A stretch of 64,000 bases of DNA from the NCBI GenBank assembly GCA_902587085.1, contig CACIJX010000001.1:1-64000 (forward strand). The letters run 5' to 3'. This document shows positions 1-64,000 of the stretch, in pieces (position 1 is the first letter of the stretch; each line of letters begins with the position of its first letter). Both the position numbers and the translations under genes were made by a program. Below the pieces are notes generated by a model. It was not told the origin of the DNA, made no database searches, and saw only the letters and a program-made list of their open reading frames with translations. This DNA comes from an uncultured Pelagibacteraceae bacterium (lineage in GTDB: Bacteria > Pseudomonadota > Alphaproteobacteria > Pelagibacterales > Pelagibacteraceae).

Positions 1-705
1 ATGACAAATATTAATCAATCTAAATTAAAAAAGGCAAACAAAGTTTTTAATGATGTTTTTAACAAATATGACATCATGAACGACATAATGTCTCTAGGAA
101 CACACCGTTTTTGGAAAAAAAGACTTATTGATTGGATGAACCCACAACAAGGACAACATTTAATTGATATGGCATCAGGTACAGGTGATGTAGCCAAAGC
201 TTTTTTAGAAAAAACGAAAAATTTGGGTAAAGTTACATGTGTGGAACCAAATAATTTAATGATGAATGAGGGCAAAAAAAAACTTGTAAATTTTAGAAAT
301 ATTTCTTGGCATTCATCTATCGCTGAAAAATTACCTTTCAAAAATGAAACGTTTGACACATATTCCGTTAGTTTTGGTATAAGAAATTTTTCAAATATAG
401 ATATGGCAATTAAAGAGGCTCAAAGAGTTCTTAAATATGGCGGTAGGATAATTTGTCTCGAATTTTCCAAAATTGACAATGAAATACTTAATAAGTTTTA
501 TAAGATATATTCTAAGTCAATACCTACTATTGGAAAATATGTTGTGGGAAGTTCAGAGCCATATGAATATTTAATTAAAACTATTGAAGATTTTTATAAT
601 CAGGATGAACTTGCTTCAATTTTTAAAAAAAATGGTTTTAGCAGTGTAGAATATAGAAATTTGACTGGCGGAATAGTTGCTATCCATTCGGGTTGGAAAA
701 TTTAA
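1..705 (+). CDS. ubiE: Ubiquinone/menaquinone biosynthesis C-methyltransferase UbiE (starts at first base of window; 5' end could extend outside)
   Basis: ORF with KVFxxVxxKYDxMNDIMSxGxHRxWK, SAM-binding DMASGTGDVA and C-terminal NLTGGIVAIHSGWKI, typical of UbiE; followed by ubiB. Confidence 0.95.
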   Translation: MTNINQSKLKKANKVFNDVFNKYDIMNDIMSLGTHRFWKKRLIDWMNPQQGQHLIDMASGTGDVAKAFLEKTKNLGKVTCVEPNNLMMNEGKKKLVNFRNISWHSSIAEKLPFKNETFDTYSVSFGIRNFSNIDMAIKEAQRVLKYGGRIICLEFSKIDNEILNKFYKIYSKSIPTIGKYVVGSSEPYEYLIKTIEDFYNQDELASIFKKNGFSSVEYRNLTGGIVAIHSGWKI

Positions 706-706
706 T

Positions 707-2272
707 ATGTTAAAAAAAATTTTCAATTTATTTACAATGTTAAGAAAACTAGCTTGCTCAGGGGCTATTGATACTATTCATGAAATCAAACCAATACCAA
801 AATTTTTAAGAGTATTATTTTATTTATTTTCTTTTGGATCATCCAAAAAAAGTGAAAATTTAAATAAGACTTCGGGAGAAAAATTGTGCCAATCTTTAGA
901 GGATATGGGTACAACATTTATAAAGCTCGGACAATTTTTAGCAACTAGACCTGATATCATAGGGGAAGATATCGCAAAAAAATTAGAAAAACTTCAAGAT
1001 AAACTACCAGCTTTTGGTACTCATGAAGCAAAAAATATTATTAGAAGGGAAATAGGTGATAAATTTTATAAAGATATAATTTTTTTAAGTGACCCTGTAG
1101 CTGCAGCATCTATAGCTCAAGTCCATTTCGCCAAAATTAAATTTGAAGCTGAAGAGAAAGAATTAGCAATCAAAATTTTGAGACCAAATATATATAAAAC
1201 TGTTAATGATGAATTAGACGCTTTGATGTTTCTTGCTTACTTAATAGAAAATATTTTTTTAAAAACTAAAAGACTTAAATTAGTAGAGGTTATTAATTTT
1301 TTGAAAGAAATAACCAATTTAGAGATGGATTTAAGATTTGAAGCAGCGGCGGCAAGTGAACTTAGAGAAAATACTATTAATGATAAAGGAATTAAGGTTC
1401 CTAAAATTTATTGGAACTATACCTCGAAGGAAATATTAACTCTCGATAGAATTAAGGGAATCTCAATAAGAGATGTTGAAATGCTTAAACAGTCTAATAT
1501 TAACCTAAAAAATCTATCAGAGAACTTAATACAATCTTTTCTTAAACAATCAGTGAGGGATGGTTTTTTTCACGCAGATATGCATCAGGGTAATTTGTTT
1601 GTTAATGAAGATGGTCAGATAATGCCAGTAGATTTTGGCATAATGGGAAGATTAGATAAAAATAATAGAAAATATCTTGCTGAAATTCTTTATGGTTTTA
1701 TTGAGAGGGATTATACAAAAGTAGCTGAAATGCATTTTTTAGCTGGATTAGTTCCAGCTAATACTTCTAAAGATGAGTTTGCGCAAGCTCTGAGGTCTAT
1801 TGGTGAACCAATTTTTGGTCAGTCAATTAAAGATATTTCCGGTGGAAATCTTTTGGGACAATTATTTGAGATAACGGAAAAATTTAATATGCAAACTCAA
1901 ACGCAGCTATTGTTGCTGCAAAAAACTATGGTGGTAGTCGAGGGTGTAGCACGAAAATTAGATCCTGAAACTAATATTTGGGAAGTTTCACGTCCAGTTT
2001 TAGAGACTTGGATCAAGAACATGAGAGGCCCCAAATCAACTATTAATAAAACAATCGAGTTTTCTAAGGATCTGATTGAGAGAATCCCTGATTTACCCAA
2101 TGTAATGGACAATGCCAATACTGCACTTCAAATGATAGCTGAGGGAAAATTAAATTTAAATTCACTTAGTGGAAAAAACTTTGAAATTGAGGAGTTAAAA
2201 TTAAAAAATTTAAGAAACAAAATGATTATAATTTTTTTAGGTGTTGTAATAGGTTTATTTATAGTATTTTAA
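707..2272 (+). CDS. ubiB: UbiB / ABC1 atypical kinase, ubiquinone biosynthesis (start moved to ATG 707)
   Basis: GTTFIKLGQFLATRPD, AAASIAQVH, FFHADMHQGNLFV and VDFGIMGRLD motifs; C-terminal TM helix. Confidence 0.95.
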   Translation: MLKKIFNLFTMLRKLACSGAIDTIHEIKPIPKFLRVLFYLFSFGSSKKSENLNKTSGEKLCQSLEDMGTTFIKLGQFLATRPDIIGEDIAKKLEKLQDKLPAFGTHEAKNIIRREIGDKFYKDIIFLSDPVAAASIAQVHFAKIKFEAEEKELAIKILRPNIYKTVNDELDALMFLAYLIENIFLKTKRLKLVEVINFLKEITNLEMDLRFEAAAASELRENTINDKGIKVPKIYWNYTSKEILTLDRIKGISIRDVEMLKQSNINLKNLSENLIQSFLKQSVRDGFFHADMHQGNLFVNEDGQIMPVDFGIMGRLDKNNRKYLAEILYGFIERDYTKVAEMHFLAGLVPANTSKDEFAQALRSIGEPIFGQSIKDISGGNLLGQLFEITEKFNMQTQTQLLLLQKTMVVVEGVARKLDPETNIWEVSRPVLETWIKNMRGPKSTINKTIEFSKDLIERIPDLPNVMDNANTALQMIAEGKLNLNSLSGKNFEIEELKLKNLRNKMIIIFLGVVIGLFIVF

Positions 2273-2278
2273 TAAGGT

Positions 2279-3505
2279 ATGAGTTTAGAAAATAAAAAAA
2301 TTCTTATTATTATTGGTGGGGGAATCTCTGCGTATAAGTCTCTAGATTTAATTAGACTTTTGCAAAGAAAAGGGTCTGTTGTAAAAGTTGTTTTAACAAA
2401 AAGTGGTAAAAAGTTTGTTACGTCTTTATCTATCTCATCTCTTTCAAAAAATAAAGTATTTGAGGAAATGTTCGATGAAAAAAATAATGGAAAGATAGAT
2501 CATATTTCACTATCTAGATGGGCTGATTTAATCTTAGTTGTTCCTGCTACCGCAAACTTTATGTCAAAGCTTAGCAGGGGTGGAGCCGATGATCTTGCTT
2601 CTACAATAGTTTTAGCATCAAATAAGGAGATATTTTTGGTACCAGCAATGAATGTTAGAATGTGGAACCATAAAGCTACTCAAAAAAATCTACAAAATCT
2701 CAGCGATTATGGATACAAATTTATAGGTCCAGAAAATGGTGAAATGGCTTGCGGTGAATACGGCAAAGGTAAAATGTCAAGCCCAAGGCAAATCCTATCC
2801 TTTATAAAAAATTTTTTTGAAAAAAAAGATTTATTAAGAAAGAAAAAAATTAAAGCAATAATAACTTCTGGACCAACTAAAGAATACTTAGATCCTGTAA
2901 GATTTATTTCAAATGAGTCAAGTGGAAAACAAGGATACGAACTGGCATTGGAATTATCAAGACTTGGTGTGAAAACAACTTTGATTTCAGGACCAACTAA
3001 AATTAATTTCAGTAATGATTTGAAGGTAAAAAAAGTAATCTCTGCAAATGAAATGCTACAAGAAGTTAAAAAAAAATTACCCACTGATATTGCTATTTGT
3101 GCAGCGGCAGTTTCAGACTTTAAACCAATAATTATAAAAAAGAGTAAAATAAAGAAAGATATCAAAATAAGCGAAATCAAGATTGAAAAAACTCCAGATA
3201 TTCTAAGTTTTCTTGGTCAAAATAATAGATATAGACCAAAACTGCTGGTTGGTTTTTCTGCAGAAACTGAGAATGTAGTAAAAAATTCTTATAAGAAAAT
3301 GCATGGTAAATATTGTGATATAATGGTTGCTAATGATATTTCAAAAAAAGATATAGGTTTTAATAGTGATCTAAATGAAGTTACAATAATAGAAAAAAAT
3401 GGAAAAACACAAAAAATTAAAAAAAGTTCCAAAAAGTTTATTGCTTCAGTTATCGCCAAAAAAATTGTAGAAAAATTTCTGATAAATGAAAAAAAGATTA
3501 ATTAA
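2279..3505 (+). CDS. coaBC: Bifunctional phosphopantothenoylcysteine decarboxylase/phosphopantothenate-cysteine ligase
   Basis: GGGISAYKSLDLIRLL, PAMNVRMW, ITSGPTKEYLDPVRFISNESSGKQGYELA motifs. Confidence 0.95.
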   Translation: MSLENKKILIIIGGGISAYKSLDLIRLLQRKGSVVKVVLTKSGKKFVTSLSISSLSKNKVFEEMFDEKNNGKIDHISLSRWADLILVVPATANFMSKLSRGGADDLASTIVLASNKEIFLVPAMNVRMWNHKATQKNLQNLSDYGYKFIGPENGEMACGEYGKGKMSSPRQILSFIKNFFEKKDLLRKKKIKAIITSGPTKEYLDPVRFISNESSGKQGYELALELSRLGVKTTLISGPTKINFSNDLKVKKVISANEMLQEVKKKLPTDIAICAAAVSDFKPIIIKKSKIKKDIKISEIKIEKTPDILSFLGQNNRYRPKLLVGFSAETENVVKNSYKKMHGKYCDIMVANDISKKDIGFNSDLNEVTIIEKNGKTQKIKKSSKKFIASVIAKKIVEKFLINEKKIN

Positions 3506-4247
3506 AAGTGAAGATTTCAAAAAATATTACAAACAATTAATACTAAAAAAAATTGGCGTTTCTGGACAAAAAAAAATTTTTCAATCTAAAGTATTAATCA
3601 TAGGCGCTGGAGGCCTTGGATGTCCATTAATTCTTTATCTAGCATACTCCGGGGTTGGAAATTTAGGAATTGTCGACCATGATAAAGTAGAACTTTCAAA
3701 TTTGAGTAGACAAATACTTTTTACAAAAAAAGATATAGGAAAATTTAAAGCTAATATTTCTGGAAATAGAGTAAAAAAAATAAATAGAAAAATAAATATA
3801 AAGATTTTCAAACAACGAATCGAAAAAAATAATATAGACAAGATAGCAAGAAAATACAAAATAATATGTGATGGAACTGATAATTTTAAATCTAGATTTT
3901 TGATAAATGATTACTGTATGAAAAATAAGAAGGTACTAATTTCTTCTGCAATAAATAAATATGATGGGCAATTATTCACATTTGATTTTAGAAAAAAAAC
4001 TCCTTGTTATAGGTGTTTTATGCCAAAAGCTCCGAATGAGGAATTAAATTGTGACTCTGACGGTGTTATGACAACGCTTGCTGGTATTGCAGGTTCTTTG
4101 CAAGCAAATGAGGTTATAAAATCAATATTGAATTTAAAAAGTGGTTTCGATGGCAATATAATGGTTTTTAACGCTTTAAGTTCAAAATTTAGAAAAATAA
4201 AACTATTAAAAGATCCAAAATGTAAAAATGGTAATCTTCATGCTTAA
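3486..4247 (+). CDS. moeB: HesA/MoeB/ThiF family E1-like adenylyltransferase
   Basis: GAGGLGCPLILYLAYSGVGNLGIVDHDKVELSNLSRQ and DGTDNFKSRFLINDYC motifs; overlaps coaBC stop. Confidence 0.85.
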   Translation: MKKRLIKSEDFKKYYKQLILKKIGVSGQKKIFQSKVLIIGAGGLGCPLILYLAYSGVGNLGIVDHDKVELSNLSRQILFTKKDIGKFKANISGNRVKKINRKINIKIFKQRIEKNNIDKIARKYKIICDGTDNFKSRFLINDYCMKNKKVLISSAINKYDGQLFTFDFRKKTPCYRCFMPKAPNEELNCDSDGVMTTLAGIAGSLQANEVIKSILNLKSGFDGNIMVFNALSSKFRKIKLLKDPKCKNGNLHA

Positions 4248-4686
4248 AATTAAACTTTTCTTAATATTTTCTTTTTTCTTTTTAAATACTCTTAATGCTG
4301 ATTCACAATATTACTTAACTCTAAGAAATGAGAAAGTTAATCTTAGACAGGGGCCCTCTCTTGATCACCCAATTAAATTGGTTTATAAAAAAAAATTTTT
4401 ACCTATTCTTGTAATTGATAATTCATATAATTTTAGAAAAGTAATGGATCATGAAAATAACTCTGGTTGGATACATATTTCTCAATTGTCAAAAAAGAAA
4501 GCAGCTTTAAATAATGAAGATAATTCTACCATTTTTAAAAAACCTTCTAACTTTTCAAAACCATTAGCAACTTTAGAAAAAGGAAGACTGTGCTTGGTTA
4601 AGAAGTGTAAAAGTGACTGGTGTAAAATTGAAACCGGAGATTATATCGGATGGGTCAAAAGGAAAAGTTTGACCGGAAGACTATAA
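4240..4686 (+). CDS. Secreted SH3-like domain protein
   Basis: N-terminal signal peptide (LKIKLFLIFSFFFLNTLNA), then two SH3_3-like repeats (NLRQGPSLDHPI, GWIHISQL, WCKIETGDYIGWVKRKSL); ATG 4240 overlaps moeB stop. Confidence 0.7.
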   Translation: MLKIKLFLIFSFFFLNTLNADSQYYLTLRNEKVNLRQGPSLDHPIKLVYKKKFLPILVIDNSYNFRKVMDHENNSGWIHISQLSKKKAALNNEDNSTIFKKPSNFSKPLATLEKGRLCLVKKCKSDWCKIETGDYIGWVKRKSLTGRL

Positions 4687-4935
4687 TTTTCTTTTTGAAA
4701 TTACTCTAGAAGCCCAGAATTTATCTAAAAGAAAATACCAAACCGAATTTGCTAATGGCTCCACAATTGCATCTGTTAATGCTATGTAGAAAGATACGTC
4801 TGCAACTAACATTAATACGGTAATGGCAATTACAAAGTGACCAATTGTGTAAACAATTGTTCTTAATATTGATCCTTTATTTGTATAGTAGATTTTTTTT
4901 GAGGCATTAAATATACCAGATGTTAATTCTGTCAT
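4681..4935 (-). CDS. DUF2061-like small membrane protein
   Basis: 84 aa with paired TM segments (SILRTIVYTIGHFVIAITVLML; ALTDAIVEPLANSVWYFLLDKFW), typical of DUF2061; just downstream of katG. Confidence 0.6.
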   Translation of the reverse strand: MTELTSGIFNASKKIYYTNKGSILRTIVYTIGHFVIAITVLMLVADVSFYIALTDAIVEPLANSVWYFLLDKFWASRVISKRKL

Positions 4936-4936
4936 T

Positions 4937-7123
<2,187 letters not shown>

Positions 7124-7137
7124 TTATTTTATAACTA

Positions 7138-7166
7138 CTTTATAATTATTCTAAAGTACGTGTCAA
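7138..7166 (-). promoter_or_regulatory. katG promoter (TTGACA-N16-TATAAA) with an embedded 19-bp palindrome resembling Irr ICE / PerR box
   Basis: Minus strand reads TTGACA CGTACTTTAGAATAAT TATAAAG; palindrome CTTTAGAATAATTATAAAG at 7138-7156 has one mismatched pair. Confidence 0.65.
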
Positions 7167-7189
7167 TACAACAAGATCTGATTTTGAGA

Positions 7190-7612
7190 TTAATTATTAT
7201 TTTCTAATCTTATTACAACTTCAACGTTTTTAATTTTCTTGCCTTTCGGGGCCTCAGGAAGTTTTTGAAAGGTAATTTTGTCGCTCTTAATATCGATCAC
7301 TCTACCATTATCAAAGAAGTGATGATGGGATGTGATATTTGTGTCATAGCATGATGTGTTGTTTTCTAAAGAGAATTCTTTTAAATACCCTGCGCTTTTA
7401 AGCGCATGCACAGTATTATAAAAAGTTGCTGTGGAAATTTTATTAGATCTTTTTAAATTCATAGAGTTTTTTAATGCCTCAACTGTAAAATGAAATGTTT
7501 TTTTTCTGTTAAAGAGAAATCTGGTTATTTCTACTCTTTGCTTAGTAGGTCTTAGGCCTGAAGATCTAAGTTTATCAATAAAAATCTTGTTTTTATTATT
7601 CATTTTTTGCAT
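7190..7612 (-). CDS. irr: Fur-family regulator, Irr type
   Basis: LRPTKQRVEITRFLF winged helix; TATFYNTVHALKSAGYLKEF; CYDTNITSHHHFFDNGRVIDI resembles the Irr HHHFF region; neighbours fabA-fabB-fabI as in Rhizobiales. Confidence 0.8.
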   Translation of the reverse strand: MQKMNNKNKIFIDKLRSSGLRPTKQRVEITRFLFNRKKTFHFTVEALKNSMNLKRSNKISTATFYNTVHALKSAGYLKEFSLENNTSCYDTNITSHHHFFDNGRVIDIKSDKITFQKLPEAPKGKKIKNVEVVIRLENNN

Positions 7613-7685
7613 TAACTTACTGTATAATTTAATTCAACTTTATATATGATATTGCTAAAAACTCAAGCAATTGTTAACTTTCAAA

Positions 7686-8192
7686 ATGAAACAAAAAAAC
7701 AGTTACAACTATAATGAACTAATTGAATGTGCGAACGGTAACCTCTTTGGTGAAGGGAATGCACGTTTACCGCTACCACCTATGCTTATGTTTGACAGAA
7801 TTACAGAAATAAAAACAAGTGTAGGTAAATATAAAAAAGGAATCATTAAAGCCGAACTGGATGTAAAGGATAAAATGTGGTTTTTTGATTGTCATTTTAA
7901 GGAAGACCCTGTTATGCCAGGATGTTTAGGACTAGATGCTATGTGGCAGATGGTTGGATTTTTTTTGGGATGGATTGGGGAACCGGGTAAAGGACGTGCT
8001 TTAGGTGTAAATTCTGTTAGATTTACTGGAGAAGTTCTTAAAAAAGTCAAAATGGCAACATATGAAGTTGATATGAAAAAAGTTTTAAAAACAGAGGGTG
8101 GAACAGTTGGTTTTGCAGATGGGATTTTAAAGGCAGATGGAAAACAAATATACACTGCAGAAAATTTAAAAGTAGGAGTTTACAAACAATGA
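7686..8192 (+). CDS. fabA: 3-hydroxydecanoyl-ACP dehydratase FabA (start moved to ATG 7686)
   Basis: [45 protein letters not shown] motifs. Confidence 0.97.
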
Positions 8193-9400
8193 AAAGAGTC
8201 GTGGTAACAGGCATAGGAATAATTTCGTGTTTAGGAAATAATCAAAAAGAAGTTTATAATTCTCTTGAAAATACAAAGTCAGGTATTTCTTTTGCAGAGG
8301 AATATAAAGAGCATAATTTGAAAAGTAATGTTCATGGAAAACCAAATATTAAACTTGAAGATCATGTTGATAGAAAGCCGCTAAGATTTATGGGCAATGG
8401 ATCTGCTTACAATTTTGTGGCTATGAAAGAAGCTTTGCAAGACTCAGGTTTAAAAGAAAATGAAGTCAGTAATATCTCAACTGGAATGGTAATGGGTTCA
8501 GGAGGGCCTTCAATTGAAAATGTAATCTTAGCAGCTGATAAAACACGGCAAAAAAATCCAAAAAAAATGGGGCCATTTATAGTTCCCAGAACAATGGCAA
8601 GTACAGCATCTGCAACTTTAGCGGTACCTTTTAAAATAAAAGGAGTAAACTATACCATAAGTTCTGCATGTGCTACTAGCGGCCACTGCATAGGTAACGC
8701 AATGGAACTTATTCAATTTGGAAAACAAAAAATTGTTTTTGCAGGTGGAAGTGATGAGATTCATTGGGCAATGACTGCTATGTTTGATGCAATGACTGCA
8801 CTTTCCTCAAAATATAATGATACACCAGAAAAAGCATCTAGACCTTATGATAAAACGAGAGATGGATTTGTAATTGCAGGTGGGGCAGGAGTTTTGGTTT
8901 TAGAGGAAATGGAATATGCTAAATCTAGAGGGGCAAAAATTTATGCCGAATTAACAGGATATGGAGCAACTTCGGATGGATATGACATGGTCGCGCCCTC
9001 AGGTGAAGGAGCAACTCGATGTATGAATTTAGCGTTAAAAACGGCTCGAAATAAAATTGATTATATAAATGCTCATGGAACATCAACTCCCGTTGGAGAT
9101 ATAACTGAATTGCAAGCTATTGCAGGTGCTTTTAAAGATAAAATTCCAAAAATTAGTTCAACAAAATCATTATCTGGTCATCCACTGGGTGCGGCTTCTG
9201 TACATGAAGCAATATACTCTTTAATAATGATGAAAAATAATTTTATTGCTGCATCTGCCAATGTAAATGAAATGGATGAAGAAGCGAAAAAATTTCCAAT
9301 AGTAACTAAGGTTGAGAAAAACATTGCGCTAAATTCAGTAATGTCTAACAGTTTTGGTTTTGGTGGAACAAATGCAACTTTAGTTTTTGAGAAGGTTTAA
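8189..9400 (+). CDS. fabB: Beta-ketoacyl-ACP synthase I FabB
   Basis: [32 protein letters not shown] active site; [25 protein letters not shown]. Confidence 0.97.
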
Positions 9401-9402
9401 TA

Positions 9403-10188
9403 ATGAGCTTAGTTAAAGGTAAAAAAGGTTTAATAATGGGCGTAGCTAATGACAGATCAATTGCATGGGGTATTGCAAAAAAACTCTCAGAAAATGGTGC
9501 AGAACTAGCTTTCACTTATCTAGGTGACGCTTTAAAAAAAAGGGTTACACCGCTGGCTGAGTCTGTAAATTCTAAATTTTTGTTAAATTGTAATGTTGAA
9601 AATAAAGATGATATTAAAAAAACATTTAATGAAATCAAAAGTAAATGGAACCAGCTAGATTTTGTAGTACATGCAATCGCTTTTTCTGACAGATCTGAGT
9701 TATCTGGTGAATATATAAATACATCTCGTGAAAATTTTTTAAAAAGCATGTTGGTATCTTGTTTTTCATTCACTGAAATTGCAAAAGAGGCATCAAAAAT
9801 CATGAAAGATGGTGCGAGTATTTTAACTTTATCTTACGAGTCCACAAGGGCTATACCTAATTATAATGTAATGGGAGTTTGTAAAGCTGCGCTAGAGTCA
9901 AGCGTAAAGTATATAGCTCGTGATTTAGGTCCAAGAGGTATAAGAGTAAACGCAATTAGCGCAGGTCCAATTAAAACATTGGCTGCCTCAGCTATTGGAG
10001 ATGCAAAATTTTTGTATAAATGGAGCGCGGATCACTCTTTTTTAAAAAGAAATATAGATATACATGATGTTGGAAAATCTGCCTTATATTTATTAAGTGA
10101 TCTTGCTGCAGGTGTCACAGGAGAGATTCATTATGTAGACGCAGGTTTTAATAAGGTAGGTATGCCTGATCCCAAAAATATATCTTAA
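9403..10188 (+). CDS. fabI: Enoyl-ACP reductase FabI
   Basis: KGLIMGVANDRSIAWGIAK; SYESTRAIPNYNVMGVCKAALES; GPRGIRVNAISAGPIKTLAASAI. Confidence 0.95.
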   Translation: MSLVKGKKGLIMGVANDRSIAWGIAKKLSENGAELAFTYLGDALKKRVTPLAESVNSKFLLNCNVENKDDIKKTFNEIKSKWNQLDFVVHAIAFSDRSELSGEYINTSRENFLKSMLVSCFSFTEIAKEASKIMKDGASILTLSYESTRAIPNYNVMGVCKAALESSVKYIARDLGPRGIRVNAISAGPIKTLAASAIGDAKFLYKWSADHSFLKRNIDIHDVGKSALYLLSDLAAGVTGEIHYVDAGFNKVGMPDPKNIS

Positions 10189-10273
10189 CTTGCAAATTAA
10201 GCATGGCTAAATCTCAATTATAACATAATAAAAAAAACTTTTAACATCTAAAAAGTCATAAATAAAAAATTAA

Positions 10274-10789
10274 ATGAAAAAATTTAACAAAGTAGTAAAA
10301 GAAAAATTTGGGAACTTTTTTGACTGGATAAAAGGAGCTGAATTGGTCGAACTTGACACTTGTGATATCAGTGAAGATCCTATCAGACCTGAATTAGATG
10401 TAAAATTTAGAACGAGTTACGGACGTAAAATTTTCGGGGTTAAATATAAAAAAGAAATTTGTGCCATAATGTGCTTTGGCTTCACAAATGAAATTCCAAA
10501 AAACATTAAAGAGTTTGATTTAATGACTAAAGATGCACATTTACAAAGTGCGTGGAGAAATAAAACAGTAGGAAAAATTGCTATCGCCTATACAGTTTGG
10601 TCAAAAAAAAGGGGTGGGGGAAAATTAATAGTCAAAGAAATTTTTAAAAAGATTAAAAAATCTAATCATTTAAATAGACTAATTACGCTATCTCCATTAA
10701 CAGAAATGGCAAGAAGCTTTCACTTGCGTAATGGAGCTATCGAGCTCCAAGTAAATAAAGAGACTCAAAATTTTGAATATAAGATTTGA
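10274..10789 (+). CDS. Hypothetical protein, weakly GNAT-like
   Basis: Long ORF; tail MARSFHLRNGAIELQVN recalls the GNAT motif B region; family not identified. Confidence 0.5.
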   Translation: MKKFNKVVKEKFGNFFDWIKGAELVELDTCDISEDPIRPELDVKFRTSYGRKIFGVKYKKEICAIMCFGFTNEIPKNIKEFDLMTKDAHLQSAWRNKTVGKIAIAYTVWSKKRGGGKLIVKEIFKKIKKSNHLNRLITLSPLTEMARSFHLRNGAIELQVNKETQNFEYKI

Positions 10790-10793
10790 ATTA

Positions 10794-12866
10794 TTAGGCT
10801 ACGGCTTGTTTTATAGATAATTTTACTTTTCCCCTGTCAAAACCTACAACTTTAACTTTAACTTCATCGCCCTCTTTAACTACATCAGTTACTTTGGCAA
10901 CTCTTTTTTTCGCAAGTTCAGATATATGAACCAAACCATCTTGCTTTCCTAAGAAATTAACAAATGCACCAAATTCCATTATTTTCACAACTTTACCTTT
11001 ATATATTTTACCAACCTCGGGTTTAGCAGTTAAACTATTGATAAAATCTTTAGCTTTTTTTCTAGACTCCTCGTCTGGTGCAGCTATTGTGACTTCGCCA
11101 TTATCTTTTACGTCCACTTTTGCTCCAGATGTTTCTACTATTTCTCTTATGGTTGCACCACCCTTACCAATAACGGTTGCTATATCTTTTTTATCCACTT
11201 TTATAGTTTCCATTTTTGGTGTGTATTTTCCAACTTCCTTTCTTGATGATTTTATAGTTTTATTCATTTCATTTAGGATGCTAATTCTTCCCTCTTTTGC
11301 TTGCGCCAATGCTTGCTCCATTATGTCAAAAGTAATTCCTGTAATTTTAATATCCATTTGTAAAGATGTAATTCCATCTTTTGTACCCGCTACTTTAAAA
11401 TCCATATCACCAAGATGATCTTCGTCTCCCAAAATATCTGAAAGAATTGAAAATTTATCCTTTTCTTTAATTAAACCCATTGCTATTCCTGCTACAGGTT
11501 CAGATATAGGAACGGCTGCATCCATCAACGAAAGAGACGAACCACAAACTGTTGCCATAGATGAGGATCCATTAGACTCTGTTATCTCAGATACAATTCT
11601 CAGCGTGTAAGGGAAATTTTCTTTTTTAGGAAGGGATGAGTTAAGAGCTCTCCAAGCTAATTTTCCGTGTCCAACCTCTCTTCTTCCTGTTCCAATTCTT
11701 CCTGTTTCTCCTACCGAGAAAGGTGGAAAATTATAATGCAGCATAAATCTTTCCCTTCTTAAACCTTCTAAACTTTCAATTCTTTGCTCATCATCGGTTG
11801 TTCCTAATGTAGTTGTTACTAAGGCCTGAGTTTCTCCTCTTGTGAATAAAGCTGAACCATGTGCTCTTGGTAAAATCCCAACTTCACACTTTATAGGTCT
11901 TACATCTGATAAGCCTCTGCCATCAATTCTTTTTTTACTTTTTAAGATTCTAGTTCTAACAATATCTTTTTCTAAGTTTTTAAGTTGAAGCATTATCTCA
12001 TGTTCTAAAAGGGTTTCGTCTCCTTCAAATAATTTCTTACATTTCTCTCCTGCTAAACTAATCAATTCTGATCTTTTCTTTTTATCTTTTTCTGAGAATG
12101 CTTTTTCTAGGTCTTTAGTAAGTTCTTTTTCTATTTTTTTTGAAATCTTGCTGAAATCCTTTTCTTCAACTTTCCAGGTTTCTTTGGAACACTTTTTAGC
12201 TAATTTTTCAATACCCTTTATCACCGGTACAAAACTTTCATGGCCAAACTTAACTGCATCTAACATTTCTTTTTCAGTTAAACCCGAAGCTTCTGACTCA
12301 ACCATAAGGACAGCATCTTTTGTTCCAGCTACAACTAAGTCTAATTTTGAATTCTCTAATTGTTTTTTAGTTGGATTTATTACACAGTTACCGTCTATGT
12401 ATCCAACTCTAGATGCTCCTACTGGCCCATTGAATGGTAATCCCGAAATTGATAACGCTGCTGAAGATGCAATTATTGAAAGTACATCTGCCTCGTGTTC
12501 GTTATCGTAAGAGAGCACTGTTGGCAAAATTTGTACTTCATTTCTAAAATTTTCAGGGAACAAAGGTCTAATAGGCCTATCAATTAATCTGGATATTAAT
12601 GTTTCTGACTCTGTTGGTCTTGCCTCTCTTTTAAAATAACCGCCTGGTATTTTTCCAGCTGCATAGTACTTTTCTTGATAATTTACAGATAATGGAAAAT
12701 AGTCTGTTTCTGGATTTACTTTTTTTGCACCAACTACTGTAGCAATAACAACTGTTTCACCCATAGTAGCTATTATCGCTCCATCAGATTGACGAGCTAT
12801 TTTTCCAGTTTCTAAAGTAATTTTTTTTCCAGCAAAATCAATTTGTTCTTTAAATTCTTTAAACAT
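10794..12866 (-). CDS. pnp: Polyribonucleotide nucleotidyltransferase
   Basis: RNase PH-like repeats, [29 protein letters not shown] domain, S1 domain [22 protein letters not shown]. Confidence 0.98.
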
Positions 12867-13124
12867 TTATTTTCTTAAATTTAATTTTTTTATTATAACT
12901 TCGTAAGCTTTCGGATCATTCCTGCTTAAATAAGTTAATAGTCTTTTTCTCTGATTTACAGATTTTGTGAGCCCTACTGTAGAATGTTTGTCTTTTTTAA
13001 ATTTTTTAAAATGACCTGAAAGTTTCTCAATTTTTTGACTTAATAATCCAATCTGGACTACTGTGGATCCTACATCTTTATCATGTGTAGCTAGAGATTT
13101 AATTATGTCTTTTTTTATTTTCAT
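12867..13124 (-). CDS. rpsO: 30S ribosomal protein S15
   Basis: GSTVVQIGLLSQKIEKLSGHFKKFKKDKHSTVGLTKSVNQRKRLLTYL. Confidence 0.95.
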   Translation of the reverse strand: MKIKKDIIKSLATHDKDVGSTVVQIGLLSQKIEKLSGHFKKFKKDKHSTVGLTKSVNQRKRLLTYLSRNDPKAYEVIIKKLNLRK

Positions 13125-13494
13125 ATTTTTTATTCTCTTTTATCAATTCTTCAATTCTTTCAGCATAATCAAAGGACTTATCTTCTACAAAATACAATCT
13201 AGGAAGAAATTTTATATCAAGTTTCTTTGATAAAGCTCTTCTAACAAGGTGTGAAAATTCGGTCAAGATATTTACTGTCTTTTTTGTCTCTTTACCGCCC
13301 AAAGGAAGCACATACGCCCTTGCAGATTTTAAATCTGAGCTCATTCTAACCTCTGTAACTGTAACGAGTCTAGTATTCAATGAAGGAATTTTTGCTTCAT
13401 TTCTTAAAAAAATCTGACCTAAGTTTTGTTTAACCAGTTCTCCGACTCTTAGGTGTCTTAGATTTGTAGAGCCATGTATTGAATTTTTAATCAT
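13099..13494 (-). CDS. rbfA: Ribosome-binding factor A
   Basis: LRHLRVGELVKQNLGQIF; TVTEVRMSSDLKSARAYVLPL; PRLYFVEDKSFDYAERIEELI; overlaps rpsO start by 26 nt. Confidence 0.93.
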   Translation of the reverse strand: MIKNSIHGSTNLRHLRVGELVKQNLGQIFLRNEAKIPSLNTRLVTVTEVRMSSDLKSARAYVLPLGGKETKKTVNILTEFSHLVRRALSKKLDIKFLPRLYFVEDKSFDYAERIEELIKENKKYENKKRHN

Positions 13495-15688
13495 TAATTT
13501 GTCTTTGAATCATATCAATTTTATAGGACTCTATCATGTCTTTTTCTTTAAAGTCCAAAAAGTTTTTGAAAGTTATACCGCATTCAAGACCACTTTTAAC
13601 CTCCTTGGCAGCATTCTTTTCTCTAAATATACTTGCAATTTCACCATCGTAAATAACTTTTCCATCTCTAATTATTCTTGCTTTTGAATTATTAATAATT
13701 TCTCCCTCTGTAACTTTTGAACCTGCAACTTTTCCAGATTTAGAGAGTTTAAAAATTTTTAAAATTTCAGCAGTACCTTGGATCTTTTCAATTTTTTCTG
13801 GCTCTAAAAGACCAGATAAGGAATTTTCTACAAACTCTAAGGCTTTATAAATTATATTAAAAAATTCAATTTTGACTTTTTGCGATTCAGCCAATTTTTT
13901 TGCTTCACGATTGGGTTTAACATTAAAACCAATTACTATTGCATTAGATGCTTTTGCAAGAGATATATCCGTTTCGTTTATCATACCAATATCAGATAAA
14001 ATAATTTTTGGTTTAACCTCTGAGTGAGAAATCTTTTTTACTGAATTAGTAAGTGCTTCATTTGATCCCTGAACATCTGACTTTAAAATAATATTAAACT
14101 CTTTTTTATTATCTATTTTTTCAAAAATTTTTGCTTTATCTGCTGATATAATATTTGTATTATTGAGAGAGTTAGATTTCCAAAAATCACTAACTTTTTT
14201 TGCTTCATCTTCATTGCCTACAACTTGAAAATCATCACCAGCTTTCGATGCTTCGTTCATTCCAAGTATTTCTACTGGCATTGAAGGATAAGCATTTTCT
14301 ACGTTTTTACCTTCAAAAGTTAACATTGCTCTGATCTTGCCGTGAGTTTTTCCACAAACAAAATAGTCTCCTTTTTTTAAATCTCCCTCTGTAACTAAAA
14401 TAGTTGAAACTGGTCCTTTTCCTTTATCAATTTTAGACTCCAAAACTACACCCTTGGCATTGCCTTTTTTTGAAGCCTTAAGATCTAAAATTTCAGCTTG
14501 CAAAACTATGGTTGCTTTTAACTTGTCCAAGTTCGTTTTTTTTGTTGCTGAAACTTCAACAAATAAAGTGTCTCCGCTTAGATCTTCAGAAACTAATTCA
14601 TATCGCATCAAATCGTTTTTTATTTTTGATATATTAGAACCTGGTAAATCACATTTATTAATTGCAACAATTATCGGAACTTTTGCAGCCTTTGCGTGTT
14701 GAATTGCTTCCACGGTTTGTGGTTTTACACCATCATCGGCAGCTATAACTAAAATAACTATATCAGTAACTTTTGATCCTCTAGCTCTCATTTCTGTAAA
14801 TGCAGCGTGTCCTGGGGTATCAATAAAAGTTATAAGCTTTTTATCTTTAGTGCCAACTTGATAGGCTCCAATATGCTGTGTAATACCTCCATGCTCACCT
14901 GAAACAACATCTGAACTTCTCAGTGAGTCTAGCAATGATGTTTTACCGTGATCAACGTGTCCCATTATTGTAACTATTGGAGGTCTATTTTCTAAATCAC
15001 TTTCGTCTTTTGATTGTTTTTTTCCTAAAATTACATTTGGAGTATCGTCAACCTTAGCAACATGACCGAATTCTTTTACTATATACTCAGCCGTATCTTT
15101 ATCTATGGTATGATTTATCGTCGCCTTAACACCCATGTTTAGTAAAAATTTAATTATATTTCCAGATTGTTCAGCCATTCTGTTTGATAATTCTTGAATT
15201 GTTATTTGTTTGGAGATTTTAACTTCTCTAATAACCTTCTTAAATTCTTTTTTGATATCATCTTTATTAACTTTTTTTTCTTTAAGTCTTGCTCTTTTTA
15301 CAGAAGCTAAACTTCTTTGTTTAATTTCAAATTCTTCTACATTCATAGCTCTAGAAATTGTAAGTTTTGACTGTCTTTTATTTTGAAAATCCTTATTTTT
15401 ACTGGCGTTTTTATCTTTTGATTTATCTGTCTCTTTTTTTTCAGAATGAATAAATCTTTTAGTAGCTTGTTGTTCGACAAACTTCCTATTAAACTTTCTC
15501 TTTACGGAGACATCCCTATTTTGTTGTTGGTTTGTCCAAATTTTAGGTTTGGCAGGAAATTTGGAATTTTTATTTTTTGGAACAATAAATGTTTTTTTTT
15601 GTGATCTTACTGGCGTATCCAAATTAATTTTCTTATTAAATGTACTAGATATCGTTAGTGTTTTTTTTTTATTTTTTTTATTATCCAT
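13487..15688 (-). CDS. infB: Translation initiation factor IF-2
   Basis: [42 protein letters not shown] motifs. Confidence 0.98.
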
Positions 15689-15691
15689 AGA

Positions 15692-17245
15692 TTAGTCTTT
15701 AAATATAATTTCTCTCGCGCTCATTATTAAATTGTCTGCCTCTTCCCTCGTCAAATTGAAATCTTCGAGATACCCGTTGATTTTTATTCTTTTGCCTTTT
15801 ATTTCATCCATCCCACCGATTAATTCATCTGATGACAAATCAGCAAAATCTTTTAATTTTTTAATATTTTTTTCTCCAAGAACTACTAACATCCCCTGTG
15901 TCATACCACTAAGTTTTATTAAAGAGTCCTCAACACCCAATTTTTTTAATTTTTCTGAAATCTCTTTTTTTTCTTTTTCTAAATATTCTTTTCCTCTTTC
16001 AATTAGCTCTTGTGCAGTAGTTTCTTCTATTCCATCAATTTTTGAAATATTTTCTACACTTGATTGTGCGATTTCTTCAATATTCTGAAAATTTTCAGAG
16101 ACTAAAAGTTGACCTAGTGTTTCATCAACTTCTAAGCCTTTTATAAAAAGTTCCGTTCTCTCTTTGAATTCTGCTTGTCTTCTTTCAGAGTCCTCTTTGT
16201 CTGTTAAAATATCAATTTCATAATTAATTAACTTTGAAGCTAGCCTGACGTTTTGTCCTCTTCTTCCAATCGCCTTACTAAGATTTTCTTCAGTTAAAAT
16301 AACTTCAATTCTTTTATTTTGTTCATCAATTAAAACTTTTTGTATCTCAGCTGGTGAAAGTGACTCTGCTACTAATGTTGGTAAATCTTCTGTCCATTTT
16401 ATAATGTCAATTTTTTCTCCCTGTAGCTCATTTACAATGGTCTGAACACGACTTCCTCGCATTCCTACACATGCTCCTACTGGGTCTAATGAAGAGTCCT
16501 TAGAATGTACGCAAATTTTAGCTCTACTCCCTGGATCTCTTGCTACTGACTTAACTTCGATTACTCCTTCATAGATTTCAGGCACTTCCTGAAAAAATAA
16601 TTTGGATAAAAATTGTGGATGCGCACGTGATAAAAAAATTTGATGACCTTTTGTATCTTGCCTAACTTCATAGCAATAAGACTTTACTCTGTCACCGTTT
16701 TTCAAAATTTCCCTCTGCATCAACTCTTCTTTTCTTATAATTGCTTCTGCTCTTCCTAAGTCTACAATCACATTGCCATATTCAGCTCTTTTTATAATTC
16801 CGCTGATTATTTGACCTTGTTTATCTTTAAAATCTTCAAATTGCCTATTTTTTTCTGCTTCTCTGACTTTTTGCGAGATGACTTGTTTTGCACTTTGAGC
16901 TGCAATTCTTCCAAAATCGATTTGAGGAAGTTCTTCGTAGATCTTTTCACCTAGTTTTAAGTTTTTATTTTTTTTGTCAATACTTAAAGCATCTTTTAAT
17001 GTTATTTGTTTGTCAGGATCTTCTACCGTTTCCACAATTTCAAGAACTTTATGAATTTTTATACTTCCATTCTCCCTGTCAATGCTTGCTTCAATAGCAT
17101 TTTCAAAACCAAACTTGCTATGTGCTGCTCTTTGTATCGCAACTTCCATAGATGTAAGTATCAGCTCTTTGTCTATAGATTTTTCGTTCGCAACAGAATC
17201 AACTATTCTTAAAAGTTCCTGCTTATCTAGACTTCTGTTTAACAT
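15692..17245 (-). CDS. nusA: Transcription termination/antitermination factor NusA
   Basis: NusA N-domain, S1, KH (DPVGACVGMRGSRVQTIVNELQGEKIDIIKW) and C-terminal repeats. Confidence 0.98.
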   Translation of the reverse strand: MLNRSLDKQELLRIVDSVANEKSIDKELILTSMEVAIQRAAHSKFGFENAIEASIDRENGSIKIHKVLEIVETVEDPDKQITLKDALSIDKKNKNLKLGEKIYEELPQIDFGRIAAQSAKQVISQKVREAEKNRQFEDFKDKQGQIISGIIKRAEYGNVIVDLGRAEAIIRKEELMQREILKNGDRVKSYCYEVRQDTKGHQIFLSRAHPQFLSKLFFQEVPEIYEGVIEVKSVARDPGSRAKICVHSKDSSLDPVGACVGMRGSRVQTIVNELQGEKIDIIKWTEDLPTLVAESLSPAEIQKVLIDEQNKRIEVILTEENLSKAIGRRGQNVRLASKLINYEIDILTDKEDSERRQAEFKERTELFIKGLEVDETLGQLLVSENFQNIEEIAQSSVENISKIDGIEETTAQELIERGKEYLEKEKKEISEKLKKLGVEDSLIKLSGMTQGMLVVLGEKNIKKLKDFADLSSDELIGGMDEIKGKRIKINGYLEDFNLTREEADNLIMSAREIIFKD

Positions 17246-17260
17246 AATTTTTGTTCACCT

Positions 17261-17287
17261 AAAAAAAAATGGGCAAAAGCCCATTTT
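17261..17287 (-). terminator. Intrinsic terminator/attenuator hairpin just upstream of nusA
   Basis: Minus strand AAAATGGGC-TTTT-GCCCATTTTTTTTT: 9-bp stem with U-tract; lies between metK stop and nusA RBS. Confidence 0.8.
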
Positions 17288-17342
17288 GATATTCCAGGTA
17301 ACTTATGTATTTTTTAATTTAAATTTTTCTATTTTTCAAGAA

Positions 17343-18506
17343 CTACTTTTTAAAAATATCTATTTTATCAGTTTTTTCCCATGAAAAAGAGCCTTTGGAA
17401 TCTGGTTTTCTGCCAAAATGACCGTATGCTGCTGTGCATTCATAAATTGGTTTGTTTAAAGATAACATTTCTCTTATCCCTCTGGGGCTCAAATCAAAAT
17501 TATTTTTTATTAATTTTTCAACGTGTTTTGACTTATCTTCATCACCATCAAAAAGATTTACATATATGGACAATGGTTTGGAAACTCCAATTGCATAAGA
17601 CAATTGGATTAAACATTTATCTGCAATTTTTGAAGCAACAATATTTTTTGCGACGTATCGTGCCGCATAGGCAGCAGATCTATCCACTTTGCTTGGGTCT
17701 TTGCCTGAAAATGCTCCACCGCCATGGGGTGCTGCTCCTCCATACGTATCTACAATAATTTTTCGACCGGTAAGTCCTGTATCACCATCAGGACCTCCAA
17801 TTATGAATTGTCCAGTAGGATTTACATAAAATTCCTCTTCTTTTAACTGTGACAATAAACTTTTAGGTATAGATTTTTCCAAATAAGGTCTGACAATTTC
17901 TTTTACTTGAGATTGATTTACATCTGGTGAATGTTGTGTAGATATCACAACTGATGTTACTTTCGTGGGCTTGCCATTCTCATACATCATGGTTATTTGG
18001 CTTTTAGAGTCTGGCTCAAGTTTTTTTGCTAACCCTTTCTTTCTGTCAATTGCCATTAATTCTAGAATTTTATGTGAATAATAAATTGGGGCTGGCATTA
18101 ATACTTCAGTCTCATTACAAGCATAACCAAACATTATGCCTTGATCTCCTGCGCCCTCATCTTTATTTCCTTTTGGGTCTACTCCCATAGCAATGTCTGA
18201 AGATTGTGAGTGAAGATGAAGACTTATGTCACAATTTTGCCAATGAAAACCTTTTTGTTCATAGCCTATATCTTTTATACATTTTCTTACTTTTTCAGTT
18301 AAATCATCTTTTTTAATTTCAGGCCCTCTGGTTTCACCTGCAAGAACTACTTTGTTGGTTGTTGTAAGCGTCTCACAAGCTACTCTAGAGTGTGGGTCTT
18401 TTGATAGATAACTGTCAACAACCATGTCTGATATACGATCACAAACTTTATCGGGATGACCTTCTGACACTGACTCGCTTGTAAAATAATAATTTTTTGA
18501 TTTCAT
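17343..18506 (-). CDS. metK: S-adenosylmethionine synthetase
   Basis: [59 protein letters not shown]. Confidence 0.98.
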
Positions 18507-20059
18507 CAGATTTTAAATTTACGTAATACGAAAAATATCGAAATATATGTAAATAAAAGTAGCAAAAATATCAAATCTTTTCTAAGAGTTTTTTTGCTTT
18601 TTTCAACAATTGGTACCTCTAATTCTATATTTCCCATTTCATTTGCTGATAAAATTTTTAAAATTTTTCCTTTAGGACTTATAAATGCACTAATACCTTT
18701 GTTTGCTGATCTCAAAATGTAGGTTCTAGACTCAATCGATCTAAAAATGGCTTTTGCGAAATGTTGGTGCGGTCCGATACTTTTCCCAAACCAAGCGTCC
18801 TCAGATATATTAATTATAAAATTGAAATCAGGGTTTTTTTGTACTAAATCTGGAAAAATAATTTCATAACAAATTAAAGGAAGAAAATTTACGTCAAATG
18901 AATCAATTTTCAACTTCATAATAGATTTGCTATCACCGCTTGAAAAAGAAGCATAACCTGGTGTTATTTTTTTAAGACCAAAAGAATTTAGAATGTTTTC
19001 GAGGGGTAAAAACTCCCCAAAGGGGACAAGTTTTTTTTTATCGTAACTATTGATAATGTTTAAATTTTTATCAACAACTAGCATGCTATTAAAATATTTT
19101 TCTCCCTGTGATGTTAGCTTTTTGGTATTTGCACCAAATATAATCAAATGATTATCGGAAAAATTTTGAGAGAATAAATTTTTGATTTCATTTCTTTTAA
19201 TAAAATCATTATTTAAAAATACTCCCTCTGGCCAAATGAAGATGGTTTTTTTTTGTTTATTTGGTTCACTATATCTTATTAATTTTGAGGCTACTTCATA
19301 TTCATTTTTAAAATCTGATAAATCTACACTTGCCGATACAATTTTAAAATTAATACTATTAAAATTATTTTCTTTTAGGTTTGTATTAACTTTATAAGAG
19401 CCATAAATGTAATTTGAGAAAAATAATATTATAAAAAAACTAAAAAAAAGGTATTTTGATTTGTTTTTAAAAAATAGAACCGAAGGAATAAAAAAAATTG
19501 TAATAAATAATAGATTTAATGAAAAAAAACCAACCGATGAGAGTATTTGCAAGCTTTCTTCGGACCAGGAAAAACTATAGCTCCAGAGATTCCATGGGAA
19601 TCCAGTCAAAATTTTACTTCTTAAAAAATCAGAAATCGAAAAAATTCCGCTAATTAAGAAAATTGAAGAGATATCTCTATTACAAAGATTTCCAATAAAT
19701 AGAATTGGAATAGAAAAAAATAAAGAAAGAAATAATGGTATTAAAAATAAACCAATCGGAATAAAAATTTTAAAAGAATCGTCGAAGGTTAAAGAGTGTG
19801 TTATCCAATATATTCCAAAAAAAAAGAAGCCAAAACCAAAAGAGGTTCCTAGTATAAAAAAATTAGAAAGATAGGGTTTTTTTCGATAAATATTTTTAGA
19901 TTTTCTTTTTACATACGTTATAGAGATAAATAATAAAGAAAGAGAAATAAAATTTATAAAAAAAAAATTAAATGGTTCAAAACTTAGTGAGGTTAGGCCT
20001 CCTAACAAAAGTGGAAATAAAAAAATAATAAAAAATCTTTTATTAAAGAAATTAAGCAT
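18506..20059 (-). CDS. lnt: Apolipoprotein N-acyltransferase
   Basis: Multi-TM N-half then nitrilase domain: [30 protein letters not shown]; stop overlaps metK start. Confidence 0.92.
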
Positions 20060-20060
20060 T

Positions 20061-20513
20061 TTAATTTTTTCTTATTTTCTTAAGTATTGAAATTTCCATT
20101 TTATTCATCTTTTTATAATCTTTATTTGTAAAATGTTTATATCCCATCAAATGTAAAAAACCATGAACCCATAGTCTATCAAAATCATTTTTGAAGTCCT
20201 TCTTGTTTATCTTATTAAAATTTAAAATTACATCACCTAAATAAATGATCCCTTTTTTTTGTTTTTTAAATTCTTTAATATTATAAAACGGGAATGATAA
20301 AACATCTGTAGATTTATTTTTTTTTCTAAACTTTTTGTTCAACTTTTTAATTTCTTTATCTCCTCCCAAAAGGATTGAAAATTTAAACTTTTGCTTCTTA
20401 AAAAAGTACGATGTGTTATCAATAATTTTTAATTTATTATTTAAATATTTTTTTGGATTGGATATGTATTTTTTCCAAGTATCATTTTGCAAAAAAACAT
20501 CAACTTTTATCAT
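20061..20513 (-). CDS. ybeY: Endoribonuclease YbeY
   Basis: KKNKSTDVLSFPF, GDVILN, HGFLHLMGYKH. Confidence 0.93.
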   Translation of the reverse strand: MIKVDVFLQNDTWKKYISNPKKYLNNKLKIIDNTSYFFKKQKFKFSILLGGDKEIKKLNKKFRKKNKSTDVLSFPFYNIKEFKKQKKGIIYLGDVILNFNKINKKDFKNDFDRLWVHGFLHLMGYKHFTNKDYKKMNKMEISILKKIRKN

Positions 20514-21513
20514 CAGTTTTTTGCTGATAGGCTTGAATTATTTTAGAAACCAGGGGATGCCTTACAACATCTTCATGAGTAAATTCTATAAATTTTATCT
20601 CTTTAATATTTTTCAAAATTTTTTTTGATTTTATTAAACCTGACTGATCCTTGTTAATAAGATCGATTTGAGATGGATCGCCATTAACAACTAATTTGGA
20701 ATTTTCACCTATTCTAGTTAAAAACATTTTAATTTGAGTTAAAGTTGCATTTTGAGCTTCGTCTAAAATTGCAAAAGAATTTTTTAATGTTCTACCTCTC
20801 ATAAAAGCAAGTGGCGCTATTTCGATTTCACCTGTTTCAATTTTTTTTTGAATTTTTTCATAACCAAACAAATCATATAATGCGTCATACAAAGGTCTTA
20901 AATATGGATCTACCTTCTCCTTCATGTCTCCAGGTAAAAAACCTAATCTTTCACCAGCCTCTACTGCAGGACGCGATAAAATTACTTTTTCAATTTTTTT
21001 TTCCAATAACATTTTAACAGCTACAGATACTGCCAAGTAACTTTTCCCAGTTCCTGCTGGACCAAGGGATATAATTATTTCCTCTTGGATTAAAGCATTC
21101 AAATAATCTGACTGTCTCTTAGATCTAGGTATGACTGATCTTCTTGGAGTTTTAATAATTTGGTCTAAAGACCTAACATTGTTTTTATTTTTTTCCATAT
21201 TTTCTAAATTATTATTTTTTATTGAGTAAATTATATCATTATCTTCAATAGAATTTGTTACAAGAAATTTATTAACTAAAAACATGAACAAATTCGATAC
21301 ACTGGAAATTGATTTTTTGTCCCCCTTGGCAGTTATTGAGTTGCCCCTAAAAAATATGTTGGTATTAGTTAGTTTTTCAATTTCTATCAAATTTTTATTA
21401 AATTCACCAACAATTGCCATAAGGGTATTATTGTTAAAAATCTTAATATTTATTGTCTGATTATCAATTTTTTTAATCGAAATTTCTTTACTCAAATTTT
21501 TTGCTTCCAGCAT
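20500..21513 (-). CDS. phoH: PhoH-like ATPase
   Basis: SLGPAGTGKSYLAVSVA; LSRPAVEAGERLGFLPGD; FAILDEAQNATLTQIKMFLTRIG. Confidence 0.95.
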   Translation of the reverse strand: MLEAKNLSKEISIKKIDNQTINIKIFNNNTLMAIVGEFNKNLIEIEKLTNTNIFFRGNSITAKGDKKSISSVSNLFMFLVNKFLVTNSIEDNDIIYSIKNNNLENMEKNKNNVRSLDQIIKTPRRSVIPRSKRQSDYLNALIQEEIIISLGPAGTGKSYLAVSVAVKMLLEKKIEKVILSRPAVEAGERLGFLPGDMKEKVDPYLRPLYDALYDLFGYEKIQKKIETGEIEIAPLAFMRGRTLKNSFAILDEAQNATLTQIKMFLTRIGENSKLVVNGDPSQIDLINKDQSGLIKSKKILKNIKEIKFIEFTHEDVVRHPLVSKIIQAYQQKTDDKS

Positions 21514-22856
21514 TAAGCAGCTTCTCCTACTTTATTTGACCTAATAACTGTTCCAAATAAAGAATTCCTGTTATATTTTTTAATTTTAACATTTACTAAT
21601 TTCCCAACGTCAGTCTCACTAGCTTCTTCTATAATCACTGGAGTAGAACTCTTGTTTCTACTAAAATAATTATTTTGATTCTTCATTTTATTCTCAACTA
21701 AAACTTCATTGATTTTTCCAACTTCATTTTTATTTTTATAATTCTTTATTTTTTCAAGTAAGTCCTGGAGAATAATGAGTCTTTTCTGTTGAATTTTTTT
21801 GTTAAGTATTTTCATTTTTGCAGCTGGTGTACCTGGCCTTGGACTAAAAATAAATGAGTATGAGTTAATAAATTTAACTTCATTAATCAGTGAAATAGTT
21901 TCATCAAAATCTCTACTAGTTTCCTCTGGATATCCTACAATAAAATCGCTTGAAAAGGACATTTTTGGATTTACTTCCATTAAATTTTGTATGACATCTA
22001 AATATTCTTCTCGTGTATGTCTGCGATTCATTTTCTTCAGAATAATATTTGAACCACTTTGTACTGGTAAGTGAAGAAATGGCATTAATTTCTTAGAATA
22101 TTTATAGCAATCAATTAAATCTTTTGTCATATCATTTGGATGTGAGGTGGTATATCTAACTCTTTTTAAGTTTCTAATTTCATCAAGTTCAAAAATTAAA
22201 TCTGATAATCTAGATTTTTTTTTATTCTCGGTAAAATTATATGCATTTACATTTTGTCCTAATAAAGTAATTTCTCTTACTCCATTTTTTACTAGTTCTT
22301 TTGCTTCCCTTATAATATCTTTAGGGTTACGTGAAAACTCCTGTCCTCTAGTATAGGGAACAACACAAAAACTACAAAATTTATCACAACCCTCTTGAAT
22401 AGTTACAAAAGAAGATACTTTTGAAATAGAGTTTTTAATTTTGTTGAGGGTATCAAATTTTTTAACAACATCAAAATCTGTAAAATTATTTTTTTTTCTT
22501 TTTTCGAAACTTGAGAATATTTGAGAGAGCTCTTGATAAGACTGTGGTCCAACCACTGCATCGATGTATGGCTCTCTTTTAAGCATTACCTCGTTTTCAG
22601 CTTGTGCCACACAACCTGTAACAAGGACATATGGTTTTTTTTTATTTAAAAAATTTTTTTTTAATCTACCTATATCTGAATATACTTTTTCGGTAGATTT
22701 TTCTCTTATGTGACATGTGTTGAGAACATAACAATCAGTCTCTTCAAAATTATTAGTTTTTTCAAAACCTTTTTTCGATGCTAAATCATAAATACGATTA
22801 CTATCGTATTCATTCATTTGACATCCAAAAGTTTTGATAAAAATTTTTTTTGACAA
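21513..22856 (-). CDS. miaB: tRNA-2-methylthio-N6-dimethylallyladenosine synthase MiaB
   Basis: TFGCQMNEYDS; VTIQEGCDKFCSFCVVPYTRGQEFSR; HLPVQSGSNIILKKMNRRHTRE. Confidence 0.97.
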   Translation of the reverse strand: MSKKIFIKTFGCQMNEYDSNRIYDLASKKGFEKTNNFEETDCYVLNTCHIREKSTEKVYSDIGRLKKNFLNKKKPYVLVTGCVAQAENEVMLKREPYIDAVVGPQSYQELSQIFSSFEKRKKNNFTDFDVVKKFDTLNKIKNSISKVSSFVTIQEGCDKFCSFCVVPYTRGQEFSRNPKDIIREAKELVKNGVREITLLGQNVNAYNFTENKKKSRLSDLIFELDEIRNLKRVRYTTSHPNDMTKDLIDCYKYSKKLMPFLHLPVQSGSNIILKKMNRRHTREEYLDVIQNLMEVNPKMSFSSDFIVGYPEETSRDFDETISLINEVKFINSYSFIFSPRPGTPAAKMKILNKKIQQKRLIILQDLLEKIKNYKNKNEVGKINEVLVENKMKNQNNYFSRNKSSTPVIIEEASETDVGKLVNVKIKKYNRNSLFGTVIRSNKVGEAA

Positions 22857-22859
22857 AAT

Positions 22860-23291
22860 TTAATTCTTTTTATTTAATTTCTGAGCATAAAGTTCTAGTT
22901 TATGATCTACCAGTTTGTATCCTAACCTTTGAGCAATTTTGTTTTTTAATTCCTCAATATCTTTGTCAACAAACTCTACTATTTCTCCGCTATTTATATC
23001 TATTAAATGATCATGGTGTTCTTCAGTAAGAGGTTCATACCTTGACTTACCTTCTTTAAAATCATGTCGTTCAATAATTCCAGCTTCTTCAAATAATTTT
23101 ACTGTTCTGTAGACAGTAGCAATGCTTATTTTGTCGTCGACTTTGGAAACACGTTTGTGCAGTTCATCCACATCTGGGTGATCTTTGGAGCCATAAGTCT
23201 CTTTTGAGTCAGACATAACCTTTGCAATAACTTTTCTTTGCTCAGTAAGCCTTACACCCTTTTGTTTACATTTTTCTTCAATTTTACTCAT
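22860..23291 (-). CDS. fur: Ferric uptake regulator family protein (Fur/Mur-like)
   Basis: GVRLTEQRKVIAKV; ISIATVYRTVKLFEEAGII; EEHHDHLIDINSGEIVEF. Confidence 0.88.
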   Translation of the reverse strand: MSKIEEKCKQKGVRLTEQRKVIAKVMSDSKETYGSKDHPDVDELHKRVSKVDDKISIATVYRTVKLFEEAGIIERHDFKEGKSRYEPLTEEHHDHLIDINSGEIVEFVDKDIEELKNKIAQRLGYKLVDHKLELYAQKLNKKN

Positions 23292-23306
23292 AATTATTAT
23301 TTTTAT

Positions 23307-23693
23307 TTAACTTGAATATACTGGTTTAATCAAATTCTTTTCAAGTAGATTTTTTTTTATCAAGATATTTATGTTTTCAAGGTTAAAATCAGATAAGCTT
23401 GTATCTTTGTACCCATAAAGTTGAGCCCCTTTTGCTATTTTCATTCCTTTAGCCACAGAGAGAGAAATTCTTAAACCTGTGAAACTTCCCGGCCCAAGAT
23501 TAACAATTATTGAGAAAGTTTCATTAATTATAGCTTTTTTTTCATTAACAAAGTCAAATATTTTGTTCACAAGCAAATTATTATTTCTTATATTAGTGGC
23601 TTGTAATTTTTTTATAAAAAATTTTTTGTTAACTCGTAAGGCTATTAAATCATTTTTACCAGTGAAACTAATTATTAAAAAATCATTTACCAT
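23307..23693 (-). CDS. tsaB: TsaB-like t6A biosynthesis protein, apparently half-length (start moved to ATG 23693)
   Basis: NLGPGSFTGLRISLSVAKGMKIAKGAQLYGY is the TsaB signature; only about 128 aa, ending LIKPVYSS. Confidence 0.75.
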   Translation of the reverse strand: MVNDFLIISFTGKNDLIALRVNKKFFIKKLQATNIRNNNLLVNKIFDFVNEKKAIINETFSIIVNLGPGSFTGLRISLSVAKGMKIAKGAQLYGYKDTSLSDFNLENINILIKKNLLEKNLIKPVYSS

Positions 23694-24711
23694 ATTGTTA
23701 TTTATACTTTTTTTATCAAGTACAAACAAATCATATTCTCAAAAGAGTGACGCATACGACAATGGGATTATTTCTTTAATGTATCATCGTTTTGAAGAAA
23801 ATAAGTATCCATCTACTAATATTAAGATTAAAGACTTTAAATCTCATATAAATTTAATAAAGGAGTCTAATTTCGACTTTATATCTCATGAGGATTTTGA
23901 AAATTCAGTAGATATTAAAAATATTGATAGAAAAATTTTACTTACAGTAGATGATGGGTTTTCATCATTTTATCAAAATGCATGGCCAATTTTAAAAAAA
24001 GAAAAAATACCATTTATTATTTTTATAAATACCGAAACCATTGGTTCAAGAGGTTATATGAACTGGGAAGAAATTAAAGAAATATCAAAGTATGAATTCG
24101 TGCATATCGGCAACCATAGTCACTCTCATGACTACCTAGTAGATAAGACTGATGAAGAAATAAAAAAAGATATACAAACTTCAATAAATTTATTCAAAAA
24201 AAATTTGAACTATCAAACTAAGTTTTTTGCCTATCCCTTTGGTGAATACAAACAGTCTTATAAAGAAATTGTTAAGGACCTTGGGTTCTCTTACGCGTTT
24301 GGTCAACACTCTGGGGTAATAGATAAAACAAAAAATAAATATGAATTACCAAGATTTCCTATTAATGAAAAATATGGGAAAATGAAAAGATTTAAAAATT
24401 TAATTAATACAATTCCATTCCCTTATAAAAAAATTTTTCCTGAGGAGAGATATATAAAAGATGAAAATAATCCACCAAATGTAAAAATTGTCTTTTTTGA
24501 AAATATAAATAATTTAAATAATATTAGCTGTTATTCTAATGAAGAAAATACATGGAGGAAATCAGAAATACGTTTTGTAAAAAAAAATGAAATAGAAATT
24601 AATCTTAAAGGAAAATTTACCACTGAAAGAGGAAGAATAAATTGCTCTCTTAGAGAGAAAGATGGAAGATGGAGATGGTTAGGTGTCCAATTTGTTATTG
24701 CAAATCTTTAA
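23662..24711 (+). CDS. Polysaccharide deacetylase (NodB-like) with signal peptide; likely GTG start 23662
   Basis: MKLIIKKSFTILLFILFLSSTNKSYS signal peptide; ISLMYHRFEE, LLTVDDGFSSFYQNAWPILK, IGNHSHSHDYL, FAYPFGEY. Confidence 0.85.
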   Translation: MKLIIKKSFTILLFILFLSSTNKSYSQKSDAYDNGIISLMYHRFEENKYPSTNIKIKDFKSHINLIKESNFDFISHEDFENSVDIKNIDRKILLTVDDGFSSFYQNAWPILKKEKIPFIIFINTETIGSRGYMNWEEIKEISKYEFVHIGNHSHSHDYLVDKTDEEIKKDIQTSINLFKKNLNYQTKFFAYPFGEYKQSYKEIVKDLGFSYAFGQHSGVIDKTKNKYELPRFPINEKYGKMKRFKNLINTIPFPYKKIFPEERYIKDENNPPNVKIVFFENINNLNNISCYSNEENTWRKSEIRFVKKNEIEINLKGKFTTERGRINCSLREKDGRWRWLGVQFVIANL

Positions 24712-24712
24712 A

Positions 24713-25903
24713 CTACAATGTTAAAGAAGAATTTTTATTTCTATTCATCAAAAAGGATTTATCAAAATCTGTTAGCTTGTTCTGTGTAATTATTTTTCTC
24801 AAAACCTTTACATATTCAGAGCCAGTTGCTGCGTAGTTATAAAGATAATCTACCAAATCCAATCCTGAGATGTTCTTGTTTTGTGATCTAAGCTTTGCCC
24901 TTGTTTGTCTTAGCTCCTTGTATCCTCTATGAGTATTCAAATTTCTCAGATAAGCTTTAACTGAAGATTGTAACATAGGAAATTTCAAAATTTTATGACT
25001 TTGATTGTTGCTTTTTTCACTTGGCTCAATACCATTTTCACTCCAAGTCCATTGACCAAACATTGCGTTCCCGTCTAATGCAAATCTAGAGGTGCCCCAA
25101 CCACTTTCTTTAGCTGCCTGGGCTATTGCAAGAGATGTTGGGATTATATCCATTCTTAATTTTAATTCCGTAATTTCCTCATTTTCAACTTGATATTCTT
25201 TAAATCTTCTTTTTAACCATACTTTTTCACCTCTAGAATTCGAAGGTTTATTTAAAATTTTAAATAATTTTTTTCTATCCTCTAAGATTTTTTCATTTTC
25301 ATCCAAAATAAGTGGCATAACTATCTTTATAAAAGTATTCTTCTTTTTTTGTGTACTTTTCATTTTGTTCAAATCTTTTGGAAGTTTCGACAGATATACA
25401 GGTTTAACGGCTTGCCCTAGTCTAATACTATTTAAATCATATTTGAAATCTTCAAACATTTTCAAAGTTATTTGTAAATCCAAACTTATATAATCATCTT
25501 CATTTTTTTTATTTTTTGATTTATCGGCACTAAAAGTTCTATCTTCAGAAAAGTCCTTTTTAATATTTTGCTTATAGTCTTTAGCCACATGAGTGAATTT
25601 AATTTCGCTAGTTACTAATTTTATAAAAGGTCTAATCGTTAACAAACTAACTACGAAGATAATTAAGCATAAAGTTATTGCAATATTAGTTGTTACTTGC
25701 TCTTTAAATTTAATTTCAGCTATTTTTTTTTTGTTATAGCTTTGTTCTGGTAGCCTAACTTTATTCTTGATAAGAATTAGTTCTATTTGTGAAACAGTTA
25801 AATCTTTTTTTGACTTTGCGTAAATTTTAAGCTCATTTATTTTGTAAAGCTTTCCAAGTTCGAGAAGTTGATCTCTGTAAGGTAATTGAGAATTTTTTTT
25901 CAT
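24713..25903 (-). CDS. Bax-like membrane-anchored glucosaminidase domain protein
   Basis: Single TM; PTSLAIAQAAKESGWGTSRFALDGNAMFGQWTW and SVKAYLRNLNTHRGYKELR. Confidence 0.8.
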   Translation of the reverse strand: MKKNSQLPYRDQLLELGKLYKINELKIYAKSKKDLTVSQIELILIKNKVRLPEQSYNKKKIAEIKFKEQVTTNIAITLCLIIFVVSLLTIRPFIKLVTSEIKFTHVAKDYKQNIKKDFSEDRTFSADKSKNKKNEDDYISLDLQITLKMFEDFKYDLNSIRLGQAVKPVYLSKLPKDLNKMKSTQKKKNTFIKIVMPLILDENEKILEDRKKLFKILNKPSNSRGEKVWLKRRFKEYQVENEEITELKLRMDIIPTSLAIAQAAKESGWGTSRFALDGNAMFGQWTWSENGIEPSEKSNNQSHKILKFPMLQSSVKAYLRNLNTHRGYKELRQTRAKLRSQNKNISGLDLVDYLYNYAATGSEYVKVLRKIITQNKLTDFDKSFLMNRNKNSSLTL

Positions 25904-25907
25904 TTAA

Positions 25908-26462
25908 TTAGTTTGCTTCTACGTTTTTAACCTCAGAAACATAATGGCAAAGTAAATTTTGAACTCCTTTCTTCAAAGTAACTAATGAACTAGGACATCC
26001 AGAACAGCTTCCTCTTAATTCAACTTTTACAGTACCTTTATCGAAGGAAACAAATTTTATATCGCCACCATCCCTTGAAACAGCTGGTCTAATTTTACTA
26101 TCCAAAACCTCTTTTATTTTTGTTACAATCAAGTCATCATTTTCATCTTTAGTCTTATTATCTATTTTATTTTTTTTTATTAATATTGGATTTTTATTTC
26201 TTTCAAAGTAATCGTTTATTGAAGATATAATGGCCGGTTTTAATGTATCCCATTTTACATCATCATTTTTCTTAACACTGATAAAATCTTCGGAAATTAA
26301 AATTAAATCTATTCCTTCAAAATCAAACAAGCTTTTAATAAAGTGGTTATCAGTATTTTTAATATCTTTTTTTTGAAATTCTTGAGCCCCTATTTCTGAA
26401 AATTTTCTCTTAGAAAGAAATTTTAAAGCATTTGGATTTGGTGTATTTTCAGTATAAATCAT
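25908..26462 (-). CDS. Nfu-type Fe-S scaffold (Nfu_N + NifU C-domain)
   Basis: TENTPNPNALKFLS N-domain; IRPAVSRDGGDIKFVSF, VELRGSCSGCPSSLVTLKKGVQ CxxC. Confidence 0.92.
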   Translation of the reverse strand: MIYTENTPNPNALKFLSKRKFSEIGAQEFQKKDIKNTDNHFIKSLFDFEGIDLILISEDFISVKKNDDVKWDTLKPAIISSINDYFERNKNPILIKKNKIDNKTKDENDDLIVTKIKEVLDSKIRPAVSRDGGDIKFVSFDKGTVKVELRGSCSGCPSSLVTLKKGVQNLLCHYVSEVKNVEAN

Positions 26463-26486
26463 AAAAATATTATTAACACATAAAAG

Positions 26487-27500
26487 CTAATTTATAAATC
26501 CTACAATTTCTTTTATTTTCTTTAAGTTTTCATTAGATATTTTTTTGGCCTTATTTGAACCCTCATTTAAAATATTTACTAGGTGCGACCTATTGCTTTT
26601 TAAGTCTTTTATTTTTCTACCGATTGGACAAACAACGGAGACTAGAACATCCGAAAGTTGTTTTTTAAATTTTGAGAAATCTTTTCCAACCATTTCTTCT
26701 AATGTTTTTTCAACTTTTAAATTAGTTATTGAAGAATAAATATTTAGTAAATTTAATGCTTCTGGCCTATTTTTTAAATCTTGAATCTTTTCTGGTATTG
26801 GCAAGGAGTCTGTTTTAGCTTTTTTTATTTTTTTAATTATTTCATCTTCAGTATCGGTTAAGTTAATTCTTGAATAATCAGAGTCCTCTGATTTACTCAT
26901 TTTCTTTTTTCCATCTCTTAAACTCATAACTCTAGAAAAATTTTTTTGTATTAATGGCTCAGGAACTGGAAAAAAATTTTTGCATTTAAAATCATGATTA
27001 AACTTTTGAGCTATATCTCTCGATAATTCTAAATGCTGTTTCTGATCATCTCCAACCGGGACATGAGTTGCTTTGTATAATAATATATCTGCTGCCATTA
27101 AGTTGGGGTAAACATAAAGACCCACGCTTGCGTTTTCTTTATTCGAGCCTGCTTTCTCTTTAAATTGAGTCATTCTATTCATCCAACCCAATCTTGAAAC
27201 GCAATTAAAGATCCAAGCTAATTCAGCGTGTCCACTAACTGAAGATTGATTAAAAATTATACTCTTTTTGAAGTCAAGGCCACAGGCAATAAAGGTTGCT
27301 AACGTTTCAAGACTATTATTTTTGAGTTGATTTGGATCTTGAAAAACAGTTATTGCATGAAGATCAACAACACAGTAAATACAATTCATTTTTTTTTGAA
27401 GTTCTACAAAATTTTTAATCGCACCTAGATAATTTCCTAAATGGAGATTGCCAGTTGGTTGAACACCAGAAAAAACTACTTCATTGAAGTTTTTGTTCAT
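26487..27500 (-). CDS. trpS: Tryptophanyl-tRNA synthetase
   Basis: [29 protein letters not shown]. Confidence 0.97.
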
Positions 27501-29023
27501 TTTAATTTATAACTTTTCAGATTTAGCACTCCTAAAAGTTTAATAATCAATAGATATATTGTTGCTGATAAGCCTATCACAAATAACAGATAAATTAATT
27601 TAAATTTATAATAGTATTCAAACTTATCCTCAAAATAATCTAAACCAAAATAAAGGAAAAAACACATAAGGGTTGTCGCAAGTAAAATTTTCAAAAAATT
27701 TAATGTATATTTATTTTCAAAATTAATCAGATTTTTTCTACTTAAAAGAATAAAATAAATTATCACAGCTACCCAGGTTGAGATAGATGTTGCAATTGGT
27801 ATTATAATGAAACCATATTTTTTAAATAATGAAATGCTTATCAAAATATTTAGAATCATACTAATTAACGAGATGTAGAAAGGAAACTTTGTATTATCCC
27901 TAGCAAAATAAAAATTGGATAAAACTTTAATTAAAGAAAATGCAGGAACTCCAAACGCAAAAAACGTTAGTGCTAAAGATGTGTATACAACATCTACACT
28001 ATCAAAAGAACCATATCCAAAAAGACAATTAACTATTTCTTTAGAGGCAATTAGAAGTCCAAAAGCTGCAGGTATTGAAAGTAATAAAGATAATTCTATA
28101 GATTTGTTTTGTATTAAATTAATAGATTTTAAATTATTTAATTTTATATTTTTTGCAAGACTAGGTAAAGTAACCGTACCAACTGCGATACCTGCTATTG
28201 CTAAGTTAATTTGATATATTCTGTCAGCGTAATATAAATATGATACAGCACCAGTTTGGAAAGATGCGATAATAGTGCCTACTAATATATTAATCTGAGT
28301 TATTCCTGAAGAAAAAATACTTGGTAAGAGTTTTTTAAAAAAAATTTTAATTCTATCGTTAAATTTAAAATTGATTTTTATTGATGGAAAATAAAATTTT
28401 TTAGCAAAGTATATTAAAATTATAAATTGTAAGATACCAGCTAGTGTAACACCAATAGACAAACTTTTTGCAAGATTATGATCATAATAAAATGAAATCA
28501 AAAGAAATAAAATTAGTACTAAATTTAATACTATAGGAGCAGCTGCAGCTGCAGCAAATTTATTATTAGTATTTAAAATTCCTGATAATAACGATGATAA
28601 ACTAACGAATAGTAAAAATGGGAATGTGATTCTTGTAAATTCGACAGCTAAATTAAATTTTTCAGAGTCTTCATAAAAACCAGGTGCTATTAGGTAAACT
28701 AAAAATGGTGTAAATATCTCAATAATTAAAACTAAAAAAATTAAAAAAAACAAAAGTAAGCTGAAAACTTCATCAGCAAATTTTTTTCCAATATTTTGTC
28801 CTTTTAATTTAGCTCCAGCATAACTGGGTATAAATGCAGCATTGAATGTCCCTTCAGCGAATAATCGCCTAAAAGTATTCGGAAGTCTAAGGGCAACAAA
28901 AAAAGCGTCTGCGTATATACTCGTACCCAAGAAAAATGCGATTAAAATGTCTCTTAAGTAGCCTAAAACTCTACTTAACAAGGTATAAAAACTAAAAACT
29001 GATGTTGAGGACAATAAATTCAT
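27497..29023 (-). CDS. murJ: Lipid II flippase MurJ
   Basis: [52 protein letters not shown]. Confidence 0.95.
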
Positions 29024-29079
29024 AATTAAGACAAATTATTAGTGATTTAATCTCATTTATATTACATACTTAAATTTTA

Positions 29080-31374
29080 ATGACAAAAAAATCAAAAATT
29101 GACCATTACACTGATAAAGAAGCATTAGACTTTCATAATAAGGGAAAGTCTGGCAAAATTGAGATTATTTCATCAAAATCTTTAACAACTAAAAGAGACC
29201 TATCTTTGGCATATTCACCTGGAGTTGCTATCCCGGTCAAGGAAATTTCAAAAAATCCAGATGCTGCCTATGAATATACAAGTAAAGGAAATTTAGTAGC
29301 CGTAATAAGTAATGGATCTGCAATTTTAGGATTGGGAGATTTAGGAGCTTTGGCTTCAAAACCAGTTATGGAAGGTAAAGCTGTGTTATTTAAAAGATTT
29401 GCGGATATAGATGCAATTGACATAGAAATAGATAATAAAAATTCTGAAGAAATAATTAAGTGTATTCAAAATATCGGAAATAGCTTTGGTGGTATAAATT
29501 TGGAAGATATAGCTGCACCGGATTGTTTTATTATTGAAAGAAAATTAAGAGATACTTTAGACATACCAATTTTCCACGATGATCAACATGGTACAGCAAT
29601 TATTACCTCTGCAGCACTAATAAATGCTCTTGATATTTCTAATAAAAAACCAGGTGAGGTAAAAATTGTTGTTAATGGTGCTGGAGCTTCTGCTTTAGCA
29701 TGCGCTAATCTTTTTAAAAACATCGGGATCAAAACCCAAAATATAATTATGCTTGATAGAAAAGGTGTTATTTACAAAGGTAGAGACAATGTGGATCAAT
29801 TTAAATCAGCATATGCGTGTGAAACAAAGCTAAGAACTCTTAAGGATGCGATAAAGGGGGCAGATGTTTTTTTAGGTTTGTCAGCAAAAAATGTATTAAC
29901 TCAAGAGATGGTTAAATCTATGGCTAAAAATCCCATTATATTTGCGTGTGCTAATCCAGATCCTGAAATAAAACCTGAATTAGTAGACGAAGTAAGATCA
30001 GATGCAATAGTAGCTACGGGAAGATCGGACTATCCAAATCAAGTGAATAATTTAATCGGATTTCCATATATATTTAGAGGAGCTCTTGACGTCAGAGCCA
30101 AAGAAATCAATGAAGAAATGAAAATAGCTGCAGCAAAAGCAATTGCAGCCCTAGCTAGAGAGGAAGTTCCTGATGAAGTTGTAAATGCTTATGGTGGAGA
30201 AAGACCTCGTTATGGAAAAGAATATATTATTCCATCAACTTTTGATCCAAGATTAATCAGCCGGATACCTGCTGCTGTTGCCGATGCAGCAATGAAAACT
30301 GGGGTTGCAAGAAAAAAAATCTCAGATATCGAAACATATAAAGACCAATTAGCTAACAGGCTGGATCCTTCTATGTCCGTCATGCAAGGTATAAATGCAC
30401 AAGTTAAGAAAAGCCCAAAGACAGTTGTTTTTGCTGAAGGTGAAGATCAAAATATGTTAAAAGCGGCAGTTGCATACAAAAATAGTCGTTTAGGAACCCC
30501 AATACTTATCGGGAATGAAAAAAGGGTAAAGGAACAATTAAAAGAAATTGGATTAGACGAAAATTATAAAATTAAAATTGTAAATTCTACTGACAAAGAA
30601 AAAAGAGAATTATATACAAAGAAACTATATGGCAAATTACAAAGGCAAGGTCTTTTGGAAAGGGACGCTGACAGATTGATCAGAAATGATAGGATTATCT
30701 GGGGGGCTTCTATGGTCGATTGTGGAGATGCAGATGCAATGGTAACAGGAAATATCAGACACTACGCTGCGTCGATTGAAAGTCTTAAAAAAGTTGTTGA
30801 TGCAAGACCTGGTGAAATTTTATTTGGTCTAAATATGGTCATTACCCCTAAAAAGACTATTTTCATTGCTGATACTCAAGTTAATGATTTTCCATCTGCA
30901 GAAAAATTAACAAAAATTGCAATGTCAAGTGTTAGAGTTGCTAAATTATTTGGTTTTGAGCCAAAGGTTGCTTTTTTATCTCATTCGACTTTTGGAAAAC
31001 CAAAGTCCAGAAATACAAAACATGTAATAGAAGCTATTGAAATTTTAAAAGATAAAAAGGTAGATTTTGATTTTGATGGCGAAATGCAGCCAGACGTAGC
31101 TTTAAATCCTAAGTATAAAGAAACATATCCATTTTCTAAAATAGTTGGTAATGCTAATATTCTAATAATGCCTGCTCTTCATAGTGCAGCGATATCAACT
31201 AAACTAATGAAAACTATTGGTGGAGCAAAAACAATTGGTCCACTTTTAATTGGATTGGGGTTACCAATTGAAATTGCTCCTCTTAGATCCTCTCCGAATG
31301 ATATATTAAATCTTGCATCGGTGGCGGCTTACTCTGCAAATGTGATTGACTACAAAAATAAAAAAAGTAATTAA
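29080..31374 (+). CDS. maeB: NADP-dependent malic enzyme with C-terminal phosphotransacetylase-like domain
   Basis: [24 protein letters not shown], plus PTA-like C-half. Confidence 0.95.
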
Positions 31375-31967
31375 TTTTTATTTCTACTTAAATCTTCAAC
31401 TAATATAATGCTTGGAACAACTTCTTTTACACCATAAATTTCATTAGCTTCCTTGATGACTTCTTTTTTTTCATCCGCATTCATTGAAATTCCAAATATA
31501 TAAATTTTTCCATTAATTGTATCTAATGAGTAATTCGTAGCTTTGGTGAGTTTATTAAAAACTAAGGCTGTTTTTAATTGGGAAGTAATAAGCATATCTT
31601 TGGCGGTATTTTTAAAATTTCTTTGACCTTTTATTATAATTGCACTTTTTACAGACCTAGTGCCTTTAGTCTCCCACGCCATTTTTATTACTTTTAATTT
31701 TTCTTCAGCTTGATTAACCTTTCCAGACAGAAATATATTACCATCTAAAACTTTAACGTTTATTGCAAGCAGATATTTTTTTTCTGTTAATGCTAGTCTG
31801 CCTAAAAGGTTTTTTTGCATTATAGAGTCATCAATTTGCATTCCTACAGTTCTTGGATCAAACGCTACGCTCACTCCTGATCCGAAAACTCCTACAGATG
31901 AAGATCCGACACAAGAAGTCAATAAAAATAATAACAAAAAAATTGTGGAAATTATTTTTTTACTCAT
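31371..31967 (-). CDS. Lipoprotein with two BON domains
   Basis: LLFLLTSC lipobox; NVKVLDGNIFLSGKVNQAEEK and YSLDTINGKIYIFGISMN BON repeats. Confidence 0.8.
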   Translation of the reverse strand: MSKKIISTIFLLLFLLTSCVGSSSVGVFGSGVSVAFDPRTVGMQIDDSIMQKNLLGRLALTEKKYLLAINVKVLDGNIFLSGKVNQAEEKLKVIKMAWETKGTRSVKSAIIIKGQRNFKNTAKDMLITSQLKTALVFNKLTKATNYSLDTINGKIYIFGISMNADEKKEVIKEANEIYGVKEVVPSIILVEDLSRNKN

Positions 31968-32802
31968 TTTTAGCTTTTAGACATAAATCATAAACTTTCT
32001 TTTTTGACAAATTATTTTTTTCTACAATTAATTTTACAACGTCTTTTAAACTATATCTTTTCAAATATTTTTTTGCTTCTTTGATTAATCTTCTTTTATC
32101 AAAATTTACCTCTTTAGGATACTGAACATTATCAGGTTTTGACAAAACAATAGTTAATTCGCCTTTTAATTTATTTTTGAACTCTTCTATATCTTCTACA
32201 TTTTCTCTATAGAAAGTCTCATGTAACTTAGTCATTTCTTTTGCTATAAAAATTTTTCTTTTAAAAAAATATTTTTTAAAAAATCTAATATAGAAATTAA
32301 TTTTAATAGCGGGAATAAAGAAAACAATATTGAAATTGTAATTTATCATATCTTTTACAACTTTTTTTAATTCATTTTCCTTTTTTGGAAGAAATCCGTA
32401 AAAAAAATATTTTTCGTTAAAGCCTGAAATACTTGTGGCTGTAGTAATAGCTGAAACACCTGGTATTGGAAAAATTTTAATTTTTTTGTTAATACATTCT
32501 TTTAATAATAATAAGCCTGGATCAGAAAGAATTGGGGTGCCTGCGTCTGATATAAGTGATATTACTTCTCCTTTTTTTATACTTTCAATAATTAAAGGCG
32601 AATTTTTTTTTTCATTAAATTTATGATATGAAAAAAGTTTGTTTTTAATATTGTAGTGATTAAGTAATTTTAAAGATCTTCTGGTATCTTCACATAAAAT
32701 TTTGTTTGAATTTTTCAATACCCTTAAAGCTCTTAATGTAATATCTTCTAGATTACCTATGGGTGTTGAAACTATATATAAACCTGGTAAGAAATTAGTC
32801 AT
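31960..32802 (-). CDS. rsmI: 16S rRNA (cytidine(1402)-2'-O)-methyltransferase RsmI
   Basis: GLYIVSTPIGNLEDITLRALRVL, CEDTRRSLKLLNHY, LISDAGTPILSDPG. Confidence 0.96.
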   Translation of the reverse strand: MTNFLPGLYIVSTPIGNLEDITLRALRVLKNSNKILCEDTRRSLKLLNHYNIKNKLFSYHKFNEKKNSPLIIESIKKGEVISLISDAGTPILSDPGLLLLKECINKKIKIFPIPGVSAITTATSISGFNEKYFFYGFLPKKENELKKVVKDMINYNFNIVFFIPAIKINFYIRFFKKYFFKRKIFIAKEMTKLHETFYRENVEDIEEFKNKLKGELTIVLSKPDNVQYPKEVNFDKRRLIKEAKKYLKRYSLKDVVKLIVEKNNLSKKKVYDLCLKAKNE

Positions 32803-32805
32803 AAT

Positions 32806-33969
32806 ATGAAAAGATTTTTAAAATTAATTTTATATTATTTACTAATAACTTTTAATACTTTTGTTTTTGCTGCTGAGGATAAAGGAACTAATGATCTTAA
32901 AATTGGGGTTTTAGTGCCCCTATCAGGTGAGTTCAAGAGCCTTGGTGAAGAGGTTATATATTCTATTAATTTGGGTTTGCACGATATTGGAAATCCAAAC
33001 GTAAGAATATATCCGAAAGACCACGGGTCTAATAAAGAGAAATTAATTGCATCTTGTGAAGAATTTAGAGACGAAGGGATAAAAATAATTTTAGGGCCAG
33101 TAGAATCAAAATATCTTAATGAATTAAAACAATTTGATGATCTTATTTTTATTTCATTGTCTAATATTTTTTCAAAAAATCATGAAAATATTATTATGAC
33201 AGGAATAAATTTAGAGTCACAGCTGATTGCTATTAAAAAATTTTTGAAGAAGAGCAAAAAAAATAAAACGGCGATCCTTTTTCCCAAGAATGAGTATTCG
33301 ACTCATATAAATGAAAGTATTAAAATGGTTAATCTTCAGAATACAAAAATCTTCAAATACGAAGTGAGTCCAGAAAAAATTACAAAGCAGATAGAAAAGT
33401 TAACGAATTATAGACAAAGAAAGATTAATTTGGAGTCAAGAATTAAAAAATTGGAAAAATCAGAAGAACCTAAAGACATAAGAGAGCTAAATGATTTAAA
33501 ACAGAAATATACACTTGGAAAAATAAATTATGACTCTTTCATAATAATAGATTTTGGGGATAGCTTAAAAAGTGTTTTAACCTCATTAGTTTATACTGAT
33601 GTTGCAGAAAAAGATGTTTTGATTATTTCTGGGAACCAATGGTTCGATGAAAGTATTTTGAGCGAGACTTCAATTAAAAATTTTTATTTTCCATCAATTA
33701 ACTACAAAAATTTTACTGAATTTAATGAGAGATTTTTAAAAATATACAATTATAAACCTAATGAAATATCTATATTGGCTTATGATTCTATTGGCTTAAT
33801 TTACTATACTTGGAAAAATAATGGAAATATCAATTCAATTAAGAACTTTAATTTTGACAGAAAAATAAAAGCAAAAATAGGAAATTTTAGTATCTCGGAA
33901 AATAAAGTTATTCAAGATTTAAACATGTATAAAGTTGAGGAAAATAAATTTATTTTAGAAAAGTTTTAA
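32806..33969 (+). CDS. Penicillin-binding protein activator (LpoA-like / periplasmic-binding fold)
   Basis: Signal peptide; DLKIGVLVPLSGEFKSLGEEVIYSINLGLHDIG; located beside rsmI as in other Proteobacteria. Confidence 0.78.
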   Translation: MKRFLKLILYYLLITFNTFVFAAEDKGTNDLKIGVLVPLSGEFKSLGEEVIYSINLGLHDIGNPNVRIYPKDHGSNKEKLIASCEEFRDEGIKIILGPVESKYLNELKQFDDLIFISLSNIFSKNHENIIMTGINLESQLIAIKKFLKKSKKNKTAILFPKNEYSTHINESIKMVNLQNTKIFKYEVSPEKITKQIEKLTNYRQRKINLESRIKKLEKSEEPKDIRELNDLKQKYTLGKINYDSFIIIDFGDSLKSVLTSLVYTDVAEKDVLIISGNQWFDESILSETSIKNFYFPSINYKNFTEFNERFLKIYNYKPNEISILAYDSIGLIYYTWKNNGNINSIKNFNFDRKIKAKIGNFSISENKVIQDLNMYKVEENKFILEKF

Positions 33970-34546
33970 TTTTTTTTTCTAATTTTTTATAGGCAATGAA
34001 CCTGTGATCTAAAAGAAGTTTTTCTTTGTACTTCATTTCTGCAAATGTCTTATCGTACCCTTTTGGAATAAATATTGGATCATAACCAAAACCATTTTTA
34101 CCCCTTTTATTCGATGAGATATTTCCTTTTATTATACCAATTTCGGTAATTATTTTACCACTAGGCCATTTAATAGATAAGCTACAAACAAACTGAGCAC
34201 GACTACCCTTGTCTTTTTTCTTTATTTTTTTTAAAATTTTAGACATAGCTTTATCAAAACTTCCATAATTTTTTGCCCATCTTGCAGAAAAAATTCCAGG
34301 TTTTTTATTCAAGGACTCTACTTCCAATCCAGAATCGTCGGATATGGTAATTAAATTAGATTTTTTACAAAAAAAATTAGCTTTAATTTCAGAATTCTCT
34401 TTGAAAGTCTTTCCGTATTCAACTGGACTTTTAATTTTTAGTTTAAGAGGAGAAATTTTTTCTATTTTTGAGGGTAGTAGATCGCTTATTTCCCTGAATT
34501 TACCTGTGTTATGAGTTCCAATTAATATTTTTTTAATTTTTTTCAT
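33950..34546 (-). CDS. rdgB: XTP/dITP diphosphatase RdgB
   Basis: IGTHNTGKFREISDLL; ISDDSGLEVESLNKKPGIFSARWA; GFGYDPIFIPKGYDKTFAEM. Confidence 0.96.
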   Translation of the reverse strand: MKKIKKILIGTHNTGKFREISDLLPSKIEKISPLKLKIKSPVEYGKTFKENSEIKANFFCKKSNLITISDDSGLEVESLNKKPGIFSARWAKNYGSFDKAMSKILKKIKKKDKGSRAQFVCSLSIKWPSGKIITEIGIIKGNISSNKRGKNGFGYDPIFIPKGYDKTFAEMKYKEKLLLDHRFIAYKKLEKKIKTFLK

Positions 34547-34587
34547 AAAGACCTGGTATTGAAAGACTTTATAACTATATAATATCT

Positions 34588-35184
34588 ATGGCTAATTTAA
34601 ACGATGATGATAAGTCACAAGAAAATCCAATAGAAAATCCAATAAATGATGAGGATTCAAAGAATATTAAGAAAGATGCAAGCATTGAGGAAGAGTTAAA
34701 AAACACGGAAGACAAACTATTGAGAGCACTTGCAGAGATCGAAAATCAAAGAAATAGATTTGAAAAAGAGATAAAAGAGGCAATAGATTTTGGTGGATTT
34801 AATTTTGCAAGAGAAAATTTAGCTATTTTGGATAATCTTCAAAGAGCACACCAGTCAATAAAAACTGATCCAAGCCTAAAAAATAGTAAAGATTTAGATA
34901 AATTTCTTAAAAATCTTGAAATAATTGAGAAAGATTTATTGTCTATATTTAAAAGAAATAAAATTGATAGAATTGATACCAAAGGTAAAAAATTTGATCC
35001 TAATTTTCACCAGGCGATGACAGAGGTAAAAAATGACAAAGAATTACCTGGCACAATTGTTCAAGAGATACAGGCAGGCTACATGTTTGGTTCTAGGCTT
35101 TTAAGACCCTCTTTGGTCTCTGTATCTAAAAAAAGTGAGAATATTGAGGAAAAAAATGAGACTAAAAATAAGAAAAAAGATTAA
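34588..35184 (+). CDS. grpE: Co-chaperone GrpE
   Basis: RALAEIENQRNRFEKE; FDPNFHQAMTEV; GYMFGSRLLRPSLVSVSK. Confidence 0.95.
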   Translation: MANLNDDDKSQENPIENPINDEDSKNIKKDASIEEELKNTEDKLLRALAEIENQRNRFEKEIKEAIDFGGFNFARENLAILDNLQRAHQSIKTDPSLKNSKDLDKFLKNLEIIEKDLLSIFKRNKIDRIDTKGKKFDPNFHQAMTEVKNDKELPGTIVQEIQAGYMFGSRLLRPSLVSVSKKSENIEEKNETKNKKKD

Positions 35185-35191
35185 ATGTAAC

Positions 35192-35219
35192 CTTGCAGAA
35201 ATGCAAAAAGCACCCATAT
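35192..35219 (+). promoter_or_regulatory. Candidate sigma32-type heat-shock promoter for dnaK
   Basis: CTTG-N17-CCCATAT (CTTGCAGAAATGCAAAAAGCACCCATAT), close to alphaproteobacterial RpoH consensus, directly upstream of dnaK. Confidence 0.6.
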
Positions 35220-35229
35220 AAGAGTTATT

Positions 35230-37149
35230 ATGAGTAGAGTAATCGGAATAGACTTAGGAACAACAAATTCTTGTGTTGCCATTATGGATGGCAAACAAAC
35301 AAAAGTGATCGAAAACGCAGAGGGTCAAAGAACCACTCCATCGGTTGTTGGTTTTTTAGAAAAAGATGAAAAATTAGTTGGTCAGCCTGCTAAAAGACAA
35401 GCAGTCACAAATCCAGAAAATACAATTTTTGCGGCAAAAAGATTAATAGGTAGAACCTTTGATGATAAATCTGTAAAGCATGATATTGAAAAAGCACCAT
35501 TTAAAATTGTCAAATCAGATAAGAATGATGCATGGATTGAGGCTAGAGGTCAAAAATATTCTCCCTCTCAAATTTCTGCCTTTATTCTTCAAAAAATGAA
35601 AGAGACAGCTGAAAAACATTTGGGTCAACCGGTTACAAAAGCCGTAATTACTGTTCCAGCATATTTCAACGATGCTCAAAGACAAGCAACAAAAGACGCT
35701 GGAAAAATTGCAGGATTAGAAGTTTTGAGAATAATTAACGAACCAACAGCTGCCTCTTTGGCTTATGGTTTAGATAAAAAAGGAGGAAAAAAAATTGCGG
35801 TTTACGATTTAGGAGGAGGAACATTTGATGTGTCAATTCTGGAAATTGGTGATGGTGTTTTCGAAGTAAAATCCACAAATGGGGACACTTTTCTAGGAGG
35901 AGAAGACTTTGATGATGCAATAGTAGAATATTTGGTTTCCGAATTTAAAAAAGATAATGGCATTGATCTTAAAACTGATAAATTGGCTCTACAAAGACTT
36001 AAAGAGGGAGCGGAGAAGGCTAAGATAGAATTGTCTGCAGCTACTCAAACTGAAATTAATCTACCTTTTATTACTGCTGATAAAACAGGTCCAAAACATA
36101 TTAATCTTAAGTTCACAAGAGCTAAACTTGAGGCGCTAGTAGAAAATTTAGTTGAGAGAACATTAGAACCATGTAAAACTGCACTGAAAGACTCTGGTTT
36201 TTCTGCAGCTGAAATTAATGAGGTAGTGCTTGTTGGTGGAATGACAAGAATGCCGAAAATTGTAGAGACAGTTAAAAACTTTTTTGGAAAAGATCCAAAC
36301 AAAAGTGTTAACCCAGATGAGGTTGTTGCAATGGGTGCGGCTATTCAGGCAGGAGTGTTACAGGGTGACGTCAAAGATGTATTGTTGTTAGATGTAACTC
36401 CATTATCGCTTGGTATTGAAACTTTGGGTGGTGTATCAACAAAATTAATCGACAAAAATACAACAATACCAACAAAGAAAAGTCAGGTTTTTTCGACTGC
36501 TGAGGATAATCAACCGGCTGTTTCTATAAGAGTTCTTCAAGGGGAAAGAGAAATGGCAGCTGATAACAAAATCTTAGGTAATTTTGAATTAGTAGGAATT
36601 GCGCCAGCACCAAGAGGTATACCTCAAATTGAAGTGACTTTTGACATAGATGCAAATGGAATTGTAAATGTTTCTGCTAAAGATAAGGGAACGGGTAAAG
36701 AACAAAAAATTCAAATTCAAGCATCTGGTGGTTTGTCAGATGAAGAAATAAAAAAAATGGTTAAAGATGCTGAGGCTAATAAGGAAACAGATAAGAAAAA
36801 AAGAGAGTCGGTTGACGCTAGAAATCAAGCAGACACTATAGTTCATGCTACCGAAAAAAATCTTAAGGAACACGGCTCCAAAATTAGTGAAACAGAGAAA
36901 AAAGCAATTGAAACGGCTATTTCTGACCTTAGAAATGCATTAAAAGGAACGGACACTGAGGAAGTAAAGAAAAAAACTCAAGCTTTAATTCAAGCATCAA
37001 TGAAATTAGGAGAGGCAGTTTATAAAAGCCAACAAAAAACTGAAAATAAATCCCCTAATAATAAAGATGCAAAAGAAGGTAAAGAAAAAGACAATGTTGT
37101 TGATGCAGAAGTTGTAGACCCAAAAGAAGATAAAGAAAAAAGAGCCTAA
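35230..37149 (+). CDS. dnaK: Chaperone DnaK
   Basis: [17 protein letters not shown] and full Hsp70 signature set. Confidence 0.99.
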
Positions 37150-37176
37150 GACTAATTAGTAGGAGTAAAACTTCTT

Positions 37177-38307
37177 ATGTCAAAAAGAGATTATTACGAT
37201 GTCTTAGGTGTAGACAAATCCGCCAAAAAAGAAGAAATCAAGAAAGCCTATAGAAAATTAGCGATTAAATTTCACCCAGATAAAAATAAAGGTGACAAAG
37301 GCGCAGAGGAAAAATTTAAGGAAGCAAGCGAAGCCTATCACGTACTTTCTGATGATAAAAGAAAAGCAAATTATGATCAGTTTGGACATGCTGCTTTTCA
37401 AGGAGCAGGCGGCCAGGGAGGTTTTGGTAACTACGACTTTTCTTCTTCCTTTACCGACATTTTCGAAGATGTTTTTGGAGATCTAGGAGATTTTGGTTTT
37501 GGCGGTGGAAGAACTAGAAGAAGATCTACTAGGGGGAATGATCTTAGATACGACATATCGATTAAACTGAATGACGCTTTTACCGGATCAGAAAAAAAAA
37601 TAAGTTATACTACTTATAAAAAATGTAAAAATTGTTCTGGAAGTGGTGCTAAGCCTGGAACAAAACCATCAACTTGCGGGTATTGTTCAGGACAAGGAAA
37701 AATTAGATCTAATCAGGGATTTTTTACAATACAACAGACTTGCCCACAATGTAATGGTGATGGAGAAAAAATAACAAATCCTTGTAATACTTGTAATGGT
37801 GCTGGAAAAATGCAGTCGAATGAAACAGTTTCAGTAAAAATTCCAAAGGGGGTAGATGATGGAACGAGAATAAGATTAGCCGGAAAAGGTGAGGCAGGTA
37901 GTAAGGGTGCTGCAAACGGTGATTTGTATTTATTTATATCAGTGGATTCTCATAATATTTTTAAGAGAGCTGAGGAAAACCTCTACTATGAGTTACCAAT
38001 ATCTATAGCTGACGCAGCTTTGGGCACAACTGTCGAGGTACCCTCAATCGACGGTGGAAAAACAAAAATAAAAATTCCTTCTGGAACACAAAGCGGAAAA
38101 CAGTTAAGACTTAAAGGAAAAGGGATGCCAATATTAAGAAGAAATATATCTGGAGATTTATACATTAGAATTATAACAGAAGTACCAACTTCCTTGACTA
38201 AAAGACAAAAGGAATTATTGTCAGAATTTAAAACCCTTGAGGATACTAAATCAAATCCTTTAATTAAAACTTTTTTTGATAAAGCAAAAAAATTCTGGAA
38301 AAACTAG
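37177..38307 (+). CDS. dnaJ: Chaperone DnaJ
   Basis: J-domain with HPDK, G/F region, four CxxCxGxG zinc repeats. Confidence 0.98.
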
Positions 38308-39084
38308 ATGGCAAAAATAAATTTAACTATTACAGGATGTTTGGGTAGAATGGGTCAACAACTAATCAGGTCCTCTAAAAATACGAGGAATTTCAAACTT
38401 GTATCTGTTACTGAAAACAAAAAAACCCATAGAAAAATTTCAGGCTTAGTTCCTCAATTAAATTCAAAAAAGGCATTCAAAAATACAAATGTAATTATAG
38501 ATTTTACAAACCCAAAGTGCACTCTAGAAGTACTCAATATAGCATCCAAAATGAGAAAAAGAGTTGTTATTGGTACAACTGGTTTTTCAAAAAGAGAAGA
38601 AGAAATTATAAAAAAATACTCCAAAAAAATACCTATACTTAAAGCAGGAAATATGAGCTTAGGCGTAAATTTACTGGTTTATTTGACTGAATTAGCGTCG
38701 AAATCACTTGGAAATAATTTTTTAGCAAAAATTTTTGAGGTGCATCATAAAAAAAAGAAAGACCATCCCTCTGGAACAGCCTTGATGCTCGGAAAAGGTA
38801 TTGCTGAGGGGAAAAATAAAGATTTATCTAAAATTATTGGAAAAAAATATTTTAACAAGAAATCCTTTCCTTATGCTAAAAAAATAAATTTTAATTCAAT
38901 TAGAAAAGGTAAAGTTATTGGTGAACATGAAGTTAAATTTTCAAGTGGAAAAGAAATAATAACCTTGAATCATGAGTCTTTTGATAGGGCTCTGTATTCT
39001 GAGGGAGCTTTAAGAGCTGCAAAATGGTTAATAAATAAAAAACCTGGTTTATACTCAATGAAAAATGTTTTAAATTTTAAATAA
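38308..39084 (+). CDS. dapB: 4-hydroxy-tetrahydrodipicolinate reductase
   Basis: ITGCLGRMGQQL; VIIDFTNP; VVIGTTGFS; EVHHKKKKDHPSGTAL. Confidence 0.95.
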   Translation: MAKINLTITGCLGRMGQQLIRSSKNTRNFKLVSVTENKKTHRKISGLVPQLNSKKAFKNTNVIIDFTNPKCTLEVLNIASKMRKRVVIGTTGFSKREEEIIKKYSKKIPILKAGNMSLGVNLLVYLTELASKSLGNNFLAKIFEVHHKKKKDHPSGTALMLGKGIAEGKNKDLSKIIGKKYFNKKSFPYAKKINFNSIRKGKVIGEHEVKFSSGKEIITLNHESFDRALYSEGALRAAKWLINKKPGLYSMKNVLNFK

Positions 39085-39094
39085 ATTTAAAATA

Positions 39095-39748
39095 ATGAAT
39101 CAGAATGAAAGAGCCAAATTAATATTAAAAATTTTAAATCAAATTTACCCCAAAACTCCAATACCCTTAAAACATAAAAATACATTTACATTATTAATTT
39201 CTGTTGCCCTATCAGCACAAACGACTGATGTTAATGTAAATAATGTAACAAAAAATATTTATACGAAATACTATAGACCAGAACATTTTGTTAAATTAGG
39301 AAGAAAAAAAATAGAAAAACTAATCAAAAGTATAGGTTTATTTAGAAATAAAGCTAAAAGTGTTTATTTGCTCTCAAAACAAATAATAAAAAAACATAAT
39401 GGAAAAGTTCCTAAAAATTTTAAAGATCTTGAAAGTCTTCAGGGTGTTGGACACAAAACGGCTAGCGTAATCATGTCACAGAAATTTGGAATTCCAGCTT
39501 TTCCTGTAGATACACATATTCATCGCTTAGCACAAAGATGGGGTTTAACAAATGGTAAAAATGTAATTCAAACTGAAAATGACTTAAAAAGGTTATTTCC
39601 CAGGAAGAATTGGAATAAACTTCATCTGCAAATAATTTACTACGGAAGAGAATATTGTAAAGCGAGAGAATGCTATGGTGTAACTTGTAAAATCTGTACT
39701 TCTTGTTATCCTGATCGAAAAAAACCAATTAAAACTAAGAAAGCTTAA
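39095..39748 (+). CDS. nth: Endonuclease III
   Basis: SAQTTDVNVN; LQGVGHKTASVI; VDTHIHRLAQRWGL; C-terminal 4Fe-4S cysteines. Confidence 0.96.
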   Translation: MNQNERAKLILKILNQIYPKTPIPLKHKNTFTLLISVALSAQTTDVNVNNVTKNIYTKYYRPEHFVKLGRKKIEKLIKSIGLFRNKAKSVYLLSKQIIKKHNGKVPKNFKDLESLQGVGHKTASVIMSQKFGIPAFPVDTHIHRLAQRWGLTNGKNVIQTENDLKRLFPRKNWNKLHLQIIYYGREYCKARECYGVTCKICTSCYPDRKKPIKTKKA

Positions 39749-39749
39749 T

Positions 39750-40679
39750 ATGAAAGTTATAGGAATCGGAAATGCAATTGTTGATGTTATTTGTAAAATA
39801 AGTGAGGATTTCTTAACTAAAAATAATCTTACCAAAAGCACTATGAAACTAGTTGGTGAAGAAGAATTTAAAAAATTATTATCAAATTTAAAAATCGAGG
39901 AAACAGTTTCTGGTGGATCTATCGCAAATTCAATTGTAGGACTTGCTCAACTTAGTAACGAAGTTGGTTTTATTGGAAAAATTAATGACGACGAATTAGG
40001 AAATAGCTATGAACAAGGCTTAAAAAAAGAAAAGGTGAACTATTTTTATTCAAAAAAAAAAGAGAGCCTTCCGACTGGAACATGTTTGATTTTAATAACA
40101 CCTGATTCAGAGAGAACTATGTGTACGTTTTTGGGTATTGCAGGAAATATCAATGAAAAGGATATTGATATTAGCGCTATTAAAAGTAGCCAAATAACTT
40201 TTTTAGAAGGTTACTTATGGGACGATGGTGATCCCCAAAAAGCTTTCGAAGAAGCTATCCAAAGTTCGAATAAAGTGGCAATGTCATTGTCTGATAAATT
40301 CTGTGTCGATAGACATAAGTCAAACTTTTTTAACTTAGTTAAAAATAAATTAGATGTCACATTCGCAAATGAACAAGAAATCTTATCACTGATTGATGCA
40401 AAAAATTTTAAAGATGTTATTTTATTTGGTAAAAATCTTGGAAAATTATTGGTTATAACTCGCGGAGAAAAAGGTAGTGTAGCAATTTACAAAAATGATG
40501 TGATTGAATATGGGATACAAAAAAATTTAAATATTGTTGATTTAACCGGAGCAGGTGATCTTTTTGCTGCAGGTTTTTTACATGGATATATAAATAATTT
40601 ATCTTTGAAAGAGTGCCTTGGAAAAGGGACTGAGCTATCCTCAAAAATAATTCAAAAAATCGGCGCTAGACTCTCTTGA
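39750..40679 (+). CDS. PfkB-family carbohydrate/adenosine kinase
   Basis: GNAIVDVICKIS; VSGGSIANSIVGLAQL; VDLTGAGDLFAAGFLHGY. Confidence 0.9.
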   Translation: MKVIGIGNAIVDVICKISEDFLTKNNLTKSTMKLVGEEEFKKLLSNLKIEETVSGGSIANSIVGLAQLSNEVGFIGKINDDELGNSYEQGLKKEKVNYFYSKKKESLPTGTCLILITPDSERTMCTFLGIAGNINEKDIDISAIKSSQITFLEGYLWDDGDPQKAFEEAIQSSNKVAMSLSDKFCVDRHKSNFFNLVKNKLDVTFANEQEILSLIDAKNFKDVILFGKNLGKLLVITRGEKGSVAIYKNDVIEYGIQKNLNIVDLTGAGDLFAAGFLHGYINNLSLKECLGKGTELSSKIIQKIGARLS

Positions 40680-40787
40680 TTTTTTTCTATTATAACTTCC
40701 CTTTCCTTTTTTTGCTTTAACAACTCTTTTCCTGTACTTTTTGGTATGTAAATCTTTTGCAATTTTATTTCTATTTTTATTCTTCAT
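40641..40787 (-). CDS. arfA: ArfA-like alternative ribosome-rescue factor, 48 aa (absent from supplied ORF track)
   Basis: Manual translation MKNKNRNKIAKDLHTKKYRKRVVKAKKGKGSYNRKKSRESSADFLNYF*. The segment [18 protein letters not shown] of E. coli ArfA aligns with YRKRVVKAKKGKGSYNRK. Confidence 0.78.
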   Translation of the reverse strand: MKNKNRNKIAKDLHTKKYRKRVVKAKKGKGSYNRKKSRESSADFLNYF

Positions 40788-41416
40788 ATAAAATATCCAT
40801 TTTTATTATTTTTTATGAAATCATTATCATTAAAACTTTCTTTTATTTTTTGTCTTAATCTATAGATGTGTGTTTCAATAGTGTGTGTATCCACTCCAGT
40901 TGAGTATTTCCATATATTTTTTAATATAAAATCTTTAACTAGTGGTTTTTTACTTTGATTTAATGTTTCAATAAAATGAATTTCTTTTTCAGTAATTTTA
41001 AGAGTTAGGTGACCTTTTTTAAGAACTCTCTCATTTTTATCCAAAATGTAGCTTTTTATTTTTATTTCAGAGTTTATTTTAAATTCATTTTTTTTACACA
41101 AATCTATAATAGCCTGATTCAATCTCGCAGCTTTAATTGGAAAACTAAGAACTTGTTCGAAAATATTATTTGATAGGTTTTTTTTATCCCTTTTTTTGAT
41201 TAAAATTTTCGGCGCTTTTATTTTATTTAAAGGTATTTTATTACCAAAATCACTTTCAATTATTATTGCGTCAAAGTCTTTTTTTTCAATGTTTTTTTCA
41301 TTGTGATTGATAAAAAAAAATTTAAAAGAAAAAAAAGATTTAATTTCCTCAATAGACTTGATAAAATTTTCACTGGAACAACAAGCTATATTAAGTATAT
41401 AGGTTTTATTATGCAT
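40784..41416 (-). CDS. OmpR-type winged-helix regulator with degenerate receiver-like N-domain
   Basis: C-terminal ITEKEIHFIETL...VKDFILKNIWKYSTGVDTHTIETHIYRLRQKIKE...NKNGYFI is Trans_reg_C; stop overlaps arfA start (ATGA). Confidence 0.75.
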   Translation of the reverse strand: MHNKTYILNIACCSSENFIKSIEEIKSFFSFKFFFINHNEKNIEKKDFDAIIIESDFGNKIPLNKIKAPKILIKKRDKKNLSNNIFEQVLSFPIKAARLNQAIIDLCKKNEFKINSEIKIKSYILDKNERVLKKGHLTLKITEKEIHFIETLNQSKKPLVKDFILKNIWKYSTGVDTHTIETHIYRLRQKIKESFNDNDFIKNNKNGYFI

Positions 41417-41902
41417 ATTTATTTAAGAAATAAACAATTATACTTTTATAACTTTAAGATTAAATGCTCAATAGGAAAAAAAGGTCTTAGTTCTAACAAA
41501 AAAGAAGGTGACTTAAGAACACCAAGAGGAATTTTTAAATTTACTTTTTTGATGTATAGAGAAGATAAGATTAAAAAAATTTCGTCTAAATTAAAAAAAA
41601 TTAAAATTAAAAAAAATATGGGGTGGTGTGATGATCCAGCATCAAAGTATTATAATAAAATGATAAAATTTCCATTTAAAGAAAGTGCTGAAAAACTTTA
41701 TTTGAGCAAAAATATTTATGATTTAATTTTAGCAATTAATTTTAATACAAACCCGGTTGTAAAAGGTAAAGGAAGCGCCATTTTTCTTCACATTGCCGAA
41801 AAGAAGTTCAAACCGACTAAGGGGTGCCTTGCAATAAAAAGGAGTGATTTTATTAAAATCTTACCTTTTATTACAAAAAAAACTTCACTGATTATTTATT
41901 GA
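41411..41902 (+). CDS. L,D-transpeptidase (YkuD) family protein; start moved to ATG 41411
   Basis: CSIGKKGLSSNKKEGDLRTPRGIFKF; GKGSAIFLHIAEKKFKPTKGCLAI (HxxxxxxxxxTxGC). Confidence 0.88.
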   Translation: MHIYLRNKQLYFYNFKIKCSIGKKGLSSNKKEGDLRTPRGIFKFTFLMYREDKIKKISSKLKKIKIKKNMGWCDDPASKYYNKMIKFPFKESAEKLYLSKNIYDLILAINFNTNPVVKGKGSAIFLHIAEKKFKPTKGCLAIKRSDFIKILPFITKKTSLIIY

Positions 41903-42560
41903 TATTTCTTGGTCCAAAAATGGCTGATCCGATCCTTAAGAAAGTTGATTTAAATTTAATTGCTAATTTATAATCTTCCGACATGCCCATGCTTAAATGC
42001 TTAAATCCTAATTTTGTATTAAGCAAAGAAATTTCGGAAAAATATTTTTCTACATCAGTATCAAAAGGAGGTATAACCATTAAACCTATAATGTTTAATT
42101 TAGTATTTGTTTTACAATATTTTAAAAAACTCTCAACCTCATGGAGTTGAACACCTCCTTTTTGGGGTTCATTTCCAATATTAACCTGAATGAAATAAGA
42201 TAATTTTTTTTTAATTTCGTTTTCCCTTTTTTGCAGATTGTCCGCTAATTTAGTACTATCTAATGAATGAATGAAATCAAATAATTCTACTGCTTTTTTT
42301 GCTTTATTAGATTGCAACTTGCCAACTAAATGCAATTTTATAGAATCATTTTTATATCTTATTTCATTCCATTTTTTTTCTGTCTCTTGAACTTTATTTT
42401 CACCAAAATGTCTATGGCCAGAATTAATCAGGGGCAAGATTTTATCCATACCAAAAGTCTTTGAAATACAAATAACCTCAGGAATTATTGAATTATCAAA
42501 GCTTAAATTTTTTATATTTTCTTGTATAACTTTTAATTTATTTATACTTTCCTGAGTCAT
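41892..42560 (-). CDS. YggS-family PLP homeostasis protein
   Basis: CISKTFGMDKILPLINSGHRHFGENKVQE; HLVGKLQSNKAKKAVELFDFIHSLDS; LSMGMSEDYKLAIKFKSTFLRIGSAIFG. Confidence 0.95.
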   Translation of the reverse strand: MTQESINKLKVIQENIKNLSFDNSIIPEVICISKTFGMDKILPLINSGHRHFGENKVQETEKKWNEIRYKNDSIKLHLVGKLQSNKAKKAVELFDFIHSLDSTKLADNLQKRENEIKKKLSYFIQVNIGNEPQKGGVQLHEVESFLKYCKTNTKLNIIGLMVIPPFDTDVEKYFSEISLLNTKLGFKHLSMGMSEDYKLAIKFKSTFLRIGSAIFGPRNINK

Positions 42561-43146
42561 GGCGTCAAAAAAAAAATGTTTGTACTTTATTATTAATAAT
42601 TTAAATGAACTTAACCTAGATTATGTTAAAAAAACAGGTGCAATATTGATTTTAAGAAATCCAGAGAGATTTAAGATATTGAAACTTAAAGAATTTAAAA
42701 AGAACTGTTCAAGAAGAAATATCCAGCTTTATATAGCTAATAACATAAAAATACTTTTTTTACTGAAAACTAATAATTTTTATATATCTGCCTACAATCA
42801 TAAACCTTATAATTATTTAAAAAATATAAATAGAAATATTAATATTATTGGCAGTGCACATAATGTGTTAGAGATAAAAATGAAAATGCAACAAGGTTGC
42901 AAACAAATTTTTTTATCAAGACTTTTCGAAACTAATTACAAAAATAAAATTGGTTTTTTAGGAACTATGAAATTCAATTTATTAACTAGGTTTTTTTCGT
43001 GGAAATTTATAGCCCTTGGAGGCATTAAAGAGAGCAATTTTTCAAGTATAAAAAATTTAAACGTGGAAGGTTGTGCAATTTCTTCAGACAAAAAAAAAGC
43101 CGGTAAATACATACCGGCTTTTTTTAAATCAAGTATTAAAACTTAA
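42559..43146 (+). CDS. ThiE/TenI-like (thiamine phosphate synthase-like) protein, divergent
   Basis: IIGSAHNVLEIKMKMQQGCKQIFLSRLFETNYK and WKFIALGGIKESN match the ThiE/TenI barrel pattern. Confidence 0.65.
   Translation: MASKKKCLYFIINNLNELNLDYVKKTGAILILRNPERFKILKLKEFKKNCSRRNIQLYIANNIKILFLLKTNNFYISAYNHKPYNYLKNINRNINIIGSAHNVLEIKMKMQQGCKQIFLSRLFETNYKNKIGFLGTMKFNLLTRFFSWKFIALGGIKESNFSSIKNLNVEGCAISSDKKKAGKYIPAFFKSSIKT
43090..43125. terminator. Bidirectional intrinsic terminator inside the 3' end of the thiE-like ORF
   Basis: AAAAAAAAA-GCCGGTA-AATACA-TACCGGC-TTTTTTT; 7-bp GC-rich stem flanked by A- and T-tracts. Confidence 0.88.
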
Positions 43147-44150
43147 AAAGCAACCGTCATTTGAATTGAACGAGCTGATTGAGTTCTACCTGAGCTGTAA
43201 GATGCGTTATCAGCATCAGCATCTAATACACCGATAGTCATTCCACCAGATGTATAAGATAAACTTATAGATTCGAAGTCTTGTTCTACGTTAACACCAT
43301 CAGCATTTTTTACACCTTCTATTTCATTGTATGAAATAGATAAGTTGTCTGATATTGCGTACGATATACCTAGATATTCGTTATCATAAGTTGTTGAACT
43401 TAAACCACCTTCATCTCTTACACCTCTTTGAGCACCTACTTTTAGGCCTCCGATTGCGTAAGTAGCATAAGCAGTACCTTCAACTACGTCTCTGTCGTTA
43501 GCTGTTGTTGTATCAGTGTTGTTCTGTTTAGAACCACCTAATCCAATGTCTAAGCCTTCAACTCCAGGAATAGCTCCAGAAAGTACTATATCATAACCGT
43601 CTTTACCGTCAGGATTAGTATTTCCAGATACTCCTTTTTCAGCTGCCGCGTCGCCTGTACCATGATTTGGTGTGTACATTGCGTCTAATTTGAAGCCAGA
43701 TCCAAAAGCATCAGCAAGAGTATATCTAATACCATAAGTACCGTTTACTCCACCTACATCTCTTAAAGATCCAACTGCTGCGTTAGCTTCTTCAAACGCG
43801 ATTGGCGTTTTGTCATCGATAGCATCTAATGGCGAACCAGTTGATGTCATCGCGATTGTAGCATCACCCATCATCGGTACACCTGTAAATACAAGTTCCG
43901 AGTCGTTGTATGCCATTGCGTTAGTGATCGTTTGTTTGTATGCAACACCGACACCGTTATCTAACTCACCTGAGGCAGTAACAGTTAATTCTTTGTTCAT
44001 ACCAAGAGGGTTACCAGTTGTGTTGTAACCACCTTGTTTTGTATAAGAGGCAATCATACTACCTGAAAGACTAACATCACCTGCTTGTGCAGACGTGAAT
44101 GCTAGAGCTCCAGCTAATGCTGATAAACCTACTTTTTTTATGTTTTTCAT
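43143..44150 (-). CDS. Outer-membrane porin
   Basis: MKNIKKVGLSALAGALAFTSAQAGDVSLSGSMIASYT signal peptide plus beta-barrel repeats and terminal aromatic residue (MTVAF); GGAGATAAAC RBS. Confidence 0.88.
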   Translation of the reverse strand: MKNIKKVGLSALAGALAFTSAQAGDVSLSGSMIASYTKQGGYNTTGNPLGMNKELTVTASGELDNGVGVAYKQTITNAMAYNDSELVFTGVPMMGDATIAMTSTGSPLDAIDDKTPIAFEEANAAVGSLRDVGGVNGTYGIRYTLADAFGSGFKLDAMYTPNHGTGDAAAEKGVSGNTNPDGKDGYDIVLSGAIPGVEGLDIGLGGSKQNNTDTTTANDRDVVEGTAYATYAIGGLKVGAQRGVRDEGGLSSTTYDNEYLGISYAISDNLSISYNEIEGVKNADGVNVEQDFESISLSYTSGGMTIGVLDADADNASYSSGRTQSARSIQMTVAF

Positions 44151-44190
44151 GTTTATCTCCATGTTTTGTTTATTTAAATAAACTAGTAGG

Positions 44191-44238
44191 AAATTAGACA
44201 AATAAACCCTATTTTTCACCGATTTTGTTGTCTAATTT
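44191..44238. repeat. 11-bp perfect inverted repeat upstream of porin
   Basis: AAATTAGACAA (44191-44201) and TTGTCTAATTT (44228-44238). Confidence 0.75.
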
Positions 44239-44340
44239 ACGAATTTTTTATAGGTTGTTGTAAAAATACCACATAAAAACCCTTGTTTTTTAATGTAAAT
44301 TCAGAGTCTTTAAGATTATAAAAATTACTGGCGTAATTAA

Positions 44341-44880
44341 ATGAAAATTGAAATTTTATCAAAAATACTAATTATCTTATTCATATCCATTTTTCTTAAA
44401 AGTTGTGGTGGTTTACCAAAAGCAGGTGACGCGAGAACTATGGAAATGGAAGGTGAAGAAAGGGCCAGAAAAAACATTGAGGAAGGAAAAGGCTGGTCCT
44501 TAAGAGGTGCCACAAATGCTATGGGGAAAACCACATACGAATTTAGCACTTCAAATCCAATGTGGAGGGCAACTTTCGATGTTATTGAATTCATGCCATT
44601 AGTAAATGTTGATTACTCAGGTGGATTAATCATAACCGATTGGTATACAGATCCGAATACTGCAAATGACTCTTTAAAATTTACAATAAGATTTTTGTCA
44701 AATGAAATTCGTGCTGACAGTCTTAAGATAATTATTCACAAAAAAACATGTAAAAATCAATCAAACTGTCTTGTGGAGAGATTTGCCTCAGCTAAAATTG
44801 AAGATGCTATTAGGGGAGATATTTTGAGAAAAGCTGCAATATTAGATGCAGAGTCAAAAGAAAAGAAGAAAAAAAGATAA
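44341..44880 (+). CDS. DUF3576 lipoprotein
   Basis: Signal peptide with LKSCGG lipobox; [27 protein letters not shown]; next to leuS. Confidence 0.8.
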
Positions 44881-44897
44881 TAAATTTCAATTTTTTG

Positions 44898-47432
44898 ATG
44901 AATACAATCAATATAAAAGAAATAGACAAAAAATGGCAAGTGTTCTGGTCTAAAAAAAAGAACCAGTTTAAAAATACTGATAAGAAAAAAAAATTTTATT
45001 GCCTTGAAATGTTTCCCTACCCTTCAGGAAAAATACATATGGGCCATGTAAGAAACTATGCAATTGGTGATGTTATAGCTCGTTATAAAATGATGCGAGG
45101 ATTTAATGTTCTTCATCCAATGGGATGGGACTCTTTTGGACTGCCTGCAGAAAATGCAGCGAGAGAAAATAATTTAAATCCAAGAGAGTGGACAAAAAAG
45201 AATGTCTCAACAATGAAGCATCAATTACAGCTCTTAGGCTTATCTATTGACTGGGATTTAGAAATTTCAACTTGTGAAGAAGAATATTATAAACATCAAC
45301 AGGAGTTATTTATTGATTTTTATAATAAGGGCTTGGTAATCAGAAAAGAAACTTATGTAAATTGGGATCCTGTTGAAAAAACAGTATTAGCTAATGAGCA
45401 AGTAATCGATGGAAAAGGTTGGAGATCAAATGCAATTGTTGAAAGAAAAAAATTATATCAATGGTTTTTTAATATTACAAAATTTTCTAATGAATTATTA
45501 GAAGACCTAAAAATCCTCAACGAATGGCCAGAAAAAGTGAAATTGATGCAAAAAAATTGGATAGGAAAATCTTTTGGTTGTGAGATTAATTTTAAAATAT
45601 CGAAAAAAGAGGAAATGATAAGAGTATATACAACAAGACCAGATACAATTTTTGGAGCCACATTTATAGCGGTATCTGTAGATCACCCAATTTGTGAGAG
45701 CTTTAAAAATACAAAAGATTTCATAGATTTCAAAAATAAATGTTCTCAGGTTGGAACAACGGAAGAAGCAATTGCCAGCGCAGAAAAAATTGGCTTTAAT
45801 ACTAGTCTAACTTCTGATCATCCATTTATAAAAGGAAAAAAAATACCCATTTATGTGGCAAATTTTATCCTAATGGATTATGGAACGGGTGCTATTTTCG
45901 GCTGTCCTGCACATGATCAAAGAGACTTTGATTTTGCAAAAAAATATAAGTTAGAAATTATTCCAGTAGTAAAACCAGATGAAGGCTCAGGGGAGGTAAT
46001 AGACAAAGCTTACACTGGAGAAGGAAAAATGATAAATTCTGAATTTCTCAACAAATTAGATATATTGAGCGCAAAAGAAAAAATTATTGGTGAAATTGAA
46101 AAGAATAATATTGGAAAAAAAAAAATTACTTTTAGATTGAAAGACTGGGGGGTTTCAAGACAAAGATATTGGGGATGTCCGATCCCTATGATTTATCTAA
46201 AAAGCGGAGAAGTTGTTCCAGTAGATAAAAGTGAATTACCTATCAAACTTCCAGAAGATGTAGATCTTAATTTTAAAGGTAATCCTCTGGATAATCATCC
46301 AACATGGAAAAAAACTGTGTACAAAAAAACCGGGGAAGAAGCTACAAGGGAAACCGATACTTTGGATACTTTTGTTGACTCCTCTTGGTATTTTGCAAGA
46401 TTTTGTTCGCCTAAATTAAAGGATAAACCTTTTGACGAAAAATCTTTGAGCTATTGGATGCCAGTCGATCAGTATATTGGGGGCATCGAACATGCAATTT
46501 TACATCTTTTATATTCTAGATTTTTTATGAGAGCGATTGAACTGAGCAATGATAATGTAAAAATTAAAGAACCATTTAAAGGCCTTTTCACACAAGGAAT
46601 GGTTTGTCATGAAACTTACAAGAATAAATTAGGTAAATGGTTAAGTCCAGATGAAGTTAAAAAAGATAAAAATGGATTTGTTTCAAAAATTGATGGTTCA
46701 CAAGTTAAAGTTGGACCATCTGAGGCAATGTCCAAATCAAAGAAAAATATAGTCGATCCCGAAAGTATGATTAAAATTTACGGTGCTGATGCGGTTAGAT
46801 GGTTTATTCTTTCGGATAGCCCTCCAGAGAGAGATGTACAATGGTCAACCGAGGGTGTTTCCGCAGCACACAAATTCATACAAAGAATTTGGAATTTAAG
46901 TAACAATTTAAAAAACAAAAAAAATGATAAGCCAGACTTTATTGAACAAAGAAAATTTTTGTCAAAATTTAATGAATATATATTTAAATTATCAGAATTG
47001 ATTGAAAATTTTCAATTAAATGTTGCTATAGCAAAAATACATGAGATGACAAATCTTTTAGAAAGCAATGTTAATAAAAAAATAGACAATAAAATTCTTT
47101 TGGAATCTCTTGTTAAATTTCTAAAAATTATGATGCCTTTTAGCCCGCATTTATCTTGTGAATGCCTCTCTAAAATAGAAGGCAATAATTTCTTTGAAAA
47201 TATTAAGTGGCCCGAAGGAGATGAGTCTTTATTAGAAGATCAGGAAGTAACCTTAGTTGTTCAAATTAATGGAAAAAAAAGAGGTTTGATCGTTGCAAAA
47301 AAAAATCTATCTGAAAAAGATGTTTTAAATAAAGCTAAAAAAATGGATAATATAAAAAAGAACCTTAAAGACAAAAAAGTTATAAAAAATATTTTTGTTA
47401 AAAATAAAATAATTAATTTTATTACTACTTAA
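44898..47432 (+). CDS. leuS: Leucyl-tRNA synthetase
   Basis: [26 protein letters not shown]-like [13 protein letters not shown]. Confidence 0.98.
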
Positions 47433-47891
47433 ATGAATTTAAAATTTTTACCTTTTTTTATTATTTTTATTTTCTTTGAAGGTTGTGGATATCAACCCAT
47501 ATTATCTGAAAAAAATCAGAAATTTAGTATAAACAATTTTTTAATAACTGGGGACAAGAAACTGGGTCAGACGTTGGCAAATAAAATTTACAGGGTTGAA
47601 GGTGCGGAGAATATTCTTGAAGTAGGAATTTTTGCTACTAAAAAAAGAGAGGTTTCTGCCAAAAGTGCTAAGGGGTCCGTAAAAGAGTATAACTTAGCAA
47701 TTAAGTTTCAAATAGATGTATTTACAGAGGCAAATGAAAAGGTTTTTTCAAAATTATTTTCTCAACATCAAACGCTAAAAGCATCTACACTTCATGTGGA
47801 TACTTTAAATCGTGAGAAAAAAATTATAAATGATATGGTTAATGAAATTAGAGAAGAGTTACTTTTACAACTTAACCTAATTTACAGTTAA
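47433..47891 (+). CDS. lptE: LPS-assembly lipoprotein LptE-like
   Basis: EGCGYQPI lipobox, between leuS and holA. Confidence 0.75.
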   Translation: MNLKFLPFFIIFIFFEGCGYQPILSEKNQKFSINNFLITGDKKLGQTLANKIYRVEGAENILEVGIFATKKREVSAKSAKGSVKEYNLAIKFQIDVFTEANEKVFSKLFSQHQTLKASTLHVDTLNREKKIINDMVNEIREELLLQLNLIYS

Positions 47892-47892
47892 A

Positions 47893-48891
47893 ATGATATT
47901 AAAAAGTTTTTTAGTCGAAAAAAATTTAAGCCTTCTGGACAAATATTCAGTTATTTTATTTTATGGAGAAAATATCGGCTTGATAGACGATATAAAAGAA
48001 GACATAAAAAATAAGTATAAAGAATTTGAAAAAATTAACCTTTATCAAGATGAAATAATTAAAAATGAAAATTTATTTGATGAGCAAGCTAATAATTCAT
48101 CTCTATTTAATATAAACAAATTAATTTTTATAAATGAAGTTTCAGATAAAATCGAAAAAAGAATTTCAAAATACAAGGAAAATAAAAGCAATAAAATTAT
48201 TTTGTTCTCTCAGAGCCTAGATAAAAAATCCAAGTTAAGAACTTTTTTTGAAAAAGGAAAGCATGTAGCTATAATACCCTGCTATCAGGACAATCACAGG
48301 ACCCTTTCTGAATATATCAGAATTAAATTAAAAAACTTTGAGGGTTTAAATCAAGAATTAGTGAATATTTTAATTGAGAATTCAGATTATGATAGAAAAG
48401 TTCTAGCTGGTGAACTTCACAAGATTAGATCTCTTTTTATAAACAAGAAAATTAATACAGAGAAAATTATTGACCTGCTGAATAATCCCTACAATATTGA
48501 TTTTAATAAATTAAGAGATTCATGCTTTGATGGTGATAAATTGAAACTAAATTTTTACTTAGGAAATATTTCATTAAAGAATGAAGATGCGTATCTTTTT
48601 TTAGCAAGCTTAAATCAAAGAATTTTAAGATTGTCACAATTACAAGATCAAATTCATATCGATAAAAACTTAGAAAAGGCAATGGAAAATCTAAAACCTA
48701 GAATTTTTTGGAGAGATAAAGGAATTTTTTTACGCCAAATTAAGAAGTGGAACCAAAAAAAACTTAAAATTGCTAAAGAAATCGTTAATGAAACAGAGAT
48801 TGGGATTAAAACTAAATTTAATAACTATAGTAGCATTATAATTAAAAATTTATTACTTAAAATCTTTAATCTTGCCAATTCTACTTTCTAA
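47893..48891 (+). CDS. holA: DNA polymerase III subunit delta
   Basis: VILFYGENIGLIDDI; DRKVLAGELHKI; position between lptE and parB. Confidence 0.88.
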   Translation: MILKSFLVEKNLSLLDKYSVILFYGENIGLIDDIKEDIKNKYKEFEKINLYQDEIIKNENLFDEQANNSSLFNINKLIFINEVSDKIEKRISKYKENKSNKIILFSQSLDKKSKLRTFFEKGKHVAIIPCYQDNHRTLSEYIRIKLKNFEGLNQELVNILIENSDYDRKVLAGELHKIRSLFINKKINTEKIIDLLNNPYNIDFNKLRDSCFDGDKLKLNFYLGNISLKNEDAYLFLASLNQRILRLSQLQDQIHIDKNLEKAMENLKPRIFWRDKGIFLRQIKKWNQKKLKIAKEIVNETEIGIKTKFNNYSSIIIKNLLLKIFNLANSTF

Positions 48892-49729
48892 GTAATTTGG
48901 AAATTAATTCAAATTGATCGAGTGATTTATATTTTATTACGATTTTCCCTGAATTATTTTTTTTATTTGAGATATCAACAGCCATGCCAAGTCTACTCTC
49001 AATTTCATTTTTAATAAATGTAATGTTTGGGTCCTCAATTTTACTAGTTTTATTTTTCCCCTTTGTTTTCTTTGCCATTAACTCTACATCTCTAGCTGCA
49101 ACTTTCTTTTTTACAATGTTTTCAGCAATTTCAGAGGAATTAGGCATGCCAATTAGTGGCCTAGCTTGACCAGCTGTTAATTTGCCTTCTTCTATCAATC
49201 CAATTACATCCTCGGGCAAACTAAGCAACCTTAAGGTATTACTCACATGACTCCTACTTTTAGACATGAATTCTGAAATTTTTTCGTGATCATAGCCAAA
49301 CTCCTTAACTAATCTTTGATAACCTTTGGCCTCTTCAATAATATTTAAATCCTGCCTTTGGACGTTTTCAACGATAGCAATTTCCAAGCTTTTTTGGTCA
49401 TTAATGTTGAGTACTACAACTGGAACATCGTTTAGACCGGCTTTTTGCGCTGCAAGCCATCTTCTTTCACCAGCGACGATTTCGAATTTGCCAGGGTTAT
49501 ACCTATCTGGACGCACTGCTATTGGCTGAATAATTCCATTTTGTTTTATCGAAGAAGACAACTCGGTTAATTTTTCTTCATCAAAAATTATACGAGGTTG
49601 GTATTTGCTACGGTTAATATCAGAAATAGGTAGCTTAGTTACTTCCATTTTTTGCGAATCTGATTTTTTTTCGATATCACCAAATAGAGCCGATAAGCCC
49701 CTACCTAGCCCTTTTTTAGCTGGATTCAT
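48881..49729 (-). CDS. parB: Chromosome partitioning protein ParB
   Basis: [57 protein letters not shown]. Confidence 0.97.
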
Positions 49730-50526
49730 GCTGCACTCCCCATTGGTTGATTACCTTGATTAATAAATTCCTCAGCTAATTTAATATAAGACTTGCTACC
49801 CGAACAATTTTTATCGTAAATCAGACATGGCATCCCATGCGATGGAGCTTCGGATAATCTAACGTTTCTTGGAACAACGGTTTTATAAACCTTTTCTTTA
49901 AAATGTTTTCTAGCTTCAGCATCTACTTGTGAAGATAATTTATTTCTTTTATCGAACATGGTTAGTAAAACTCCTCTGATACCAAGTCTCGGATTTAAAT
50001 TAATTTTAATTCTATCTATCGTTTTAACTAGCTGAGTAATCCCTTCTAATGCAAAAAATTCCGATTGAAGAGGTATTAATAGCTCATGTGCTGAAACCAA
50101 AGACATCACTGTTAACAAACTTAATGAGGGCGGACAATCTATAAAGATATTTTCATATTTATTAAAATAAGTCTCGCCTTCTTTGTTTAAAATCTCTTTT
50201 AGTAAAAAGGCTCTGTTAGCATCATTAGCCGTCTCAACTTCTAGGCCAGATAAATTTACATTTGAACCAATAATATCTAATCCAGACACACTACTTTCTT
50301 GAATTGCGCTTTGAGGGGATGTTCTACCTATAACAACATTGTAGATGCTTTTTTCCTCATCATTGTTTGACTTACCCAAACCAGTCGTAGCATTGCCCTG
50401 GGGGTCCAGATCAATTACTAAGATTTTTTTTCCTTTTTTGGCTAAAGCTGTTGCTAAGTTTATAACAGTCGTAGTTTTACCTACTCCACCTTTTTGATTT
50501 ATTACTGATATTATAGATCTAGCCAC
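49726..50526 (-). CDS. parA: Chromosome partitioning ATPase ParA
   Basis: [33 protein letters not shown]. Confidence 0.97.
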
Positions 50527-50529
50527 AAT

Positions 50530-51168
50530 TTATTTTGTTGCATCAACTAAAAGTATTTTTGAATCACTTTCGGTGATACTGGATACTAGCTTATACTTAT
50601 AAATCATACCCTTTGAAGCTTTATTTAATTCATCCTGTGCACTCTTTCCCAGCATAACAATAAGTTTATGGGGTTTTTTCATAGTTTCACGTGAAATTCT
50701 TAATATTTCAGGTAGCTTTTTGAATGCTCTACAAACTATATAGTCGGTATCTATAATATGAGATTGATAATCATTATTATATACATCTACATTCGATAAT
50801 CCTAATTTACCTATAACAAAATTAATAAATTTAACTTTGACTTGAGATTTTTCATAAAGTTTCACGTGAAACGTGAGAATATCATTATAAAAAATAGATA
50901 GCAAAATTCCAGGAAAACCGGCCCCTGTGCCTAAATCAGCTAAACTATTATAATTTTTATGATCTATATGCTTAACTAGTTGAGCAGAATCAAGAACATG
51001 TCTGTTCCAAATGTCTTTTTCAGAGCTACGTGAGATTAAATTATATTTTTGGTTATAATTAAGAACCTCCTGTGTAAATAATTCGACAAGCTCTAATTTT
51101 TTATCATTAAAATTGAGATTTTTAGCTAAAACTAGCTTTGATTTTACCTTAGAATCACTCGAATTCAT
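50530..51168 (-). CDS. rsmG: 16S rRNA m7G527 methyltransferase RsmG
   Basis: YNLISRSSEKDIWNRHVLDSAQL; LADLGTGAGFPGILLSI. Confidence 0.95.
   Translation of the reverse strand: MNSSDSKVKSKLVLAKNLNFNDKKLELVELFTQEVLNYNQKYNLISRSSEKDIWNRHVLDSAQLVKHIDHKNYNSLADLGTGAGFPGILLSIFYNDILTFHVKLYEKSQVKVKFINFVIGKLGLSNVDVYNNDYQSHIIDTDYIVCRAFKKLPEILRISRETMKKPHKLIVMLGKSAQDELNKASKGMIYKYKLVSSITESDSKILLVDATK
50683..50698. promoter_or_regulatory. parS-like ParB binding site
   Basis: AGTTTCACGTGAAATT versus consensus TGTTTCACGTGAAACA (13/16). Confidence 0.75.
50858..50873. promoter_or_regulatory. parS-like ParB binding site (14-bp perfect palindrome GTTTCACGTGAAAC)
   Basis: AGTTTCACGTGAAACG versus consensus TGTTTCACGTGAAACA (14/16). 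Confidence 0.85.
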
Positions 51169-51175
51169 GAGGATT

Positions 51176-53047
51176 CTAGGCTGGGACCCTGTGTTTTGCC
51201 TTTTTAATAGCTCCTAATAGAATTATTGCTGCGGCTGGGGTCACTCCATCGATTCTCAGAGCCTGTCCTAAGGTCTTTGGTTTAATCAATTTTAATTTTG
51301 ACTTAACCTCATTAGAGAGTCCACTGAAAGAGTCATAATCAATCTCATTAGGTATAACCAGGCCCTCGTCTTTTTTGAAAGTTTTAATATCGCTTTCTTG
51401 CTTAGGTAAGTAGCCAGAATAGTGGGCATTTATTTCAACTTGCTGATCAATTGAATGTCCATAATGGGGTATGTCAGCCCAAATCCTCCTTAAATGGCTT
51501 AAGTTAACATTTTTTATTCCCAAAATATCAAGTCCAGATCTTTTGACTCCATCCATCGCAATCTTAATTGAGTGCTTCGCAGCAGCGTTTGGTGTTATAA
51601 ATTTTTTCGATAAAGAGATTTCTAGACTATTTATTTTTTTTCTTTTCTCATTAAATAATTTTTTTCTTTCATCTTTTACTAAATTCATTTTTATACCAAT
51701 AGGCGTAAGCCTTTGATCTGCATTATCTGCTCTTAATGACAATCGGTATTCAGCTCGAGACGTAAACATCCTGTAAGGTTCTGAAACACCCTTCGTGATA
51801 AGATCATCTATCATCACACCAATATATGAACTCGATCTGTCTAAAATAAACTCATCTCCTTTTTTAATTTTTAGAGCAGCATTAATTCCGGCTATCAATC
51901 CTTGGGCTGCTGCTTCCTCATAACCTGTTGTGCCGTTAATTTGACCGGCTAAGAAAAGAGAGCCTATTTTTTTGGCTTCTAGAGTCGCTTTTAGCTCCCT
52001 TGGATCCACATAATCATACTCTATGGCATATCCTGCTCTTACCATTTTGACGTCTTCCAGACCCTTAATTTTAGCTAATATTTGAAGCTGAACGTCCTCT
52101 GGTAGGGAGGTCGAAATGCCATTTGGATAAACTGTATGATCCTCTAGACCTTCAGGCTCTAAAAAAATTTGATGTTTTTGTTTTTCCTTAAATTTAACAA
52201 TTTTATCTTCGATGGACGGGCAGTATCTTGGACCTACCCCTTTGATGTTACCAGAGTACATCGCGCTTCTTGAAATGTTATCACTTATAATTTTATGTAC
52301 GGTGTCGTTAGTATAAGTCATACCACAACTAATTTGTTTATTGATAGCTTTAACAGTTAGAAATGAAAAAAAATACGGTTCCTCATCGGCTGGCTGCATT
52401 TCAAGATTTTTATAATTAATAGTTCTACCGTCTAACCGTGGAGGTGTGCCGGTTTTAAGTCTTCCGATTTTGATGCTAAATTTTTCCAATTGTTCACTTA
52501 ATCCTGTAGAGGGTTTTTCATCATACCTGCCAGCTGGTATCTGTTTTTCCCCTATGTGTATTAAACCATTTAAAAAAGTTCCTGTGGTAAGAATTAGCTG
52601 ACTACACTCTACCTCTTTTCCGCTTTGACAAATGAAGCCTTTAATTTTGTCTTTCTCGAAGATGAACTTCACAACAGGATCAGCTATCACGTCTAAATTT
52701 TCATAGTTGAGCAATAGCTCCTGCATATATTTCTTGTAAAGCTTTCTGTCTGATTGAGTTCGAGGTCCTCGGACTGCAGGGCCTCTACTTCTATTCAACA
52801 ATCTAAACTGAATGCCTGATTTGTCAGCTACATCACCCATGACACCATCCAAGGCATCAATTTCACGAACCAAGTGACCCTTGCCTAGTCCTCCGATGGC
52901 CGGATTGCACGACATTTCGCCTATAGTCTCTATTTTATGTGTAAAAAGACCAGTATTTACGCCCATTCTGGCCGATGCTGCTGCAGCCTCACATCCAGCG
53001 TGTCCACCACCTATTACAGCCACATCAAAGGTCATTTTATTGTTCAT
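51176..53047 (-). CDS. mnmG: tRNA uridine-5-carboxymethylaminomethyl modification enzyme MnmG
   Basis: [57 protein letters not shown]. Confidence 0.98.
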
Positions 53048-53094
53048 TTATAGAATGTATCGATGAAATATGATTTTACAAGCTCAAAGATGAG

Positions 53095-54429
53095 TTATTT
53101 ACCGATACAAAAGTCCTGGAATATAGATCCCAGTATTTCTTCCACATCAACCTTGCCTACTATGCTTCCAAGATGTCTTGTGGCAAGTCTAAGGTCTTCT
53201 GCGGCTGTCTCTATCTCTTTTTTTTGATCTTTCTTTAAAAATTTTTCTATTTCCTTTAATGCTGCATTAAGTTTTGCTCGATGCCTCTCTCTTGTAACTA
53301 AAATATTGTTCGCTTTCATAAATTTTTTACTTAGCTTCTCTTTTATTGTCTTTATGAGTCTGTCGATGTTTTTACTATTTTTAACCGATATTAAAATTTG
53401 ATCATTCTTCTTAAATTCATTTTTTGGGGTTTTTTTGCTTAAATCGGATTTATTAAAAACTAATATACAGTCTTTATTAATTAATTTTTTGACATCCTTA
53501 TTAATTGTTTTTTTTGATACATCAACCATGACTAAGGTCAAATCAGCCTCTTTTGCTTTTTTAATAGCTCTTTTAATACCCTCTTTTTCGACCTTATTTT
53601 TGGCCTTTCTTATACCCGCCGTGTCAGCCAAAATAACAGGATATCCATCTATATTTAAATAGGTTTCAACCACATCTCTTGTAGTACCTTCCTCCTCCGA
53701 GACGATTGCAGCATCCCTTTTTGCAAGAAGATTTAATAAAGATGACTTCCCAGCGTTAACGTCTCCTATTATAGATATTCTAAAACCATCTCTAATTTTT
53801 TCCCCAACTTTTTGGTCCTCCAGAATTTGTTTAATATCAGTGTGGACTTGTTTAATTGATTTCTGAACTTCCTTTAAAACACTTCCAGGAAGGTCATCTT
53901 CTGCAAAGTCTATTTTAGCCTCTATATAGGATAATGATTTTACTAGTTTTTCTCTTAAGTTTTCATAATATTTGGATGCATGTCCTTGAACTAAATTTGC
54001 TGCTTGTTCCCTTTGAAGCTCAGTTTCAGCATGAATTAAATCTCCTATACTTTCTGCCTTAACTAAATCTATCTTATTATTTTGAAAAGCAATTTTAGTG
54101 AACTCTCCAGGTTCAGCTAATCTACAGTTTTTCTGATCTGATAATACTTTTAAAAGATAACTTATTACAGCATTACTTCCATGGATATGTAACTCCGCCA
54201 AATCATCACCTGTAAAGCTATTAGGCTTGGGGAACCACAATAGTATTGCTTCTGGATCAATAATTTTTTTACTTTTTGGATCAATAAATTTGCATAAATT
54301 TATCTCTTTTGACTTTATATTTCTTTGATCTGTAATAGTTTTGCATATATCTAAGGTTTGCGATCCTGATATTCTAATAATGGCTATGCCACTCGGGCCT
54401 TTTCCTGTTGATAGAGCATATATATTCAT
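53095..54429 (-). CDS. mnmE: tRNA modification GTPase MnmE
   Basis: IYALSTGKGPSGIAIIRISG; IIGDVNAGKSSLLN; C-terminal FCIGK. Confidence 0.97.
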   Translation of the reverse strand: MNIYALSTGKGPSGIAIIRISGSQTLDICKTITDQRNIKSKEINLCKFIDPKSKKIIDPEAILLWFPKPNSFTGDDLAELHIHGSNAVISYLLKVLSDQKNCRLAEPGEFTKIAFQNNKIDLVKAESIGDLIHAETELQREQAANLVQGHASKYYENLREKLVKSLSYIEAKIDFAEDDLPGSVLKEVQKSIKQVHTDIKQILEDQKVGEKIRDGFRISIIGDVNAGKSSLLNLLAKRDAAIVSEEEGTTRDVVETYLNIDGYPVILADTAGIRKAKNKVEKEGIKRAIKKAKEADLTLVMVDVSKKTINKDVKKLINKDCILVFNKSDLSKKTPKNEFKKNDQILISVKNSKNIDRLIKTIKEKLSKKFMKANNILVTRERHRAKLNAALKEIEKFLKKDQKKEIETAAEDLRLATRHLGSIVGKVDVEEILGSIFQDFCIGK

Positions 54430-54464
54430 TTGTATTTTTTCTGTTTTTTCATAACATAAAATAT

Positions 54465-54929
54465 ATGGAAAATACTATTTCTTTTAATACTAAGTTTGGC
54501 TGGATTTCTGCAACTGAAATAGACAATAAAATAACAAAAATTCAGTTTAATAAGGAAAAAAATAAGGGCAAAAACAGCAAAAATCTTAGGATTCTAAAAA
54601 AAAGCGTAATCTCTTATTTTAAATCAAAGAAACAAATTAAAATTCCAATTAAAATTAATGGAAATAAAATGCAAAAGAAGATTTGGAACGAATTAAAAAA
54701 AATTAGAACAGGTAAAACAAAAACTTATGGTGAGATTGCTAGAAAGTTAGGGATTTCACCAAGATATGTTGGGCGAGTATGTGGAGAAAACAAACACATT
54801 TTAATAATACCCTGCCACCGAGTGATTAGATCCGACGGCTACTTAGGTGGTTTTTCTGCAGAGGGAGGGTTAAAACTAAAGGAAAAACTACTTAAATTTG
54901 AAAGATCTGTAAAAGACTATTTGTTCTGA
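54465..54929 (+). CDS. ogt: Methylated-DNA-protein-cysteine methyltransferase (start moved to ATG 54465)
   Basis: KIRTGKTKTYGEIARKLG; IIPCHRVIRSDGYLGGFS active site. Confidence 0.93.
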   Translation: MENTISFNTKFGWISATEIDNKITKIQFNKEKNKGKNSKNLRILKKSVISYFKSKKQIKIPIKINGNKMQKKIWNELKKIRTGKTKTYGEIARKLGISPRYVGRVCGENKHILIIPCHRVIRSDGYLGGFSAEGGLKLKEKLLKFERSVKDYLF

Positions 54930-56281
54930 AGACTGTCAACCATATCCATCCACTTTTTATTACCATCAGTATGCCTATGATATCCTTTTCCAATTTTAGC
55001 TTCAGGATAAACTTGAAGATTTTTTTTATTTAAAGTGTGAAGTGGAGCACCTTCTATTTCGGCTGTCCCGGACTCTTGGATTGTAGTAAAACCGACGTCA
55101 GAAATATATTTTTTAGTTTCAAGCATGTTCTCTTTAGTTTCACCAGGCAAACCGTATGTAAATGTTCCATGTACTGTCATGCCTAAAGATTGGATATATT
55201 GAACTATTTCTTTTGTATAATTTAAATCTAAATGTTTGTTTACTATTTTGTCGACGACATATTGACTGCCGGACTCCACTCCTATTTTTACTCCTTTACA
55301 TCCACTCTCACTCATAATTTTCCAGGTATCTTTTCTAATGGTGTCAGCTCTACACATTGCATACCAGGGTATTTTAAACTCGCTCATTATTTCACACATA
55401 TCAGTAGTATGCTTGTTTCCAATATTAAAAGTATCATCATCAAAATATATGGTTTTAAATTTAAATTTTTCTAACAATTGCCCAATAAAATTTCTCATAT
55501 AACTTTTCGAATATTGTCTCACAGTTCTTGATTTGGTACCCTCGGGATCATTTCCTGTCATTGAGGCCGGCCAAACACAAAAAATACATTTAAATGGGCA
55601 TCCTCTACTACTCCAGATATGCGCTTGCGGAAAAAAAGCCCCCATGGTTGCAGGATTTCCATCAAAATAATTATCGTAATTTAATTCGTCAAAGTAAGGA
55701 AATGGAGAATTATTCATTTCCTCAAGAGTTAGAAGGTCATGTTCTAAAATTCCTTTTTGACCATTGAGAACCTTAATTGTATTTTTTTCATATTCTCCCT
55801 TTAAAGCAGCGTAAATTTCTTTACAATTTTTAAATTTTTCTGGTTCTGAACTTATGGGCCCAGCTACTATTATTTTTAAATGAGGATATTTAGATTTTAT
55901 TTCTTGTATTAAACTATAATCGTGTTTCCAGCTTGGAGTTGCAGTTTCAATTAATAAGTATTCAATTTTATTTTTTATCTTATCCAAATAATTAAAATAA
56001 CTTTTATAAGACTCAGATATTCCAATACTGTCTCTAAAAAAAACATTATTTTTTCCAATTTTTTCTTGAGCATAGGTAGTGGCGTAACCTAAAAAATAAG
56101 GGTAGGGTGTATAATCTTTAGGATGTCTTTTATCTGGTCTAGATTTATTGACCATTGTAAGTGGCCACCTTGAACCTGCTCTTACTCCTCTTCTCCATCT
56201 TTTTCTTTTAAAAAGCTTCTTCCAGCCTGGACGACTTTCTTTCCCTTCCCACCAAGGTGGGTTACTAAAAAATATACTCAT
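54917..56281 (-). CDS. B12-binding-domain-like radical SAM protein
   Basis: SSRGCPFKCIFCVWP (CxxxCxxC), N-terminal Rossmann-like segment, GVKIGVESGSQ; substrate unknown. Confidence 0.85.
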   Translation of the reverse strand: MSIFFSNPPWWEGKESRPGWKKLFKRKRWRRGVRAGSRWPLTMVNKSRPDKRHPKDYTPYPYFLGYATTYAQEKIGKNNVFFRDSIGISESYKSYFNYLDKIKNKIEYLLIETATPSWKHDYSLIQEIKSKYPHLKIIVAGPISSEPEKFKNCKEIYAALKGEYEKNTIKVLNGQKGILEHDLLTLEEMNNSPFPYFDELNYDNYFDGNPATMGAFFPQAHIWSSRGCPFKCIFCVWPASMTGNDPEGTKSRTVRQYSKSYMRNFIGQLLEKFKFKTIYFDDDTFNIGNKHTTDMCEIMSEFKIPWYAMCRADTIRKDTWKIMSESGCKGVKIGVESGSQYVVDKIVNKHLDLNYTKEIVQYIQSLGMTVHGTFTYGLPGETKENMLETKKYISDVGFTTIQESGTAEIEGAPLHTLNKKNLQVYPEAKIGKGYHRHTDGNKKWMDMVDSLQNK

Positions 56282-56335
56282 AAGAATTAACTATATTACA
56301 ATAATTAGAACTTAAAAATTGATTATTTCTTTTGT

Positions 56336-57607
56336 TTAGCCTGGTTTGTTCATTGAAACAAAGAAGTCGGCGTTATTTTTCGTGTTTTTAAGCTTAGACA
56401 TTAAAAATTCAATTCCATCCATGGTCCCCATTGGACTTACTATTCTTCTTAGAACATTTACTTTTGCTAAATCTTCTTTTTTGAATAATAGCTCCTCTCT
56501 TCTTGTGCCTGAACGTGTAATATCAATTGCCGGGTAAATTCTTTTATCAGCAATTTTTCTATCTAAAATTAATTCAGAATTTCCTGTTCCTTTAAATTCC
56601 TCGAATATAACTTCATCCATTCTGCTACCTGTATCAATTAGAGCTGTAGAAATTATTGTGAGAGAACCTCCTTGCTCGACATTTCTGGCAGCTCCAAAAA
56701 ATCTTTTTGGACGTTGAAGTGCATTTGCATCTACACCTCCAGTTAATACTTTGCCTGAGCTTGGAACAACCGCATTGTATGCCCTGCCTAATCTAGTGAT
56801 TGAGTCCAGTAAAATTACTACATGTTTTTTATGTTCAACTAATCTTTTTGCTTTTTCAATTACCATTTCTGCAACAGCAACGTGTCTCGATGCAGGTTCA
56901 TCAAAAGTAGAACTTATAACTTCACCTTTAACTGTTCTCTGCATGTCAGTAACTTCTTCGGGTCTTTCGTCTATAAGCAATACCATTAGATAACATTCTG
57001 GATGATTTGTTGCGAGGGAATGAGCAATGTTTTGAAGTATAATTGTTTTTCCTGCTTTAGGAGGAGAAATTATTAAAGACCGTTGACCCTTTCCTATCGG
57101 GCTAACTAAATCAATAAGTCTAGCAGTCTGATCGGGTTTTTTCTCTGTTGTATTTTTTTCAACTTCCATTTGAAGTTGTTTATCAGGATACAGTGGAGTT
57201 AAATTGTCAAAGGCAATTTTATTTCTAACCTTTTCGGGACTTTCAAAATTGATTTGACCAACTTTCAATAAAGCAAAATATCTTTCTGCATCTTTTGGTG
57301 CTCTAATTTCTCCTTCAACTGAGTCGCCAGTTCTTAATCCAAATTTCCTAATTTGGCTTGGACTAACATATATATCATCCGGACCTGGAAGATAGTTAGA
57401 CTCTATAGCTCTCAGGAAACCAAAGCCGTCCTGCAGTACTTCGAGAACTCCTCCTCCGGTAATTTGCTCATTTTTTTCTGCTAATTTTTTAAGTATTGAA
57501 AAAAGTATTTCTTGCTTTCTTAAAGTGCTTGGATTCTCTATACCAAGCTTCTCAGCTTTCGAGATAAGCTCTGATGGCGAATTTTGCTTGAGTTCTTGTA
57601 AATTCAT
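56336..57607 (-). CDS. rho: Transcription termination factor Rho
   Basis: DGFGFLR cold-shock domain; [45 protein letters not shown]. Confidence 0.98.
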
Positions 57608-57663
57608 ATAGATTATTTGTAATTAAGGAATGTCCTATTAATATAGTGATTATAATAAAAATT

Positions 57664-57680
57664 TCAAGCCTAAATAGGCT
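57664..57680 (-). terminator. Weak hairpin overlapping hemJ stop codon, upstream of rho
   Basis: Minus strand AAGCCTA-TTT-AGGCTT followed by GAAATTTTTATT. Confidence 0.5.
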
Positions 57681-58104
57681 TAAAAACAACAATAAATATT
57701 ATCGCTATTAGTAAAACTGTTGGGACTTCATTAATGATTCTAAAAAACCTGGGTGAATGATTATTATTATTTTCATTAAACCTTCTTAAGCATGAAAAAA
57801 GATAAAAATGGTAAAAAGTGAGAGAGATTACTAATACAAATTTTATTATCAACCAAAATTCCCCTAAGGTTGAAAGACCAATTGAGTGCAAAAGTAGTAA
57901 CCCAAAAATCCAAGAAAGAATCATTGCCGGATTCATTATGTAAAAAAAAAGTCTTTTTTCCATAATTTTAAAAGTATTATTTTGATCCTCATTTTTCGAA
58001 TTTTCAGAATGATAAACAAAAATTCTTGGCAAATATAATAAGCCTGCCATCCAGGAAATAACTGCTATTAAGTGAAGTGCTTTAAAAGTTAAATATGTAT
58101 TCAT
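57670..58104 (-). CDS. hemJ: HemJ-type protoporphyrinogen oxidase
   Basis: KALHLIAVISWMAGLLYLPRIFVYH; MEKRLFFYIMNPAMILSWIFGL; next to hemH. Confidence 0.92.
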   Translation of the reverse strand: MNTYLTFKALHLIAVISWMAGLLYLPRIFVYHSENSKNEDQNNTFKIMEKRLFFYIMNPAMILSWIFGLLLLHSIGLSTLGEFWLIIKFVLVISLTFYHFYLFSCLRRFNENNNNHSPRFFRIINEVPTVLLIAIIFIVVFKPI

Positions 58105-58106
58105 TG

Positions 58107-59105
58107 TTAAATTAAATATTTCTTAACTAAATGTAATAAAAGATCGATATGTTCCTCGTTATCATTTAGACAAGATACGGTTTCAAAATTTTTTCCACCG
58201 TGCTTTATAAAGGTTTCTTTTCCTTGAATAGAAATTTCTTCTAAAGTTTCCACACAATCAGATGAAAAACCGGGACAAATTACCAAAATATTTTTTTTAC
58301 CTTCATCTGGAAGTTTTTCTAAAGTTTTATCGGTATAGGGTTGTAACCATTCTTGAGGTCCAAATCTAGATTGAAAAGTTGTTTTTATAGGTATATCACT
58401 CTGGAAGCTCTCGGATAAAAGCCTTGTAGTTTTTTGACAATAACAGTGATAAGGGTCGCCTTTTTCAAAATATTTTTTTGGAATTCCATGATACGATGCT
58501 AATATTAAGTCTGGTTTCCAATTTAATTCATCTATCTTTTTTTTTAGTACAATATTTAAAGCTTTTATATAAAGGGGCTCAGACTCATAATGTGGGATTA
58601 CTTGTAAACTTGGTTGCCATCTCATTTGCATTAAACATCTATAAACTTCATCACAAACAGTAGCGGTGGTTGCAGCTGCATACTGTGGATACAAAGGAAG
58701 TACGATTATATTTTCGCAACCTACTTTTTGAAGTTTGTTTAATTTACTTTTGATACTAGGGTTGCCGTACCTCATTGCGTAGTCGACAATTATTTTTTCA
58801 TTTGATAATTTCTTATCAAGTTTTTTTGTCTGCATAATTGTGTAATATCTTAATGGCGACATATTTTCTTTTTTCATCCAAATTTGTTTATATGCCTTCG
58901 CAGTTTTTGAGGGTCGTAGATTTAGGATAAATAAATTTAAAATAATTTGCCAAATTATTGGGTTAAGCTCAATTACTCTTCTGTCAGATAAAAATTCTTT
59001 TAAATACTTTCTAATATCTAGCCATTTTGTTGAATCCGGGGTTCCCAAGTTTATAATCAGTATACCTGTTTTTCCAAAATTTACTTTGGGATGATTTTTA
59101 TCCAT
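58107..59105 (-). CDS. hemH: Ferrochelatase
   Basis: TGILIINLGTPDST; YPQYAAATTATV; ASYHGIPKKYFEKGDPYHCYC. Confidence 0.95.
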   Translation of the reverse strand: MDKNHPKVNFGKTGILIINLGTPDSTKWLDIRKYLKEFLSDRRVIELNPIIWQIILNLFILNLRPSKTAKAYKQIWMKKENMSPLRYYTIMQTKKLDKKLSNEKIIVDYAMRYGNPSIKSKLNKLQKVGCENIIVLPLYPQYAAATTATVCDEVYRCLMQMRWQPSLQVIPHYESEPLYIKALNIVLKKKIDELNWKPDLILASYHGIPKKYFEKGDPYHCYCQKTTRLLSESFQSDIPIKTTFQSRFGPQEWLQPYTDKTLEKLPDEGKKNILVICPGFSSDCVETLEEISIQGKETFIKHGGKNFETVSCLNDNEEHIDLLLHLVKKYLI

Positions 59106-59150
59106 TTAAAAACTTTATCAATTTTTTATAAATGATACAAAGTAAAGTAA

Positions 59151-61220
59151 ATGATTCGTAAAATGAAAATTGACAGAAATATTTACAACGGTATGCTTAA
59201 TTTTTTTAAAAGAAGATTTATCGAGCTTTTTGGCCTTATATTGGTAAGTATTTGTTTGGTTTTTTCATACTCCTTATTTAAATACTCACCTGAAAATGCG
59301 ACTTTAATATACAGTAATAGCTCTATAAGCAATCAGGGATTTTTTAACACTTATACAAATACCGTTGCTGATTTTTTCTTGCAATCTTTTGGCCTGGTTT
59401 CTTTTATGGTTGGGGTTAGTTTTTTTTCGTGGGGAATAAATTTAATTATAAACAAAAAAATTAATAGTTTTTTAAATAAAATTTTTTTTACTGTTATTTA
59501 TGTAAATTTGGGATGTATTTTCATATATCTAACTTATAATAATTCTTTTTGGTTAATTGACAACGGAAATTCAGGGTTTGTTGGAGAACGTGGGTTTACA
59601 ATCATAAATAATATCTTTCCTTTGTTCGAAAATAATATTTCAAAGGTTTTACTTCTTTTACTAACAATAATTTTTTTTAGTCTAGGATCAGGAATAAATG
59701 CAAGTTACATATTAAAAAAAATTTTTATACGAAATAAAAAAGATTTGGAGATAAAAGAAAGAACTGAAACAGAAGTTTACACTTCTTCTGAAGAACAGTC
59801 TGTTGAAACAAAACAACAATCTTTTTCTTTCAAAAACCCTAGGCATGAAAGAAAAGGAAAGTATGAGTTACCAACTATTAACTTGCTTGAAAAAAAACTA
59901 GCCTCAAAAAGCTCAACATCAAAAAATCCTAGCCCAGAGTTTATTGAAAAAATTCTACTTGACTATGGAGTTAAAGGAAAAATAAATAAAGTGAGTAATG
60001 GTCCAGTTGTAAGTTTGTATGAGTTTGAACCTGCTCCGGGTATTAAAGTTTCTAAGATAATTAATTTATCAGATGATATTGCTAGAAATACAAGTTCAGT
60101 ATCAACTAGAGTATCCGTAATACCAGGAAAAAATACAATTGGAATAGAAATTCCAAATACAAAAAGAGAAGGAGTAGTTTTATCTGAAATTATAAAATCT
60201 GATTCTTTTGATAAAAAAGAGATTAAACTCCCTATAGCACTTGGTAAAAGCATTTCCGGGTCTCCAATAATTGCAGATTTAACTTCTATGCCCCATTTAT
60301 TAATAGCTGGAACAACAGGATCAGGAAAATCTGTTTGTATAAACACTATTATATCATCCCTACTTTTCAAACATGGTCCAGAAAATTGTAAGTTTATTAT
60401 GATAGATCCTAAAATGTTAGAGCTCTCATCATATGAAGGAATTCCACACTTATTATCTCCTGTAATAACAGATGCAAAAAAAGCAACTTCAGCTCTTAGT
60501 TGGACTGTTAAAGAAATGGAAAACAGATATAAACTTATGAGCTCTGAGGGTGTAAGAAATATTGATGGTTACAACCAAAAACATAAATTAAAGATGCCTT
60601 ATATTGTTGTAGTGGTCGATGAGATGTCAGACTTAATGTTAATTTCAAGTAGGGAAATTGAAAATTATGTTCAGAAACTTTCTGCTATGGCGCGAGCGGC
60701 AGGTATACACATTATCATGGCTACGCAAAGACCAAGTGTAGATGTAATTACAGGAACAATTAAGGCGAATTTCCCAACTAGGATATCTTTTCAGGTAAGT
60801 TCTAAAATAGATAGTAAAACTATTTTAGGAGAGCAAGGAGCAGAACAATTACTTGGAAAAGGGGATATGTTGTTTATGTCCTCAGCTAATAAAATCTTCA
60901 GAATTCACGGTCCTTTTATATCTGAAGCAGAAATTGAAAAAATTTCTAATTTTTTAAGATCTCAAGGAAATCCAGATTATATCGATGAAATAACTGAATT
61001 TAATGATAGCCAATCTAACAAAGAAGATAATAATGGAAACCAAGATGAATTATATGATGAGGCTCTTAAAATTGTAAAAACTGAGAAAAAAGCATCTACT
61101 AGTTTTCTGCAAAGAAAATTACAGATCGGGTATAATAGAGCAGCAAGAATAATAGATCAAATGGAGAGCAATGGTGCGGTAAGTAGCGCCAACCATACAG
61201 GAAAAAGAGAGGTTTTATAA
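59151..61220 (+). CDS. ftsK: DNA translocase FtsK
   Basis: N-terminal TMs; HLLIAGTTGSGKSVCINTII; C-terminal gamma domain LQIGYNRAARIIDQMESNG. Confidence 0.95.
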   Translation: MIRKMKIDRNIYNGMLNFFKRRFIELFGLILVSICLVFSYSLFKYSPENATLIYSNSSISNQGFFNTYTNTVADFFLQSFGLVSFMVGVSFFSWGINLIINKKINSFLNKIFFTVIYVNLGCIFIYLTYNNSFWLIDNGNSGFVGERGFTIINNIFPLFENNISKVLLLLLTIIFFSLGSGINASYILKKIFIRNKKDLEIKERTETEVYTSSEEQSVETKQQSFSFKNPRHERKGKYELPTINLLEKKLASKSSTSKNPSPEFIEKILLDYGVKGKINKVSNGPVVSLYEFEPAPGIKVSKIINLSDDIARNTSSVSTRVSVIPGKNTIGIEIPNTKREGVVLSEIIKSDSFDKKEIKLPIALGKSISGSPIIADLTSMPHLLIAGTTGSGKSVCINTIISSLLFKHGPENCKFIMIDPKMLELSSYEGIPHLLSPVITDAKKATSALSWTVKEMENRYKLMSSEGVRNIDGYNQKHKLKMPYIVVVVDEMSDLMLISSREIENYVQKLSAMARAAGIHIIMATQRPSVDVITGTIKANFPTRISFQVSSKIDSKTILGEQGAEQLLGKGDMLFMSSANKIFRIHGPFISEAEIEKISNFLRSQGNPDYIDEITEFNDSQSNKEDNNGNQDELYDEALKIVKTEKKASTSFLQRKLQIGYNRAARIIDQMESNGAVSSANHTGKREVL

Positions 61221-61223
61221 TTT

Positions 61224-61787
61224 TTGACTAAAAAAAATTATATACTTTTTACTATACTTTTTTCTTTTTTTGTTTCTTCAAATTTAAATGCTAATGTTCA
61301 ATTAAAAATTATTGAAAGTTTTAATAATTTAGAAACCCTAAAATTTAATTTTGAACAGATGTCTTATAATAAAAAAGAAAGGGGGTTTTGCTTTCTTAAA
61401 AGGCCACATTTTTTAAAGTGTATATATACGGACGATAAACAAAAAGAACTGATAATAAATAGAAAAAATCTTGTTATTTATCATAAAAAATTCAATAAAG
61501 TATATTATTACCCTGTCTCAAATTCATATTTTGCAGATGTTTTAGATAAAAAAAAATTTAAAAATTTGATTAATAAAGGTCAAGTAATATTTAAAACTGG
61601 AAAATTCCAAATAAAATATTTTGATAATAGTAAAGGTGAAATAATTTTACTTTTTGATGAGAATTTTGATCTTGAAGGTTGGGTGGTTAAAGATTTGAGT
61701 GGTAATTATACTGAATTCAAAATAAATAGTATTGAAGAAAATCTTAATTTAGATAAAAAAATTTTTTTTATTCCAGAAACTAATTAG
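61224..61787 (+). CDS. lolA: Outer-membrane lipoprotein carrier LolA-like (TTG start)
   Basis: Signal peptide; NNLETLKFNFEQMSYNKKERGFCFLKRPHFLKCIY; downstream of ftsK as usual. Confidence 0.8.
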   Translation: MTKKNYILFTILFSFFVSSNLNANVQLKIIESFNNLETLKFNFEQMSYNKKERGFCFLKRPHFLKCIYTDDKQKELIINRKNLVIYHKKFNKVYYYPVSNSYFADVLDKKKFKNLINKGQVIFKTGKFQIKYFDNSKGEIILLFDENFDLEGWVVKDLSGNYTEFKINSIEENLNLDKKIFFIPETN

Positions 61788-62145
61788 AAACCATTTTTCC
61801 AATTTTTTCTCCACCAAAAATATGAAAATGTAAATGAGGGACTTCTTGACCACCATTTGTGCCAATATTTGATAATGTCCTGTATCCTCCCTCTACATTT
61901 GATACCTTTAGTAATCTAGCAACATGGGAGATAGCTTTAAAAAATTCTGTAATTTCTATTTCTTTTGCGTTTTGAATAAAATCATCTAAATCCACATATG
62001 ACCCTTTAGGAATTATAAGAGCATGTATTTTTTTTTGAGGTTGAATATCGTAAAATGAAAGCACAAAATCATTCTCAAAAATTTTTTTGCAGGGGATCTC
62101 ATTTCTTAAGATTTTGGCAAAAATATTATTTTTGTCGTATTTCAC
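61780..62145 (-). CDS. HIT-family hydrolase
   Basis: NIFAKILRNEIPCKKIFEND; NGGQEVPHLHFHIFGGE. Confidence 0.95.
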   Translation of the reverse strand: MKYDKNNIFAKILRNEIPCKKIFENDFVLSFYDIQPQKKIHALIIPKGSYVDLDDFIQNAKEIEITEFFKAISHVARLLKVSNVEGGYRTLSNIGTNGGQEVPHLHFHIFGGEKIGKMVSN

Positions 62146-62146
62146 T

Positions 62147-62422
62147 TTATTTCTTCTGCCTCTTTTTTAACTCATCCATAACATCTTCAATTTTAATGCC
62201 ATTAGCTTCTAAAAGTACCACTAGATGATAAAAAACATCTGCTGCCTCGTGAATTTTATTTGAATTTTTTTCAATTGCACTGATTAGCTCTGATATTTCT
62301 TCTTTTACTTTCTCAATATTTAATTTTTTATCATTTAATAATTTAACTGTGTAAGATTTATCTGAAGGAGTCTCCTTTCGTTGACGAATAATAGAAATTA
62401 ATTCTTCCAAAGTTTTGAACAT
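62147..62422 (-). CDS. hisE: Phosphoribosyl-ATP pyrophosphatase
   Basis: SDKSYTVKLL; EAADVFYHLVVLLEANGI. Confidence 0.92.
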   Translation of the reverse strand: MFKTLEELISIIRQRKETPSDKSYTVKLLNDKKLNIEKVKEEISELISAIEKNSNKIHEAADVFYHLVVLLEANGIKIEDVMDELKKRQKK

Positions 62423-62424
62423 TT

Positions 62425-63180
62425 TTAAATTCTTACAGGAATTCCCTTTAAGTCTAAATATTTTTTTGCATCTTGTATTGAAAACTTACCAAAATGAAAT
62501 ATTGAAGCCGCTAATGCTGCACTAGCTTTGCCTATACTAAATCCATCATATAAATGATCAAGATTTCCAACTCCGCCAGATGCTATAACAGGAATATTAA
62601 CTGAATTAGTAATTTTTGAAGTTAATTCTAGATCATATCCTGTTTTTGTACCGTCTTTATCCATCGAAGTTAGAAGGATTTCACCCGCACCAAGCTCTTC
62701 CACTTGCTTAGCATAGGCAATCGCGTCTTTTCCTGATGGGTTTCTTCCTCCATTTGTAAAAACCTCCCATTTATTTTCTCCTGTTTTCTTTGCATCAATA
62801 GCTACAACAGTACATTGGGATCCAAAATTTTCTGCTGATTCTTTTACGATACTTTTATTGTTTACAGCTGCTGTATTAATTGAAACTTTATCCGCACCAG
62901 AACTTAAAAGATTTGAAATATCGTTAAGATTTCTTACACCTCCGCCAACGGTTAAAGGAACGAAACATTTTTCAGAAGTTTTCTTCACTACATCTAAAAT
63001 AATATTTCTATTTTCATTTGATGCAGTAATATCTAAAAAACAAATTTCATCAGCGCCACTTTCACTGTAAAATTTAGCTTGTTCTATTGGGTCGCCCGCA
63101 TCGATTAGGTTGACAAAATTTATTCCCTTAACCACTCTTCCGTTTTTAACATCTAAGCATGGTATAATTCTCTTAAACAC
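62425..63180 (-). CDS. hisF: Imidazole glycerol phosphate synthase subunit HisF
   Basis: [49 protein letters not shown]. Confidence 0.98.
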
Positions 63181-63900
63181 TTAGGTTATCCTTGATAGTT
63201 CTTTGAGATCAATACTTTCATCGTAAATTGCTTTTCCAACTATTATTCCCTCAATTTTTTCTGATTTTTTTTGCTTTATATTTATCACATCTTGAAGAGA
63301 AGATATACCGCCAGAAATAATCATTGGTATATCGACTGAGTTTGAAAATTTAATAGTTCCTTCGATATTAGCTCCTGATTTAGTTCCGTCCCTATCTATA
63401 TCAGTATAGATAATTCTTGAAATTTCAAATCCATATACTTTTTTTATAAAATCAGAAGCCAGAATATTAGTTTGTTTTTTCCATCCTGAAAGGGCTATAA
63501 AACCATTTCGTACATCTATAGCAAGCGCTATTTTTCCAGTAAATTTTTCACATGCATTTTTCAAGAAATTTATATTCTCAATACCTTTTGTGCCAATTAT
63601 AACTTTATCTACACCGAGATTTAATAGTTCTTCTATTTGAGCTAAAGATCTAACTCCACCACCAACTTGAATTTTTATGTTATTTATTTTTGCTATATTT
63701 TGAATGATACTTTTATTAACAAGCTTTCCCTCTAAAGCACCGTCCAAATCAATTAGGTGCAGGTTTTTAAAGCCAAAATTTGCAAAAGTATTAGCCTGTT
63801 CTAATGGAGAATTATTATATTGTGTTAGATTTTCAAAGTTACCTTTGAGGAGCCGGACACACTTCCCCCCTTTAATATCAATAGCAGGAAATATTTTCAT
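63181..63900 (-). CDS. hisA: Phosphoribosylformimino-5-aminoimidazole carboxamide ribotide isomerase
   Basis: IFPAIDIKGGKCVRLLKGN; QVGGGVRSLAQIEELL; YTDIDRDGTKSG. Confidence 0.97.
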   Translation of the reverse strand: MKIFPAIDIKGGKCVRLLKGNFENLTQYNNSPLEQANTFANFGFKNLHLIDLDGALEGKLVNKSIIQNIAKINNIKIQVGGGVRSLAQIEELLNLGVDKVIIGTKGIENINFLKNACEKFTGKIALAIDVRNGFIALSGWKKQTNILASDFIKKVYGFEISRIIYTDIDRDGTKSGANIEGTIKFSNSVDIPMIISGGISSLQDVINIKQKKSEKIEGIIVGKAIYDESIDLKELSRIT

Positions 63901-63907
63901 TAATTAT

Positions 63908-64000
63908 TTATATTTTTCCTTTTGTAGAAGGAATAATATTTTTAATTCTTTTGTCTATTTCTAAGGCTTCTCTTAAAGATCTGGCCAAAGCCTTAAAACA
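63908..64000 (-). CDS. hisB: C-terminus of imidazoleglycerol-phosphate dehydratase (truncated by window edge)
   Basis: Manual translation [30 protein letters not shown], matching the HisB C-terminal pattern CFKAxARxLREA...PSTKG. Confidence 0.88.

Follow-up and report, generated by a model that had tools for sequence, protein, structure and literature searches.

SAR11 bacteria rank with the most common cells of the sea; they have few regulators, live at low iron and encounter photochemical H2O2, and whether catalase is lost or kept is a central point in thinking about which organisms remove peroxide on behalf of the community. In one recent study, most of the offshore SAR11 genera had the catalase-peroxidase gene katG in common (PMC12636525). 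Here we analyse a 64,000-nucleotide stretch of DNA from a SAR11 draft genome (the window), in which katG lies next to a gene for a Fur-superfamily regulator, with a near-palindrome between the two. We ask whether this palindrome is an operator of katG, which regulator binds it, and with what effect.

The irr-katG locus

The gene order in the window is fabA-fabB divergent from irr-katG-DUF2061, with the following features (window coordinates).

4681..4935, minus strand: DUF2061 membrane protein gene, 3' of katG (PF09834, 1.5e-5)
4937..7108, minus strand: katG, catalase-peroxidase (TIGR00198, 1013.6 bits, cut-off 770)
7138..7156, minus strand: putative operator CTTTAGAATAATTATAAAG, Irr-box/ICE-like (sequence, conservation in katG promoters, co-occurrence with irr)
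7139-7155, minus strand: operator core TTTAGAAtaATTATAAA, inside CTTTAGAATAATTATAAAG
7158-7136, minus strand: extended 23-bp dyad TACTTTAGAATAATTATAAAGTA, 10 of 11 arm pairs matched
7139..7144, minus strand: predicted -10 hexamer TATAAA of the katG promoter (sequence, N16 spacer)
7161..7166, minus strand: -35 hexamer TTGACA of the katG promoter (sequence; TTGAC kept in many relatives)
7190..7612, minus strand: irr, Fur-superfamily regulator assigned to the Irr type, 140 aa (Pfam FUR 1.1e-18, NCBIfam, synteny)
7686..8192, plus strand: fabA, divergent from irr (TIGR01749, 242.8 bits)

The encoded KatG is full length with its catalytic motifs present, and the DUF2061 gene, which also lies 3' of katG in same-genus loci, is possibly co-transcribed with it. 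The irr-fabA pair is a conserved anchor of the locus, found likewise in SAR11 relatives and in Ruegeria pomeroyi (irrA with a divergent fabA). Within this constant frame, the irr-adjacent slot across SAR11 usually holds either katG or rubrerythrin (e.g. L092, L093 and L243-L271, compared with window 4937-7108), and two katG lineages, ∼55% identical, also replace one another there. In G038 the irr-katG pair is separate from the fab locus, but a perfect ICE, TTTAGAATTATTCTAAA, persists between the DUF2061 gene and fabA (L102:2197-2213). One same-genus match, L016 (the katG of G030), carries an in-frame TAA.

The box in the katG promoter

The box lies between irr (7190-7612) and katG (4937-7108) in a window of 30% GC. 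The preliminary description had reported TTGACA-N16-TATAAA with a 19-bp near-palindrome on the minus strand, one mismatch away from both the Irr ICE and the PerR box, and re-reading and recomputing the sequence gave the same result. The dyad of CTTTAGAATAATTATAAAG matches in 8 of 9 arm pairs across 19 bp, the sole mismatched pair being a left-arm G against a right-arm A, and the box differs at one position from TTTAGAAnnnTTCTAAA, which we take to be the Irr ICE consensus dyad, and at one position from TTATAATnATTATAA, presumably the consensus dyad of the PerR box.

TATAAA sits within the right half of the operator. A promoter scan favours a -10 shifted by 2, TAAAGT (spacer 18), over TATAAA (N16), and either may be the hexamer in use. 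The box overlaps the spacer and the -10 in the window and in nearly all SAR11 katG promoters inspected, unlike in the L254 katG promoter, where it lies just 5' of the -35.

As a bare palindrome the box is weak evidence, since DNA of 30% GC yields about two dozen as good: 24 of the ∼64,000 19-mers in the window, and five 23-mers, equal or better it. A search of the window for TTTAGAANNNTTMTAAA with up to one mismatch found no second site, against 1.3 expected from shuffles, and the whole draft genome (G000, 0.70 Mb, 58.55% complete) contains three exact matches, the katG site among them; these and the other genomic site counts are pattern searches. It is conservation, rather than the quality of the palindrome, that lifts the box above chance.

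Conservation upstream of katG

Whether the motif is kept upstream of katG in relatives had been set beforehand as a check, and it is kept: in 60 distinct promoters of SAR11 katG genes the 17-bp core TTTAGAAnnATTATAAA hardly varies, and most flanking positions drift. In all 23 same-genus genomes with the katG lineage of the window (that of the window included), irr lies immediately upstream of katG with the box between them. The second katG lineage (∼55% identical) has the same box (G031, G032, G035), and the box is found in several genera. Among the named records, almost every SAR11 katG adjoining irr has TTTAGAAnnATTATAAA, and intact SAR11 katG genes without a nearby irr (L147, L150, L153, L023) have none. 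Departures from this pattern are a katG apart from irr with a box at one mismatch (G050), a variant with both ends altered (G038), a decayed box despite the presence of irr (L149), and a retained box in a genome where no irr was found and which is 83% complete (G035). Covariation of the outer bases of the dyad (C..G versus G..C) is only suggestive, with a shuffle p of 0.066 that ignores kinship.

These data bear on the possibility that there is no operator, and that conservation reflects an AT-rich promoter or -10 element, or hitch-hiking with irr. The right half does hold the -10, and the low GC content makes comparable palindromes common. However, the left-half TTTAGAA in the spacer, which is no promoter element, is invariant across the 60 promoters while the -35 region drifts; the box recurs at the unlinked katG of G050, in reversed orientation at a peroxiredoxin gene and upstream of irr; and it falls to background in genomes without irr (below). 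We therefore consider this explanation very improbable.

Outside SAR11, the katG of an alphaproteobacterium (SS_bin_35) has a near-perfect ICE, TTTAGAATAATTCTAAT, 84 bp upstream (L161:2887-2903), hinting that Irr control of katG may extend beyond SAR11.

The neighbouring regulator

By sequence comparison, the regulator is of the Irr type. Its NCBIfam scores are 133 bits for IrrA, 118 for Irr, 65 for PerRB, 46 for PerRA and 28 for Fur. Both Irr scores lie under the cut-offs (133 of 150 for IrrA, 118 of 170 for Irr), which are naming thresholds rather than defining traits, and the IrrA deficit reflects divergence rather than missing parts, since positions 6-137 of the 138-position model are aligned. 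Annotated IrrA proteins of Ruegeria and Mesorhizobium align along its length with ∼40% identity (41% for Ruegeria). The Irr-type HHHFF segment noted earlier was recovered as the His cluster H96-H97-H98, containing the HxH motif of the heme site and invariant in 30 aligned SAR11 proteins, and the Irr models are the ones that match best. The Cys-Pro heme motif that drives turnover of Bradyrhizobium japonicum Irr is absent from the first 40 residues of every SAR11 Irr checked. This motif is limited to some Irr proteins (PMC7762939).

The protein also resembles PerR in part, and Irr could act as a PerR-like peroxide sensor, that is, as a repressor that carries a metal and lets go when its histidines are oxidised, with little role for heme. 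This reading is a version of the Irr explanation that differs on the signal alone. All five regulatory metal ligands of PerR are retained (H37/D85/H91/H93/D104, aligned to H41/D90/H96/H98/D107), the best Foldseek matches of an AlphaFold model are PerR proteins (with PerR and Fur structures both matched), and the target genes serve peroxide defence. However, the ligand positions do not discriminate between Irr and PerR, because annotated IrrA proteins largely keep them too; the structure model is of moderate confidence (pLDDT 79.6); and the PerRB score is half of the Irr score. In addition, alignment shows the structural Zn(Cys)4 site of B. subtilis PerR to be absent, the regulator having a single cysteine and no counterpart of PerR C96 and C99. 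We regard PerR-like sensing as possible, and hold it tentatively.

In searches of the genomes with the Irr protein, most gave one Irr and one Fur-like match each, and no clear PerR. The PerR-box-like appearance of the operator need not mean a separate regulator, since there is no clear PerR match and Irr itself carries PerR-type ligands.

Occurrence of the box and irr across genomes

Co-occurrence was assessed in a set of 198 SAR11 genomes (at least 80% complete, plus the window's own) using the strict box TTTAGAAYNATTATAAA, with the same pattern reversed as control. The strict box is present in 136 of the 198 genomes and the reversed control in about 34. It occurs in 132 of 171 genomes with irr and in 4 of 27 without (Fisher 6e-10, kinship ignored; such values overstate independence as the genomes are related), where four genomes with only ∼1e-13 matches in the Irr search were classed as having Fur only. 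Box frequency in the irr-lacking genomes is at background level. Of their four boxes, two fall within genes and a third at the beginning of an unrelated gene; the fourth is at a contig end, ∼75 bp from fabA, in the place where the start of irr would be expected. In a smaller katG set, all 28 genomes with irr have the box at katG, in exact or slightly altered form, as does 1 of the 5 that lack irr.

A different Fur-family protein could in principle be the binder: the Fur/Mur-like protein encoded at 22860-23291 of the window, ∼16 kb from the box, would repress katG with iron or manganese, and the Irr neighbour would be coincidental. Fur-family boxes look alike, and in Magnetospirillum binding of Fur to katG (by ChIP) and its down-regulation have been reported (PMC3251581). 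However, three same-genus genomes (G002, G006, G029) keep the Fur-like match, lack irr and have no box at katG, which speaks against Fur as the binder, as does the drop to background in genomes lacking irr. In many genomes irr itself has the box upstream, and a distinct Fur-box-like element, TTGATAATAnTTATCAA, exists in rubrerythrin promoters. Binding by this second protein thus appears improbable, and Irr is the preferred candidate.

Other genes carrying the box

Of 43 sites inspected (40 loci), 36 lie in promoters of katG (22), irr (12), rubrerythrin (1) or a 1-Cys peroxiredoxin (1), and the remaining 7 are mostly inside genes. Exact or near-exact copies of the TTTAGAAnnnTTCTAAA palindrome occur at rubrerythrin in many SAR11. 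In a Pelagibacter-like family the irr-adjacent slot often holds rubrerythrin behind a near-perfect ICE, TTTAGAATGATTCTAAA, located just 5' of a TTGACA promoter; no rubrerythrin match was found in G038 and G050, the sole sampled members of this family with katG. Judged by these sequence patterns, the detectable Irr sites of SAR11 are few and almost confined to irr and peroxide-defence genes.

The site counts give no ground for a large hidden Irr regulon: in six genomes, sites with one mismatch show no clear excess over the reversed control, and most of those inspected lie inside genes, although weak sites may be missed by this search. We rejected a rule that the ICE G/C is lost only in the half doubling as the -10, which fits katG and peroxiredoxin and fails at rubrerythrin, because rubrerythrin in the family of the window has an asymmetric box 5' of the -35.

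Several promoters show further features. The 1-Cys peroxiredoxin gene shares its box-bearing intergenic region with a divergent gene, persulfide-dioxygenase-like by eye (L105:2435-2515, L106, L230, L275), and the reversed box there contains a perfect TATAAT in its left half. Rubrerythrin promoters of one family have the second palindrome, TTGATAATAnTTATCAA, 5' of the ICE (L201-L219), and some of those in the other family (L263, L265, L271) combine an Irr-like box above the -35 with a second on the -10.

Proposed mechanism

The box at 7138-7156 is very probably the operator through which the adjacent Irr controls SAR11 katG, presumably by repression and release. In heme- or iron-poor cells, an Irr dimer without heme would occupy the box over the spacer and -10 and block RNA polymerase, so that the heme-costly KatG would not be made. 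Abundant heme, or oxidation of the His-rich site by peroxide, would cause Irr to leave the promoter or to be degraded, and katG would be expressed. Heme and peroxide need not exclude each other as signals. The preliminary description had proposed that Irr controls katG; control itself gains support from conservation, co-occurrence with irr and the Irr-type protein, while its sign and its heme, iron or H2O2 signal are what we infer, repression from the box covering the spacer and -10.

This scheme draws on studied Irr proteins. Apo-Irr binds the ICE and represses or activates according to the position of the box (PMC7762939), and the His cluster mediates the oxidation of Irr that has bound heme (PMC4700492). 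In Rhodobacter sphaeroides, mbfA (membrane ferritin) and ccpA (cytochrome c peroxidase) are direct targets of Irr; katE, which showed neither an Irr box nor binding in vitro, was considered to be affected indirectly (PMC3413700).

The dependence on box position raises the alternative that Irr activates katG instead of repressing it. A box just 5' of the -35 in rubrerythrin promoters and in the L254 katG promoter would accord with activation, and for rubrerythrin suggests that Irr may activate there. At katG, however, the box in the window and in nearly all SAR11 promoters takes the usual repressor position over the spacer and -10, and activation is unlikely. Under iron limitation in strain HTCC1062, rbr mRNA rose 1.57-fold and irr was unresponsive (PMC2864753). 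If this rbr is the irr-linked copy, the rise fits Irr activation of rbr; it is silent on katG.

If repression by Irr is correct, production of KatG in SAR11 depends on heme and iron status through Irr, a testable rule, suggesting that SAR11 tie peroxide defence to heme supply. TTTAGAAnnATTATAAA upstream of irr, katG, rbr and prx would serve as a simple sequence marker. A broader proposal, to which we give even chances, is that in SAR11 Irr has turned from a global regulator of iron into a near-dedicated one of peroxide defence. Its sites would comprise irr, the peroxidase gene in the irr-adjacent slot (heme KatG or non-heme rubrerythrin) and, in some lineages, peroxiredoxin; iron or heme cost, together with ocean habitat, may decide which enzyme takes the slot; and the katG operator would be an ICE/PerR hybrid with one half doubling as the -10.

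Comparison with known systems

Irr and the ICE are known, and so is control of katG by Fur-family proteins. Neither direct action of Irr on katG nor any Irr target in SAR11 turned up in a literature search whose reach did not extend to Rodionov 2006, said to be the main earlier comparative study of Irr regulons, and we make no claim of priority for the SAR11 rubrerythrin site.

The system most closely resembles the rhizobial and Rhodobacterales Irr-ICE system, sharing an Irr-type protein, the half-site TTTAGAA and, as in Ruegeria, the irr-fabA adjacency. It differs in that the target here is katG, the box combines one ICE half with a TTATAAA half that doubles as the -10, and the detectable SAR11 sites are nearly all at irr and peroxide-defence genes rather than those of iron and heme metabolism. 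With Bacillus-type PerR it has in common a Fur-family regulator, a TTATAATnATTATAA-like dyad, a peroxide-defence target and the five metal-ligand positions, whereas the structural Cys4 zinc site is absent and sequence models place the SAR11 protein with Irr.

The work on Candidatus Pelagibacter ubique concerns a SAR11 bacterium with both Fur and Irr in which rubrerythrin is iron-responsive; its available part mentions no Irr target or box and no catalase (PMC2864753). In many SAR11, rubrerythrin adjoins irr behind a box. Magnetospirillum gryphiswaldense offers a parallel at katG itself, with an alphaproteobacterial Fur-family protein and a 19-bp palindromic motif at the katG promoter (PMC3251581); there Fur is the acting protein, whereas in SAR11 the presence of the box tracks irr and not fur.
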